IMG/VR virus record: IMGVR_UViG_3300038466_000067
Coordinates: 1-41,623 of that record
DNA length: 41,623 nt
Strand: one strand, 5' to 3'
Source of the DNA: a virus
Shown here: positions 1 to 41,623 of the stretch, piece after piece
Position numbering within the stretch: position 1 is the first letter of the stretch
How the letters are laid out: the number at the start of each line of letters is the position of its first letter
Position numbers and translations under genes: made by a program
Notes under the pieces: generated by a model
The model's database searches: none
What the model was told of the DNA's origin: nothing
The model's input: only the letters and a program-made list of their open reading frames with translations

Positions 1-99
1 AAGTTCATTATGCAAGGCGCGCGAATCTTGAGGAATGAAGCGTACATATTGGTACGCTGCAATGACGAAAGATGAAGCGCAACACAGCAGAATGACTTT
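1..99. other. Left edge, downstream of queH; small hairpin, no gene
   Basis: No gene is visible here. A 6-bp stem with a 6-base loop (GCGTAC at 40-45, GTACGC at 52-57) lies about 45 bases beyond the queH stop codon. No T-run follows it on the minus strand, so it is not a typical intrinsic terminator. From memory, similar text around a GCGTAC/GTACGC stem occurs dispersed in some deltaproteobacterial genomes; this was not checked. Confidence 0.3.
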
Positions 100-633
100 C
101 TACTTTGCCGTCAGGTACCTCTCTTTTTCACTGTATATGCAGCCGCAATATTTTTGCCTGTATAGCTTAAGTCGTTTTGATTCATCGACTCCTTCTCTCC
201 AGCCTTTACGGAAATCCTGATAGAAGAAAGGGATACCGGCCGATTCTCCGGCCGATTCTCCGATCTCTTTAATGAGATCATGTTTCTGGTATATGCTGTA
301 CAGAAGTGTTGTTGTGAAAGAATCGAAGCCGGTTTTTTTTGCCAAAATGGCGGTTGCATGAAGGCGTTCGGAGTAGCAGAATGTACACCTCTCCTTTTCA
401 TTAAAGACTATTTTACGCAGAAAGCCCTCAAGATCATAGTCATCCCTGTAGATTATGCAAAGGCTTATAAGACCTGCATAACCGGCAAGGGTATTTTTCC
501 GTGTTTCATACTCGGTGTACGGATGGATGTTGTTGTTATAAAAAAAACCGGTTACATCCGTTCCCTCTGCGCGCATGGTTTTGACGGGATATATGGAACA
601 GGGGGCGCAGCATATGTGTAAGAGTGTTTTCAT
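100..633 (-). CDS. queH: Epoxyqueuosine reductase QueH (DUF208 family)
   Basis: A 177-residue protein with the hallmarks of the QueH/DUF208 family, the metal-dependent alternative to QueG that carries out the last step of queuosine synthesis, reducing epoxyqueuosine in tRNA to queuosine. The N-terminus has the CCAPC cluster (Cys8, Cys9, Cys12). A CTFC pair follows mid-protein and a CGC pair lies near the C-terminus; the family uses such cysteines to hold an Fe-S cluster and a second metal. Length is normal for the family. The ATG at 633 overlaps the stop of the upstream yggS-type gene by 4 bases, so it is the last gene of a translationally coupled maf-yggS-queH unit. It is host chromosome, not phage. 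Confidence is high because of the cysteine pattern. Confidence 0.93.
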   Translation of the reverse strand: MKTLLHICCAPCSIYPVKTMRAEGTDVTGFFYNNNIHPYTEYETRKNTLAGYAGLISLCIIYRDDYDLEGFLRKIVFNEKERCTFCYSERLHATAILAKKTGFDSFTTTLLYSIYQKHDLIKEIGESAGESAGIPFFYQDFRKGWREGVDESKRLKLYRQKYCGCIYSEKERYLTAK

Positions 634-1325
634 TTTCTTTCACCAAAAATAGCAGTTCCAATCCGGATAAGCGTCGAACCTTCTTCTATTGCAACTTCAA
701 AATCCCCGCTCATTCCCATGGAAAGCTCATCCATTGTAATATTATTAATAAGGCATGAATCAAGGGAACTTCCGATCCTGTCCCGCAAAATGCGGAGAGC
801 GGAAAAATAAGGCCTGACTCTTTCCGGGTCGTCATAAAAAGGGGGTATAACCATAAGCCCTTTAACGAAAAGGTTTTTAAAACGTGACATTTTATTAATA
901 AGATCCGGAGCATCTTCTTCGTTTATTCCGGATTTTGTCTTTTCTTTTCCGAGGTTGACCTGGATCAGCACGTTCTGAATCTTGCCTATTTTATTTGCTT
1001 GAATATCAAGCTCTTCCGCAAGTTTTACCGAATCGACCGAGTGGATCAGGTCAAACATTTTTACGGCGTATTTTGCTTTGTTTGTCTGAAGGTGGCCTAT
1101 AAAATGCCAGGTGACCGGATGTGAAGAAAGAAGGAGATATTTTTCTCTTGCGTCCCTGATGTAATTTTCGCCTATTATTGATACGCCGGATTCAATCGCC
1201 TCCCTGATTCTTTCCGCAGGCACCGTTTTGGTTACGGCGACAATGCATATACTTTCAGTTTCCCGGTTGCAAGAAGAGGCAGCCTTTCTGATGCGGCCGT
1301 TTATTTCATTGATTCTTTGTTTCAA
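630..1325 (-). CDS. YggS/PROSC-family PLP-binding protein
   Basis: A 231-residue alanine-racemase-like TIM-barrel protein of the YggS/PROSC family, cytosolic proteins that bind pyridoxal phosphate and help keep vitamin B6 and amino-acid pools balanced. The N-terminal segment VAVTKTVPAE contains the lysine (Lys33) expected to form the Schiff base with PLP. Family segments follow: GENYIRDAREK, WHFIGHLQTNK, LIQVNLGKEKTKSG, and the C-terminal SMGMSGDFEVAIEEGSTLIRIGTAIFG phosphate-binding region (read in parts). The start at 1325 overlaps the maf stop by 4 bases and the stop overlaps the queH start by 4 bases, so the three genes are probably one transcript. Nothing is missing or truncated. Confidence 0.95.
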   Translation of the reverse strand: MKQRINEINGRIRKAASSCNRETESICIVAVTKTVPAERIREAIESGVSIIGENYIRDAREKYLLLSSHPVTWHFIGHLQTNKAKYAVKMFDLIHSVDSVKLAEELDIQANKIGKIQNVLIQVNLGKEKTKSGINEEDAPDLINKMSRFKNLFVKGLMVIPPFYDDPERVRPYFSALRILRDRIGSSLDSCLINNITMDELSMGMSGDFEVAIEEGSTLIRIGTAIFGERK

Positions 1326-1966
1326 TCGGATACCTTATTAATATTGTTTACTCTCTTTATTGAATCAAAACCGAGGAGACCTTCTTTTATTAAAAATTCC
1401 ATTACCTCACAAACTGGAAGTCCGACCACGTTGGTGTACGATCCGTTTACGCTTTTTACAAGAAAGGTTCCAAGTCCCTGGATTGCGTACGCGCCGGCCT
1501 TGTCAAAAGGCTCCTTTGTATGGATATACCATTCAACTTCTTGATCGGTCAGATTCTTAAAAAGGACCTCAGTTTTGATTGTTTCGGAAAAAAAGCGGTT
1601 TTTTGCCTTGCAACAGATGCAGTAGCCGGTTAGAACCAGGTGCGTTTGTCCGCTTAACCTCTTCAGCATTTCCCTTGCATCTGGACGGGATATGGGTTTT
1701 CCAAGGATTTGTCCGCCGATAACAACAACCGTATCAGCCCCAATGACCCAGCTTTCAGGATATTTGTCCGATATGTCCATTGCCTTCGATTCGGCGAGGA
1801 CTTTGACATAGTTATCAGGATTTGTTACCGGAACCGAGCTTTCATCAAAATCGCTTGGTATTACGGAAAATGAAAGGCCCGCCTGTTTTAAAAGATATCT
1901 CCTGCGAGCGGATTTGGAGGCAAGTATCATAAATGGCTTCTCGTTTTTTTTCTCTTTAGTATCCAT
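1322..1966 (-). CDS. maf: Maf-family nucleotide pyrophosphatase
   Basis: A 214-residue Maf/YhdE/YceF family protein, which hydrolyses non-canonical or modified nucleoside triphosphates and is linked to septum control. The family signature LASKSARRRYLL lies near residue 15, followed by SDFDESS, the catalytic region WVIGADTVV and the GKPISRPDAREML segment with SGQTHLVLTG. The first dozen residues are a charged extension that could be trimmed if a later start were used, but no better ribosome-binding site is seen. It is the first gene of the host unit; its promoter should lie in the 110 bases between it and the tRNA gene, where the sequence is A+T-rich. Confidence 0.95.
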   Translation of the reverse strand: MDTKEKKNEKPFMILASKSARRRYLLKQAGLSFSVIPSDFDESSVPVTNPDNYVKVLAESKAMDISDKYPESWVIGADTVVVIGGQILGKPISRPDAREMLKRLSGQTHLVLTGYCICCKAKNRFFSETIKTEVLFKNLTDQEVEWYIHTKEPFDKAGAYAIQGLGTFLVKSVNGSYTNVVGLPVCEVMEFLIKEGLLGFDSIKRVNNINKVSD

Positions 1967-2035
1967 GTATAAATTTTTACCAGAAGAGATGATTATTTAC
2001 AATAACGATGGTTCATAAATATGAAACCGTCATTC

Positions 2036-2064
2036 TTGACAATCAAATTCATAACATGTATTAA
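2036..2064 (+). promoter_or_regulatory. Sigma-70-type promoter of tRNA-Leu
   Basis: A consensus -35 box TTGACA (2036-2041) is followed after 17 bases by TATTAA (2059-2064). A start about 7 bases later would lie just ahead of the tRNA at 2078, as expected for a single-tRNA transcript. Confidence 0.65.
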
Positions 2065-2077
2065 AAAGTTCAAATGT

Positions 2078-2165
2078 GCCTGGGTGGCGGAATTGGTAGA
2101 CGCAAGGGACTTAAAATCCCTCGGTCCTTGTGGCTGTACGAGTTCAATTCTCGTCCTAGGCACCA
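2078..2165 (+). tRNA. tRNA-Leu (anticodon UAA)
   Basis: The 88-base sequence folds as a class II tRNA with an encoded 3' CCA (2163-2165). The acceptor stem GCCTGGG pairs with CCTAGGC (one G-T pair) and the discriminator base is A. The anticodon stem AGGGA/TCCCT encloses the loop CTTAAAA with anticodon TAA. The long variable arm and the TTCAATTC T-loop are typical of tRNA-Leu. The tRNA reads UUA and UUG. Its 3' end faces the remnant of an integrase, which suggests it once served as an attachment site. Confidence 0.97.
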
Positions 2166-2175
2166 GTAAAATCAG

Positions 2176-2208
2176 GGGTTTAGCTGATACCGGCTAAACC
2201 CTTTTTTT
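2176..2208 (+). terminator. Rho-independent terminator after tRNA-Leu
   Basis: A perfect 9-bp stem GGGTTTAGC (2176-2184) / GCTAAACCC (2193-2201) with an 8-base loop is followed by seven T. It ends the tRNA transcript. The same bases also encode, on the other strand, the last residues of the integrase remnant. Confidence 0.9.
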
Positions 2209-2355
2209 CTGTAATTTCGTGGATTGTGCCCGAAATTGTGCCCATTTGTGTTAAAAAATAGTTTTCCTGTCTCTGCGCTGCAAGCTTTAAGTCCGATTCG
2301 CTGACAATATTATACCGATCAAAAATACTTCTTGTTTTATGCCCTGAAATCATAA
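2180..2355 (-). pseudogene. 3' remnant of a tyrosine recombinase (integrase)
   Basis: The minus strand encodes the end of a phage/island-type tyrosine recombinase. It contains [19 protein letters not shown], the conserved block with the second active-site His region and the catalytic Tyr (in FDRYNIV), then about 38 more residues to a stop at 2180. The reading frame stays open beyond 2355 but stops resembling the family near the proposed prophage end. No start codon or catalytic core (HDLRRT-type motif) is present. The remnant points at the tRNA-Leu 3' end, the classic position of an integrase next to its attachment site. The missing N-terminal part was not found in the 400 bases right of the prophage. 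Confidence 0.75.
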
Positions 2356-2390
2356 TGGCAAGCAAAACGAATACAAATGTCAGGCAAAAG

Positions 2391-2447
2391 CTAATCGGCG
2401 ACAAATCAAAAGCTAATCGGCTACAAAATAACCTAATCGGCTACAAA
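2391..2447 (+). repeat. Left-end transposase-binding-type repeats (three copies)
   Basis: Three direct copies of a 15-bp motif occur: CTAATCGGCGACAAA at 2391-2405 and CTAATCGGCTACAAA at 2413-2427 and 2433-2447, spaced 22 and 20 bp. An inverted copy of the core (AATCGGCTACAA) sits near the right end at 41147-41158. Repeated end sites of this kind are where Mu-type transposases bind, so these are inferred to be the left attachment sites. Confidence 0.75.
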
Positions 2448-2471
2448 CTTCAAACAACAAAATGAGGGCGC

Positions 2472-2494
2472 AAAAAACCTGCCGGATTCGGGGT
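2472..2494 (-). terminator. Possible terminator of the late operon
   Basis: Downstream of the methylase stop codon the minus strand shows a short GC-rich hairpin (CCCCG-AATC-CGG with a small bulge) followed by six T at 2477-2472. The stem is weak, so the call is tentative. Confidence 0.3.
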
Positions 2495-2536
2495 CTTTTT
2501 CAAAAAGAGCCTCAATTCCGTCAGATATTAAGCTTT

Positions 2537-3331
2537 TTAAATCTGTTTACCAGCGGCCGGTTTGAAGTTGGAGACCAGCAACTCTGTCACCTTCTTCTTT
2601 TTATTTGCCCCACCGGCACTATATGTCGTTGTGACACCTTCAATATAAAACTGCTTAAAAAGTTTTCTTATTTCACCAACATCGTTAATTGATAAAATAA
2701 ATCTGCCATTTATACCGGCCAGAATATCTCTCAGCTTCATAAAATCATCCCGGCTGAATATCCCCTTGCCATAGTAATCTTCACATCCATGATAAGGCGG
2801 ATCCACATAAAAGAATGTGTCCGGCTTATCGAAGCGGGAAAAGATCTCGGTATAATCTTTGTTTTCGATATAAACCCTTGATAGGCGCAGGTGAACCATC
2901 GATAATTCCTCTTCTATCCTCAACAGATTTAACCTCGGCCTCGATGTGGTCGCAATTGAAAACGACGGGTTATTAATCCTGGCCGCATAGCCGAGCTTCA
3001 GGAGATAATAAAACCTAACAGCCTTCTGTATATCCGTGAGTGTTTCGGGATTCTCTGCACGGAATCTTTCAAACTCATCCCTGGCCACAATCACCCATTT
3101 GAAATATCGAATAAATTCTTCAAGATGATGCTTTATCACCCGGTATAATGTGACAAGGTCGAGGTTGATATCGTTAATGATCTCGACTTTAGAGATCTCC
3201 TCGTCCTTCTTAAAGAGCAGCCAGGCCGCCCCGGCAAAAACCTCCACATAGCACTGATGTTTCGGAAATTTTTCGATAATCTTTTCGGCAATCAGAGACT
3301 TGCCGCCCATGTACGCCAGAAAACTTTTCAT
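2537..3331 (-). CDS. DNA adenine methylase, D12 (Dam) class
   Basis: A 264-residue N6-adenine methyltransferase of the D12/Dam class. The N-terminal SAM-binding region shows YMGGKS near residue 8 and EVFAGAAWLLF near residue 30 (the FAGS-type motif). The catalytic motif DPPYHG lies near residue 178. A strong ribosome-binding site (GGGGAGGTGCT) precedes the ATG at 3331. It is the last gene of the late strand, next to the left end, where Mu and related phages also carry DNA modification genes (mom, methylases). It probably protects phage DNA from host restriction; the recognition site cannot be read from the sequence. The 143 bases upstream of it contain no gene. Confidence 0.92.
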   Translation of the reverse strand: MKSFLAYMGGKSLIAEKIIEKFPKHQCYVEVFAGAAWLLFKKDEEISKVEIINDINLDLVTLYRVIKHHLEEFIRYFKWVIVARDEFERFRAENPETLTDIQKAVRFYYLLKLGYAARINNPSFSIATTSRPRLNLLRIEEELSMVHLRLSRVYIENKDYTEIFSRFDKPDTFFYVDPPYHGCEDYYGKGIFSRDDFMKLRDILAGINGRFILSINDVGEIRKLFKQFYIEGVTTTYSAGGANKKKKVTELLVSNFKPAAGKQI

Positions 3332-3474
3332 AGCACCTCCCCATTGATTTTTGGCGATCGCCCTGCTATGAATCCAAACGCTTGCCAGCGCGCGGATGGT
3401 AGCAGGTTAACCTGTCATGTCTCTTAACATGGTCTGGGAGGTGCAAACTCCCTTGAATACTGTCCGCGTTCTCT

Positions 3475-3885
3475 TTAATCAGGCTCCCCACGCATGGGCG
3501 GCAAACCGCCGTCCAGAGGTATCATCCGTTTCTGCTCTATCTGCTTATTTATCTCTCCGGCGAAAAGGCCTATGCTCTTTATATTGCCTTCGAGGCTCAG
3601 CATTATCCCGGCAACAGCCTCCACAGCTTTCAGGTTCTTGACGGAGTTGTTCTTCGTGTGGTCTGCCGTTTCCTGTACCCCACGCAAAGCCGCTTCATGG
3701 AACGGCAGGAATTCTACCCAATGAGCCGGTAGGTAAACATCCCGGACTTCTATTTCAGGTACGGCAAGAGGCTGACCGGTTTCTATATTTCTGCGCTTTT
3801 CAAACCGCACTTTGACCGTTAGAGCCTGACGCACTTTTAACTCAATCATTTCAGCGAGCCATGTTTTGTCTTTGTTGCTTAACAT
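3475..3885 (-). CDS. Conserved-looking phage protein of unknown function, after the tail fibre gene
   Basis: A 136-residue soluble protein that I do not recognise. It begins MLSNKDKTWLAEMIELK, an amphipathic helix, and has a charged middle part (RFEKRRNIETG) and a helix-rich second half. No signal peptide or membrane segment is seen. The start lies 9 bases after the stop of the tail fibre gene, so the two are probably co-translated. The position just downstream of a fibre gene is where many phages keep fibre assembly chaperones; that role here is only a guess from position. Confidence 0.65.
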   Translation of the reverse strand: MLSNKDKTWLAEMIELKVRQALTVKVRFEKRRNIETGQPLAVPEIEVRDVYLPAHWVEFLPFHEAALRGVQETADHTKNNSVKNLKAVEAVAGIMLSLEGNIKSIGLFAGEINKQIEQKRMIPLDGGLPPMRGEPD

Positions 3886-3893
3886 TGTACTCC

Positions 3894-4553
3894 TTAAATG
3901 TTCATGTATTGCATCGTTCCGACGGCTGCTGCAGGTCTGTGTACTGTACCGTGATTATGAGCAGCCCCGGAACCGACAGATGTATGTGTATGTGCTGGCT
4001 GTGCCGCTGTAACGACTGTTGTGTTGGTATTATTTCCTTGAGAAACATCATCTCCCACGCCTATAAAGTTTGTAGCACCACTCCCAGTGGTGCTTGTGCG
4101 AGTTGTTACTGTTATTGCTGGTGTTTGCGCTCCGTGGTCATGCGCTGGAATCTGTGCTACCGACAATGTGCAATCCGGTTGAGTCCATGTTCCTGCTTGA
4201 GTTCCACCGTTTGCATTATAAGCCGCAGTCCCACCTTTTAATGCAAGCACAACATCAACAACTGCTGCGTCTATCGCCCATCCATCCGGAGCAGTATTGC
4301 GATAGACCCACAGTTTGTGAGAGGCATCTGCCTGCATTAAGCCCAGCCACGCCGCATTCGCTTTGTTTCTGATTTTAGGAGATTTGCCGGTATTTTCATC
4401 GAACCAGCACATCCCGGCAATCGGATCAGCCGGAGCACTTGTCCCGGAAAACATTGATTTCAAAGCCGCAAGGTTGTTTTCGATCTGCTGCATATCGACC
4501 ACAACCTGATGCCCGGAATAATTATAACAATCGTCCGCCCAGTTCTGGCTCAT
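3894..4553 (-). CDS. Tail fibre / tail collar-like protein
   Basis: A 219-residue protein. The N-terminal half includes ENNLAALKSMFSGTSAP and GMCWFDENTG, segments often seen in siphovirus fibre proteins that start with a generic shaft region. The second half is rich in Gly, Thr and Ala and contains VAQIPAHDHG, HTHT and AHNHG. His-rich HxH clusters of this kind bind metal at the tip of many tail fibres and in phage collar domains. The start overlaps the stop of the preceding small gene by 4 bases (ATGA). It probably recognises the host surface. No adhesin domain beyond the collar-like tip was identified. Confidence 0.75.
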   Translation of the reverse strand: MSQNWADDCYNYSGHQVVVDMQQIENNLAALKSMFSGTSAPADPIAGMCWFDENTGKSPKIRNKANAAWLGLMQADASHKLWVYRNTAPDGWAIDAAVVDVVLALKGGTAAYNANGGTQAGTWTQPDCTLSVAQIPAHDHGAQTPAITVTTRTSTTGSGATNFIGVGDDVSQGNNTNTTVVTAAQPAHTHTSVGSGAAHNHGTVHRPAAAVGTMQYMNI

Positions 4554-4822
4554 TTTATTACCTCTGCAATTGCAATTTTGCCCTCGGTTTTAATAATCGA
4601 CTGCTCGGCCAATTCCCTGACCGCGTCTCTGCTCGATACCGAGTCCAGATATTTTATCGTTTTCGCCTCCAGCACCGCTTCAAAGGCCTCCTGAGTCGAA
4701 AACGGAACGCATACACCCGCAAGGATAACGTCGGGGTTTTTGTCGTCATACAGCTTCACATAAACGACGTGCCCGTCATTTTTTGAGTCTTTTGCTACAT
4801 TGTCAATTTTATATTTAATCAT
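4550..4822 (-). CDS. Small phage protein of unknown function between tail hub and fibre
   Basis: A 90-residue soluble protein, not recognised. It has a beta-rich N-terminal half (VVYVKLYDD, VILAGVCVPF) and a helical C-terminal half ending in EGKIAIAEVIK. It is placed between the J-like hub gene (7 bases upstream) and the fibre gene, with which it overlaps by 4 bases. The tight packing suggests a tail tip or fibre accessory protein. Confidence 0.6.
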   Translation of the reverse strand: MIKYKIDNVAKDSKNDGHVVYVKLYDDKNPDVILAGVCVPFSTQEAFEAVLEAKTIKYLDSVSSRDAVRELAEQSIIKTEGKIAIAEVIK

Positions 4823-4829
4823 GGTTGAT

Positions 4830-7286
4830 CTAGCTCCAGTAGGCCGCGACCATATTAAGCGTTTTCAGATACAGGTTGCTCCCGATGTCAGGATCCGTGA
4901 TTGTGATCTCCACCTGAACATACCGCGCCTCGATCTCGATACCGAGCAGTTCCAGCTTGTCCGCCTCATTTATAAGGCTGCCCGGCGATGTTCCCCATAA
5001 TAGCTTTGCCGATAAGGCTCCGGCGAATTCGGGGGACAATATTTCGTACCATTTTGCGGTAGCCGTAAAAACATCCGCCCAGGTGGCCCCGGCGGGTATA
5101 ACCGCCGACCACAAACCTGCGCCTGATTCAAAAGCCGTGATAAAATCCCCCCATAATCTTACTTTTTTAACTGATCCCAAGTCGTATTCGGGGGATAACC
5201 AGGTGCCTGTTAAAACATCACCGGTGTGGCTGCATTTTAATGCGTCCGAGCTTTCATAAGTTGTGTGTTCCGTGTTGGCATGCGCCCCGATCCCGTCAAA
5301 ATCCCACGCCCAAGTGTTTTTGTCAGTATAGCCGCTCGGATAAAACACCTTCACAACGGCCGATACGGCATTTTCTGAATAATTTCCGGCATTGTCCTTC
5401 GCTTTGGCCCAGAAGGTATGCACTCCGGGCCGCACGCCCACCAGCCGCCAGTTCGGGCTCTCGTTGCTGGCGATATAAAGCCCGCCTTCCCAGGCATCTC
5501 CCATACGCAGCTCATAAACCGCGATATCGGGATCCGTGAGCGGCTCCGCAAAAAGAGTTATCGCGTCTCCGGCCGGAATTGCCGTAAGCCCTGTCAGATC
5601 TCCCGGAAGGGCGGTTTTGCCGATGATGGTGTGCGATATCGTGTGTGCGTCGTTCCACGCCTGCTTGGCGCCGAATATGGAAACCGATACCATTGTACAG
5701 AAGTACGTAACGCCCTCCGCAACGGGATCGAGCTGGTAATCCCCAGTGCTTTTCGTCATGAATTTCCACTCGCCATCAACGCCTATCTTTACGTGGATGT
5801 CGGCGTGATCCCAAAAGGGATAATCCGCTGCAGCCGGACCGGAAAAGTTGATCTTCCACCGGGTAAACGATCTGTCCCGGTAATTATAAACCTCCTCGGA
5901 TTGCGACACGCCCGCAACGGACGGCACAGCGTCGGAAGGACTCGGCAGCGTGGTATCGTGCCAATTGTGCTCTGCAAGATTATAGGTGTCGTCATAAAAA
6001 CTCTCTTCCTCCTCCGTGAGATCGAGAGCCGCATTGGCATCCCCATCGGAGGAGGCGAGCGCCACCCGGAAATACTTATCCACCCATCCTTTTGGGATGC
6101 TTGTGAGCTTGATGACGTCAAACGGCTCAAGTTCCCTGCATCTGCCGTGCGCTTCAAAGGATGCCCCCTTGTTTATCCGCTCTTTTTCAAGAAGATAATT
6201 CGCCATTTTCATAACGTTGGCATACAAAGTTATGCCGCGGATAGTAACCGTCTCCTCCCTGTAATCTCCATCCGCTGCTATTGCATCGGGATCCGGCTTT
6301 ACATAGTCATCCAGCAGATACTTGTTGTCTTTGTTCAGAAACTTGATTCTGATCGCATTCGGCGTGTCATATACAGACGGCTGAGTAAGCTTCATCGTGC
6401 TTCTGCCCTCACGCGATACGATATCGTTATCGTCCAGGGACATGCAGGCTGTTTCATAATTAAGGTCGGCGTAGAGCAGCTTGTATTTGTTTTCAGAGTA
6501 AATGAATCCGCCCCGGAAAGTGTCGAGGATCTCTCTCAAATTGTCCACGCACTCTTTGTTCTCTATGATGGGCAGATTGCAGGTGAACCCTTTCGCCGTG
6601 CAGTATGTTTCAGAGTTGGTGAAGCTTGAATCAAGGATTCTCGATGTTGCTATACTCTGGCCGCCTCTACGGCTTGACCGGGTGACAAAATCTCTGGCTT
6701 CAAGGGCCGGGTTGTTAGAATATTCCGTTGCCTCTGTGTCGGGATTATAAACCTTCAGGCCTTCCACCTCGAGGGTGATGTCCGGCTTTCCCTGAAACGC
6801 GTCGTTATCGCGCTCAATGCTGATGTAAATATATGCCGTATACCGAAGCGGATCATTCCATTCCGGTATGGCGGCGTGAAGAGTGGCGCAAACATTCTGC
6901 GTGGAAGTGCCTGTAAATATTTCATAATGGATCAGGCTGCCGAACTCGGTATAGATTCTCCCGTCGATAAAAAGCTGGTCGACACCATCGGTTTGGGCAA
7001 TGCCGTTTATTTCGCCTTCGCCGATTATGCCGATAATGTGCAGCTTATTGTTCTCGCTCCCGGAAACTCCCACATAGGCTTCATTTATACCCACCCGAAC
7101 CCTGCCGTAAATGAGCGGGATGGGCTCCTGGTTCGATCTCTTGTTGATCAGGTGCCCCTGCGAATCGTCGGCTTTGCCGGCTTTCTTTTTTCCGGCATTC
7201 TTTGCCTTCCTGTAGTTTTCATAACACACCAGGATGACGGCAGCGTAATAAATCGCATAGAATACCGTTGAGAGCGTAATCGGCAT
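4830..7286 (-). CDS. Tail tip hub / host-specificity protein (lambda J-like, GTA gp15-like position)
   Basis: An 818-residue protein with the layout of J-like central tail proteins. A hydrophobic segment (residues about 5-20) is followed by a basic stretch. The hub domain begins at PIPLIYGRVRVG near residue 55, and baseplate-like middle domains follow. The C-terminal half has fibronectin-like parts (TALPGDLTGLTA, GVHTFWAKAKDNAGN) and a final galactose-binding-like region. J-like proteins form the tail tip that contacts the receptor and triggers injection. Its start overlaps the stop of the NlpC/P60 gene by one base (TAATG). The order tape measure, DUF2460, DUF2163, NlpC/P60, hub matches gene transfer agents. 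The N-terminal membrane-like segment is unusual. Confidence 0.85.
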   Translation of the reverse strand: MPITLSTVFYAIYYAAVILVCYENYRKAKNAGKKKAGKADDSQGHLINKRSNQEPIPLIYGRVRVGINEAYVGVSGSENNKLHIIGIIGEGEINGIAQTDGVDQLFIDGRIYTEFGSLIHYEIFTGTSTQNVCATLHAAIPEWNDPLRYTAYIYISIERDNDAFQGKPDITLEVEGLKVYNPDTEATEYSNNPALEARDFVTRSSRRGGQSIATSRILDSSFTNSETYCTAKGFTCNLPIIENKECVDNLREILDTFRGGFIYSENKYKLLYADLNYETACMSLDDNDIVSREGRSTMKLTQPSVYDTPNAIRIKFLNKDNKYLLDDYVKPDPDAIAADGDYREETVTIRGITLYANVMKMANYLLEKERINKGASFEAHGRCRELEPFDVIKLTSIPKGWVDKYFRVALASSDGDANAALDLTEEEESFYDDTYNLAEHNWHDTTLPSPSDAVPSVAGVSQSEEVYNYRDRSFTRWKINFSGPAAADYPFWDHADIHVKIGVDGEWKFMTKSTGDYQLDPVAEGVTYFCTMVSVSIFGAKQAWNDAHTISHTIIGKTALPGDLTGLTAIPAGDAITLFAEPLTDPDIAVYELRMGDAWEGGLYIASNESPNWRLVGVRPGVHTFWAKAKDNAGNYSENAVSAVVKVFYPSGYTDKNTWAWDFDGIGAHANTEHTTYESSDALKCSHTGDVLTGTWLSPEYDLGSVKKVRLWGDFITAFESGAGLWSAVIPAGATWADVFTATAKWYEILSPEFAGALSAKLLWGTSPGSLINEADKLELLGIEIEARYVQVEITITDPDIGSNLYLKTLNMVAAYWS

Positions 7287-7696
7287 TATCTCACCCTTCT
7301 CGCGCAGATGATTTCTATATCTTTCATCGAAAAGACCCTCGTTCCCGCTGTAAGAAAGGAGGATATGGCCCGGCCGTTCCCGCAGAATATCGCCGGGAAA
7401 AGCCCGCCAGAATTTCCTTTCAGTACCAAAATGTCACCGGCAAGTATTTTACCCGGATCTACCGGCTGCCCCGTTTTGGCAAACACTTCGAGCATAATCC
7501 TTTCCGCTTCTTCTTTTTCCTCCATCATGCGATGACAATAATTTTCCCGTGTCCAGCCGTCGAGTTCCTCTATTGTAATGTCGTTGTCCTGACACCAGGC
7601 ATAAATCATTCCGAAACAGTCATATCCGGGATCCCCGGTTCCGCCACAAACGAAGGGTTTTCCTATATATTTATCCATTTTGCGCGCAAAAATCAT
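7286..7696 (-). CDS. NlpC/P60-family tail peptidoglycan hydrolase, possibly inactive
   Basis: A 136-residue NlpC/P60-fold protein. The nucleophile region is GYDCFGMIYAW, with the Cys near residue 27. The segment FPAIFCGNGRAISSF corresponds to the family's usual xHVGIYLGNGRxIH block, but the catalytic His appears to be replaced by Phe. In tails such proteins open the cell wall during DNA entry, or are structural remnants. The start at 7696 is chosen because it gives an ATGA overlap with the DUF2163 gene and an AGGA site 7 bases upstream; a start at 7717 would add seven residues. It sits where GTA gene 14 would. Confidence 0.8.
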   Translation of the reverse strand: MIFARKMDKYIGKPFVCGGTGDPGYDCFGMIYAWCQDNDITIEELDGWTRENYCHRMMEEKEEAERIMLEVFAKTGQPVDPGKILAGDILVLKGNSGGLFPAIFCGNGRAISSFLTAGTRVFSMKDIEIICARRVR

Positions 7697-8310
7697 TTTG
7701 GTATCCTGCCCCACCATATTTCTTTTTCCATTATCGACGGCAAAAAGCGGAAGCCGCCGAAACTGAGATTATTTCCCAAAGCAACACACCGTTCATAGCT
7801 CTGATCGCACCAGGCTTCGGATCCGGCATAGGTGCACTCCGTACCCTTAAAAACCCAGGGGCACGTTGCCTGCGCGGTACGTAAGGTCTTTCTGCGCCAC
7901 AGCACAAATTCGTTTGTGATCGTGATATCGACATTAGGCTCTTTATGCTCCCAGCCGTCAACAAAGCCCCGGAACATCTCTGCCACGGCGATGACGGAAT
8001 AATCAGCGGCTATGGCGCCCATAGAAATTATGGCAGGTTTGTTGCGTACATCCTCGCCAAGAAGGATCGCCGACATTGCCAGATTCGCGTCGTCTATTCT
8101 TACCGTGGTTTTGTCCGCCGACATCATGGCTGAGGCGCTCATGCTCCCAAGTTTCATTCCTATCGGATCATGCTTATGTCCGCTGATATAAATAGGAAAC
8201 TGAAAGTCGGTATAATAAAGCGTTGCAGTAAACTGCAGCTCAATCGCGTTAAAAAACCGGTAAGCTCTTTTTGCCAGTTCCGCCGAAAGCCCGGCATCAA
8301 AATTTCTCAT
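7693..8310 (-). CDS. DUF2163-type tail tip protein (GTA gp13-like)
   Basis: A 205-residue protein resembling the DUF2163 family, which forms part of the distal tail in gene transfer agents and lambda-like phages. The C-terminal part has WRRKTLRTAQATCPWVFKGT, ECTYAG and CDQSYERC, the Cys-rich end common in this family and in lambda gpL-type proteins that may hold an Fe-S cluster. Its start overlaps the DUF2460 stop by 4 bases and its stop overlaps the NlpC/P60 start by 4 bases. The overlaps suggest fixed production ratios in the tail tip complex. Confidence 0.82.
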   Translation of the reverse strand: MRNFDAGLSAELAKRAYRFFNAIELQFTATLYYTDFQFPIYISGHKHDPIGMKLGSMSASAMMSADKTTVRIDDANLAMSAILLGEDVRNKPAIISMGAIAADYSVIAVAEMFRGFVDGWEHKEPNVDITITNEFVLWRRKTLRTAQATCPWVFKGTECTYAGSEAWCDQSYERCVALGNNLSFGGFRFLPSIMEKEIWWGRIPK

Positions 8311-8879
8311 GGGAAAACCCCCTCCAGCCCCAGCCCGGTTGCATAAAGCACGACTTCAAACAGGTCTTTTGACATTTTATCCTCTTTAAAGCAGCAATGG
8401 ATCCTCATATACCCGGTGAAGCCGCAGGAAATAACAACGCCTTCCGCAGGCGCGGTATCAAATTGAACCCGGTCGCTGCTTACTTCGCCGCCGCCTGTCA
8501 AAATAGTATAATCCCCGGAGTCAACTGCAACCGCGTTGGCATATATGGACTGAAGCGAGGTGTTTTTACCGGGAAGGTCGAAGGTTGTTTCCGCTCCGTC
8601 GCCTACCCCGACATATAGATCTTCCCACACTTCCGTTTCCGGCAGCGTGTAAAAATAAAATTCTTCGAAGGCGCCGCCTCTTTTTGTGTAAAAACTCCAG
8701 AGGAGCTGGATCTCCGCTTTAGTCAGGGGCTTATAATTCAAAACCACATCATGCTTCGCAAAGGCCTGTTTCTGGCGGGCCTGCCTGTTCGCTCCGTCGA
8801 AGTCGGACCGGAGGGTATTCCATACCTGGGTAATTTTCAGAGGATACGCGGGCACAGGTGCTGCCGGATATTCTGCCAT
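8307..8879 (-). CDS. DUF2460-type distal tail protein (GTA gp12-like)
   Basis: A 190-residue protein resembling DUF2460, the distal tail component that links the tube to the hub. It starts with YPAAPVPAYPLKITQVWNT and contains GANRQARQKQAFAKHDVVLN and LLWSFYTKRGGAFEEFYFY, a pattern typical of the family. It lies one base after the tape measure gene and overlaps the next gene by 4 bases. Together with DUF2163 and NlpC/P60 genes it defines the gene-transfer-agent-like tail tip block. Confidence 0.85.
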   Translation of the reverse strand: MAEYPAAPVPAYPLKITQVWNTLRSDFDGANRQARQKQAFAKHDVVLNYKPLTKAEIQLLWSFYTKRGGAFEEFYFYTLPETEVWEDLYVGVGDGAETTFDLPGKNTSLQSIYANAVAVDSGDYTILTGGGEVSSDRVQFDTAPAEGVVISCGFTGYMRIHCCFKEDKMSKDLFEVVLYATGLGLEGVFP

Positions 8880-8880
8880 G

Positions 8881-11319
8881 TCAGCTCTCTCCTAATAAAT
8901 CTTGCATGAGATATCGCAGGGATGAGTTTGATTTCAGAGCTTCCACCATAGGCGTGATTACGGCCGCCGGATTGCGTTTGCACACATCCGCAAAGCTCTG
9001 CGTATCGAGGCCCACTATAGTAAGATTGCCTATATGTATCCCGCCGCCGCCCGATCCGGCTAAACCCAGTTTGCCGTCCGCGCCTCTTTTTAAGGGCATG
9101 ATCGCTTCCGGCCCGGCCTCGCCCATGAGCCCGGCGCCGTTTGCCATCGGGAATACGGTAGGCCTGTTTACTATGCCGCCGAGCGCATATTTTACCAGAT
9201 GCCCGCCGTCAAAAACGTTGCCGTTCGCGCTTAGCAGCCAGTTGCCAATCAAAGACACGGCCGTGCCTACCAAGCCGCTTTTGCCCGATGTATCGGATTT
9301 GCCACCTCCGGCCACCCATGTTATGGCTTTTTGTATTTCTATTCTTATCAGGTCACGCACTATCGAATTGGTCAGCGACTTGAAGTCCGCCTTGCCGGTC
9401 ATTACAAAATCGGCCAGGGCGTCGGCGGCTCCGTTTATAGCCTTTTTTATCAGATCAAAACCTGCCCGGCCTGATTCTCCGGCCTCCTTTAACCATGATT
9501 CCCATCCGAGTTTCATGCCCCCAAATAAATTATCTCCTGAAAGGATGAGCTCTTCATCAAGTTTTTTCTTCTGTTCTGTATACCATTTGTCGGCTGCGAT
9601 TTTATTCCCTGTGTGCTGTTCGTGTATTTTGCGCTGTTCTTCAAGAGATTCAAGCATATATTGGTAATACCGACCCCGCTCGCCCTTCATGCCATCATAC
9701 ATTGTTCGATATGAATTTAGCCGGTTCTCTGAGTTGGCAATTTCTTCTTCCGCCAACTCATTGTTGAGCGAAAGAGCGTTCGTATGCTCAGCCTGCAAAA
9801 CGGTTTGTTTATATTCGGAGCTTTTTGTTAATTCATCCATTTCAGACTGACGATGCTCCATCTCCATCTTGTTAAACATAGCCGATGAGTCCATCATCAT
9901 GGCCGTCATTTTTTCATGCTGCGACCCTTCTTTGTCATAGTTTCTTAATGCATCAAACTCCGCGGCTTCAACTTCGGCGGCTTTCCGGGCTTTTTTAGCG
10001 TCTTTGTCCTCATCCGGCTTTGGCGTGTTTCCTTCCCATTTCGCATCTTTCTTCTGGCCGTTTTCTCTGTAATATCGCAGCTGCTGTTTTGTGAACTGAT
10101 CTTCCTCTCCGACCTCTGTCTGAAAATACTGATATTTCTTTTTCTCCTGGGGCGAGGCCGTAAGCAACTTTTTATTAAACTCCGGCGTCACGGGCTTCCA
10201 CCCATCAGACCGCAGAGCCATGTCCATCAATGCCTTTTCGGACCGCATATAGCGTTTTCGATACTCATCATTGGCCTTTGCCCATCGGTCACCGCCCCTG
10301 AGCTGCTCAAACGAAAGCTCATGCATAATTCCGGTAAAAGACCCGCCGATCTTATCCAGCAGCATCCCCAGCCGATAGACCTCGGCGATGACATTCCGCA
10401 CGCCGTCCCTGAAGGCGTTTATGCCATCAAGGAATTCAGGGTTCCATTTGATTTTCTTCGATTTATCGTCAATTGTGACAATGTAATCGGCTATAGATTT
10501 TAATTCTTCTTTCAGGGCGGCAAAAAGGGGCTCAAAGGCCTTCCCAAGCGATTGGTTTATGATGTCTTTGAAGTTCGACCAGAGTCCCGCCCAGGTTTTC
10601 TGCGACTCATCGCCTGCCGCACGATACGCGGCCAGCTTATCCATCAGGAAATTGAACAGGCCGTTGGCGTCCCCTTTGAATTTATTGATGTCTTCATTTC
10701 TCAAGCCCAGTACCGTAGCGATCCGGCTGGTCCTGGGGTCTATCGCGCCCGTCAGCAGAGAGCGCGTCTCCTCACTCAATTGATTCATCTGCAGTCCGAT
10801 GGCTCCGGCTGCCTGCACCATAGCAACCGTAAAATCCTTGACCTGCTGCCGGTTAAATCCTTTAGCAAGGGCGACAGGGAGCGTTACCTGATAAGCATTG
10901 ATCAATTCGTCGAGAGTGGCGATGGTCTGGAGGTTGGCATATTGCAAATCCTCGATGATTTTTTTCGAGTCTCCCTGGGCGGCTGTCAGCGCATCCTGTG
11001 CCGCCAGAGCTTTGCCGCTCGTAGCGTCTATGTATTTCCCGCCGGTCATGAATGCCGCTGCAATGCCGAGAGCAGAGGTCTCAATCTTAGCCAGGTAAGT
11101 GATGCCGGCGCTGGCTGCGGCTTGGATGGCTTTGAGTGCCGCGGCGACGGATACAAAAGATGCTGCCAGGCCCATGATGCTACCCGTCAAGTTCCGCGAT
11201 TTGGCGTTCAGTGTATCGGTGTCAACCTGGGAATCCTTGAGATGGCGCTTGAGACCGTTAAAAGCAGCATCCGTCTGGTTGATCGCCTCAATAATGAGTT
11301 TTATTTTCTGGTCAGTCAT
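8881..11319 (-). CDS. Tail tape measure protein
   Basis: An 812-residue protein that sets tail length and probably helps DNA cross the membrane. It has the usual composition: Ala- and Gly-rich helices, a hydrophobic block near residues 45-75 (GSIMGLAASFVSVAAAL), a lysine- and glutamate-rich coiled-coil region (about 420-560), and a C-terminal part with VSLIGNWLLSANG and MANGAGLMGEAGPEAIMPLK. That last motif is very common at the end of siphovirus tape measures. It lies directly after the frameshifting tail chaperone genes, the standard position. At about 2.4 kb it predicts a tail of roughly 120 nm by the usual ~1.5 Angstrom per residue rule. Confidence 0.93.
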   Translation of the reverse strand: MTDQKIKLIIEAINQTDAAFNGLKRHLKDSQVDTDTLNAKSRNLTGSIMGLAASFVSVAAALKAIQAAASAGITYLAKIETSALGIAAAFMTGGKYIDATSGKALAAQDALTAAQGDSKKIIEDLQYANLQTIATLDELINAYQVTLPVALAKGFNRQQVKDFTVAMVQAAGAIGLQMNQLSEETRSLLTGAIDPRTSRIATVLGLRNEDINKFKGDANGLFNFLMDKLAAYRAAGDESQKTWAGLWSNFKDIINQSLGKAFEPLFAALKEELKSIADYIVTIDDKSKKIKWNPEFLDGINAFRDGVRNVIAEVYRLGMLLDKIGGSFTGIMHELSFEQLRGGDRWAKANDEYRKRYMRSEKALMDMALRSDGWKPVTPEFNKKLLTASPQEKKKYQYFQTEVGEEDQFTKQQLRYYRENGQKKDAKWEGNTPKPDEDKDAKKARKAAEVEAAEFDALRNYDKEGSQHEKMTAMMMDSSAMFNKMEMEHRQSEMDELTKSSEYKQTVLQAEHTNALSLNNELAEEEIANSENRLNSYRTMYDGMKGERGRYYQYMLESLEEQRKIHEQHTGNKIAADKWYTEQKKKLDEELILSGDNLFGGMKLGWESWLKEAGESGRAGFDLIKKAINGAADALADFVMTGKADFKSLTNSIVRDLIRIEIQKAITWVAGGGKSDTSGKSGLVGTAVSLIGNWLLSANGNVFDGGHLVKYALGGIVNRPTVFPMANGAGLMGEAGPEAIMPLKRGADGKLGLAGSGGGGIHIGNLTIVGLDTQSFADVCKRNPAAVITPMVEALKSNSSLRYLMQDLLGES

Positions 11320-11322
11320 GGA

Positions 11323-11972
11323 TTATTTTGCCTTCCGGTCATCCCTGATCTCCTCAATTTTCCGATTGCAGTTTTTGCAGTCGTCTTTTTTCGCAGCTCT
11401 GCATGCTTTGCAGTATCTATCCTCTGCCGATGCTCCTTTAGGCTTACCGAAGAGGATTTTAACCCACTGATATCTCTGGCGCATTACCTCTTTTGCCCAC
11501 GCCTGAGCGTCCTCCAGGGTTACTGTCCAGGCAATTCTGTCCCGCTTGGTGATATCTCCGTTTGCGAGGATGACGCAAATCTCCGTGAACCAGTCGTCGC
11601 ATCCTCCGGAATCTTTTTCATCTGCCCGCCGATCCGCTCCACCATTTTCATTAGTTTTTCCGATATGGAGGAGATCGGGTTGATTAAAAAAAAATCGTCG
11701 ACAATCTCCAGCACTTGATCCGGTATAACGGCAAACTCGATTTCATCAGCCATTGCAGGGATATCTTTGCTCCGGAGAGACTTGCCTTCTTCCGCCAGGA
11801 CTATCGCCAGCGCGAGAGGCAGCTTGTCGCCCAGGATCATCACCAGCTCCAGGCTGCCCGCATCAGCCGGGATCATGACGCCTTTTAAAAGATCAAGAAG
11901 CTGCTTTACCTGGCCTAATACCAGAGGCTTCTGCGTGTACTTTTTTTCACCGATTATGTACGTTTTTTCCAT
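11323..11972 (-). CDS. Predicted -1 frameshift product of the tail assembly chaperone (gpGT-like)
   Basis: If ribosomes slip back one base on T TTT TTA (11691-11685), the first 96 residues of the gene starting at 11972 are joined to 120 residues from the -1 frame, giving a 216-residue protein ending at 11323. The -1 frame is open without a stop across the whole stretch and has no upstream start of its own until an internal ATG at 11484. Its C-terminus carries a clear CKAC...CKNC four-cysteine cluster, so it is probably a small zinc finger. The position between tail tube and tape measure genes is where lambda G/GT and its relatives use the same trick. The extended form would bind the tape measure, while the short form coats it. 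The frameshift is inferred from sequence only. Confidence 0.75.
11520..11972 (-). CDS. Tail assembly chaperone, unshifted form (gpG-like)
   Basis: A 150-residue protein placed between tail tube and tape measure genes. It begins MEKTYIIGEKKYTQKPLVLGQ, a typical start for tail assembly chaperones of this type, and has a helical middle (VKQLLDLLKGV, LALAIVLAEEGKSL). After the poly-T slippery stretch encoding DDFFL it continues 54 residues in frame 0 with a low-complexity Ser/Thr/Gly-rich end, which looks less protein-like than the alternative -1 frame. The start is preceded by the repeated leader with GGAG (see 11975-11995). Confidence 0.8.
   Translation of the reverse strand: MEKTYIIGEKKYTQKPLVLGQVKQLLDLLKGVMIPADAGSLELVMILGDKLPLALAIVLAEEGKSLRSKDIPAMADEIEFAVIPDQVLEIVDDFFLINPISSISEKLMKMVERIGGQMKKIPEDATTGSRRFASSSQTEISPSGTELPGQ
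11685..11691 (-). other. Slippery heptamer U UUU UUA for -1 frameshifting
   Basis: The minus strand has nine T in a row followed by A (11694-11685), read in frame 0 as GAT TTT TTT TTA. The last seven bases form T TTT TTA, one of the most efficient known -1 slippery sequences. Reading continues in an open -1 frame for 120 codons. Slippage of the polymerase on the nine-base run is an alternative mechanism. Confidence 0.75.
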
Positions 11973-11974
11973 TT

Positions 11975-11995
11975 TGTTTCGCTCCGCTCTTTTTA
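11975..11995 (-). promoter_or_regulatory. Repeated leader AAAGAGCGGAGCGAA (copy 1) with ribosome-binding site
   Basis: Just ahead of the ATG at 11972 the sense strand reads AAAAAGAGCGGAGCGAAACA. The GGAG inside is the Shine-Dalgarno site. Nearly the same leader precedes four other genes (starts at 15431, 32668, 33046, 35897), each time next to a heptamer repeat array. Confidence 0.75.
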
Positions 11996-12067
11996 GTGAA
12001 TAGTGACGGGTAAATAGTGACGAGAAAAAGCCTTTAGCCTGTCACTCGTCACTCGTTACTTGTCACT
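11995..12067. repeat. Heptamer inverted-repeat element, family A copy 1
   Basis: About 73 bp made of 7-bp units related to GTGACGA/GTGAATA in the left arm and their complements (CACTCGT, TACTTGT) in the right arm, around a short AAGCCTTTAGCC centre. The arms can pair imperfectly into a long stem. It fills the gap between the tail chaperone and tail tube genes. Copies occur at 13072-13144 and 33074-33138, and a half copy at 30232-30265. Confidence 0.85.
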
Positions 12068-12072
12068 TTTTT

Positions 12073-13044
12073 TTACCACGTCGCAATCGGGCTCAAAAGC
12101 ACGGCCCTTAAAGCCGATGCGTCCGCGTCGTCGTTGTAATATGCCTCGAAACCAAGCTCCACGAGAAGCCCTTTCGGGCCGGTTACGACCGGAGACATGG
12201 GTTTGAATATCAGCTCGTCCATGTAGAAACTGAGCTTTTCATTCCCTGCGGATGCTCCGGTTCCGGCGCCTTTTGTGAAGTGCAGCCAGAGAGATGTTTC
12301 CGTGTGGGCTATTGCGAGATCGTAAAGCGTTACGCTGTCGAAAAGACAGTTGATTTTGCCCGTAACCTTCGCAGCCCCTTCCCGCATGGAATAACGCTGT
12401 CCCGTGCTGTCCACCACGTAGGTGTCGCCGTCGAGACCGTTATCAAGGGCAACTTCTATGTCGGTCACTGTACCGAGCGATGCTCCGCCCTGCAGGACGG
12501 AGCCCTCCAGCCCGTCAAACGGCGTATGCCCATTGTCGGTCGCCGTGGCGTCATGCGTGGCCGCGCCCTCGGTCTCCTTTGCGCCTAAAATAGACACCGA
12601 GCAGGGGATAAACCCTTCGCCTTTTGCGGACAGTTTGAACTGGTTGACTTTGCATCCGTTGTACTGAAAATATTTGGCCGTCGCCAGATCTGTGAACTGC
12701 TTTTCGATCATCATCCCCACGGGAAGAGCGCCGATCTTATACGTATGGGTATAGGGCGCCGCACCGCCGGTTGTTACCAGCGACCCAAAAATATGCTTGA
12801 GCAGCCTCCCGTACTGTGGAGACAACTCGAAATTGATATCTCCGGCTACGTTTACGTTGCCGCGCGATGGGGCCTGCGGCTGGCGGCTCGTCCGGATTGT
12901 CTCGGATGAGTGCAGTGTCCGATCCAGCCGGAGGGACTCGGACGTGTACGGCAAAACCATGCCGTCCGGCGACACAGGAGCCGTCTTGTACGTGGTCTCC
13001 GTATCATAGATTATTTTTACATTTGCTCCGCTTTGCTGTGCCAT
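12073..13044 (-). CDS. Major tail tube protein
   Basis: A protein of about 323 residues, placed between tail terminator-type genes and the tail chaperone, with the features of large siphovirus tail tube subunits. It contains TETTYKTAPVSPDG near the N-terminus, RTLHSSETIRTSRQPQAPSR and GNVNVAGDINFELSPQYG, then VTDIEVALDNGLDGDTYVV in the second half; this layout is common in phage tail tube proteins of the TP901/GTA-like kind. The start at 13044 (MAQQSGANVK) is chosen because a perfect AGGAGG lies 10 bases upstream; the frame stays open further upstream but runs into the heptamer repeat, which is not coding. Confidence 0.85.
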   Translation of the reverse strand: MAQQSGANVKIIYDTETTYKTAPVSPDGMVLPYTSESLRLDRTLHSSETIRTSRQPQAPSRGNVNVAGDINFELSPQYGRLLKHIFGSLVTTGGAAPYTHTYKIGALPVGMMIEKQFTDLATAKYFQYNGCKVNQFKLSAKGEGFIPCSVSILGAKETEGAATHDATATDNGHTPFDGLEGSVLQGGASLGTVTDIEVALDNGLDGDTYVVDSTGQRYSMREGAAKVTGKINCLFDSVTLYDLAIAHTETSLWLHFTKGAGTGASAGNEKLSFYMDELIFKPMSPVVTGPKGLLVELGFEAYYNDDADASALRAVLLSPIATW

Positions 13045-13071
13045 TTTTCTATATCCTCCTTTTTTAAAATC

Positions 13072-13144
13072 AGTGACAAGTGACAAGTTACGAGTAACAG
13101 GTTAAAGGCTCTTTCTCGTCACTATTTACCCGTTACTATTCACT
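13072..13144. repeat. Heptamer inverted-repeat element, family A copy 2 (opposite orientation)
   Basis: The same element as at 11995-12067 but flipped: the CAGTGACAAGTGACAAGTTACG arm now comes first and the GTCACTATTTACCCGTTAC arm second (given in parts). It lies between the small gene 13126-13290 and the tail tube gene, and supplies the last codons of the small gene. The perfect ribosome-binding site of the tail tube gene starts right after it. Confidence 0.85.
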
Positions 13145-13290
13145 TCTTTGTATTCTTTATGCCTGCCCTTTTTGAGCAGGATCTCTGCCAGATCGTCGGG
13201 TACTTCTTTCGGGATCCCGATCCTGAATTCTCCGGCAATTCCACAGTCCATGACAAGCGGGCCTTCTGAGTAATAAAGTTTTATCGGCAT
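13126..13290 (-). CDS. Small 54-residue phage protein between tail genes
   Basis: A short gene, not recognised by family. It starts MPIKLYYSEGPLVMDCG and has a charged C-terminal helix (DDLAEILLKKGRHKEYKE). A good GGAG site lies 7-10 bases before the ATG at 13290. The last five codons (VNSNG) are read from the family A repeat. It sits between the tail terminator-like and tail tube genes, so it may be a tail accessory protein; the function is unknown. Confidence 0.65.
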   Translation of the reverse strand: MPIKLYYSEGPLVMDCGIAGEFRIGIPKEVPDDLAEILLKKGRHKEYKEVNSNG

Positions 13291-13316
13291 CACTTAACTC
13301 CTTTCAGTCGTTAAGG

Positions 13317-13372
13317 TTTCTGGTTTGTAGTTCCTGGTTTCTCCTGACTTCTGACTTCTGACTCCTGCTTGT
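13317..13372. repeat. Heptamer array, family D (GGTTTCT / CTGACTT units)
   Basis: About eight tandem 7-bp units: GGTTTCT, GGTTTGT, AGTTCCT, GGTTTCT, then CTGACTT twice and CTGACTC. It fills the gap before the small tail gene. A related array is at 24399-24448, and a short piece lies inside the GemA-like gene. Confidence 0.8.
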
Positions 13373-13848
13373 TATCCCTGTTCTATCGCGCAGAGATGCA
13401 GCTCGGCATAATGACACAGCACGCCTCCGAACATCCGCTCTTCCACCAGGTCGATCTGCACCCCGGCCTGTCCGGCCATCGGCCCCCACGCCGGAATGAT
13501 GGTCAGGCATGTGCCGTTGAGCGTCTTGTAACTGTCAAATTTTTCCTCGATAGCCGAGAGCAAATTCTCAAACAGTATCCCGGTGCCCTTTGCGTCGCTG
13601 TGCGCCATGATTACGCGGATCTGAAAAATGCGTGCCCTCTCCCGGGATCCGCCGCCGATCGTGGTAGTCCTTTTGGCCATCTTTACCTGCCGGAACATGG
13701 CGGTATTGATCCGTCCGTTGGCATCCTTGAAATGCTCAAGCATTTTATCCGTCTGCACGGCCCATTTGAAATAGTCATACTCAACGCCGATGCCGGACAC
13801 TCCGGAAATAATGGTTTTGATCTGTTCGCGTATTATCGGCAGGCTCAT
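13372..13848 (-). CDS. Tail terminator-like / tail completion protein
   Basis: A 158-residue soluble protein in the slot of tail terminator genes (after the HK97 gp10-like gene and before the tail tube). It begins MSLPIIREQIKTIISGVSG and has the alpha-beta pattern of small tail completion proteins (FQIRVIMAHSDAKGTG, FDSYKTLNGTCLTI, MFGGVLCHYAELHL). The start overlaps the previous gene by 4 bases. The last codons abut the family D repeat. The assignment rests mostly on position. Confidence 0.6.
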   Translation of the reverse strand: MSLPIIREQIKTIISGVSGIGVEYDYFKWAVQTDKMLEHFKDANGRINTAMFRQVKMAKRTTTIGGGSRERARIFQIRVIMAHSDAKGTGILFENLLSAIEEKFDSYKTLNGTCLTIIPAWGPMAGQAGVQIDLVEERMFGGVLCHYAELHLCAIEQG

Positions 13849-14336
13849 GACTGAATCCTCCGGATAATATCGTCCGGGATCTGCTCCAGAATCCTGGTAA
13901 CATCCGCGTGTCGCTTCTCCATCGAGTTTCCAAACATCTTATGCCCCTTTGTGCCCCTTTTTGATATCGCCCGCGCTATAAGAAAAGCCACGCTCCGCGC
14001 CTCCTTGCCATCGTACCCCAGCTTCTTTTCTACCCAGAATTGTATTGGGCCTATCGGCGGGAAGTGCGGTTTTGTGCCCATTTCAACAGGTTCGCCGTAT
14101 TTGGCCGGAGTTGCCACCATGCCCCAGACAGACTCCCCGCTGGTCTGGACTTTTTGAAACACCGTGTCACGCAGATGAATAGGACCGGCCCCGACCGGTG
14201 TTTCTTTCTTAATTTCGGATTCCAGTATCAGGAGCGCTTCAGTAACGCGGGAAACCCTTGCCGCTCTGGAGGCCTCCGGGAATCTGGCAATCAGCTTCTC
14301 AGCTGCCCTCAAATCTACCGTAATCTTATATTCCAC
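13845..14336 (-). CDS. HK97 gp10-like neck/tail completion protein
   Basis: A 163-residue protein resembling the HK97 gp10 family of head-tail joining proteins. It begins with a predicted strand and helix (KITVDLRAAEKLIARFPEAS), then LESEIKKETPVGAGPIHLRD and the family's YGEPVEMGTKPHFPPIGPI block, an aromatic Gly/Pro-rich loop very typical of this family. The C-terminus is helical and basic. It overlaps the next gene by 4 bases. Confidence 0.82.
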   Translation of the reverse strand: MEYKITVDLRAAEKLIARFPEASRAARVSRVTEALLILESEIKKETPVGAGPIHLRDTVFQKVQTSGESVWGMVATPAKYGEPVEMGTKPHFPPIGPIQFWVEKKLGYDGKEARSVAFLIARAISKRGTKGHKMFGNSMEKRHADVTRILEQIPDDIIRRIQS

Positions 14337-14345
14337 GCTTTCCCC

Positions 14346-14410
14346 GCCTCTCCTGACTCCTGTTTTATAGTTTTTAACCGTGAACCGTGAACCGTAAACC
14401 GTAAACCGTT
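14346..14410. repeat. Short CTGACTC piece plus heptamer array family E (AACCGTG units)
   Basis: A short TCCTGACTCCTG stretch (family D) is followed by five tandem 7-bp units: AACCGTG twice, AACCGTA twice and AACCGTT. The whole gap between two head-tail joining genes consists of these repeats and an A+T linker. Confidence 0.85.
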
Positions 14411-14412
14411 CT

Positions 14413-15105
14413 TTATCTATATTTTCCCGGGTGTGTCAGTTTGTCTCCGCCCCAGGTTCCCGGCAGATCCTGATCGCGGGTAACGCTGGCCGCGACCGCC
14501 TGGCCTTCTTTTATGCCGAGATGATCGTAATAGAGCTTTCTGTACACTCTTGCCCGGGCGCCGTACTCAGAGGCCTTGCTCTTGTGATCCACAGAGTCCG
14601 CCTGGATCGTGCTGTCCTGTGACTGGGCATAATATGTCGCCAGCATATCGCAGAAATAAGCAGCCGCCAGCATCTGCACAAAATCATCATCATGCACCGC
14701 TATCGTGCAGGATGAATCGCTGCATGTGTGCGGCGACGTGTAGGTGATCCGTATCGATTCTGTCGCCGCAGGCTCGTCCTCGAGGAAGCGCAGATATTTG
14801 CCTGCCGGTTTTTGATAGATCGTCCACAGATCGTCCTGCAGGATCTCCGCCTCAGCCTCGGTATCATCCACCGGGTATTCCACCTGGCGAATTATTGAAA
14901 AGCCCTCGGACCAGTTCGCCAGAAGGGTAAGAGCGTAATCAAACCCGGCATTCCCGATTTCATCTTCCACGATTATTCTCGGCCGATGATCGGAATGTTT
15001 TTTCACAGCCGCCAAAACAGCCGCGACTTTTTCAGCATCACCGAGCGGAAGCTCGCCGCCCACCATCGAGCCTATCGCCAACATGTAATCCTGCCTCGTG
15101 CTCAT
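14413..15105 (-). CDS. Probable head completion / connector protein
   Basis: A 230-residue soluble protein after the fibre-tail adaptor-like gene and before the gp10-like gene, the usual place of head completion proteins. It has a helical first part (EKVAAVLAAVKKHSDHRP) with VEDEIGNAGFDYALTLLANW and a second part with DDDFVQMLAAAYFCDMLATYY and SKASEYGARARVYRKLYYDH. The motif ADSVDHKSKASEYGARA resembles phage neck proteins that sense assembly of the connector. The family is not named with certainty. Confidence 0.6.
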   Translation of the reverse strand: MSTRQDYMLAIGSMVGGELPLGDAEKVAAVLAAVKKHSDHRPRIIVEDEIGNAGFDYALTLLANWSEGFSIIRQVEYPVDDTEAEAEILQDDLWTIYQKPAGKYLRFLEDEPAATESIRITYTSPHTCSDSSCTIAVHDDDFVQMLAAAYFCDMLATYYAQSQDSTIQADSVDHKSKASEYGARARVYRKLYYDHLGIKEGQAVAASVTRDQDLPGTWGGDKLTHPGKYR

Positions 15106-15119
15106 TAATTACTCCCGTT

Positions 15120-15431
15120 TCACATTATCGATATATCAACTACGCCTTTATGTTTCTGGCCAAGTGTTGTTACAGCCGTGACCGTGATCACATATTCCGT
15201 CCCGGCAGTTCCACCTTTGAGCAGATACGATACTTGTGTACCGCTCACGACGGAGGTGTTTGAGATCATGGTTGCGGTGCGATCGGTACCGGCAACCTTC
15301 TCGGCGCACGTCACAACATGGCTTGAGATCGTCTCCCCGGAGGCCAGGCCATCCAGATCATCATCCCTGGCGAATTCATATGCCCGGTAAACCTCCTCGT
15401 ATGCGTACTTTCGGAAAACTATCATCTTCAT
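15120..15431 (-). CDS. Fibre-tail adaptor-like small structural protein
   Basis: A 103-residue protein. The second half, MISNTSVVSGTQVSYLLKGG and the following EYVITVTAVTTLGQ, forms an immunoglobulin-like beta domain of the type seen in phage fibre-tail adaptor proteins, where the sentence-like pattern is substitution, 'VSGTxVxxxLxGGxxGxxYxITVxxxTxxG'. The first half is charged and helical (YEEVYRAYEFARDDD). The start at 15431 is preceded by the repeated GGAG leader and heptamer array. It is likely a minor virion protein. Confidence 0.65.
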   Translation of the reverse strand: MKMIVFRKYAYEEVYRAYEFARDDDLDGLASGETISSHVVTCAEKVAGTDRTATMISNTSVVSGTQVSYLLKGGTAGTEYVITVTAVTTLGQKHKGVVDISIM

Positions 15432-15510
15432 TCGCTCCGCTCTTTTTAGGGTTTAGGGGTTAGGGGTTAGGGTTTTCCTTGCCCCTTGACCCTATACCCT
15501 TGACCCTATC
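15431..15510. repeat. Family B heptamer inverted repeat (copy 1) with leader copy 2
   Basis: Sense-strand order: an array of GGGTCAA/GGGTATA units, a short AAGGAAAA centre, an array of CCCTAAC/CCCTAAA units, then the leader AAAAAGAGCGGAGCGA directly before the ATG at 15431. The two arms (15447-15470 and about 15481-15510) are imperfect inverted repeats. Confidence 0.85.
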
Positions 15511-16324
15511 TTTTCCCCGCCACATCCGTAAATTGTCTCGCTATCGCTGTATCTGTAAAGTTCCGTTTGCCGACCACGTCCGTAAACAACCGCGCTGCCG
15601 CGACGTCCACGAACTCAATGTTCAGAAAATAATACTCAGCAATGCCCGTAGCCACGCCCACTTGCACAATCAGCGTGTCAATCTGGCCGGCAGTCACATC
15701 GAGAATCGTAATATTCGCCCCGATCAATGCCGTTGCTATATCCGCATACGCCTGCAAATCGGCCAGGGTAATTTTCCCGCCTATGCTCTCCGCCAAAACT
15801 TCCCGATAACCCTGGAGATCGGTCTGGGTGACTTGCGCTCCGATCAGCGCGGTCAGTATCTCTACAAAGCCTTTGTCGTCAGTAACGGAAATTGTCGCGC
15901 CGATCAGCGCAGAAACCTCATCAAGATACTGCTGCCTGTCTGTAACAGACGCACCGGCGCCGATAATGGACTGAATAAGGTCCAGATATGCCTGCCGGTC
16001 GGTTACCGTTTCGGAGGCTCCAATGCGCTCCTGCAGCGCGTCAACATAGCCCTGTATGTCCGTGATGCTTCCAGCCGCGCCGATCAGCGTGGCCAGGATT
16101 TCAATTACGCCCTTATAGTCATCGACTGCTATACTCGCTCCGATCAGCGCAGAGACACTGTCCAGGTAATTCTGCCTGTCTGTAACTGATCCGGAAGCGC
16201 CGATCAGAGACTGAATCAGGTCCAGGTATGCCTGCCGGTCGGTTACCGTTTCCGAGGCTCCTATGTGCGCCAGCAACGAGTCATTAAATACCTGATCGGC
16301 AGTATCGAGCAGCAGATAACTCAT
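15506..16324 (-). CDS. Structural protein made of 20-residue tandem repeats
   Basis: A 272-residue protein with about ten tandem repeats of 20 residues, consensus IGAsxsVTDrQxYLDxvxaL (residues about 21-220). Units 1-4 and 5-8 are copies of each other: the unit IGASETVTDRQAYLDLIQS recurs exactly 80 residues apart, and the DNA shows the same 240-bp spacing (around 15990 and 16230). The C-terminus has shorter repeats containing FTDV (RLFTDVVGKR, RQFTDVAGKR). Such regular repeats suggest an elongated solenoid or coiled fibre. It lies in a row of four virion-type genes between head and tail, so it may be a head or neck fibre. Start and stop overlap neighbours by one to a few bases. No family was recognised. 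Confidence 0.65.
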   Translation of the reverse strand: MSYLLLDTADQVFNDSLLAHIGASETVTDRQAYLDLIQSLIGASGSVTDRQNYLDSVSALIGASIAVDDYKGVIEILATLIGAAGSITDIQGYVDALQERIGASETVTDRQAYLDLIQSIIGAGASVTDRQQYLDEVSALIGATISVTDDKGFVEILTALIGAQVTQTDLQGYREVLAESIGGKITLADLQAYADIATALIGANITILDVTAGQIDTLIVQVGVATGIAEYYFLNIEFVDVAAARLFTDVVGKRNFTDTAIARQFTDVAGKR

Positions 16325-16905
16325 TATTCATTCACCATGCTGATTGTTACATCATCCGCAGGGGTGCCCGTGAGCGCGGATGCGAGCGTTATAATTTTTG
16401 TCGTTCCGTCATAACCCGAGACTTTCCTTACCTGTCCGGATAATGCCCCGGAGGTTATTTTCAAATATGCCCCGACCCAGAAATTATTTACCGCTGAGGT
16501 AAGGGTGGTTTTAAACGCCGTTGCAGAATTTCCCGCATCTGTCGCCACCGCTCCGGCGGGTCTCACAATACCGACTTGCAATGCTCCCGTCCCGGCAGTT
16601 CTCAGTTTAAAACTGCCGCAGAAACCGGCAGGGTTAACAGACGATATTGTCAGAGTACAAAAAACAGCATATTCACCGGCGGCATATCCTGCCGTGTCAA
16701 TGGCTATCTCATGCACGCCGTCGGTATAGTTTGCATGGGTGAGGAGGGTAGGGGTTCCGCTTGCCGTCGGAGCAGCATCGCTTGCTGCTCCTGCCAGCCT
16801 GACATCATAAAGAGGACTTGCGCCATCTCCCGCCGCTCCCGTTACCAGGTTGGCCGCAAACCAGAAATATACTGTGTCTGCTATCTCCGCGTGTTTGTAT
16901 TGCAT
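16324..16905 (-). CDS. Virion structural protein of unknown family
   Basis: A 193-residue protein beginning MQYKHAEIADTVYFWFAAN. It is rich in Ala, Gly and Thr with alternating strand-like stretches, for example YAVFCTLTISSVNPAG, and ends in a compact beta domain (VGAYLKITSGALSGQVRKVS). The start overlaps the upstream gene's stop by one base (TAATG), as does its stop with the following gene, so three structural genes are translationally linked. This composition is common in phage head or tail decoration proteins. No catalytic motif is visible. Confidence 0.6.
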   Translation of the reverse strand: MQYKHAEIADTVYFWFAANLVTGAAGDGASPLYDVRLAGAASDAAPTASGTPTLLTHANYTDGVHEIAIDTAGYAAGEYAVFCTLTISSVNPAGFCGSFKLRTAGTGALQVGIVRPAGAVATDAGNSATAFKTTLTSAVNNFWVGAYLKITSGALSGQVRKVSGYDGTTKIITLASALTGTPADDVTISMVNE

Positions 16906-18002
16906 TATAAATTACCCCCCCTTATTTCAGGCCGCCCGCCGCCTGCTGCCGGATCTTCTATCTGGTCAAAAAAACCGGCGATCTTCGGCACATCAGTATT
17001 TGTTTCGGAAAATACTCCGGAGGAGCTATCTTCTCTACCCCACAAGGTTGCGTTTTCTCCTCCAAAAAAGAGCGCACCATAAGCGGATTCACTCCGTGTT
17101 ACGGTAAGTAATATCGCTCCTGCTGTTGTAGGAGCCACCGCCAATACGTAATCCGTGTCTTTTGCCATCTCATAAGGTGTGGTAAATTGGAAATAACAGG
17201 CGCGTCCCGCCGTGCCTGTCCGAAGGTCAGCATCATAAATATTTGAAACAGCGACCTGCACGGGTGTTCCTGTGGGATTGGAATATAATACAAATTTATA
17301 ATTTTCTCCGGCATCCGCAGTGACGAAAGCAATCCCCCCTGTAATCCTCATTTTGATGGGAAAGTTTAATAATATTCCACGCTCTTTCGGTGAGGCAAAA
17401 GCTGATAAAGTAGCGGCGGATGTGGCTAAAAATCCACCTACAGGACAAATCCATCCACCAATATTAAGGGCAATGTCTATGCCCCCCGGCGTGCTTATCC
17501 TTGTCCAGGCGCCCGCTGAGGTTATCCCATAATCCAGATAATATGGGAATCCGGTGTTCATCCCTGCGAACGATGTGCTCCCATATAGAATTCTACCGTT
17601 AAAAGACCCGGAGGCAGGACGTTTTATCGTAACAGCTATAATATCTCCCGTTGTTACAGATACTCCTGTCCCGCCATTAATGTCGCAAGATTTTACTACG
17701 CTGTCATCTGTGCTCGCTATATTTACTGTCCCCGTCGCAACATTTGTAGGGCTATCTATAAGAGTCCCCGATGGGAGGCCCGTTGCCGGGTCCACAGTTT
17801 CGAGGCGAACACTCATGTTTGCATCTCCGGTAGTAACCGCGCCTGTCCCAAAAGCTATCTGAGCTAATGTACCTGTTTTAGGGCATTCAAAGGCCCAGCC
17901 GACTCCTTCACCGTCAGCGTCGACGGTGTAATAGCCGGGAGAAATATCTAAAAAAGGGGATATGGGATAACATAAAAATCCAGGTATTGTGTCCATCGCC
18001 AT
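16905..18002 (-). CDS. Large beta-rich virion surface protein, unknown family
   Basis: A 365-residue protein with repeated jelly-roll-like halves. Each half has a segment of the type GDANMSVRLETVDPATGLPSG or YKFVLYSNPTGTPVQVAVS, about 220 residues apart, followed by TGDIIAVTIKRP and KDTDYVLAVAPTT. These repeated halves suggest two related beta-sandwich domains that may bind carbohydrate, as in phage appendage proteins. The start is either 18002 or 17996 (two in-frame ATG; AAGGTG lies ahead of the first). No signal peptide is seen. The function is inferred only from fold-like pattern and position among virion genes. Confidence 0.6.
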   Translation of the reverse strand: MAMDTIPGFLCYPISPFLDISPGYYTVDADGEGVGWAFECPKTGTLAQIAFGTGAVTTGDANMSVRLETVDPATGLPSGTLIDSPTNVATGTVNIASTDDSVVKSCDINGGTGVSVTTGDIIAVTIKRPASGSFNGRILYGSTSFAGMNTGFPYYLDYGITSAGAWTRISTPGGIDIALNIGGWICPVGGFLATSAATLSAFASPKERGILLNFPIKMRITGGIAFVTADAGENYKFVLYSNPTGTPVQVAVSNIYDADLRTGTAGRACYFQFTTPYEMAKDTDYVLAVAPTTAGAILLTVTRSESAYGALFFGGENATLWGREDSSSGVFSETNTDVPKIAGFFDQIEDPAAGGGRPEIRGGNL

Positions 18003-18004
18003 AA

Positions 18005-18244
18005 TTACACCTTGAAAATCGTTGTTGAGATTACGGTTTTTATCTTCTCCCAGTCTGTTTCATACTGGAGCTTTATGTTTGTCAGCACGTTTTTTAATAT
18101 CTGGTCAAACTGCCTGTCTTTATCAATGCCCTCTGCTATCTCGCTCCGGGTCATTGCATATCGCCTTGTTTCACCTTCGTGCGTAACGTTAAAGGTGATA
18201 TGCTGACAAGACCCTTTGCCAAGTTGTATCTCTACAGTTGCCAC
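18005..18244 (-). CDS. Small phage protein of unknown function
   Basis: A 79-residue protein starting with GTG at 18244, with GGAGG six bases upstream. It has a beta-rich N-terminal half (VEIQLGKGSCQHITFNVTHEG) and a helical C-terminal half (RQFDQILKNVLTNIKLQYE). It is soluble and not recognised. The 2-base gap to the next gene suggests co-translation with the large structural protein. Confidence 0.55.
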   Translation of the reverse strand: MATVEIQLGKGSCQHITFNVTHEGETRRYAMTRSEIAEGIDKDRQFDQILKNVLTNIKLQYETDWEKIKTVISTTIFKV

Positions 18245-18331
18245 TTACATCCTCCCCGCCCGAACCAGGCAAATGCTGAACGCGACTACGCCCACAAATA
18301 CTGCTATGCCTGCAATAATAATTAATGTCAT
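18245..18331 (-). CDS. Tiny single-membrane-span ORF (28 residues)
   Basis: A 28-codon ORF encodes an almost entirely hydrophobic helix (TLIIIAGIAVFVGVVAF) with a basic end (VRAGRM). The stop codon is followed directly by the GTG start of the next gene and lies inside its ribosome-binding region. It could be a genuine membrane micropeptide or merely a leader; the ribosome-binding site (CAGGTTGAG) is moderate. Confidence 0.35.
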   Translation of the reverse strand: MTLIIIAGIAVFVGVVAFSICLVRAGRM

Positions 18332-18340
18332 CTCAACCTG

Positions 18341-18372
18341 CCTATCCCCTGAACCCTTGACCCTATACCCTG
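18341..18372. repeat. Half array of family B heptamers
   Basis: Tandem CCCCTGA, ACCCTTGA and CCCTATA units form a single arm of the family B element. It lies between the 169-residue structural gene and the micropeptide ORF. Confidence 0.75.
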
Positions 18373-18376
18373 CCGT

Positions 18377-18886
18377 TTACGCCGCCTCGCTCAGTTTCAC
18401 CTTGTATGTCACCTGGAGCGATTCGCCAGCCGCCAGAGTCCTGGACTGGCTTAGCGCCACGGAGGCGATATGCTTTTCAGCTCCGCCGATTGTAGCCGCC
18501 AGGACTGCATAAGTCACCGGCCCGATCGAGCCGCCGGACGCGGTGAAAGTGACCGTTTTTGATGTTGCCTGGTAATCGTTTGAGTCCAGCGCCAGGGTAG
18601 GCCAGCCCGTTGCAGACCGTTCCACTTCGATTCCGCCTGCCGGATATCCGCTCCCGGACGGTTCCCCCGTTATAGCCGCGATGGTATCCGTCTCGATGGG
18701 CGTGTCATTAAACAGCCGAACATGAAACGTAGTCGGCGCTGTGCCGCCAATTAGAAACAGATTCAGGATGTTATATTCTCCCTCGTCAGCAAGAAAATTC
18801 GGCTGGTCTTTTGCCTCCCAAAGAACCTCTCCGTTTTTGCCGATATGCCTGAAATCCATCAAGCCGATCCATTTGTGTTTTTTCAT
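18377..18886 (-). CDS. Virion structural protein of unknown family
   Basis: A 169-residue protein beginning MKKHKWIGLMDFRHIGKNGE with EVLWEAKDQPNFLADEGE and YNILNLFLIGGTAPTTFHVR (given in parts). This opening resembles phage proteins placed between capsid and neck genes. The rest is beta-rich (SKTVTFTASGGSIGPVTY, GESLQVTYKVKLSE). It lies right after the O-antigen-ligase-like gene on the same strand, separated by a family B repeat. It is likely a decoration or fibre-attachment protein. Confidence 0.55.
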   Translation of the reverse strand: MKKHKWIGLMDFRHIGKNGEVLWEAKDQPNFLADEGEYNILNLFLIGGTAPTTFHVRLFNDTPIETDTIAAITGEPSGSGYPAGGIEVERSATGWPTLALDSNDYQATSKTVTFTASGGSIGPVTYAVLAATIGGAEKHIASVALSQSRTLAAGESLQVTYKVKLSEAA

Positions 18887-18903
18887 TTTATCCTCCTGAT
18901 AAG

Positions 18904-18970
18904 TTAGGGTTTAGGGAGTTCCTATACCCTATACCCTTGCCCCTTGACCCTCAAAAGACCCTTGACCCTG
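18904..18970. repeat. Family B heptamer inverted repeat (copy 2)
   Basis: A GGGTTTA-type arm, a short centre and a long arm of CCCTATA, CCCTTGC and CCCTTGA units. The last 15 or so codons of the Wzy-like gene (residues KGLLRVKGQGYRV) are read from this repeat. Confidence 0.8.
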
Positions 18971-20073
18971 CCCTTTAGCGCTCTTCCCACCCACACACAC
19001 CCCAGCAGCGCTGTCGGCGCCACATGGAACGTATGAAAACCCGCAGCCGCCACGGCAGTCGCGGCAAGCCCGGACAGAGCTATTATTTCATGCTCAGTCA
19101 GAGATTCCCGTCGGTGCCATGCTCTACTGTACGTGGCCCCCAGGAAAACCAGTATGAGACCCAACGCCGGGATCCCGATTTCGAATCCAACCTGCAGGTA
19201 CTCGTTATGAGCATGTATAATCCATCCGCCGCCTGTTTTTTTTATCAGATCCGTATCGCTCATCACCATCACCGGGAAAAGCTGCTCAAACGAGCCTAAT
19301 CCCCGGCCGAACATTTCGGATCTGTATGACCAGACGGTATGTTTCCAGATATCCAGTCGCACCATGTCCTTTTTGCCCGGAGGATCAATCGTTATAAAAA
19401 AAATCAGCGCCGCCGCAAACATCGATATCAGCGTTATGGAGGCGCGTAACCGCCAGAGTTTCCTCGGCCCAAACAAGAGGTACACAAAGCAGGCTGCTAC
19501 TGCCGCCATAAAGCCTGTTGTAGATCTGCTTATCAATATTCCGGCGATAGGCAGCCCAAGAAGAGACACCCCCGGCAGGGAATGTTTACGCCACAGTGTT
19601 ATTTTTTCTGTGCTGAAAAACACCGGCAGACACATGGCGAAAAAGGCGCTCGCTTCGTTGATGTTAAATGGCCCCAGATTATTCAGAGCGGAAAGCGGCG
19701 GGAAATATCTTGTTAACCCCGCCAGTTGCATCAGCCCCCAAATAAGCAGCAAGCCGGCTGCCGCGGTCATGGCGTCGTATATATCCGCTTCCGCCGTATC
19801 CCGGAAGCCCTCAGTTGCAACCAGGAAAACGGCGATGGTCAGCAGCGTCAGATACGACGTGGCTATCGGCCCGTACCTCAGCACCGGTATCGTGCACAGG
19901 ACGAAAAACAGCCTCAGCCACCATGACCGCAGCAGGTGTGCCGTAAATACAGCCGCTGCCAGCCAGATGGAAACAAGCTGCCAGCTGAACCGGAGGCTGA
20001 TGCCCTGGGCCGGTATTATCCCAAGCATCAACCCCGGTATTGCTGTAATAAGTATGCGCTGATAAAGCGTCAT
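18922..20073 (-). CDS. O-antigen ligase/polymerase-like (Wzy/WaaL) membrane protein
   Basis: A protein of 383 residues with about ten hydrophobic segments. Before the last segments it has the conserved periplasmic-loop pattern of the Wzy_C family: DIWKHTVWSYRSEMFGRGLG followed by HAHNEYLQVGFEIGIPALGL. These proteins polymerise or attach O-antigen at the outer face of the inner membrane. The start at 20073 is chosen because ATG overlaps the stop of the exported decoration-like protein gene (TGATG), so the two are translationally coupled. A phage gene of this type suggests lysogenic conversion of the surface polysaccharide, perhaps to block rival phages. Its C-terminus reads into a repeat. The function is inferred from the family motif. 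Confidence 0.8.
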   Translation of the reverse strand: MTLYQRILITAIPGLMLGIIPAQGISLRFSWQLVSIWLAAAVFTAHLLRSWWLRLFFVLCTIPVLRYGPIATSYLTLLTIAVFLVATEGFRDTAEADIYDAMTAAAGLLLIWGLMQLAGLTRYFPPLSALNNLGPFNINEASAFFAMCLPVFFSTEKITLWRKHSLPGVSLLGLPIAGILISRSTTGFMAAVAACFVYLLFGPRKLWRLRASITLISMFAAALIFFITIDPPGKKDMVRLDIWKHTVWSYRSEMFGRGLGSFEQLFPVMVMSDTDLIKKTGGGWIIHAHNEYLQVGFEIGIPALGLILVFLGATYSRAWHRRESLTEHEIIALSGLAATAVAAAGFHTFHVAPTALLGCVWVGRALKGRVKGLLRVKGQGYRV

Positions 20074-20561
20074 CACCAGCTGCTTCCTGCTGACGGTGGC
20101 TCGGGATGAACATTGATAAAATATTTTGTGGATGTAGCCGTATCTGTAGTTCCGGGCAGTACCCACCCGATTATTTGATCATATCCGGTAGTGGCATAGG
20201 CATAACCCCCGGCGCCGGTCGATAAAAATAGTCGTGTGCCCGGAGATGCGGCTGCCTGGCCGTCCAATATCCCCATTACCACTATCTCAACCGTCGCATT
20301 CGTGGCGCCACCCTTGTCTATTACCCCTACAGCCGGACGTCTCGTAGAGCTGTCCGCATCCGCCTTATAAATTTGCCCGTCCGCCGCGGCGATACAAACT
20401 ACGTCGCCGATCGTGAGCGTTTCTCCGGCAACTCCTGAAAACCGGATAAATTTCTGCTGCCAGTTTTCGGTTGCATTTGCCGCCGGCATCGCAACCGCCA
20501 GCGCCAGAAACATCGCCAGCATCAATACCCCGATCTTTTTAAACCATCTGTTTTCCTGCAT
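20073..20561 (-). CDS. Exported decoration-like (head fibre/DUF2190-like) protein
   Basis: A 162-residue protein with a clear Sec signal peptide: basic start (MQENRWFKKIG), hydrophobic core (VLMLAMFLALAVA) and an Ala-x-Ala site (ANA, near residue 30). The mature part resembles phage head decoration proteins: GETLTIGDVVCIAAADGQIY, RRPAVGVIDKGG, then ASPGTRLFLSTGAGGYAYAT and QIIGWVLPGT. Capsid proteins do not normally carry export signals. Position directly after the capsid gene is the usual decoration site. Either the signal is a false positive or the protein is shown on the cell surface. The ribosome-binding site is an excellent AAGGAGG, and the gene is coupled to the Wzy-like gene. Confidence 0.7.
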   Translation of the reverse strand: MQENRWFKKIGVLMLAMFLALAVAMPAANATENWQQKFIRFSGVAGETLTIGDVVCIAAADGQIYKADADSSTRRPAVGVIDKGGATNATVEIVVMGILDGQAAASPGTRLFLSTGAGGYAYATTGYDQIIGWVLPGTTDTATSTKYFINVHPEPPSAGSSW

Positions 20562-20590
20562 TTTAAAACCTCCTTTTTTATCCGTTAATC

Positions 20591-20617
20591 GTGAGCCGTG
20601 ATTTCCTCACGGCTCAC
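20591..20617 (-). promoter_or_regulatory. Perfect 11-bp hairpin in the leader of the decoration-like gene
   Basis: GTGAGCCGTGA (20591-20601) and TCACGGCTCAC (20607-20617) form an 11-bp stem with a 5-base loop, about 30 bases before the start at 20561. No T-run follows on the minus strand. A second stem (TCCGCCA/TGGCGGA, 20653-20673) lies at the capsid stop codon, and TTTGTGCC-type repeat units lie between (20624-20646). The pair could slow RNA decay or lower read-through; not a standard terminator. Confidence 0.6.
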
Positions 20618-20673
20618 ATCTTTTCGCTTTGTGCCTTTGTGCTTCCCGAAGGTCCGCCAATCTTTATGGCGGA

Positions 20674-23073
20674 TTAAGCCACTACCGCCTTGTAACCGCT
20701 CCGGCAGTCGATCGGCGTTCCTGCATACTCGTGCCTGATCTTCCACCGGATTTTGTCCGCCACAAATACCTGCTCCGATTGCGGCGAATCGGCCACGAAC
20801 AGCTCAGGCTCTTCCTTGCCGTTTAAATACCCCATCTCGACCATATCCATCACCGAGGGAGGCATAAGCAGGCCCCAGTCGTTCGCGTCTGTAAACAGCG
20901 AATTCATGAAACCGGCGATTTTGCCCTTCATAGGGTTCCGGGTTTTTGTAGTAAGATCGTTTGCCGAATAATAAAAATCGTCATTCACGATACTTTCCGC
21001 CATAGCGATCAGGTCTATCGGGTATACCAGCATCGGCTTTATGTCCGGAGACGAGAGCATTCCGAGCCGTTCTCCCGAATCTTTTTCCGTCATCTTGGCA
21101 AGCGCCTGGTATGCTATCAGCGCCGTTGAAAACCCCAGCGCTGTCGCCCCCAGGTTGCCGTGGCCGGCTGTAAACCATGCCGTTCCATCGCTGCATGTTG
21201 CATTGTTTATAAAGAAGCCCCACACGTACTTGCCGTGGGTTCTTTTTGCCGTCCGGCCAAGACCATCTACCAGCCTCGGTATAACGCTTTTATCGTCGTT
21301 GATGATGGTTTTTCGCGTTACCGTTAGAAGGTTTCCCTTCTGGAGCACGGTGTATGTGCTCTCTTCATCGGTTACGCCCGCGATTTCCACATAATCATTC
21401 ACTTCGGGATCAACCGTCGCAAGGTCAGGGAATCCGCCTACGAGCACCGCTTCCTGCTGTCTGAAATCCGTTACCGGCTTACGGATCGATATCAGAAGGT
21501 TTTCTCCGTAATCGGCAGCGCGATACTGCCGGACCATCCTGCGTCCCATCGTGTTGCCGAGCAGGTAAGAGAAGGTCGCGCTGTTGATGTCCATGCTCGA
21601 TCTCAAATCGGCAGGTAAGTTTTTGCGGTTAAAAACACCGCTTACCTGTTTGTCTCCGGTTAAAAATACGTACATCTCGCGGATGCCGGAGAAAGCGGGT
21701 ACCTTGTCGAAATCGGCATAATCCTGGACATTTCTCATGTCCTCGAAGAGCGGCTTGTGATCCAGTGTTTCCATTTTGGCAAACGCCTGAATATCGACTG
21801 CCGTCAGCCCGAACATTCTGTCAACCGCCATCTGCGCCCGCTCGATCGTGCCGATCCCCACGACAATCCCGGATGGTATACCCGCGCCATCGGCCGGCTT
21901 CGCGATTTTGGCCAGATAATCCTTTTCTCCCGCGACCGCTCTGTCGAGCTCGTCGGATGTGAAAACCTTACCCGCCATAGACGACCTGATCCTGTCTTTT
22001 GCCACGTCCGGCAGGTTGCTTTCTGCCAGCTTGTCTTTTACCGCCATCTCGCATCGCAGGGCTGCCAGATCGTCTTTTGTGGCCGATTTTGCGTCACCTG
22101 CTATAACCACGGCAGGTTTTTCAAGCTCCATTGCCATCCTTGCCAGCGTGTCCATTTCCGCGTCGGTAATTTTCTCAAATTCCTTCCCGACGAGGAGAGC
22201 CGGCCGTTTTTCATTTACCAGATCCCATAACTTTTTCTTCATGAGCTGCTCCTTTTCGTATTGAGCTGATTGCATTGATGCAACCGCCCTGTTGAATTTC
22301 CCGCCCGCGGCGGGCCTTGTTACGATATCGACCGAGTCAGCCGCCAGAAATTTGACGACTTTAAACACCGGTCTCCCCTCGATCACGTCCTTTGTTGCCC
22401 GTACCGGACAATCGTATGACAATCCGTAAACGGACTTCCCTGCCTGCATTGATGAAAGCAGGTTTTTCCCCAGCCATTTCGCGCTGTCCACAAAATGCAG
22501 GATGCCTTTTAAGCCTTTGCCGGCAACATGTTTTACGCCGTCTATCCAGCCGACCTTGTTTCTTACCAGCAGGCTTTTGATGTCAAAAAGAGGGTCCGGC
22601 AGATGTGTGGCGCCCTGCGGCATCTCGTATAAATTCACATCCACGTTATCAAAAAGACCCGCAGCGTCACGCACGGCATCGTCCGGGATGTACCAGCCGT
22701 TTTTTGTAAATCCGGACTCGCAGATGGTCACATCCCACGCGGTGCCTTCCGGATTCGCGGCCTCGCCGAGACGCATCAGCATTTCCACGCCCTCATCCGA
22801 TTCGGTCTGCTGGGATCTCATTTCCACCCATGTACGCTGCACTTCCACCGGCTCCTGTCCCAGGGTAACCGCGCCCTCCAAAATTGAGTATGCCACCCTG
22901 TAGCAGCGATCCTCTTTTTCGTAGATTACGTATGACGGATAAACCTCTCTCACCCACACGCCGTTCTCGCCTGTGCCGAATTTTTCCCTCACAGCGGCGG
23001 AAAGCAAGTCCCGTATCGTGTCCAGGCTGACCTCAGTATCCTGCTTGTCTCTTTTTGTGTTTTCGCCGGCCAT
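20674..23073 (-). CDS. Prohead protease / major capsid protein fusion
   Basis: A 799-residue protein that joins functions usually split over two genes. Residues about 1-260 look like a head maturation protease: DRCYRVAYSILEG, RTWVEMRSQQ, GLKGILHFVDSAKWLG and SVYGLSYDCPV. A helical scaffold-like stretch (about 270-400, rich in Lys, Glu and Ala) follows. The last ~380 residues are a capsid subunit: AVDRMFGLTAVDIQAFAK, NRKNLPADLRSSMDINSATF and LSSPDIKPMLVYPIDLIA. Fusions of this kind are known in some phages. The protein probably assembles, then the protease removes itself and the scaffold. A very strong GGAGGAGGGG site precedes the ATG at 23073. Confidence 0.82.
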   Translation of the reverse strand: MAGENTKRDKQDTEVSLDTIRDLLSAAVREKFGTGENGVWVREVYPSYVIYEKEDRCYRVAYSILEGAVTLGQEPVEVQRTWVEMRSQQTESDEGVEMLMRLGEAANPEGTAWDVTICESGFTKNGWYIPDDAVRDAAGLFDNVDVNLYEMPQGATHLPDPLFDIKSLLVRNKVGWIDGVKHVAGKGLKGILHFVDSAKWLGKNLLSSMQAGKSVYGLSYDCPVRATKDVIEGRPVFKVVKFLAADSVDIVTRPAAGGKFNRAVASMQSAQYEKEQLMKKKLWDLVNEKRPALLVGKEFEKITDAEMDTLARMAMELEKPAVVIAGDAKSATKDDLAALRCEMAVKDKLAESNLPDVAKDRIRSSMAGKVFTSDELDRAVAGEKDYLAKIAKPADGAGIPSGIVVGIGTIERAQMAVDRMFGLTAVDIQAFAKMETLDHKPLFEDMRNVQDYADFDKVPAFSGIREMYVFLTGDKQVSGVFNRKNLPADLRSSMDINSATFSYLLGNTMGRRMVRQYRAADYGENLLISIRKPVTDFRQQEAVLVGGFPDLATVDPEVNDYVEIAGVTDEESTYTVLQKGNLLTVTRKTIINDDKSVIPRLVDGLGRTAKRTHGKYVWGFFINNATCSDGTAWFTAGHGNLGATALGFSTALIAYQALAKMTEKDSGERLGMLSSPDIKPMLVYPIDLIAMAESIVNDDFYYSANDLTTKTRNPMKGKIAGFMNSLFTDANDWGLLMPPSVMDMVEMGYLNGKEEPELFVADSPQSEQVFVADKIRWKIRHEYAGTPIDCRSGYKAVVA

Positions 23074-23102
23074 CCCCCCTCCTCCCTTTTTGCAGTTAGT
23101 TT

Positions 23103-23168
23103 TCCCGCCGCCAGGCGGCTTTTAAAATTCTTTGCGTCCTTAGCGCCTTCGCGGTTCAGATTGCTTTT
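23103..23168. repeat. Family C repeat, copy 1 (hairpin plus GCGTCC/TTAGCGCC units)
   Basis: A CCGCC-loop-GGCGG hairpin (23106-23119) is followed by TTTAAAATTC and the tandem-like block TTTGCGTCCTTAGCGCC and TTCGCGGTTCAGATTGC. The same element occurs at 23470-23535, 25921-25987 and 34684-34749. Its translation (NREGAKDA...) is a familiar spurious ORF in sequence databases, from memory. Confidence 0.85.
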
Positions 23169-23174
23169 CACGCT

Positions 23175-23438
23175 TCACGCTTTTTTCGCGCCCGCGATCA
23201 CCTTGCGTTTTGCCGCTGCCGGATTGATTCCCGTCACCGCGATCTGCGAAAGCGGGGCCGGTTTATCTCCATCCTGGAAGCGCACTTTCGAGCCTCCGGC
23301 AGTCACGATAATCGCCGTTTTTGTGTCAGCGTCATACCTGCTGGTAAACACGTTTTTTCCCTCAATCCCGAACGCCTTGCATCCCTCAGCAATAAGTTTG
23401 TCGCCGATTGCGTTTTTGTTTTCTTTTGGCTCATCCAT
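23175..23438 (-). CDS. Small head-module protein of unknown function
   Basis: An 87-residue acidic-to-basic protein between the portal-side head protein and the capsid fusion. It begins MDEPKENKNAIGDKLIAEG and contains RYDADTKTAIIVTAGGSKVRF, a short beta unit, and ends in a basic tail (KRKVIAGAKKA). The ATG at 23438 has a good GGAGG site. Family C repeats flank it on both sides. It may be a scaffold or accessory head protein; not recognised. Confidence 0.6.
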   Translation of the reverse strand: MDEPKENKNAIGDKLIAEGCKAFGIEGKNVFTSRYDADTKTAIIVTAGGSKVRFQDGDKPAPLSQIAVTGINPAAAKRKVIAGAKKA

Positions 23439-23469
23439 TGTTATTCCCTCCTTTTTTTGTAGTTTGTTT

Positions 23470-23535
23470 TCCCGCCGTCAGGCGGCATTTAAAATTCTTT
23501 GCGTCCTTAGCGCCTTCGCGGTTCAAATTGTTTTT
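23470..23535. repeat. Family C repeat, copy 2
   Basis: CCGCCGTCAGGCGG hairpin, then TTTAAAATTC and TTTGCGTCCTTAGCGCC, TTCGCGGTTCAAATTG. It is almost identical to the copy at 23103-23168, 367 bp away, so the small gene in between is framed by direct repeats and could be lost by recombination. Confidence 0.87.
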
Positions 23536-24386
23536 CACCAATTAACCGCCTCATCCATCTTGGGCTCGTTTACGGCCGAATCCCAGTCCGCCCGATACGG
23601 CGCCATGTAGCAGCCGCAGTTAATCGTATTACGCGCCGATCCTGCCGGATCTCTCGGGTACATGAGCTGCTCGCCGCCGACATTAAATGGCTTGTCAACA
23701 TCCCGGATCTGTTTATCCGCAGCCACGTGTGCCAGCCTGGGAACCCGCCTCGGCGCTGTGCCGTATATCCACTGCTTTTGCAGCCCTTTTACAACCTTGC
23801 CTGCTTTTTCCAGCCGCGCCTGGCTTGCCGCCTCGAGCACCCGTCCGCACTCCGTCCGGGTGATCGTCTCCGCCCGGGCGGCTATCGATGTAAATATCGA
23901 TTTATCCTTGAGGTTTTTACCTACCGCCTGCATCACCTCATACGGCGTTTTTTGTCCCATCAAGCCCAGGGTAAGCTCGTTATTGATTTTAAGCGCCGCG
24001 TCTTTTGCCAGGCCCTTCACGAGATCCGCGCCGTAACCCTGCATAATGCCTAACACGGTCGTATCTATCTCCGGGATCAGCGCTTTCACCCCGACCGTCC
24101 GAAGCGGCATATCAACCGCGTCGATCCCGGTATTCCAGAATTCCAGCTGGGCATCCCGCAGATCCACTCCGTATTTAGTCCCAAATTCAGCCATTGCGCG
24201 TTCCACGGCGTCTTTCATCCGGGGCAGTTGGTAAGCCTGCCAGTCTGTTTCGGCCACGGCAGAAGCGATATCCCTGCGCGCAGAGGCCAAAAGCTTAATG
24301 ACTTTCTGCACTTCGGCGGCCTCAAGGTTCTGGGTGTTTTTGATCAGATCCCGAACCTTCTTCTGAAATCGCTGCTCTTTGGTCAT
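23535..24386 (-). CDS. Head morphogenesis protein (Mu gpF/gp30-like, SPP1 gp7 family)
   Basis: A 283-residue minor head protein of the SPP1 gp7/Mu gpF family, which binds portal and helps start head assembly. The N-terminal two thirds is helical; the conserved C-terminal part shows RAETITRTECGRVLEAAS, VPRLAHVAADKQIRDVDKPF, then GGEQLMYPRDPAGSARNTIN and CGCY. That last block (H..DG..., YP.DP.GSA.NTINCRC) is diagnostic. It lies directly after the portal gene. The stop TGA directly abuts a family C repeat. No strong ribosome-binding site is seen ahead of the ATG at 24386. Confidence 0.9.
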   Translation of the reverse strand: MTKEQRFQKKVRDLIKNTQNLEAAEVQKVIKLLASARRDIASAVAETDWQAYQLPRMKDAVERAMAEFGTKYGVDLRDAQLEFWNTGIDAVDMPLRTVGVKALIPEIDTTVLGIMQGYGADLVKGLAKDAALKINNELTLGLMGQKTPYEVMQAVGKNLKDKSIFTSIAARAETITRTECGRVLEAASQARLEKAGKVVKGLQKQWIYGTAPRRVPRLAHVAADKQIRDVDKPFNVGGEQLMYPRDPAGSARNTINCGCYMAPYRADWDSAVNEPKMDEAVNW

Positions 24387-24398
24387 TTAATTAACGAT

Positions 24399-24482
24399 GG
24401 TTCCTGGTTTATGATTTCTGGTTTATGGTTTCTGGTTTCTGGTTTTTAACCCTCAACCCTCAACCCTCGACCCTATACCCTA
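24399..24482. repeat. Adjacent heptamer arrays of families D and B
   Basis: Units GGTTCCT, GGTTTAT, GATTTCT, GGTTTAT, GGTTTCT and GGTTTCT (family D) are followed without a break by AACCCTC, AACCCTC, AACCCTC, GACCCTA and TACCCTA (family B type). Two families in one gap show that arrays can be joined. The portal gene stop lies at the array's right edge. Confidence 0.85.
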
Positions 24483-25892
24483 TTCTTTTATCAGTTTGTC
24501 GTAATCGGTCTCATTATCCGGCAGCTTCGCTTTTGCCGCCTGGATCTCGGCCTCGGCGTCTATCTCGTACCCGACACTTTCAGACACATTTGCGAAAAAT
24601 TTTGTAGCGGTATCTCTGGAGATCCACCTGTTTGTCTCGGCTATTGTCAGCGCCGCCGCTACTTGCGTTATGCCGGCCAGCGCCGCCGAAGTATCTTTTT
24701 TGCTCACTTCCGGCATGTTTACCGTAAACCCCGCGTCCGCTTTTGCGGGCGAAAGCCGCTTGGCGATAACAGCCTGGTCTAACACGAACTGAATTACCGT
24801 TGTTATGATCGATTTAAGGTATTTCTGCCGCTGCTCCATGTCCGAAATCGGCACCTGGCCAAACAGATCAGCCTCGGTCTGATACGCTTTCCCGCCCGCG
24901 CCAAACCACGAATCCGGCCTGCCTGCTGCGCCCATGATGTACTGCTTCGCCATATCAAAGCCGCTTTTGAAATCCTGGGCTTTTATGTCCGGCGCCACGG
25001 CGGTCCATTCCACCTGCTCATTATGCGCCCGGATCGATCCCGGGTCCGGAGGCGGATTGTTGCGAACCCATTCCTTTATCTGCTCTTCGGTCATGCCTTT
25101 CAGCATTACGTCCCATACAAAATTCATCATGAAATCGGAGCGCTCCAGGTAATTAAAGCCGTGCCGTTCAAGGCCGTCTATCCAATCAAACAGCGTCAGG
25201 AAGTCGGAGCGCCCGCGGGGAGAATTCGGAGGATGATTGATAGAATTGAAAAAGCATTCCCCGACCAGCCTGCCGTATGTTTTTGAATAAATGTTGTTAT
25301 CCCTGCGAATTATGGCAAGCTTCCTGTTTCCCCGGCTCTCAGTGCCCATAATCTCGGCCTGCATCATCTGCCGCACATTGTACGGATTCACGTAGATTTC
25401 ACGTACCAGCGACGGATCCGTGTACCCGAGACGCACAAAGCCGTTTGTCGGGTTTACCTCAACCGGCCAGCATTGCTCTCCCAGCAGCGACAGCCACATG
25501 GCAAGATCCGGAAAGTTCAGATCCATATTGTTTTCAGTATCATCCCAGAAAGCGTCTATTACCTCCTGAGCCATATAAGCCTCGGCCCTAACGGTAATTT
25601 TGCCCGCAAAAAGAAACCCGCGATCCATCACGGCCAGGCGCCGCAACATCGCGGACGCGTCAAACATATAATAGGCTATTTCAAACATCCGGCCCTGATC
25701 GATCGACTGCATATCCCTGCGGATTGCTCCGTTCGACAGAGGCCTGTAACCTTCCCCGTGAGGATCGTAACTGGCCGTTATCGGCAATGCCATTTTTGCC
25801 CGCTTTATTTCCTCAGCAACCAATTGCTGGACAGCGGCTGAATCTAAAAGATTCGGAGCTAACAGTTTTGCAACCCTTTGCCTGAATGACAT
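24480..25892 (-). CDS. Portal protein (Mu gp29-like, DUF935 family)
   Basis: A portal subunit of about 470 residues of the DUF935/Mu gp29 type. It begins MSFRQRVAKLLAPNLLDSAA and has the family regions MFEIAYYMFDASAMLRRLAV, AEAYMAQEVIDAFWDDTENN, GRPDSWFGAGGKAYQTEADLF and a C-terminal DAEAEIQAAKAKLPD. Portals form the dodecameric ring through which DNA enters the head. The start at 25892 (ATG, GAGGGG 6 bases upstream) is preferred over the GTG at 25913, which would overlap the terminase stop. It follows the terminase, as in Mu. Confidence 0.9.
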   Translation of the reverse strand: MSFRQRVAKLLAPNLLDSAAVQQLVAEEIKRAKMALPITASYDPHGEGYRPLSNGAIRRDMQSIDQGRMFEIAYYMFDASAMLRRLAVMDRGFLFAGKITVRAEAYMAQEVIDAFWDDTENNMDLNFPDLAMWLSLLGEQCWPVEVNPTNGFVRLGYTDPSLVREIYVNPYNVRQMMQAEIMGTESRGNRKLAIIRRDNNIYSKTYGRLVGECFFNSINHPPNSPRGRSDFLTLFDWIDGLERHGFNYLERSDFMMNFVWDVMLKGMTEEQIKEWVRNNPPPDPGSIRAHNEQVEWTAVAPDIKAQDFKSGFDMAKQYIMGAAGRPDSWFGAGGKAYQTEADLFGQVPISDMEQRQKYLKSIITTVIQFVLDQAVIAKRLSPAKADAGFTVNMPEVSKKDTSAALAGITQVAAALTIAETNRWISRDTATKFFANVSESVGYEIDAEAEIQAAKAKLPDNETDYDKLIKE

Positions 25893-25902
25893 ATTTTTCC
25901 CC

Positions 25903-27426
25903 TCACGCCTCACGGCTTTTCCCCGCCGCAGGCGGCCTATTCAAATCCCTTGCGTCCTTCGCGCCTTCGCGGTTCAAATTGCTTTTTCCCCCGTATCTTC
26001 CGAAAAATCCGCCCTTCGCGCGGCCCCGTTTTATAAATATCTCAGTTTTTTCCGGTTCCCGGCCCACACATATCGCCTGGCCTGGTGTCGAAGCCGCGTG
26101 TATCGCGAGCGCCAGCGCCCAGAAGCGGTCGGCGTGGCCGTTTTCGGAACGCTCGGCAGTAAACCGTATATTACCCGCCGCCGTGGTTTCTTTGGTCACT
26201 GCCCGCAGGTCGGCTCGTATCTTCGGATCGTATGGTATGCGCAGCTTTTTATCTTCCATCTTTCCGCGCACCGGATATGCCAGCTCTTCTTTTACATGCT
26301 GCGTAAATGTCACGCATTCCATGCGATATTCGCCGAACTGTTTTTTCGCGTCGTCTCCCCAGCCTATGCCGAGGCCGGTATAGTCGATGCAGCATCTGTT
26401 AAGCAGCTTCATCCAGGGCCAGAGCACTTTCTCCTGATCCGGCTTGCTCATTTTTTTTAAGGTGATGATCTTGCGGGTATAAAGCACGTCTCCTTGCAGT
26501 TCTAATATCCACAGTACGGTCAGGTCTTTTTTTCTTCCGATATCGAGCCCGGCATACAGCCTGCTTTTGCGGTCCGCGTTTGTCTCCGGATATTCCATTT
26601 CCCATTTTTCCAGCGATGGATATTCGCAACCGGCGATGAGATCGTATTCGAGAAAAGCCACCTCGTCATCACCGGGCACACACATGTATTCCTGCTGAAA
26701 AGATTCTTCATCCGCGCATCCAGATTTGATGAAATCAAAATATTCCGCCTCGTTCATCGCCCGCACTTCGTGATCGTCCGGGAGGGATTGCTGCAGTTTG
26801 TAAAGGAATCCATCACCCAGCGCATCTTCCAGGGTTACCCTGTGATGACTTATCTTTTTAGGATTATTGTGCTCTTTTATTTCCCGGATAAGCAGGTTAA
26901 AATAGTTGCCGCTTCCCCGGTGGGTTGATATCACTTCCAAGTTTCCGCCCCAGGTAATACCCGGGTAAGCTATCGTCCACAGCTTGCGGGGATCCGGGTG
27001 CAGGGCAAATTCATCCAGCACACGTCCGCCTCGCTTTCCAGCCTGGGCGTCCGGATTCGAACTCATTGAATGTATGCGCTTTTTTGATGCAAAATTGAGC
27101 ACGTAGGCGGATATTTTCTTCTTTTCATCGAGCACGATCTCGCCAAGATCTTCCGCCGCGACGTGCAACACTTTTGCCCACATTTTACAATCTTCGATGA
27201 ACAGTCTGGCCTGCAGATCGTCCCGGGAGGAGACCCACTGATCCCAGCGGGCGCCCGTTTCTGCAGTGCGCTCTGTGCATCCGTACGCGGTGCCCCACGA
27301 AACGCCGACCTGACGGGCTTTCTCCATCAGTTTCAGCCGACTCCGATCCTTGATCCAGCGCTCCTGATATCCCAGGAAGAGCCCATTCGGATTTGCCGGA
27401 ATTATATTTGCTTTAACTTTTTTCAT
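25903..27426 (-). CDS. Terminase large subunit (Mu gp28-like)
   Basis: A 507-residue packaging motor ATPase/nuclease. The Walker A-like stretch is EKARQVGVSWG near residue 35-45, Walker B is GGRVLDEFA near residue 133-141, and the RNase H-like nuclease starts at YAGLDIGRKKDLT (near residue 293) with TGLGIGWGD and HADRFWALALA near the end. Its start overlaps the gp27-like stop by 4 bases. The last 26 or so residues (SNLNREGAKDARDLNRPP onward) are read from a family C repeat and probably are not part of the ancestral protein; the ancestral stop may have been lost when the repeat arrived. Confidence 0.92.
   Translation of the reverse strand: MKKVKANIIPANPNGLFLGYQERWIKDRSRLKLMEKARQVGVSWGTAYGCTERTAETGARWDQWVSSRDDLQARLFIEDCKMWAKVLHVAAEDLGEIVLDEKKKISAYVLNFASKKRIHSMSSNPDAQAGKRGGRVLDEFALHPDPRKLWTIAYPGITWGGNLEVISTHRGSGNYFNLLIREIKEHNNPKKISHHRVTLEDALGDGFLYKLQQSLPDDHEVRAMNEAEYFDFIKSGCADEESFQQEYMCVPGDDEVAFLEYDLIAGCEYPSLEKWEMEYPETNADRKSRLYAGLDIGRKKDLTVLWILELQGDVLYTRKIITLKKMSKPDQEKVLWPWMKLLNRCCIDYTGLGIGWGDDAKKQFGEYRMECVTFTQHVKEELAYPVRGKMEDKKLRIPYDPKIRADLRAVTKETTAAGNIRFTAERSENGHADRFWALALAIHAASTPGQAICVGREPEKTEIFIKRGRAKGGFFGRYGGKSNLNREGAKDARDLNRPPAAGKSREA
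25921..25987. repeat. Family C repeat, copy 3, inside the terminase 3' end
   Basis: CCGCCGCAGGCGG hairpin, then TTGCGTCCTTCGCGCC and TTCGCGGTTCAAATTGC. Unlike the other copies it is translated, as the C-terminal tail of the terminase. Confidence 0.85.
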
Positions 27427-27956
27427 TCGGCCATCATCAGCACGTCTCTGCGTATTTTCATTATGGTTTCAGGGGAGACCCCCTCTTGCCTGGCTGTGTT
27501 TTCAACCGCGTCCGCCGCCTCGGAAAGCGCCTTTTTCCTTGCTTCCGCCGCAAATTTTTTCTGATCCACGGAGGCTCTGCTGAGCCTTGCTACCATGATG
27601 CCCATTTTGGGCAGGTCTTTTGTCAGATCGCCGCCTTCTTCCTGGGAATTTTTTATCAGGATATCGAAGCTCTGCTGCTGGATGAGCCGGATAAGGGCTT
27701 CGTTCATATTGCCCTCGTCATCACCCACCACGCCGACGATCGCTTTTGCCTGCTCAGTAGCGATTTTGATAGCCTCGCATTTCTGCTCAAACCCCTGGCC
27801 GTATCGATGTAAAGCGGATCGTGAGATCTCAAAACCCTGCTCGTCCAGCCATTCCGCCAGCTCCCCGTAATCTGCAAAGCCTCGCGATATCAGCTCTTTA
27901 TCAAGCGCCGCTTTTATCTCCTCCGGTAACAATGCTATTTTTGATCTTGCAGGCAT
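27423..27956 (-). CDS. DUF3486 protein (Mu gp27-like, small-terminase position)
   Basis: A 177-residue protein of the DUF3486/Mu gp27 family. It begins MPARSKIALLPEEIKAALDK and contains a helix-turn-helix-like FADYGELAEWLDEQGFEISR and SALHRYGQGF, then long helices. In Mu, gp27 lies before the large terminase and is considered the small packaging subunit. A good AAGGAATGAA site precedes the ATG at 27956; the stop overlaps the terminase start by 4 bases. Confidence 0.9.
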   Translation of the reverse strand: MPARSKIALLPEEIKAALDKELISRGFADYGELAEWLDEQGFEISRSALHRYGQGFEQKCEAIKIATEQAKAIVGVVGDDEGNMNEALIRLIQQQSFDILIKNSQEEGGDLTKDLPKMGIMVARLSRASVDQKKFAAEARKKALSEAADAVENTARQEGVSPETIMKIRRDVLMMAE

Positions 27957-27970
27957 TTCATTCCTTTTAA

Positions 27971-28015
27971 ACCGTTTGAACTGTTGAAACCGTTCAAGCC
28001 GTTTGAGCTGTTCGC
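27971..28015. repeat. Nonamer array, family G (CCGTTTGAA units)
   Basis: Five tandem 9-bp units: CCGTTTGAA, CTGTTGAAA, CCGTTCAAG, CCGTTTGAG and CTGTTCGCT. It fills the gap between gp26-like and gp27-like genes. The unit length differs from the 7-bp families. Confidence 0.8.
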
Positions 28016-28019
28016 TTTC

Positions 28020-28346
28020 CTACCATTTCCTCGGCCGTGCGATCCCCGGCAGGCAGTCGATCGTGTGTTCAACCATGTCAATGCCGTACCAATTGATTTT
28101 GGCAAACCATACCGGCGTCTCTTTAAAATTCACGCTGATCAGCTTGCGTTCTTCCAGATAAGAGAGGGCGCAGCGCAGCTCATTATGCGTTATATCGGGA
28201 AGCACGGGCCTGACCGCTTCCCTGATAATGTACTCACTGGTTCCGACAGGCTGAGCCGCGTTCAGCGCTACGAGGATCATCCAGCGCAATTCCTCGCGTC
28301 TGGCCCTTTCCATGTCAATCATCTGATCGTTTCGGTGTTCTGCCAT
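28020..28346 (-). CDS. Mu gp26-like winged-helix protein
   Basis: A 108-residue protein in the slot of Mu gp26. It begins MAEHRNDQMIDMERARREE, then LRWMILVALNAAQPVGTSEY and LRCALSYLEERKLISVNF, a winged-helix pattern of the sort found in this family. It overlaps the upstream gene by 32 bases, but the AGGAGG 7-9 bases before its ATG (28346) makes this start clear. It may take part in DNA recognition for packaging; function in Mu itself is not settled. Confidence 0.78.
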   Translation of the reverse strand: MAEHRNDQMIDMERARREELRWMILVALNAAQPVGTSEYIIREAVRPVLPDITHNELRCALSYLEERKLISVNFKETPVWFAKINWYGIDMVEHTIDCLPGIARPRKW

Positions 28347-28683
28347 ATTTGTTCCTCCAGTCCTCTTTCATGCCCTCTATCAGATCGCGCAGGCGATCCA
28401 GTTTTGTATTGATCACAACCTCATGCCGGATGAAATCTTCTTTACGCACGTAATTGAGCGGCAGGTCGGCCTTCAGCTCTAATATTTGCTTTTCAATGGC
28501 CTGGGTTTTTTTACCCTGTTCGGTCATTTCGGCAAAGGCGCGCTCCACCTTGTCGTCTATGTCTTTGCCGCTTTTTGTAAGCATCGATTTCAGAACGCCG
28601 TAAATTAACAGCGTCCACGCCCCAACCAGCGTTATCATTACTCCGAGTATCAGCCATCCGCTTTCCGCCAGCGCTTTTTCCAT
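28315..28683 (-). CDS. Membrane-anchored coiled-coil protein (DUF2730/gp25-like position)
   Basis: A 122-residue protein with one N-terminal membrane segment (WLILGVMITLVGAWTLLIYGVL) given here in part, residues about 10-31, and a long charged coiled coil behind it. Similar proteins lie between lysis and packaging genes in Mu-like phages (Mu gp25, DUF2730). It could act in lysis as a spanin- or holin-like partner; no lipobox is seen. Confidence in the gene is high, in the role low. Confidence 0.7.
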   Translation of the reverse strand: MEKALAESGWLILGVMITLVGAWTLLIYGVLKSMLTKSGKDIDDKVERAFAEMTEQGKKTQAIEKQILELKADLPLNYVRKEDFIRHEVVINTKLDRLRDLIEGMKEDWRNKYGRTPKRSDD

Positions 28684-28707
28684 CAGTTGTCTCCGCTTAT
28701 TTTTAGC

Positions 28708-28743
28708 TTTGTGCCTCTGTGCCTTTGCCTCTTTGTGCCTCGC
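28708..28743. repeat. Octamer array, family H (TTTGTGCC units)
   Basis: Units TTTGTGCC, TCTGTGCC, TTTGCC and TCTTTGTGCC. It fills most of the gap between the papain-fold gene and the coiled-coil gene. Related units occur at 20624-20646. Confidence 0.75.
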
Positions 28744-28745
28744 CC

Positions 28746-29282
28746 TTAAATTATCCCCTCAAAAACGATCTCGTAATATTTGCTTATCCGCCACCGATCC
28801 GCCAGATCGTCCGGATTGACTCCGTACCAGTTCCGCAAAAAGCCGTAATTTGCTGCGCCGTAATTTTCCAGGTACTCCTCGCAGCCGGCCTCGAATTTTG
28901 CAACCAGCTCCGAACAGACCACGTGACTCCAGTGCACCCATTTTGCGCAGTGCAGCAGATGTAAGAAGAGCCGGGGAGCCGGATACCACTGGCCTATGTG
29001 CTTTTCGATTTTCGCAAACCCGGCCGCATACACAGCCGGAAACATATTGACGTTCCGCACGATCAGGGCTTTCTCGCCGTTATAATCTTCCCAGATATTT
29101 TTCGCCGACACCGTCCAGGTAGATTCCAGGGTAGATCCGTCCGCCGCCGTGATGATGCCCGCGTGTGTGTATATGGACTCGTTATCCACAGACTTTGCCT
29201 TCTGCACGATGTTGATCGCCACTCCCAGCGCCATTGGGTTTTTTGTGGCGAACTCATCACCCGGTAAAAGTATTGGTCTCAT
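28746..29282 (-). CDS. Permuted papain-fold (YiiX/NlpC-P60-like) hydrolase
   Basis: A 178-residue protein with the order of catalytic motifs seen in permuted NlpC/P60 enzymes. An N-terminal PGDEFATKNP is followed by a His in YTHAGIITA (near residue 40), and the Cys lies later in HWSHVVCSELVAKFE (near residue 123). The family includes lipid- or peptidoglycan-directed amidases. It lies directly after the amidase gene (4-base overlap), so it may help in lysis. Alternatively it acts at the infected cell surface. Both catalytic residues are present. Confidence 0.75.
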   Translation of the reverse strand: MRPILLPGDEFATKNPMALGVAINIVQKAKSVDNESIYTHAGIITAADGSTLESTWTVSAKNIWEDYNGEKALIVRNVNMFPAVYAAGFAKIEKHIGQWYPAPRLFLHLLHCAKWVHWSHVVCSELVAKFEAGCEEYLENYGAANYGFLRNWYGVNPDDLADRWRISKYYEIVFEGII

Positions 29283-29779
29283 TTTATACCCTTGCCCCTT
29301 GACCCTATCCCCTCGGGCTGCCTTGCAGCCCTTGCTCCTTCAATCGCCAGAAAACCCCTTAACAGCCCCACATCAAAATTCGGGCAGGTCTTTTGCGTAT
29401 CAAAATCTCTGTGCCCGTAAACGCTGTCCGCAGTTATTCCGGGGAGATGCATAAGTGTTACAATAATGTCCGGTAGGGATTGATAAAGCTGTATTGCCGT
29501 AAAATGACATTTCCCGATCAGGCAGATCCCGATCGAGTCATGATTGTGATTTTTGCAGTGAGCGCCGATCTCGCGGAGCATGCGCCCTTCCTGGAGAACG
29601 CCATCCAATTTTGGATTGTAGCTTTTGCCGTGGGTAGGTACGCCGTTTAAAATTACGTAGTGATATCCGATGCCTAAAAACCCACGCTCTTTGTGCCACT
29701 GCTCTATAAGATTGATGTCGCCGAATTCGGAATCCGAGCAGTGGATAATGATTTTTTTGATGTCTTCAAGCTTACGCAT
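29279..29779 (-). CDS. N-acetylmuramoyl-L-alanine amidase, type 2 (endolysin)
   Basis: A 166-residue zinc amidase of the PGRP/Amidase_2 type that cuts the bond between muramic acid and L-Ala and lyses the host. Zinc ligands are expected in IIIHCSDSE (near residue 13), in the YGHRDFDTQKTCPNFD block (His and Cys), and GIGYHYVILNG is the family's structural segment. It has no signal peptide and needs a holin, which was not identified with confidence. It is the first late gene. AGGAG lies six bases before the ATG at 29779. The final residues (GIGSRGKGIK) are read from a family B repeat. Confidence 0.9.
   Translation of the reverse strand: MRKLEDIKKIIIHCSDSEFGDINLIEQWHKERGFLGIGYHYVILNGVPTHGKSYNPKLDGVLQEGRMLREIGAHCKNHNHDSIGICLIGKCHFTAIQLYQSLPDIIVTLMHLPGITADSVYGHRDFDTQKTCPNFDVGLLRGFLAIEGARAARQPEGIGSRGKGIK
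29286..29313. repeat. Half array of family B heptamers in the amidase 3' end
   Basis: TATACCCTTGCCCCTTGACC and CTATCCCCT: four tandem 7-bp units. It is translated as the C-terminal tail of the amidase and lies next to the start of the following gene. Confidence 0.75.
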
Positions 29780-29787
29780 GCCGCGCT

Positions 29788-29871
29788 CCTGTTATCGCCT
29801 GAAGATTTTAAGTGGGTCCGTGATGAGGTAGGTGCAAAATAAAAAACCCGGTCCTTCAAGACGATAACAGG
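29788..29871 (-). promoter_or_regulatory. Possible RNA switch: long-range stem over the amidase ribosome-binding site
   Basis: On the minus strand CCTGTTATCG (29871-29862, in the loop of the terminator hairpin) is perfectly complementary to CGATAACAGG (29797-29788), whose last three bases are part of the amidase Shine-Dalgarno AGGAG (29790-29786). CTTGA/TCAAG-type pairing can extend the helix by about 5 bp. In read-through transcripts this would hide the amidase start; transcripts starting at 29798 or so would lack the first arm. This is a model from sequence. Confidence 0.5.
29805..29810 (-). promoter_or_regulatory. Possible late (lysis) promoter -10 box
   Basis: TAAAAT on the minus strand (29810-29805) lies 25-30 bases before the amidase start and downstream of the terminator. 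No TTGACA-like -35 is present at the right distance (ACCTAC instead), as in the activator-dependent late promoters of Mu. Confidence 0.4.
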
Positions 29872-29887
29872 TCGCTTGGAGGCCGGG
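29837..29887 (-). terminator. Intrinsic terminator between early/middle and late genes
   Basis: The minus strand has CCCGGCCTCCAAG (29887-29875) pairing with CTTGAAGGACCGGG (29860-29847), 13 bp with a bulge and a 14-base loop, followed by TTTTTTATTT. It is also able to act on the other strand (AATTTTTG follows). It closes the early/middle transcript upstream of the amidase gene. Confidence 0.85.
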
Positions 29888-29943
29888 AATTTTTGTTCAC
29901 GATAAGCCGGCTGATTAATTTTCCGATTTTGTACTATTTTACT

Positions 29944-30234
29944 TTATAAAATGCAAGCTATATTTACGTTTTTTAGCTGATCTTTTGACAGAGTCTTTTT
30001 GGTCAGCACCGTAACAACCAGCGCATTCTTTTCATCAACTTTTAATATTATGCCCTTATCCGGATGCCAATACAAAGCAAGCACCTTGTATGGTTTCCCT
30101 CGGCTTGTGTAAAGATCCCTGTGTTGCTGAATGAATACGCACTCGTTGAGCAGGGGAGTCGCGTCCCAGGGCGGCTTACCGCCCACCCGTTTTTCCCACT
30201 GCTCCTGTGCATGCCTGCTCATTTGTATTTTCAC
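29944..30234 (-). CDS. DUF4258-like small protein
   Basis: A 96-residue protein. It begins MKIQMSRHAQEQWEKRVGG, the SxHAxxRxxxR-type opening of DUF4258 and related small RNase/toxin-like folds, and contains RGKPYKVLALYWHPDKG and ALVVTVLTKKTL, which are the family's strands. DUF4258 proteins are found in phages and in some toxin pairs; the function is not known. It is the last gene before the big terminator. Confidence 0.65.
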   Translation of the reverse strand: MKIQMSRHAQEQWEKRVGGKPPWDATPLLNECVFIQQHRDLYTSRGKPYKVLALYWHPDKGIILKVDEKNALVVTVLTKKTLSKDQLKNVNIACIL

Positions 30235-30265
30235 CTGTCACCCGTCACTTGTCACCTGTCACTCG
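30232..30265. repeat. Half array of family A heptamers
   Basis: Tandem units CACCTGT, CACCCGT, CACTTGT, CACCTGT and CACTCGT. It fills the gap between two small genes and forms the first arm of a family A element without the partner arm. Confidence 0.85.
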
Positions 30266-30267
30266 TT

Positions 30268-30459
30268 TCAAACAATTTTCTCCCAGATCCGCTCGATATG
30301 ATCCGCCTGCTTCGGACTGATCAGCGTACCGCGTCCGTATTGTTTGTACCGCTCCAGGATATCCTCGATGAACTTCTGCTCCCAGTTCGACAGATCGTCC
30401 CAGCCTTTATCCACCTCAGCCTCAATTTTCTGCATATATTTGAATTCTTTTTCAGTCAT
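30268..30459 (-). CDS. Small helical phage protein
   Basis: A 63-residue, mostly helical, charged protein: YMQKIEAEVDKGWDDLSNWE then FIEDILERYKQYGRG and SPKQADHIERIWEKI. Many phages carry small proteins with this end pattern in their recombination or middle region, but none has a firm function. It overlaps the upstream gene by 8 bases. Confidence 0.6.
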   Translation of the reverse strand: MTEKEFKYMQKIEAEVDKGWDDLSNWEQKFIEDILERYKQYGRGTLISPKQADHIERIWEKIV

Positions 30460-30859
30460 GGCTTTTCCCGTTAATTTTTTTTAGTTTGATGTTCTTAAAT
30501 GTCTTTTCATAATGCTTTCGAATGGCTGATACGCTTCCCCAAAAAGGAGATCTGCTTTTAATAACAGCATCATAATCTATTGAAGTCCCATGCCTTTTGT
30601 TTGTTTTTTTGAAACTCTTTCGCAGCTTTAAAGGATAGAGGTGCTTTATTGTGGGTCTGAGAAAATCACCCTCCCGACAGGCGGCGTCCGAGAACCATTT
30701 GCCCAGGAACTGGCCGTTTACGTACGTCATTATCGCCAGCCGGTTTTTAGCTTTCTGGCATCGATGAAGCGAAATCTCAAACCCGTCAACCTCTAATTCC
30801 ACCCGGTCGTAAACTCCGGAAAGGGCATCGGTTACTAATTTCCACTCGGACTTGTTCAT
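30452..30859 (-). CDS. Phage protein of unknown function
   Basis: A 135-residue basic protein. The N-terminal half is a beta meander (GVYDRVELEVDGFEISLHRC, NRLAIMTYVNGQFLGKWFS) and the C-terminal half is strongly basic and helical (LKLRKSFKKTNKRHG, KHYEKTFKNIKLKKI). This arrangement is seen in phage middle regions and suggests nucleic acid binding. Not recognised as a named family. Confidence 0.6.
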   Translation of the reverse strand: MNKSEWKLVTDALSGVYDRVELEVDGFEISLHRCQKAKNRLAIMTYVNGQFLGKWFSDAACREGDFLRPTIKHLYPLKLRKSFKKTNKRHGTSIDYDAVIKSRSPFWGSVSAIRKHYEKTFKNIKLKKINGKSHD

Positions 30860-30870
30860 AGCTTTTCCGC

Positions 30871-30900
30871 CTAAACCCTATCCCCTAAACCCTTGACCCT
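30871..30900. repeat. Half array of family B heptamers
   Basis: Units CTAAACCC, TATCCCC, TAAACCC and TTGACCCT. The array overlaps the 3' end of the TraR-like gene and encodes its last residues (EGQGFRG). Confidence 0.8.
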
Positions 30901-31093
30901 CATAAAGTTCCTGGCACTCCACGCACCTGGTCGCCCAGGGTGCAGCCTCAAGCCTGGCTACCGGGATACGGTCTCCACAGTCCTCACATATGCCGTCCAG
31001 CGCTCCGGCGCCGGATATGGCAGATTTTGTTTTCAACACCAGCTCCGCCAACATCCCTTCAATTTTTATCTGCGCATAATCCGCTTCATCCAT
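30878..31093 (-). CDS. TraR/DksA-type zinc finger protein
   Basis: A 71-residue protein with the C4 zinc finger of the TraR/DksA family: CEDCGDRIPVARLEAAPW then CVECQ. Helices lie in the first 30 residues. Plasmid and phage TraR proteins bind RNA polymerase at the secondary channel and shift promoter use, often toward phage or stress genes. Its place in the middle region fits a role in turning on late promoters. The last residues are read from a heptamer array. Confidence 0.85.
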   Translation of the reverse strand: MDEADYAQIKIEGMLAELVLKTKSAISGAGALDGICEDCGDRIPVARLEAAPWATRCVECQELYEGQGFRG

Positions 31094-31907
31094 GATTTCC
31101 CTTTATAGCTGCACGTGTTTTCTCTTCGAGTTTCGCCAGCGCCAGCAAGCTCGGTTTCAGCTCAACCGGCATTTCCCTGTAGCCGTGTTTATTCAGCAAC
31201 AGGAGCTCCCCCCGGGATATCAACATTAAATTGGCCGGATCACAGTTGAGTTTATCGCTATCTTTAAAAGCCACAACCATCCCGGCCGGCACCTTCTTAC
31301 CGTGCACCTGCTCCCAGACATGGACATGCTTATGTTTATATCGCGTCGGGAACCCTGTATACGGGTTTCGCTCGGCGATCTTTACCAGGATGAAGCCGTC
31401 CTTCGGGCAGATGCGTTCAGATCCAAGCGGCTTCCTGTTCGGTGGTATACTGCCCATTTTAAAGCTCGTCACATTCGCCGCCGTCATGCCTTTGGTTCCT
31501 GTGTTCCACGGCATGTGTCCTTTTTCAAAGCATCCGGTGCGTCCGGAAGTGATACCGCGATTATGCACAGCAGCCCTGATCTGTTTCTGTGTTTTGGCGG
31601 CGCTAAAACGATCGTTGAATACGGTTGTCAACTCAGCCAGGCTGCGGCCTGTGTAGTTTTCCCGCAGAAACAGTATCTGCTCCGGAGTGTACAAACGGAG
31701 TGGCGCTAAACGGTCGCTACCCTTCCGTCCGCACAGGATGCGGCAGCGTTTCAGAGTGGAGTTGATCTGTGCCGCGGTCGCGGCCAGACCGAATTTCACT
31801 TTAAACGCCTGCGCGAGATCCCGGGCTGACATGTTTGCATATCCGGCCCGCAGAAAACCGAGATGTTCCGCCGTATATTTTATACGCTTACTCCTCAACA
31901 TCCTCAC
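31086..31907 (-). CDS. HNH endonuclease with N-terminal DNA-binding repeats
   Basis: A 273-residue protein. The N-terminal half has two similar helical units (YTAEHLGFLRAGYANMSARD and YTPEQILFLRENYTGRSLAE), typical of DNA-binding parts attached to HNH nucleases. The C-terminal half contains HKHVHVWEQVHGKKVPAGMV then FKDSDKLNCDPANLMLISRG, the HNH_3 core with His and Asn residues. Such genes move as homing endonucleases or serve packaging. The start is either the GTG at 31907 or the ATG at 31901. It overlaps the TraR gene by 8 bases. Confidence 0.82.
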   Translation of the reverse strand: MRMLRSKRIKYTAEHLGFLRAGYANMSARDLAQAFKVKFGLAATAAQINSTLKRCRILCGRKGSDRLAPLRLYTPEQILFLRENYTGRSLAELTTVFNDRFSAAKTQKQIRAAVHNRGITSGRTGCFEKGHMPWNTGTKGMTAANVTSFKMGSIPPNRKPLGSERICPKDGFILVKIAERNPYTGFPTRYKHKHVHVWEQVHGKKVPAGMVVAFKDSDKLNCDPANLMLISRGELLLLNKHGYREMPVELKPSLLALAKLEEKTRAAIKGNHG

Positions 31908-32133
31908 CCGCTATCCCCAGCATCAAGGGTGGCTTTTTAATGAGGTTTTCCCTGATTTTTACCTGGGCATTCAGCGCCAGGCTGGCATTACCGATAATTT
32001 GTTTGGCGATCCCTCCGACCGCTTTCGCGCGTTTAATTTCCTCGTTCAGCGCATCGCCCTTTGTCTCTTCGTTTGATAGCCGTTCCATTTGGGCAAACAG
32101 ATGATTATTCAGGTCTATCAGTTTATTTTTCAT
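31888..32133 (-). CDS. Small helical phage protein
   Basis: An 81-residue protein starting MKNKLIDLNNHLFAQMERLS and continuing with DALNEEIKRAKAVGGIAKQI and GNASLALNAQVKIRENLIKK. This pattern is common in a small family encoded next to HNH nucleases in Mu-like phages. GGGAGG five bases upstream supports the ATG at 32133; a longer frame starting further upstream would translate a family C repeat and is not credible. Confidence 0.7.
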   Translation of the reverse strand: MKNKLIDLNNHLFAQMERLSNEETKGDALNEEIKRAKAVGGIAKQIIGNASLALNAQVKIRENLIKKPPLMLGIAGEDVEE

Positions 32134-32140
32134 CAATCCT

Positions 32141-32219
32141 CCCTCGCGTCCTTTGCGTCTTCGCGGTTCCATTGCTTTTTTCGATATTCGATGTTCGATG
32201 TTCGGCGTTCGATGTTCAT
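32141..32219. repeat. Family C half copy joined to heptamer array family F (TTCGATG units)
   Basis: GCGTCCTTTGCGTC, TTCGCGGTTCCATTGC (family C without its hairpin) followed by TTCGATA, TTCGATG, TTCGATG, TTCGGCG, TTCGATG and TTCAT. The GGGAGG site of the next gene is at the family C edge. Confidence 0.85.
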
Positions 32220-32668
32220 TTCTTCACCTCATACGAGTACGTTTCCACCGGCTTCCGCACCGCCCCGATCAGCAGCAGCTTTGCATCCGGCCACTTTTCC
32301 ACTATCGCGCGATCCACCGACTTCTCAATTTTCACGGCATCTTTAAACCCGCACTCCTCAAGTTTTTCTACCGCGTTCCTGGGGATCGAAACCTTGTCCG
32401 ACTTGTCGTAGATCAGCACTCCGTTTGAGAGCTTCACAATACTAACGCCGTCAAACAACTTGCTCTTTCCGCCCTTCATCAACCCGACAAGCTGCTTTTC
32501 GTCCTCATGGAGGATCTCCTTCAGGCTTTTTATTTCTGCGGTATATTTTGCCTTCAGCTTTTCAAACTGGTCATTAAACTCTCCCTCTAACATCCCGATC
32601 CCGCCGGAAATATCCCGTATCTGCGCCAGAAGGTTATTTGCTTTATCCCGTAATCCGTTATCATTCAT
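32216..32668 (-). CDS. Gam-like host-nuclease inhibitor
   Basis: A 150-residue protein like the phage Mu Gam family, which binds DNA ends and protects phage DNA from host exonuclease. It has a coiled-coil first half (GMLEGEFNDQFEKLKAKYTA, EIKSLKEILHEDEKQL) and a second half with LFDGVSIVKLSNGVLIYDKS then SIPRNAVEKLEECG and VDRAIVEKWPDAKL, the family's winged end. It is slightly shorter than Mu Gam. The start carries the repeated GGAG leader (32669-32687). Confidence 0.78.
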   Translation of the reverse strand: MNDNGLRDKANNLLAQIRDISGGIGMLEGEFNDQFEKLKAKYTAEIKSLKEILHEDEKQLVGLMKGGKSKLFDGVSIVKLSNGVLIYDKSDKVSIPRNAVEKLEECGFKDAVKIEKSVDRAIVEKWPDAKLLLIGAVRKPVETYSYEVKK

Positions 32669-32720
32669 AATTCGCTCCGCTCTTTATCAGGGCATAGGGT
32701 TTAGGGGTTAGGGTTCAGGG
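32669..32720. repeat. Family B half array with leader copy 3
   Basis: On the sense strand CCCTGAA, CCCTAAC, CCCTAAA, CCCTATG and CCCTGAT units are followed by AAAGAGCGGAGCGAATT and the ATG at 32668. The array also encodes the C-terminal LNPNP of the 48-residue membrane protein. Confidence 0.8.
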
Positions 32721-32847
32721 TTTTCAAAGCCTGCACAATTACCAGCAAAAACACGCCTGCAACCGATCCATAAAACAACACATCCACAAACACCGCTATG
32801 AACCGGTCAATCTGCGCCTCAATATAATCGTACCATTTATCAAACAT
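32701..32847 (-). CDS. Small single-span membrane protein (48 residues)
   Basis: A short gene for a protein with one membrane segment (FIAVFVDVLFYGSVAGVFLL, residues about 16-35) after an acidic-aromatic start (MFDKWYDYIEAQIDR). It overlaps the zinc-ribbon gene's stop by 8 bases and has GGGGG ahead of the ATG at 32847. Its last five codons come from a family B array. A holin, superinfection-exclusion or membrane sensor role is possible; no family was recognised. Confidence 0.6.
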   Translation of the reverse strand: MFDKWYDYIEAQIDRFIAVFVDVLFYGSVAGVFLLVIVQALKTLNPNP

Positions 32848-33046
32848 ATTCACCCCCAGCCACTAAGCACGGAGGCCCATTGATGCCGATCATCCCTCCA
32901 GTCACACCGACCCTGGCGGGGTCCGGCCACAGCGGCGGCAAATAGTTATGCAGGGACAAAAACTCATGCCCGCCGCATACAGGACAACACATCAATTCAT
33001 GCACTTCATCACACTGCACGCACAGCCTCGCTTTTCGTATATTCAT
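32840..33046 (-). CDS. Small zinc-ribbon protein
   Basis: A 68-residue protein with CVQC (near residue 9) and CCPVCGG (near residue 20), a probable zinc ribbon, followed by a Gly-rich tail of unknown use. The start at 33046 is preceded by the repeated leader AACGAGCGGAGCGAATT. Function is unknown; such proteins often bind nucleic acid or RNA polymerase. Confidence 0.6.
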   Translation of the reverse strand: MNIRKARLCVQCDEVHELMCCPVCGGHEFLSLHNYLPPLWPDPARVGVTGGMIGINGPPCLVAGGEYV

Positions 33047-33138
33047 AATTCGCTCCGCTCGTTATAGTTAATGGTGACAAGTGACAAGTAACGAGTTTAA
33101 CGCTTTTCCTTGTCACTATTTACCCGTTACTATTCACT
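33047..33138. repeat. Family A heptamer inverted repeat (copy 3) with leader copy 4
   Basis: On the plus strand the leader complement (AATTCGCTCCGCTCGTTATAG, 33047-33066 in part) is followed by GTGACAAGTGACAAGTAACG, a GTTTAACGC centre and CTTGTCACTATTTACCCG, TTACTATTCACT. The stop codon of the winged-helix-like gene (33134) lies in the far arm. Confidence 0.85.
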
Positions 33139-33517
33139 GAATTTCAAGCCTCAACTGCCCCATATATTCCGGCAAAGAGATTTTTTTAATCTTGGCATTC
33201 CGCGCCAGGATACCGAGAGCGCTGCGCTCCGATCTCCTGGTGTAATCCATAAGCTCCGAACCTGCTGCCGCCAGATAATATCCGGAGTTGTTTTGCCTTT
33301 TTGACGAGCAGATCGGGACGCCCTCGTTGCGCACCGATGTCACGAGCTCGCGGATTTTGCGGGTGTCGTTGACCATGTTTTTCCACTGCTTGCCGTACAC
33401 AATCTCGTACAGCGCCGCCATGCTGATGGCATTATGCCCGCCGATGTGCTGCACCATCTCCGCCATCAGCCTGCTTTTCCGCTCTTCATAGGACTTCTTA
33501 GCATCATCCCGTTTCAT
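33134..33517 (-). CDS. Phage protein with winged-helix-like domain
   Basis: A 127-residue basic protein: HIGGHNAISMAALYEIVYGK then NDTRKIRELVTSVRNEGVPI and SKRQNNSGYYLAAAGSELMD, a pattern of a winged helix in which the last two strands form the wing. Homologous-looking proteins occur near GemA in Mu-like phages. It overlaps the deoxyribosyltransferase-like gene by 4 bases. A role in DNA binding is inferred. Confidence 0.65.
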   Translation of the reverse strand: MKRDDAKKSYEERKSRLMAEMVQHIGGHNAISMAALYEIVYGKQWKNMVNDTRKIRELVTSVRNEGVPICSSKRQNNSGYYLAAAGSELMDYTRRSERSALGILARNAKIKKISLPEYMGQLRLEIQ

Positions 33518-33951
33518 GTTTTTTCTCCTTTCAAAATATCTCGCAACTTATCGAGATCATCCGGCCCGAAAACACCATCAGCAAAACCATACATATTTTC
33601 AAAATATCCGGGCGGGAATTGCCCCCAGATATAAAACTTCTTTCCACTTCCCTTTGCATAGCCGCCTTCAAGATGTGCTGAATTCCCGCAGGGGAAGATC
33701 ATCACCACGGCATCACACCAGTCAATGAACTTCTTGTCCTCTTCAAAAGCTTTTCTGGCCTCCGGAAGTTTCAAAAAGGAAAAAACGTCGACTTCCTCAA
33801 TCTTCTCAAAATGATCTGTCCAACGGAATACAAACCGGCCGGTTGATGAATCACAAAAACAATCAACTTCGTGCCCGTCCTGCCGGAGCACATCTGCGAC
33901 AACCCTTGCCAGCTCTTCGTTTTTCCATGATGTTGCAATATATATTCTCAT
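33514..33951 (-). CDS. Nucleoside 2-deoxyribosyltransferase-like protein
   Basis: A 145-residue Rossmann-like protein. It begins MRIYIATSWKNEELARVVAD, has a conserved middle (EEDKKFIDWCDAVVMIFPCG) and NSAHLEGGYAKGSGKKFYIW, where the Glu after HL corresponds to the nucleophile of nucleoside deoxyribosyltransferases. These enzymes exchange bases or cut the glycosidic bond of (deoxy)nucleotides. In a phage early operon it may supply or remove nucleotides, or counter a nucleotide-based defence. It overlaps both neighbours by 4 bases. Confidence 0.75.
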   Translation of the reverse strand: MRIYIATSWKNEELARVVADVLRQDGHEVDCFCDSSTGRFVFRWTDHFEKIEEVDVFSFLKLPEARKAFEEDKKFIDWCDAVVMIFPCGNSAHLEGGYAKGSGKKFYIWGQFPPGYFENMYGFADGVFGPDDLDKLRDILKGEKT

Positions 33952-34463
33952 GGCTTTTCTCTTTTTCCATCTTCTATCTTCAAACTCCTATCTCCAGAGA
34001 CTTTTATATTCCCCATCACCTTGAGCAGCCTTCTCAGCTTGCCCGGGTCCGTGCACCATTCCAGCTTATCCACGCCGCAGATCTTCTTTATCAGCCCGGC
34101 CAGGCGATTCTCCGCCAACCCCATCTCAGCCGCCTCGGCCGTCACCCGCTCCCTCAATTTTTTAATCTGTTCTCCTGAATTCTGGCTCCTGGCTCCTGGC
34201 TTCTTTCTTGCCTTCCATCCCAGGTGTTTCATATACGCGATCATATTATCTAATTGTGTCAGCGTCATATCCCCGGATGAGGCCACCTTAAAACTCCGCA
34301 GGATCATTTCGTATTCATCCGGCTTAAGGCACAGCTCCTTTTTCGCGATATGCACGATGGCAAGCAGCTTCTGCCGCTTTCCGGCATCGGCGTCCTTAAG
34401 CGCCGGTGGCCCTTTTCGCGCATAAACTTTTAAAGGAAACTCTGTGCCCGGTATGTTTTTCAT
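33948..34463 (-). CDS. GemA/gp16-like regulatory protein (DUF1018)
   Basis: A 171-residue protein of the Mu gp16/GemA (DUF1018) family. It has a family core KRQKLLAIVHIAKKELCLK and YEMILRSFKVASSGDMTLTQ then LDNMIAYMKHLGW, and a second domain (RLAGLIKKICGVDKLEWCTD). Between the two lies KKPGARSQNSGEQ, translated from a heptamer repeat (34171-34203), and the C-terminal SLKIEDGKREKP looks repeat-derived too. GemA modulates host gene expression and DNA topology in Mu. Overlaps of 4 bases link it to both neighbours. Confidence 0.83.
   Translation of the reverse strand: MKNIPGTEFPLKVYARKGPPALKDADAGKRQKLLAIVHIAKKELCLKPDEYEMILRSFKVASSGDMTLTQLDNMIAYMKHLGWKARKKPGARSQNSGEQIKKLRERVTAEAAEMGLAENRLAGLIKKICGVDKLEWCTDPGKLRRLLKVMGNIKVSGDRSLKIEDGKREKP
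34171..34203. repeat. Heptamer array inside the GemA-like coding sequence
   Basis: Sense strand: CAGGAGC, CAGGAGC, CAGAATT and CAGGAGA units, family D-like, translated in frame as GARSQNSGEQ between two domains. Its presence inside a gene suggests that these arrays can insert and be tolerated when they keep the frame. Confidence 0.7.
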
Positions 34464-34663
34464 CTCGCCTTTTTTAACGCCCGATATTTTGCCCGCACGG
34501 ACTCAGGGTGGCTGATGATCGTGCCGAGCAGCATTATGGTCTCAACTTTGCCGTCCTTATTCATTCTGCGCGCAGCCCGATTTCTTTTGCCTAAGTACCC
34601 GGGCGCCGCATCAGCTGCTTTCATCGCCTCTCGTTTTAATCTTTTCGCTTTTTTCCCGTTCAT
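34460..34663 (-). CDS. Small very basic phage protein
   Basis: A 67-residue Lys/Arg-rich protein: KKAKRLKREAMKAADAAPGY and KRNRAARRMNKDGK, then a short hydrophobic stretch and a basic end. It overlaps the GemA-like gene by 4 bases and has AGGAG ahead of the ATG at 34663. It probably binds nucleic acid; the function is unknown. Confidence 0.65.
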   Translation of the reverse strand: MNGKKAKRLKREAMKAADAAPGYLGKRNRAARRMNKDGKVETIMLLGTIISHPESVRAKYRALKKAR

Positions 34664-34683
34664 TCTTTTCTCCTGACTTGTTT

Positions 34684-34749
34684 TCCCGCCGCAGGCGGCT
34701 TTATCAATCTCTTTGCGTCCTTCGCGCCTTCGCGGTTCATATTCTTTTT
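34684..34749. repeat. Family C repeat, copy 4
   Basis: CCGCCGCAGGCGG hairpin, TTTATCAATCTC and TTTGCGTCCTTCGCGCC, TTCGCGGTTCATATTC. It fills the gap between the winged-helix protein gene and the small basic gene. Confidence 0.87.
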
Positions 34750-34759
34750 GTTCTGGCTT

Positions 34760-35230
34760 CTATATGTTGCATTCAATTTTAAACCGATCCCGATCCGGTA
34801 TATGCCAAACGGCTTCCACGCCTATCCCGTTTGTGCGCGGCCTGCGGTATACCATCTGTACTAACCCGGCGCGTTTGAGGGCTCGCAAAATCTTATGCAC
34901 CCAGCCCGAATCCTGGACCCCCGCCAACCTCTGGACATCTGCCGCCACAAATGATCCGGACACATACATGGCTTTGTATATCCTTTTATTAAGGGAGCCC
35001 TTTTTGGCCTTCTTCCAGTCACGATTATATAAATATTGTCGCCGATTGTATTTCGTCACCGGGATCAATTCTTTGCGCCTGACACAGTCGCTGATTGCAG
35101 CGCTGATTCTGGCTCGCCCAATCTCTGGGAATGCCAGGCAAACCCTTTTTTTGTCGAATGCCTTGCTTTGCCCGGACATCCATTCCCGCAACCGTTTGGC
35201 CAGCCCTGTTTTAGGTATTTTTAATGACAT
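34760..35230 (-). CDS. Winged-helix DNA-binding-like phage protein
   Basis: A 156-residue basic protein that appears to contain two winged-helix-like units: AFPEIGRARISAAISDCVRR then KELIPVTKYNRRQYLY, and SGWVHKILRALKRAGLVQMV with YRRPRTNGIG. It lies after the MuB-like ATPase and overlaps its stop by 20 bases. Such proteins are common in the early region of transposable phages and may regulate transposition; the exact role is unknown. Confidence 0.65.
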   Translation of the reverse strand: MSLKIPKTGLAKRLREWMSGQSKAFDKKRVCLAFPEIGRARISAAISDCVRRKELIPVTKYNRRQYLYNRDWKKAKKGSLNKRIYKAMYVSGSFVAADVQRLAGVQDSGWVHKILRALKRAGLVQMVYRRPRTNGIGVEAVWHIPDRDRFKIECNI

Positions 35231-35897
35231 CTGCCACCATCTCCGGGATGATTTCTGTCAGTCCGCTCGCCTTCATGGCCCGCTCTATTCCAACAGCCAC
35301 GGTAAGCACCGGGCGCCAGTCGCCCTTTGAAAACTTGTGTATTTCTCCGGCTACGTCCGCAGAAACTACGGAGAGGGCCTGCTTGAAAAAAAAGGATATG
35401 TCCTGCTGCGTGATCGGAGTAAATTCCATCCGTCTGCGGATCCTGGAGGCGAGTCTCCGCCTTGAGGCTATTTTGCCCTTGAGAAGTTCCTCACCGATCA
35501 GAAGGACAGGGCAGGCATACCGCTCATTGACGTTACGAAGCATCTCCAGGTTATTCATAGCTAACAGATCCGCCTCGTCTATAATGATCAGCCTCCGGTG
35601 TTTGCCCATCTCGCTGCCGATTATTTCAAGGCATGCATCGGATCGGCCCGGTCGTGTGGATGCAAGCTCAAAGGCGATTTCCCTCAGTAGCATCGCGGGC
35701 GACCGTATGTTAAGCGGCGGGATATAGACAGCATCTGCGTTTACAGCAAAATGCCGGGCGGCTTCCGTTTTCCCTCTCCCGGCCTGTCCCGTAACCATTG
35801 CCATTGATGGCCCGACCATGCTCATCGGGTCCGACAGCTCGTTGCAGATCTCGTAAAACTTCCTGGTATTCGCAGTCTCAATAAATTCAGGTCTCAT
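35211..35897 (-). CDS. MuB-like AAA+ ATPase (transposition target selector)
   Basis: A 228-residue AAA+ ATPase. Walker A is GQAGRGKT (residues 37-44), Walker B is LIIIDEAD (near residue 100), followed by LEMLRNVNERYACPVLLIGE with the sensor 1 region and RLASRIRRRMEFTP with an arginine-rich box. The C-terminus is a small helical domain like that of MuB. MuB binds target DNA, stimulates MuA and provides target immunity. It follows the transposase gene. The start is preceded by a variant of the repeated GGAG leader. Confidence 0.92.
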   Translation of the reverse strand: MRPEFIETANTRKFYEICNELSDPMSMVGPSMAMVTGQAGRGKTEAARHFAVNADAVYIPPLNIRSPAMLLREIAFELASTRPGRSDACLEIIGSEMGKHRRLIIIDEADLLAMNNLEMLRNVNERYACPVLLIGEELLKGKIASRRRLASRIRRRMEFTPITQQDISFFFKQALSVVSADVAGEIHKFSKGDWRPVLTVAVGIERAMKASGLTEIIPEMVADVIKNT

Positions 35898-35973
35898 TGC
35901 ATTCGCTCCGTTTATTGTTAGGGCTTAGGGCTTAGGGTTTTCCTCGACCCTTGCCCCTATAACCCTTGACCCT
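35898..35973. repeat. Family B heptamer inverted repeat (copy 3) with leader copy 5
   Basis: Sense strand: GGGTCAA, GGGTTAT, AGGGGCA units, a short centre, CCCTAAG, CCCTAAG and CCCTAAC units, then AATAAACGGAGCGAATGCA and the ATG at 35897. The only non-coding space between transposase and ATPase genes is this element. Confidence 0.85.
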
Positions 35974-38208
35974 TTATTTATAGCTTCTCTCAAACTGCCA
36001 CCGGTCCCGCTCCGCAGGCGTCATTTCCGTCTCATGCTGTGCCGCGAAAAGCCTGTCTTCATCCGTTAATACGCCGCCGCATTTTTCGTACTCGAGTATC
36101 CAGAAATACCGGTCGCTTTCCCGCATGAAATAGCTGGGTCTTTCCGGCAGGGGTTTCTTCGATTTCAAGGGCAGGGGTGAACCGGCTTCCATCTTTTCTA
36201 TGTGGGCGTCGATCTCTTCCTGCGTTACAACCCGGTTTTGTGCTGTATTTTCGATTGCCCTCTGGCGTTTTTCCTCGCCGATAACCGCCACAACTCTTTC
36301 GAGTGCCGGGACCTCGGAATACTGCCGGAAATCCGGAATCGGCTTTGTAAGGCTGCGGAAACTCTCGGCGATCGCTTTGCGACGGCTGCGTTTTTCGTGA
36401 ATTTTTCTCGCCGCCAGATCCATATCCTTCATTGAAGAGTATTCCACAGGATGCGCTACGCAGACGTATTTGTTTCCCTGGAATACGAGCAGGGTATCGG
36501 CCTCAAGTGGATTGTAGCGGATGTTGACGCTCTGTTTGTGCAGATCTAACAGGGCGTCATGCTCATAGCGCTCGCCGTGAAACTCAATCCTTCCCATGTG
36601 TACAACCCGTTTTGATTTTGCCAGGAAAATCAGGTTCGCGGCTTCGTCAGAGATCCGGACCGGGCGCCATCCGGCTTCGTAACAAACTTTAAGACAGCCC
36701 AGAGGCGTGATCTGTTTCGGCTTCGGCAGCGGACATTCTTTATGCAGGCCCCTGTGATGTTTATCGCGGTTGTAATAATCGATCGCCCGGTAGAGCGCGA
36801 TGAAAAATTCAGAGGCAAGCGGCAACCTGCCTGAAATAGCCAGGCTTTTTGCCTCGGCCTGGTCTATGTCCTGGGCATGGATATCACCGTGCAGATCCTT
36901 GACATTACCCGGGAGCGCGAACCGGCTCCGTAAGATTCCCTCAAGATGATTGAACGTGCCCTCGATCATCTTGGCTTTGGCATTTTTTACCACCGCTTTC
37001 TTGTGGGTGCCCGGCATGATCACGCAGGGGTTCAAGTCTTCTGTGTCGGTATCGAGGATGTCCATCGGGTAATCGTCCGTGGTTTCCCATGCCATGCCGA
37101 GAGAGCGGATGTCGGCGAGTATCCCAGTGAGATACTTCGATAATTCGGGTTTGCCGTTGTCTGTGTAGATGCTCTTGAAGGCGCCGAACACGCGCATGCC
37201 TATGCGCAGGGCGAGGCCGATCAGATTTGCGTCATAATGTTTATCGAGAGCAGCACCGTAGATCATCCGGGTGCGCAAATCCTGCCAAAGATAACCTTCC
37301 GGGCGGAATACCTGGCCGGTCTCATCGTCGACAACCCAGAAATCGAAGCGATGCTGATCGCCGACAAGGATCTCAAAGGGAGCCAGGTCGGAATAATCCC
37401 GAAGCACCGGCGGGAGCATGTTATCAAGCGCCCGGGCGCCGCCGTCCCGGTATGCGATGTGAAGGGGAGAGGCTTTTTTGTCAAACCACCAGTTTGCGGA
37501 TTCATACCCGCCGATATTCCAGTCGCGCCGGTCGGATTCGACTATCAGGATATCGTACAGGTCTTTTCTGTTTATATGCCGGTGCTCGCGTTTCAGGCAA
37601 AGGCCCACCCAGAAGTCCACCGCCTCCGGAGTCCATTTGCGAGGCTCATTTTTATAGGATTTGGTATGCCGGATGCCGAAAATCCCCTTTTTTTCGTGCT
37701 TTGCTATCCATTTATATATAGTGGTCCAGTTGACACCGTGTTTTATGGCGACAGTTTCGAGCCATTTGCGCTTGCCCTTCGACCAGCTCCTCGGCATATC
37801 GTCCACATCGCGCAGGATCGCCATGATGCGCCGGATCCTCGGATTGCGGAGATCGTCTAAGGATATTGCTGTTTCGGGCGTCGGATCGTGACGTTTTTCG
37901 GCGAAAGCTTCTTCAAAAGAGGGAAAAGGCATCGGGGAGATAATGTCCAGGGCTTTTGAAGCCACGGAAGGAGAGAGGGCGGGGAGCATGTTTAGGGTTT
38001 CGGTCATGTTGCCTGTATCCTTATTATATAAGACGATGGAATTCTGGATGTCGGGAGGAAGGGCGGATTCGTCATTAAAGATTAATTGTTCGCCTCCATT
38101 GCCTTTTTTCGGTTTTCCGCCCCATCCGCCTTCACGCTTACACCGCCTCAAAAGGCTTCGTCGTGGTTTTTTTGTAATCTCCGATAACCGTTTCAGTGTG
38201 TATTTCAT
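35974..38208 (-). CDS. Mu A-like DDE transposase
   Basis: A 744-residue DDE recombinase with the MuA domain order. It has an N-terminal DNA-binding part (MKYTLKRLSEITKKPRRSLL), an HTH region near residue 160 (WTTIYKWIAK), the catalytic core with Asp in ILVGDQHRFD (near residue 284), Asp in YTDNGKPE (near 350) and Glu in GTFNHLEG (near 417), and a Mu-type C-terminal beta-barrel and basic helical tail. It cuts and joins the prophage ends. The ATG at 38208 has GAGGGG nine bases upstream; a TTG at 38217 is possible. Full length, so it looks active. Confidence 0.93.
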   Translation of the reverse strand: MKYTLKRLSEITKKPRRSLLRRCKREGGWGGKPKKGNGGEQLIFNDESALPPDIQNSIVLYNKDTGNMTETLNMLPALSPSVASKALDIISPMPFPSFEEAFAEKRHDPTPETAISLDDLRNPRIRRIMAILRDVDDMPRSWSKGKRKWLETVAIKHGVNWTTIYKWIAKHEKKGIFGIRHTKSYKNEPRKWTPEAVDFWVGLCLKREHRHINRKDLYDILIVESDRRDWNIGGYESANWWFDKKASPLHIAYRDGGARALDNMLPPVLRDYSDLAPFEILVGDQHRFDFWVVDDETGQVFRPEGYLWQDLRTRMIYGAALDKHYDANLIGLALRIGMRVFGAFKSIYTDNGKPELSKYLTGILADIRSLGMAWETTDDYPMDILDTDTEDLNPCVIMPGTHKKAVVKNAKAKMIEGTFNHLEGILRSRFALPGNVKDLHGDIHAQDIDQAEAKSLAISGRLPLASEFFIALYRAIDYYNRDKHHRGLHKECPLPKPKQITPLGCLKVCYEAGWRPVRISDEAANLIFLAKSKRVVHMGRIEFHGERYEHDALLDLHKQSVNIRYNPLEADTLLVFQGNKYVCVAHPVEYSSMKDMDLAARKIHEKRSRRKAIAESFRSLTKPIPDFRQYSEVPALERVVAVIGEEKRQRAIENTAQNRVVTQEEIDAHIEKMEAGSPLPLKSKKPLPERPSYFMRESDRYFWILEYEKCGGVLTDEDRLFAAQHETEMTPAERDRWQFERSYK

Positions 38209-38226
38209 TTGGATCAACCCCTCGAA

Positions 38227-39015
38227 TCAGTGTATCGTAACGTCAATGCCGAATTCCTTAAGATGCCCGGATCTGGCTTTCGACCAAAATCGATGCACCG
38301 CGCTCTTGCTGACCCATTTTATCGGTTCACCAGGGAAAGCGTCTTTAAGCGCGTTTGCAATTTCCCGGTATTCTTTCCCGGCCCTCCGGAGAGCCAGTAT
38401 CAGATCCCTGATTTCCGGAATTTTGAGGCCCTTGCAGAAAACGCCGCTTCGGGACCTTTTCCGCTCCAGCGTGATCGGCAAAGCCGTATCTGTTGGAAGC
38501 GTTATGCTGATCGGCGGCTGCGCTTTGAGATGCGATATCTCCCGCTTGAGATCGCCGACCTCCCTGGAAAGGGTTTCCAGCGCCCTGCCGAACCGCTCCG
38601 CCCCGATAAGCATCCCGGCTTCCACTTTTTCGTAAAGGTCTATAAGCATTTCCTGAACCATTACCGCTCGGCGCTGGTTGGATTTCATGCAGACCTTGAG
38701 GGCGCCGCGCTTGGTGAAAACCCGGACATCCTGGACGCCTCCGCCCCGGCCATCGGAAGCGGAGGGCGTGAGAAGGCGAACAATAGCTGTATCAAAGCCG
38801 GACAAGGGGGTAACGTTTTGACACCCCCTTGTTATATCGAAAACACCGGCGTCGCGGAAAGAGGCCTTATTCCTTTTAACGGTCATTAAAATGGCTTTTT
38901 CGCTTTTATATTCCAGGCTTTCGGCCATGTTTTTGGCCGTAATCACGGCCTGGCCGTCAACCTCGACCAGCGCCATCCCTTTGGAATTTTTAATCAAAAT
39001 TGGAAGCGTGTTCAT
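38227..39015 (-). CDS. Phage regulator with Bro-N/ORF6N-like domain and HTH end
   Basis: A 262-residue protein. The N-terminal ~115 residues resemble phage antirepressor domains: VDGQAVITAKNMAESLEYKS and DVRVFTKRGALKVCMKSNQR then AVMVQEMLIDLYEKVEAG. A coiled coil (LETLSREVGDLKREISHLKA) follows and a helix-turn-helix-like end (RAGKEYREIANALKDAFPGE, VSKSAVHRFWSKARSG). It lies between Ner-like and transposase genes, where Mu has none. It might antagonise the repressor or control transposase expression. Confidence 0.7.
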   Translation of the reverse strand: MNTLPILIKNSKGMALVEVDGQAVITAKNMAESLEYKSEKAILMTVKRNKASFRDAGVFDITRGCQNVTPLSGFDTAIVRLLTPSASDGRGGGVQDVRVFTKRGALKVCMKSNQRRAVMVQEMLIDLYEKVEAGMLIGAERFGRALETLSREVGDLKREISHLKAQPPISITLPTDTALPITLERKRSRSGVFCKGLKIPEIRDLILALRRAGKEYREIANALKDAFPGEPIKWVSKSAVHRFWSKARSGHLKEFGIDVTIH

Positions 39016-39036
39016 GGGCTATCCTCTCCGTCTATT

Positions 39037-39513
39037 TTATGTTTTTTTGTTTTCCAGCGCTTCGAGCAGGGCCATGCGGCGCTTTTTTTCAGCCTGCGCC
39101 CTTCGGACCTGCTCGTCATATTTTTGTATTTCGCATCTCAATGCCCCGCTGCCCGGTAGCAAGAACATGCCAGCCGCTTTTGCTGAAACGCTTAAAAGCT
39201 CGTGATTATCGGTTGCAAGGCAGAATGCCGCTGCATATTCAAACGGCATTCTGTGTGATTTGCTTGGTGCAGCCCAGGAATTTAACTGATGTACGCTGAT
39301 TTCTTCTCCAAGCAGATGAGACATTTCGCCGGCGATCTGCCAGCGGCTTTTTGTGAGATGCCTGAGGGCGTTGCTGATTATCTGGCGTGTTTGCTCATGA
39401 ATGTTGGCGCTTCCCTCGTTTGGTGGGGTTAAATCTTTTGTTTCTTTGCTTAAGAGGTCAAAAAGGCTCATTTGATTTTCTGATTCGGCAATTCTTTTTT
39501 TAGTTTTAGCCAT
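39037..39513 (-). CDS. Early phage protein, possible regulator
   Basis: A 158-residue protein starting MAKTKKRIAESENQMSLFDL. The core QTRQIISNALRHLTKSRWQI then AGEMSHLLGEEISVHQLNSW and AAPSKSHRMPFEYAAAFCLA resembles a small family of early proteins in Mu-like phages with a helix-turn-helix-like segment in ISVHQLNSW. The C-terminus is a basic coiled coil (RRAQAEKKRRMALLEALENK). The ATG at 39513 (GGGG six bases upstream) is chosen over a TTG at 39525. Confidence 0.65.
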   Translation of the reverse strand: MAKTKKRIAESENQMSLFDLLSKETKDLTPPNEGSANIHEQTRQIISNALRHLTKSRWQIAGEMSHLLGEEISVHQLNSWAAPSKSHRMPFEYAAAFCLATDNHELLSVSAKAAGMFLLPGSGALRCEIQKYDEQVRRAQAEKKRRMALLEALENKKT

Positions 39514-39561
39514 TGCAAACCCCAAAATTTCGTTTTATAAAGGCCTTAAAACAAAAAGTGA

Positions 39562-39837
39562 TTATGCTGCCTTACTGTGCGGCTTGTTGAGCGGGCGACC
39601 AGGCTTTCTTGGCCCTCCGAAAAGATATGTTTCCGGCCAGATCCGTTTGATATCAATACCGAGCAGCTCAGCAATTTTTGTTCTGACCCTGTGTGATACG
39701 CTTATTCCGTTCACAACCTGATAAACCGTTACGGGGTCTACGTCGAGCGCTCTCGCAATACCGGCTAAGGTTATACCGGCCCGAAGCATCATCACTCTTA
39801 TTTCGACCGGCTTCATGTTTTTTATGGCGTTTTTCAT
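39562..39837 (-). CDS. Ner-like HTH transcription regulator
   Basis: A 91-residue protein with a Ner/Nlp-type helix-turn-helix: PVEIRVMMLRAGITLAGIAR then ALDVDPVTVYQVVNGISVSH and ELLGIDIKRIWPETY. Ner of Mu turns down early transcription and the repressor gene. AAGGA lies seven bases before the ATG at 39837. It is the first gene of the early transcript from the divergent region. Confidence 0.88.
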   Translation of the reverse strand: MKNAIKNMKPVEIRVMMLRAGITLAGIARALDVDPVTVYQVVNGISVSHRVRTKIAELLGIDIKRIWPETYLFGGPRKPGRPLNKPHSKAA

Positions 39838-39877
39838 TGGTCGGTCCTTTTTGTTGTTTTTAAAAATTTACTTATTG

Positions 39878-39966
39878 AAAGCGGTTTTAAACCATTAAAA
39901 AAGCTGTGTCAAGATTTTTTTTACTGTCCAACCATTATTTTTAATGTTTTAATATTAAACCGCTTT
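39878..39966. promoter_or_regulatory. Inverted operator pair AAAGCGGTTT / AAACCGCTTT
   Basis: Two inverted copies of a 10-bp motif (39878-39887 and 39957-39966) are about 70 bp apart. The first overlaps the -10 box of the early promoter. This is a typical arrangement for looping or for a regulator such as the Ner-like protein. Confidence 0.5.
39884..39912 (-). promoter_or_regulatory. Early lytic promoter
   Basis: Minus strand: TTGACA (39912-39907), 17-base spacer, TAAAAC (39889-39884). The start would lie near 39877, about 40 bases before the Ner-like gene. It has a perfect -35 box and overlaps an operator-like motif. Confidence 0.7.
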
Positions 39967-39993
39967 ATTTATATTAATAATAATAACTTATAA

Positions 39994-40047
39994 AAGGTTG
40001 GACAAGTGACCAACCTTGTGACCAACCTTTTCGTAAAGGTTGGTCAC
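39994..40047 (+). promoter_or_regulatory. Repressor operator cluster (GTGACCAACCTT half sites)
   Basis: Four half sites of GTGACCAACCTT occur in alternating orientation, including a perfect 13-bp inverted repeat GTGACCAACCTTT-TCGT-AAAGGTTGGTCAC (40018-40047). A further GTCCAACC lies at 39926-39933. They end 13 bases before the repressor start, so the repressor probably controls itself and the early promoter. Confidence 0.7.
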
Positions 40048-40060
40048 ATGAGAAATAACT

Positions 40061-40690
40061 ATGCAGAAAGATCCGAAATTAGGAAAACGCATTGCTTGGT
40101 TAAGAATAAACTTCGGCATGGAACAGAAAGAAGCTGCTGATAAGATAGGTATTATTTATGGTACGTACCAACCCTATGAATACGGAAAACATCCGAGCCG
40201 GAGAAAGATGGAACAGATACTGTCTTTTTACAGGTGCAGCAGCTCCTGGCTCTTAACCGGCGAAGGGGTTCCATATCCGGAGAAAGAGCCGCAAAATACG
40301 CAACCGCATGATAATTCAATAATATTAAACGGAATAAGGGACCAGATAGGCCGTGAAAACGTTAAGGGTTCCGATAATGTAAAAATCTCAGACGATCTAA
40401 CTCTGGCCGCCAAAGTTTTGGAGTCTGGCACGTCCTACGCAACCGCACTGCACCTTAATATCCGGGCATTCGCGCGATCTATCCAGGCCGAAGAACGGAT
40501 TGCCCAGGTCGAAAGAAACCAGCTCGATTTTGAAAGGAAAATGCAGTCCAGGATGGAGGGTTTGGAAAAAACAATCAAGCGCCTGGAGGTTGAAAATAAA
40601 GCGTTAAAAGGGTGTGCTGGCGACTCTCCTCCGTTCAGCTTGTCTCCGGCCAACTGCGCCCCTACTGGCACCGAAGATCCAGAAACGTGA
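40061..40690 (+). CDS. Phage repressor (Mu c-like, HTH_3)
   Basis: A 209-residue protein with an N-terminal HTH of the Cro/C1 type: GKRIAWLRINFGMEQKEAAD then KIGIIYGTYQPYEYGKHPSR, followed by SSWLLTGEGVPYPEKEP, the usual end of such domains. A long coiled coil (residues about 150-190, KMQSRMEGLEKTIKRLEVEN) probably serves multimerisation. No peptidase (LexA-type) domain is seen, so induction is not by the usual SOS self-cleavage. It is transcribed away from the lytic genes. No strong ribosome-binding site is visible. Confidence 0.88.
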   Translation: MQKDPKLGKRIAWLRINFGMEQKEAADKIGIIYGTYQPYEYGKHPSRRKMEQILSFYRCSSSWLLTGEGVPYPEKEPQNTQPHDNSIILNGIRDQIGRENVKGSDNVKISDDLTLAAKVLESGTSYATALHLNIRAFARSIQAEERIAQVERNQLDFERKMQSRMEGLEKTIKRLEVENKALKGCAGDSPPFSLSPANCAPTGTEDPET

Positions 40691-40749
40691 TTGCTTTTAT
40701 GATGTGATTGTAATAAGGTGTTTTCATCCCTTATAAAAAGGAGAGTGTT

Positions 40750-41136
40750 GTGGCGATATCTAAGATGGCGGCGGAACGGATTGTTTTTGAGTTTAAATAT
40801 TTTTTATTTATCGCCGTATCTATATTTTTCCTTACATCCTGCACTATTAAGAAGGATTTTTTAATCATTCCGTCAAAAAATTTCGACCTTTTAACTATTA
40901 ATCAGTATGTAAGAAAGCCGGAGCCGGTCAGGGGCGAAGATAATTCATATATTATAACCATAATCCCTATCGGTATGCCTGCCACCGAACAAAAAGCTGC
41001 TCTCAAAGCGATCGAGTCGTGTCCTGGATGTGTTGCTGTTGTTGATGGCACCACATCGTTCACTTTTATTTTTTTACCACCGGTTTGCCTGGTAGAACAA
41101 TATGTTGTTGAAGGGACATGTTTGGTTATTCCTTAA
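40750..41136 (+). CDS. Lipoprotein, probable lysogenic-conversion (moron) gene
   Basis: A 128-residue protein starting with GTG at 40750 after AAGGAG (6-base spacing). A hydrophobic stretch FLFIAVSIFFLTSC (residues about 18-31) ends in a lipobox (LTSC), so it is a lipoprotein anchored in a membrane. The mature part has SYIITIIPIGMPATEQKAAL and CPGCVAVVDGTTSFTF with paired cysteines. It follows the repressor on the same strand and can be expressed in the lysogen. It might alter the cell surface or exclude other phages; the family is not recognised. Confidence 0.7.
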   Translation: MAISKMAAERIVFEFKYFLFIAVSIFFLTSCTIKKDFLIIPSKNFDLLTINQYVRKPEPVRGEDNSYIITIIPIGMPATEQKAALKAIESCPGCVAVVDGTTSFTFIFLPPVCLVEQYVVEGTCLVIP

Positions 41137-41146
41137 GTTTTAAAAC

Positions 41147-41213
41147 TTGTAGCCGATTGTGTTTTGAATTTTGCCTGTTTTTAAAAAATAGAGTCGCCGT
41201 TTTGAATTTGCGT
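41147..41213 (-). repeat. Right-end transposase-binding-type repeats
   Basis: TTGTAGCCGATT (41147-41158) is the inverted core of the left-end motif. TTTTGAATT occurs twice (41162 and 41200), 38 bp apart, the first followed by TTGCC and the second preceded by GTCGCCG (complement of CGGCGAC, as in the outermost left site). They are inferred to be the right-end sites. A 14-bp palindrome AAGTTTTAAAACTT precedes them at 41135-41148. Confidence 0.65.
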
Positions 41214-41222
41214 TTTGTTGCA

Positions 41223-41623
41223 TATTTTTTCCGCGCGAAAAATTTTCCACCTATCATATTCCTTGTAATATCCGGCAACTTAGTACGTCACAGGCACACC
41301 ATTCGTGCGCAATAAGTCCCATCAAATCCCGCATAGTCCCGTGTCGCCAAATACATTCCCCCCTTCAACAAAACTGGGCACTCTTTCAATGTGCTCACGT
41401 TTTGTTGTTATATGAGATGATATCTCAAAACCTGTCGCACCTTATCTATAAGTTTTATTTTGGAGTCTGGTGTAAATGTATTCTTGATTTCCATGGTAAC
41501 AATCAATATCGTTAAAACATTGAAAGTTTAATCACAAGAATTCCTCGCAGCTCTGCTGCGGGGTGAAAAACGAGGAAGGGGTTAGTTTGGAAGGGGAAAC
41601 GACGTGTCCCCTCCCAATACAAA
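41223..41623. other. Right flank of the prophage, no recognisable gene
   Basis: No credible gene is seen in these 401 bases. A minus-strand frame of about 38 codons (41460-41310) without a start codon is the longest open stretch. A 9-bp stem CCTCGCAGC/GCTGCGGGG with a 3-base loop lies at 41543-41563. The missing N-terminal part of the integrase was not found here. Confidence 0.6.

Follow-up and report, generated by a model that had tools for sequence, protein, structure and literature searches.

A viral contig carries, between its tail tube and tape measure genes, a reading frame with a run of nine T in its middle, and this locus raises the question of whether one gene there yields two tail assembly chaperones through a programmed -1 frameshift. 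The window is the whole stretch analysed, 41,623 nt of IMG/VR record IMGVR_UViG_3300038466_000067, and the gene lies on its minus strand. We give a probability of about 0.92 to the reading that the gene makes two tail assembly chaperones by -1 slippage at U UUU UUN. A first-pass annotation made from the letters alone had read GAT TTT TTT TTA in frame 0 at 11696-11685, and these codons are there, with the nine T at 11694-11686. It had also described a -1 frame open for 120 codons up to the tape measure gene; re-read from 11685, this frame encodes 120 residues and ends in TAA at 11325-11323, three bases ahead of the tape-measure ATG (11319), and the frame-0 protein has 54 residues past the TTA of the slip region. 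The G/GT-like gene position that it assigned holds, since the gene lies between a tail-tube (PF18906) and a tape-measure (PF09718) gene. Among relatives, a tube homologue was found upstream of the chaperone gene in 44 of 79 loci, and an ORF of at least 300 codons directly follows the -1 stop in 68 of the 72 loci with enough flank; a homologue of the window's tape measure was found in just 34 of these 72 loci, which counts against the main reading. The gap between tube and chaperone genes (11975-12072) contains short direct and inverted repeats resembling GTGAC/GAGTGA, and the related locus L002 has different short repeats in the same place.

Table 1. Features of the chaperone locus and its neighbours, in window coordinates
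Feature	Position	Strand	Basis
Tail tube protein gene, 5' neighbour	12073..13086	-	Pfam PF18906, E 6.8e-52; phrog_290
Frame-0 ORF, G-like chaperone, 150 aa	11520..11972	-	ORF list; third-position substitutions 27/50 before slip
G domain common to both products, residues 1-95	11688..11972	-	Profile in 137/137 sources; AF2; 2ob9
Internal Shine-Dalgarno-like GGAG, 11 nt before heptamer at 11694	11706..11709	-	Family anti-SD peak
Nine-T slippery run	11686..11694	-	Heptamers T TTT TTT 11694-11688, T TTT TTA 11691-11685
Hairpin 5' arm, predicted	11665..11678	-	Fold in the window, -18.2 kcal/mol, z -2.27; 2/3 nulls
Hairpin 3' arm, predicted	11629..11642	-	Fold in the window
Frame-0-only helix, residues 100-119, predicted	11616..11675	-	AF2; conservation; 58/116 third-position changes
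Frame-0-only disordered Ser/Thr-rich tail, predicted	11523..11615	-	AF2 pLDDT 62-65, almost structureless; variable end
-1 frame T-like part, stop 11325-11323	11323..11688	-	Relatives; open from slip site in 93/93 clusters
Most conserved T-part motif, NGDITKRD	11539..11562	-	Alignments A2, A4, A6
Four-cysteine cluster C-x2-C-x8-C-x2-C, possible zinc site	11368..11412	-	Sequence
Tape measure gene, 3' neighbour	8881..11319	-	PF09718, E 6.7e-18; several tape-measure PHROGs

Relatives were gathered by scanning viral contigs and genome contigs, which gave 136 loci (L002-L137) and, with the window, 137 sources. Profiles of the G part and the T part were run on three-frame translations. Both halves were recognised in 134 of the 137 sources, and all 134 had the T part in the -1 frame relative to the G part, with neither an in-frame nor a +1 case. 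The other sources were L116, where the contig ends before the slip, and L136 and L137, in which the T part was not recognised and T TTT TTT is present with a 161-codon -1 frame. Loci L138-L142 agree with the -1 arrangement, and as L138 and L140 repeat L019 and L017 they add three further loci. Thirty identical copies were taken out before 104 non-identical loci were counted (L013 is the contig of L003), and single-linkage clustering at 85% nucleotide identity gave 93 clusters; because these clusters are still related to each other, the nulls used below overstate independence. The -1 frame of L014 is cut by a contig end, and 92 clusters have complete T parts. Alignment A7 was made without L026, which has a short frame-0 piece, and L014, and alignment A6 without L014.

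A three-sequence T alignment found no match in the genome contigs, and a larger T alignment found 12 loci there. Searched singly, the frame-0 protein of the window had no match in viral contigs; tblastn against phages with the fused protein of the window, L080 and L088 returned none, and a plasmid search likewise returned none. A 34-residue tblastn match of L093 to a Cellulophaga portal (E 0.1) was taken as chance. One family member, L018, comes from a contig of 4.2 kb that was assigned to a Diapherotrites archaeon bin and is near-identical to the viral contig L051; the contig is probably misbinned.

Nine-base homopolymers are error-prone in sequencing. The window has a single nine-T run, and a sequencing or assembly error might have turned eight or ten T, a length at which the frames fuse, into nine. 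Because all 134 sources show the -1 relation, the arrangement cannot stem from a sequencing indel; fused frames, the outcome by which the first-pass annotation would have withdrawn its proposal, occur in 0 of 134, and the run is six T long in 76 of the 93 clusters. For the family, the error explanation is refuted, and we consider its probability negligible.

The slip site was examined in the same loci. T TTT TTN stands in the frame-0 register in all 104 non-identical loci (TTTTTTC in 74, TTTTTTT in 22, and TTTTTTG in 8), and because no locus was ever dropped for want of a heptamer, this conservation is not a selection artefact. Each of the 93 clusters has TTT as its P-site codon, and the A-site codon is TTC (69), TTT (17), or TTG (7); the base before the P codon is T in all 93, even where its codon is GGT, CAT, or AAT. 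Ahead of the site, these genes encode Phe by TTT 129 times and by TTC 105 times, and Asp by GAT 282 times and by GAC 229 times. The window contains two overlapping heptamers, of which T TTT TTT (11694-11688) is homologous to the site of the relatives. Since most relatives carry the upstream heptamer only, comparison suggests that this was probably the ancestral slip site. The U UUU UUA site named at first is therefore present, but the conserved T TTT TTN lies one codon upstream of it; in the window, either T TTT TTT or T TTT TTA may work for slippage. According to a section of PMC5009743, slippage in E. coli is lower on U UUU UUA or U UUU UUU than on A AAA AAG, a point against the main reading.

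A run of this length also brings RNA polymerase into question. Homopolymers of about eight or more are described, in part of PMC3711429, as typical polymerase slip sites, and nine T are present in both the window and L002; a U added or dropped by the polymerase would let the T part be read normally without any ribosomal shift. However, nine T occur in 4 of 93 clusters, the prevailing six-T run is followed by another base, and the anti-SD element upstream of the heptamer would act on ribosomes. These results make transcriptional slippage an unlikely source of the T part, although it could add to the shifting in the window.

The -1 frame is kept open from the heptamer onward. No -1 stop was found in the first 18 codons past the heptamer in any of the 93 clusters, compared with about 56 of 93 clusters having a stop within those codons after synonymous frame-0 resampling (least 45 in 100 resamplings); in codons -23 to -5 before the heptamer, 62 of 93 clusters have a -1 stop. 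Substitutions were then compared by codon position. Between the window and L002, 27 of 50 changes upstream of the slip fall at frame-0 third positions, and 26 of 46 changes past the frame-0 stop fall at -1-frame third positions. In 19 independent pairs, frame-0 third positions take 645 of 1134 changes upstream of the slip and 58 of 116 in the first 12 codons past it; further on, 170 of 394 changes ahead of the frame-0 stop, and 435 of 802 beyond it, fall at the -1 wobble position. Over the 12 codons past the slip, frame-0 conservation was 0.380 compared with 0.179 (maximum 0.196) expected from the -1 protein alone, and conservation of the -1 protein was 0.316 compared with its own expectation of 0.202 (maximum 0.215), with both excesses inflated by shared ancestry. 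As far as substitution patterns tell, the comparison shows both frames to be under selection.

Because frame-0 constraint persists for some 12 codons beyond the T run (third positions 58/116), the real slip might instead occur later in the gene, with G GAA AAA (11661-11655) as one candidate, and GGAAAAA is common to the window, L002, and L003. This motif is not conserved in the wider set (alignment A5), however, and -1 stops are missing from the heptamer onward, not from 12 codons later. A downstream slip is thus highly unlikely, and the slip at the conserved heptamer is retained. Past this heptamer, the frame-0 tail is 23-82 codons long (median 55 in 93 clusters). It had been described as low-complexity, which fits its second half, but its first 12-18 codons are selected and predicted to be helical. 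In the AlphaFold2 (AF2) model, the first 31 residues of the T part are unstructured. Frame-0 conservation, the AF2 helix, and the unstructured T start together suggest that, over the overlap, frame 0 encodes a helix and the -1 frame a linker. The Ser/Thr-rich remainder of the tail would be mostly a frame-0 shadow of the conserved GDITKRD stretch in the -1 frame.

Upstream of the heptamer, the family's strongest pairing with the 3' end of 16S rRNA lies 15 to 8 nt ahead of it. Anti-SD pairing of -6 kcal/mol or better was found in 63 of 93 clusters, compared with a mean of 26.5 and a maximum of 39 in 200 synonymous resamplings, and pairing of -4 kcal/mol or better in 70 of 93, compared with a mean of 37 and a maximum of 49. 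At five upstream control positions, 6 to 38 clusters had -6 kcal/mol pairing. In 79 of 93 clusters, the wobble base 12 nt ahead of the heptamer is a G. Pairing of -4 kcal/mol or better is missing in 23 of 93 clusters, which counts against the element. Its spacing of about 10 nt is inside the dnaX-type -1 range, 9-14 nt being given for stimulatory SD sequences in parts of PMC5009743 and PMC3711429. As a putative stimulator, the SD-like element is well supported at the level of sequence.

An SD-like element ahead of an open frame would also suit two overlapping genes, with the T part started on its own in the -1 frame, and ATG (6 clusters) or TTG (5 clusters) is found at -1-frame offset 9. No start is conserved, however: 82 of 93 clusters have none at offset 9, and 5-12 nt past the SD core the one candidate is a TTG within or ending the heptamer, in 7 of 93. 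An invariant heptamer would, moreover, stay unexplained, and we regard independent initiation of the T part as very improbable.

Downstream of the heptamer, the evidence for -1 stimulation comes from predicted folding. Windows of 60 nt starting 0-13 nt from the heptamer start had a mean z of -1.4 to -1.7 against dinucleotide shuffles, compared with -0.35 to +0.22 at control starts of -120 to -30, +25, and +40, and -0.24 to -0.80 at control starts of +70 to +160. With frame-0-preserving resamplings as the null, the fold z at the heptamer was -1.3 to -1.5; with a null preserving the -1 protein, no excess folding was observed (z -0.14 to -0.03), the neighbours at +25 and +40 still being higher. 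A shared 13-pair hairpin had 57.4% of cells paired, compared with 33-46% when slid, and its covariation is modest, being reached by 12 of 500 shuffles. RNAalifold predicted no consensus hairpin for the family, and the downstream fold of L002 is ordinary (z -0.51). An Rfam scan returned a tRNA alone. Taken together, the fold predictions, in which two of the three nulls support a hairpin, make it a likely but less certain stimulator than the SD-like element.

The structure of the frame-0 protein was predicted, with a pLDDT of about 90-97 across residues 1-90. The best solved structure for this model was the HK97 tail assembly chaperone 2ob9 (Z 4.7, next 3.0; rmsd 3.8 over 80 residues), a Z that the tool's own note calls weak, and the best BFVD entry was a 'Tail assembly chaperone' (E 4.1e-3, TM 0.36). 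The G part of the window had no family match in Pfam or PHROGs; phrog_7947, which has no name, was matched weakly by 6 of 91 G parts (best 0.0027), and a PDB sequence search gave nothing significant. With single-sequence targets, hhalign gave a probability below 1% each for lambda G, HK97 gp13, and D3112 orf42, and no sequence similarity was found to these proteins or to lambda T. Gene order, the -1 shift, and the best fold match, weak as it is, point to a G/GT-type pair.

The T part is 98-149 codons long in the 92 complete clusters, and its conservation peaks at GDITKRDxILW. The window's -1 frame, for which the first-pass annotation had looked to tail chaperone families, has no trustworthy match in Pfam, PHROGs, or NCBIfam; isolated matches of single family members, among them PdxJ (4.4e-5, Pfam) and ThiC (1.3e-4, NCBIfam), were taken as chance. 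Because neither part has a trustworthy match in Pfam or PHROGs, nor the T part in NCBIfam, annotation misses the T half. The T model had a pLDDT of 74.8, and a fold search with it gave no PDB match with a Z of 2 or more (2 chains compared) and a best viral E of 0.37.

Near its end, the window's T part reads CKAC-x8-CKNC (11412-11368). The pattern C-x2-C-n-C-x2-C was found in 47 of 92 complete T parts (the window and 46 others), other layouts with at least three cysteines in 36, and none in 9. Pfam zinc-ribbon matches were weak, in 2 of 14 members (best 4.5e-4). The zinc finger first proposed for the end of the T part is borne out as to its four cysteines, but 9 of 92 T parts go without, and zinc is read from the cysteines alone. 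Since the pattern is common across T parts, zinc binding is likely in most members, and the cluster may be dispensable in some. The cysteine-free T parts are those of L020, L021, L026, L056, L061, L077, L091, L109, and L125; several of them carry a DEEY..S motif instead, and the nine are natural cases in which the putative zinc module is lost or exchanged.

Compared with known systems, the locus shares its gene order, -1 shift, and two chaperones with lambda G/GT and HK97 gp13/gp14. In lambda the slip occurs at GGGAAAG, 5 codons short of the stop, in contrast to the median of 55 codons in the window family; a 30:1 ratio and the roles of G and T are described for lambda in parts of PMC5009743. 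According to a portion of PMC10885494, the mean distance from shift to stop is 26 nt for one set and 36 for a second. D3112 orf42 and JBD30 gp45 likewise belong to Mu-like phages and lie between the major tail protein and the tape measure, and, as in the window family, their slip heptamer lies within the gene: we found T TTT TTC in both, at a stretch reading G-F-F. Their slip lies 42 (D3112) and 36 (JBD30) codons ahead of the frame-0 stop, and the frame-0 tail is Ser-rich; the -1 part, at 85-86 codons, is shorter than here and has no cysteine cluster. Pseudomonas phages of the D3112/PaMx73/JBD30 type have no detectable sequence similarity to the window family. For PaMx73, a T TTT TTC shift 43 codons before the stop was proposed (in part of PMC4378225). 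For SPP1 gp17.5/gp17.5*, a putative -1 shift at UUUUUUC is given, with 112 shared residues, products of 173 and 297 aa, and the tape measure gene next, in the sections of PMC6316719 that treat it; these do not discuss an upstream element or a hairpin for the shift. The mid-gene U-run slip of SPP1 17.5 is likened to the present one on the basis of this description. Because SPP1 and PaMx73/D3112 provide precedents, a mid-gene slip is known, and the long private frame-0 tail, first taken as unusual, was already in print, to judge from these excerpts. The E. coli dnaX cassette, as described in parts of PMC5009743 and PMC3711429, combines an upstream SD, a homopolymeric heptamer, and a downstream stem-loop; here, by contrast, the run is of U and not A, the hairpin shape is not conserved, and the product is extended and not truncated.

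The wider window encodes a Mu transposase (35974-38217), an AAA (MuB-like) protein (35211-35897), and a Mu F homologue (23535-24386). These genes mark it as a Mu-like transposable phage, whose tail module (DUF2460, gp84-like hub, NlpC/P60) resembles that of siphoviruses. A tRNA-Leu with anticodon TAA lies at 2078-2165 (+), near one end of the window and on the strand opposite the phage genes, and may be a sign of flanking host DNA or of an insertion site. The idea of a phage tRNA-Leu(UAA) serving the TTA codon was dropped, with no tRNA in 30 related loci scanned. Between the capsid and neck/tail genes, a Wzy_C/O-antigen ligase family protein (18922-20166) is possible surface-modification cargo. 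The 799-aa protein at 20674-23073 has its capsid domain confined to the C-terminal part (residues 498-795), and its long N-terminal part may be a fused protease or scaffold. The 272-aa ORF at 15506-16324 is built of repeated 'LIGA...VTDRQ.YLD' units.

The programmed -1 shift with two products, as first proposed, is supported by conservation over 93 divergent clusters and by gene order. Comparison establishes, as patterns in aligned genes, the -1 arrangement, the site, the upstream element, the two-frame selection, and the gene position. Most ribosomes would stay in frame 0 and make a G-like protein, in which a globular domain at the N terminus is followed by a short helix towards the C terminus and by a loose tail. 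A minority would slip one base back at U UUU UUN, with the SD-like element upstream holding the ribosome during the slip and the hairpin ahead probably pausing it. The slipped ribosomes would make a GT-like fusion, in which a flexible linker joins the globular domain to a helical T domain that usually ends in the cluster of four cysteines, probably a zinc binder. The lambda pair suggests that the G part would coat the tape measure protein, with the tube protein recruited by the T part. Slippage as such and its frequency, the part played by the hairpin, the binding of metal, and the partners assigned to the two parts are our inferences.

The main survey of tail-chaperone frameshifts is reportedly that of Xu, Hendrix and Duda 2004. 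That survey aside, neither a zinc cluster nor an SD stimulator at a tail-chaperone shift was found in the literature searched, as represented by portions of its papers. What is new here, within the known G/GT system, is an unnamed family, a composite signal, and a cysteine-bearing T part. Somewhat short of even odds, we suggest a large family of environmental-phage chaperones with a full dnaX-like cassette (SD, U6 heptamer, and hairpin) for the G/GT switch, in which 12-18 codons would encode both a selected helix and the linker to a zinc-binding, tube-recruiting domain. The 93 divergent clusters let the frameshift signal of a tail chaperone be read by comparison. They include, upstream of the slip, a putative ribosome-pairing element of a kind not found described for tail chaperones in those portions of the literature, and they show that the part of the unshifted protein past the slip can be under selection.

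Follow-up and report, generated by a model that had tools for sequence, protein, structure and literature searches.

Enzymes of the Wzy_C/WaaL class are described in the literature as using lipid-carried glycans in the periplasm. Among them, TfpO (PilO) and TfpM are Wzy_C/WaaL-like proteins without PglL_A or Wzy_C_2 that are encoded beside a single exported substrate, a type IV pilin, and modify a C-terminal serine or threonine following its proline-rich tail (PMC12645811). For TfpO the acceptor is the very last residue. Phages also carry Wzy_C genes: D3 Wzy-beta and VarioGold VG_p25, proteins with many membrane helices, are encoded in separately oriented accessory clusters, and the Wzy_C genes of D3, phi297 and VarioGold have been read as agents of serotype conversion (PMC9658991). 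A D3-type seroconverting moron is oriented away from the late genes and has inhibitor and acetylase genes as partners.

Known cement and decoration proteins assemble in the cytoplasm and are not known to carry a signal peptide, and decoration proteins are able to bind finished heads. Glycosylation of mycobacteriophage virions uses phage glycosyltransferases that act in the cytoplasm. In one mycobacteriophage report, two glycosyltransferases suggest glycosylation of the capsid (PMC11256854). In the searched literature, mainly open-access journal papers, we found no description of a phage oligosaccharyltransferase, or of a phage enzyme adding host sugars to an exported protein of the kind considered below, and recognised none that deals with decoration proteins bearing signal peptides.

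The window, by which we mean the whole stretch of 41,623 bases analysed (the complete IMG/VR record IMGVR_UViG_3300038466_000067), belongs to a Mu-like transposable phage whose minus strand also encodes a small terminase, an amidase, a tape measure and a J-like tail protein (Table 1). The head module runs in the order portal, Mu-F-like gene, scaffold/capsid, a gene for an exported protein and a gene for a Wzy_C protein; the neck genes lie downstream, and everything from capsid to Neck1 is on the minus strand. When this region was scanned for promoters, matches did not exceed the number expected by chance. The hairpin between the capsid gene and the exported gene is terminator-like only on the plus strand. 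In a cluster of fibre-like genes, positions 15506-16324 encode a 272-residue protein with imperfect repeats of the form DRQxYLDxVxxLIGAxxxVTD, and a similar repeat protein is found in locus L050.

Table 1. Features of the window phage discussed in the text (positions in the window)
Feature	Position	Strand	Basis
Transposase	35974-38217		phrog_310, 7e-64
DNA transposition protein	35211-35897		phrog_296
Portal, first in the head-module gene order	24480-25913		
Mu-F-like gene, between portal and scaffold/capsid	23535-24386		
Fused prohead-scaffold/major capsid protein, 799 aa; first gene of the local unit	20674-23073	-	PF25209 4e-29, phrog_4523 8e-40
Perfect 11-bp hairpin between capsid gene and exported gene	20591-20617	.	
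Exported decoration/cement-fold protein, 162 aa, proposed acceptor	20073-20561	-	AF2, Foldseek, Pfam matches of homologues
Sec-type signal peptide, residues 1-30, predicted cut between ANA and TEN	20472-20561	-	read from sequence
Decoration/fibre-base fold, residues 33-150	20112-20465	-	AF2, structure matches
Tail motif PPSAGSSW (family consensus P-x-S-x-G-A-G-Y)	20076-20099	-	low-pLDDT tail, positional conservation, Ser codon switching
Candidate acceptor Ser157	20091-20093		tail motif position -6
Putative Wzy_C/WaaL-fold membrane transferase, 383 aa from ATG	18922-20073	-	PF04932 6e-14
His-Asn codons of the HNEYLQ loop	19204-19209	-	H[NSQ]x9G pattern in 19/21 homologues
Conserved neck-region gene, downstream landmark	14413-15105	-	homologue 3′ of the pair or long form in most loci
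Neck1/tail-completion protein	13845-14336	-	phrog_5 4e-9

The N-terminus of the exported protein, MQENRWFKKIGVLMLAMFLALAVAMPAANA followed by TEN, reads as a standard Sec signal with an n-region MQENRWFKK, an h-region IGVLMLAMFLALAVAM and an AxA cleavage site. The AF2 model, based on an alignment of 24 homologues, has a pLDDT of 88.8, with the last dozen residues poorly ordered, and in Foldseek the PDB entries that rank highest are decoration proteins of phage capsids (Adjutor, HFTV1, Sf11, TW1, Pam3), the base of the phi29 head fibre ranking lower. By single-sequence profile search the window protein itself has no Pfam match, and its resemblance to decoration proteins is weak at that level; nine of the 24 homologues match Phage_cement_2 (PF09956, best 3.2e-6). 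The alignment also matches the neck fibre 8keg in the PDB (2e-6), and in a viral library the same fold is a module within many fibre-like proteins, so that 'decoration or fibre base' is the safest name for it. Both the fold and the position after the capsid gene are shared with cement and decoration proteins (PF09956, TW1, HFTV1, gpD/SHP) and with the base of the phi29 head-fibre protein gp8.5, but a Sec signal peptide sets this protein apart from the known cement and decoration proteins.

A home-made scan found a signal-like N-terminus in 48 of 53 homologues, and every Wzy-linked homologue with its start in the data also has one. Its conservation through the family, relatives without Wzy_C among them, favours the export proposed in the preliminary description. 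The comparison with signal-less relatives envisaged there is available in L123 and L130, but these are distant and also lack both Wzy_C and the tail described below. One could suppose instead that the N-terminus has nothing to do with export, that the protein remains in the cytoplasm, where it is processed or retained for the virion, and that the Wzy_C gene is unrelated to it, as would suit a fold otherwise seen in capsid decoration proteins assembled in the cytoplasm. We consider this very improbable, because canonical n, h and c regions and the AxA site are kept across dozens of divergent homologues, identity being 25% in the signal against 59% in the domain, and because other genes of the capsid-neck interval also bear signals: 22 of 57 other open reading frames there have a signal-like start, compared with 15 of 649 in the rest of these loci, a large contrast obtained with the home-made scan and thresholds of our own setting.

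The second gene encodes a protein that matches Wzy_C (PF04932) with 52.5 bits against a curated cut-off of 31.7 and carries the sequence HAHNEYLQ; all 21 of its 21 homologues match PF04932 too. Its AF2 model (pLDDT 82.6, pTM 0.85) is closest in Foldseek to the O-antigen ligase WaaL (7tpg; E 9.8e-5, TM 0.52, 14% identity), which likewise has an HN motif in a large loop. Unlike for WaaL, there are no LPS genes beside the phage gene, whose neighbour is an exported phage protein. The loop motif H[NSQ]x9Gxx[GTY], which we take to be of the WaaL/PilO type, is found in full in seven of the 21 homologues and as H[NSQ]x9G in 19; the window version ends in GIPA. The HN pair is replaced by HG in L033 (8292-9398) and by DN in L137 (3270-4379), and these two enzymes may be inactive or use another residue. 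NCBIfam gave sub-threshold matches only, to TfpM and to a polymerase, the curated TfpM model reaching an E-value of 0.012 in one of the 21 homologues and nothing stronger. The Wzy_C domain alone cannot separate transferases, ligases and polymerases, and the subclass is not assignable by sequence.

The two genes are physically coupled. The stop codon TGA of the exported gene (20075-20073) overlaps the ATG of the Wzy_C gene (20073-20071) by one base, an in-frame GTG at 20076 is an alternative start that would give a protein of 384 residues, and a Shine-Dalgarno-like AGGAAG lies within the tail codons of the exported gene. The main elements of the preliminary description hold up, namely a decoration-like protein with a Sec signal, a stop codon overlapping the start of a membrane protein with an HNEYLQ-type Wzy_C loop, and the placing of both genes between capsid and neck genes on the late strand. 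Its suggestion that the two proteins are made together late in infection fits the overlapping or nearly overlapping genes, which leave no gap for a separate promoter.

Single-sequence searches with both window proteins against viral contigs, phages and genomes gave no match, nor did tblastn of the Wzy proteins of the window and of L010 against 50,697 phage records. Relatives were reached only by way of the capsid, next by way of the exported protein, and next by way of a subset of the Wzy proteins, the first Wzy alignment being too diverse for scanning. The capsid search gave four viral contigs, one Microcystis phage and 26 prophage loci, and profile searches then yielded 53 and 80 viral loci; many of the contigs behind the comparisons are fragments. 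Metagenome-assembled genomes sharing capsid and Wzy_C are titled Desulfomicrobium, Verrucomicrobiales and Syntrophobacterales, although binning of phage contigs into such genomes is uncertain. In every locus a script mapped the genes for the capsid, the exported protein, Wzy_C and the neck protein, and the exported proteins were tabulated.

In more than 60 related loci the first gene after the capsid encodes the same base fold, nearly always with a signal peptide; in distant relatives the base domain is absent or another gene occupies the slot. This gene exists in two states. In the long state, of about 190-475 residues, the base carries a fibre-like C-terminus, parts of which in one long form match phage tail-fibre and baseplate proteins, and no long-form locus has a Wzy_C gene behind it. 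In the short state, of 151-168 residues, the base is followed by a disordered tail ending in P-x-S-x-G-A-G-Y-COOH and then directly by Wzy_C, whose start is mostly within 40 nucleotides of the exported-gene stop and often overlaps it. Twenty-five distinct cases are of this kind, together with L003 and L153, the latter being the one new contig from the Wzy-led scan, with a signal peptide, an SAGAGY tail and Wzy_C in the same order. Six signal-bearing short forms have no Wzy_C behind them, the contig ending soon afterwards in one. A hidden, divergent Wzy_C in these was rejected as an explanation: whole-record searches of the viral contigs with long or Wzy-less short forms, mostly fragments, gave no Wzy_C match. 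In L051 (6914-8477) the exported protein is present in tandem copies, a long form and then a short one.

Wzy_C also occurs behind exported proteins of other kinds. In locus L160 of a bacterial genome (G376), and likewise in the viral contigs L164-L166, the capsid-neck slot is taken by an unrelated signal-bearing protein of 150 residues, 10 nucleotides before a 436-residue Wzy_C protein; a homologous pair with overlapping genes is found in G430 (L168), and exported proteins of this type occur without Wzy_C in L014 and L023. In the podovirus-like locus of G432 (L169), where terminase, head-tail adaptor and major head protein come from other families, a third signal-bearing protein lies 8 nucleotides before Wzy_C, between adaptor and capsid. 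Thus Wzy_C recurs among head genes immediately after an exported protein, irrespective of the identity of the latter, and with L153, L160, L168 and L169 added to the 25 distinct loci it always stands beside a single exported candidate substrate. With this recurrence, the pairing noticed in the window is more than a product of chance. The L160/L168 partner has an SGSTGY-like stretch at its mature N-terminus and the L169 partner a GTSGYYW; both look similar to the tail, but motifs of this sort may be widespread in fibres, and they carry no weight in the argument here.

The tail of the short form is a linear motif inside a disordered C-terminus. Among the 25 Wzy-linked tails the last residue is aromatic in 24 (Tyr, Phe or Trp), position -2 is Gly or Ala in 23, position -6 is Ser or Thr in 22 and position -8 is Pro in 19, positions -5 and -7 being free; all 25 have Ser or Thr within the last eight residues. 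The window tail agrees with the consensus at P-8, S-6, G-4 and the aromatic end. Pairwise identity is 0.69 at S-6 and 0.76 at Y-1, compared with a domain median of 0.62 and 0.25 in the signal peptide. Loci differ in the codon class used for serine at -6, TCN or AGY, which points to selection on the residue. Loci in which Wzy_C begins 79-124 nucleotides further on keep the motif as well, and it is therefore not a ribosome site or translation signal; that the tail codons are kept merely as a Shine-Dalgarno sequence for Wzy_C was rejected on this ground, and also because the codons for Ser and Pro precede the G-rich codons that might act as such a sequence. The terminal Tyr is a less likely acceptor, the last residue being Trp in the window, Phe in L040 and Asn in L107. 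As in the TfpO and TfpM substrates, the candidate Ser/Thr site would be C-terminal and follow a proline-rich stretch, but in the phage proteins it is sixth from the end and followed by x-G-A-G-Y, whereas TfpO uses the last residue; and the candidate substrate is a decoration-fold protein of a head operon rather than a pilin.

The motif tracks the enzyme. In the Wzy-less signal-bearing short forms Pro -8 and Ser -6 are largely lost, with Asn at -6 in five of six (Fisher p 0.0018, uncorrected for kinship), and most retain the final GY. Mapped onto an 82-row capsid tree, the Wzy-linked state has to change 15 times, and at least 11 of these changes are forced by the starred branches; in 11 independent pairs differing in Wzy_C, the motif moves along with it 8.3 times and in the opposite direction 0.2 times (median p 0.008). 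Distances between Wzy_C proteins are correlated with base-domain distances of their exported neighbours (r 0.50, p 0.0065, n 20) but not with capsid distances (0.02). In the long state base-domain distances track capsid (0.42) and neck (0.60; n 27), and in the Wzy state they follow neither (-0.12 and -0.04; n 18). In Wzy-bearing phages, therefore, it is apparently Wzy_C, not the capsid, that the exported protein is partnered with. The most deviant tails, those of L049 and L107, share one Wzy clade (97, starred).

Tail and enzyme are adjacent DNA, and joint transfer alone yields part of this co-variation, so they could move as one cassette with no functional link. On such a reading insertions favour the slot that follows the first post-capsid gene, short protein and Wzy_C form a single segment, and the tail is structural and independent of the enzyme. 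Adjacency alone predicts the joint transfer, the last GY survives in most Wzy-less short forms and many genes in the capsid-neck interval are mosaic; but the loss of Pro -8 and Ser -6 from most of those same forms, the switching between serine codon classes and the different, unrelated exported proteins before Wzy_C in L160/L168 and L169 are not what it would lead one to expect, and we regard it as improbable.

Instead, the restriction of the Pro-x-Ser tail to short forms and its tracking of Wzy_C suggest that the neighbour is itself the substrate. We put at roughly even the chance that the two genes are a dedicated phage acceptor/transferase pair, new in this setting; the arrangement is real and recurrent and has lacked an explanation. 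In the scheme we favour, the first gene would supply a small, Sec-exported protein of decoration or fibre-base fold and the second a WaaL-fold Wzy_C enzyme in the inner membrane with its active loop in the periplasm, both made late through translational coupling. The enzyme would take a lipid-carried host oligosaccharide or O-antigen chain and link it to a Ser or Thr of its neighbour's disordered tail. The resulting glycoprotein would replace the fibre-like C-terminus that sister phages bear on the same base, and would then most likely be picked up by virions at lysis or else coat the cell surface. Pick-up at lysis is plausible since decoration proteins can bind finished heads, but the lack of co-evolution with the capsid in the Wzy state weakens the virion part and makes a role at the cell surface equally possible. 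The proposal resembles mycobacteriophage glycosylation in that phage genes are thought to add sugars to virion proteins, and differs in placing a periplasmic Wzy_C enzyme on an exported protein in place of cytoplasmic glycosyltransferases.

The main competing explanation is late serotype conversion, in which Wzy_C alters O-antigen polymerisation or ligation so that LPS is changed just before release, perhaps keeping progeny from adhering to debris or preventing superinfection, and the exported protein is an independent neighbour. Phage Wzy_C genes have been read in this way (PMC9658991), the WaaL fold is the same, and host genomes have their own Wzy_C proteins and hence substrates. We nevertheless think it unlikely, though less so than a passive cassette. 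As the preliminary description anticipated in setting this locus apart from moron-type O-antigen genes, the known cases are separately oriented morons with partner genes (PMC9658991), and the window gene is not of that type: it lies on the head-module strand, overlaps the upstream gene by one base and, like its relatives, stands directly behind an exported protein in a head operon. Nor would serotype conversion explain the Pro-x-Ser tail, its co-variation with Wzy_C and the repeated switch with the fibre form. The general change of the cell surface put forward in that description is accordingly not favoured as stated, the evolutionary evidence tying Wzy_C to its exported neighbour. In two loci the arrangement is damaged: in L003 (4020-4989) the start of the exported gene has been fused by a deletion, out of frame, to the end of Wzy_C, and in L084 (6038-6591) Wzy_C is split over two frames, possibly by assembly error. 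Together with the loss of the HN pair in L033 and L137, these copies suggest that the enzyme is dispensable or decaying in some phages.

If the acceptor/transferase reading is right, a phage protein of head-decoration fold is exported and then receives host glycans from a phage enzyme, which would be a new way to modify the virion or host surface and a natural case of a glycan taking the place of a fibre on a single base, and would open a new source of compact acceptor-tag/transferase pairs. More tentatively, several groups of tailed phages may encode a periplasmic protein-O-glycosylation pair, an exported decoration or fibre-base protein with a C-terminal acceptor tag and a dedicated Wzy_C; the pair would clothe the cell, or the particle at lysis, in host polysaccharide and be interchangeable with a protein fibre on a common base. 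Should the glycan step prove wrong, current models of phage assembly would still not explain a conserved signal on proteins of capsid-decoration fold in an interval rich in exported proteins. Signal peptides seem to have been gained or lost on unrelated head-accessory proteins, to judge from the gene 3′ of Wzy_C in the window (18377-18886), which has none, and its homologue in L020 (10254-10817), which has one. A second signal-bearing family, with the sequence (D/H)KTRVI(S/T)F and a weak similarity to a 'major tail protein' family, lies between capsid/Wzy and neck in L007, L010, L044, L046, L091, L129, L132, L137 and others. Runs of several signal-bearing genes in this interval occur in L114 (12819-18053) and L048 (9144-10734), and include a protein of 1056 residues and a collagen-like (GATGPQG) protein with a signal.
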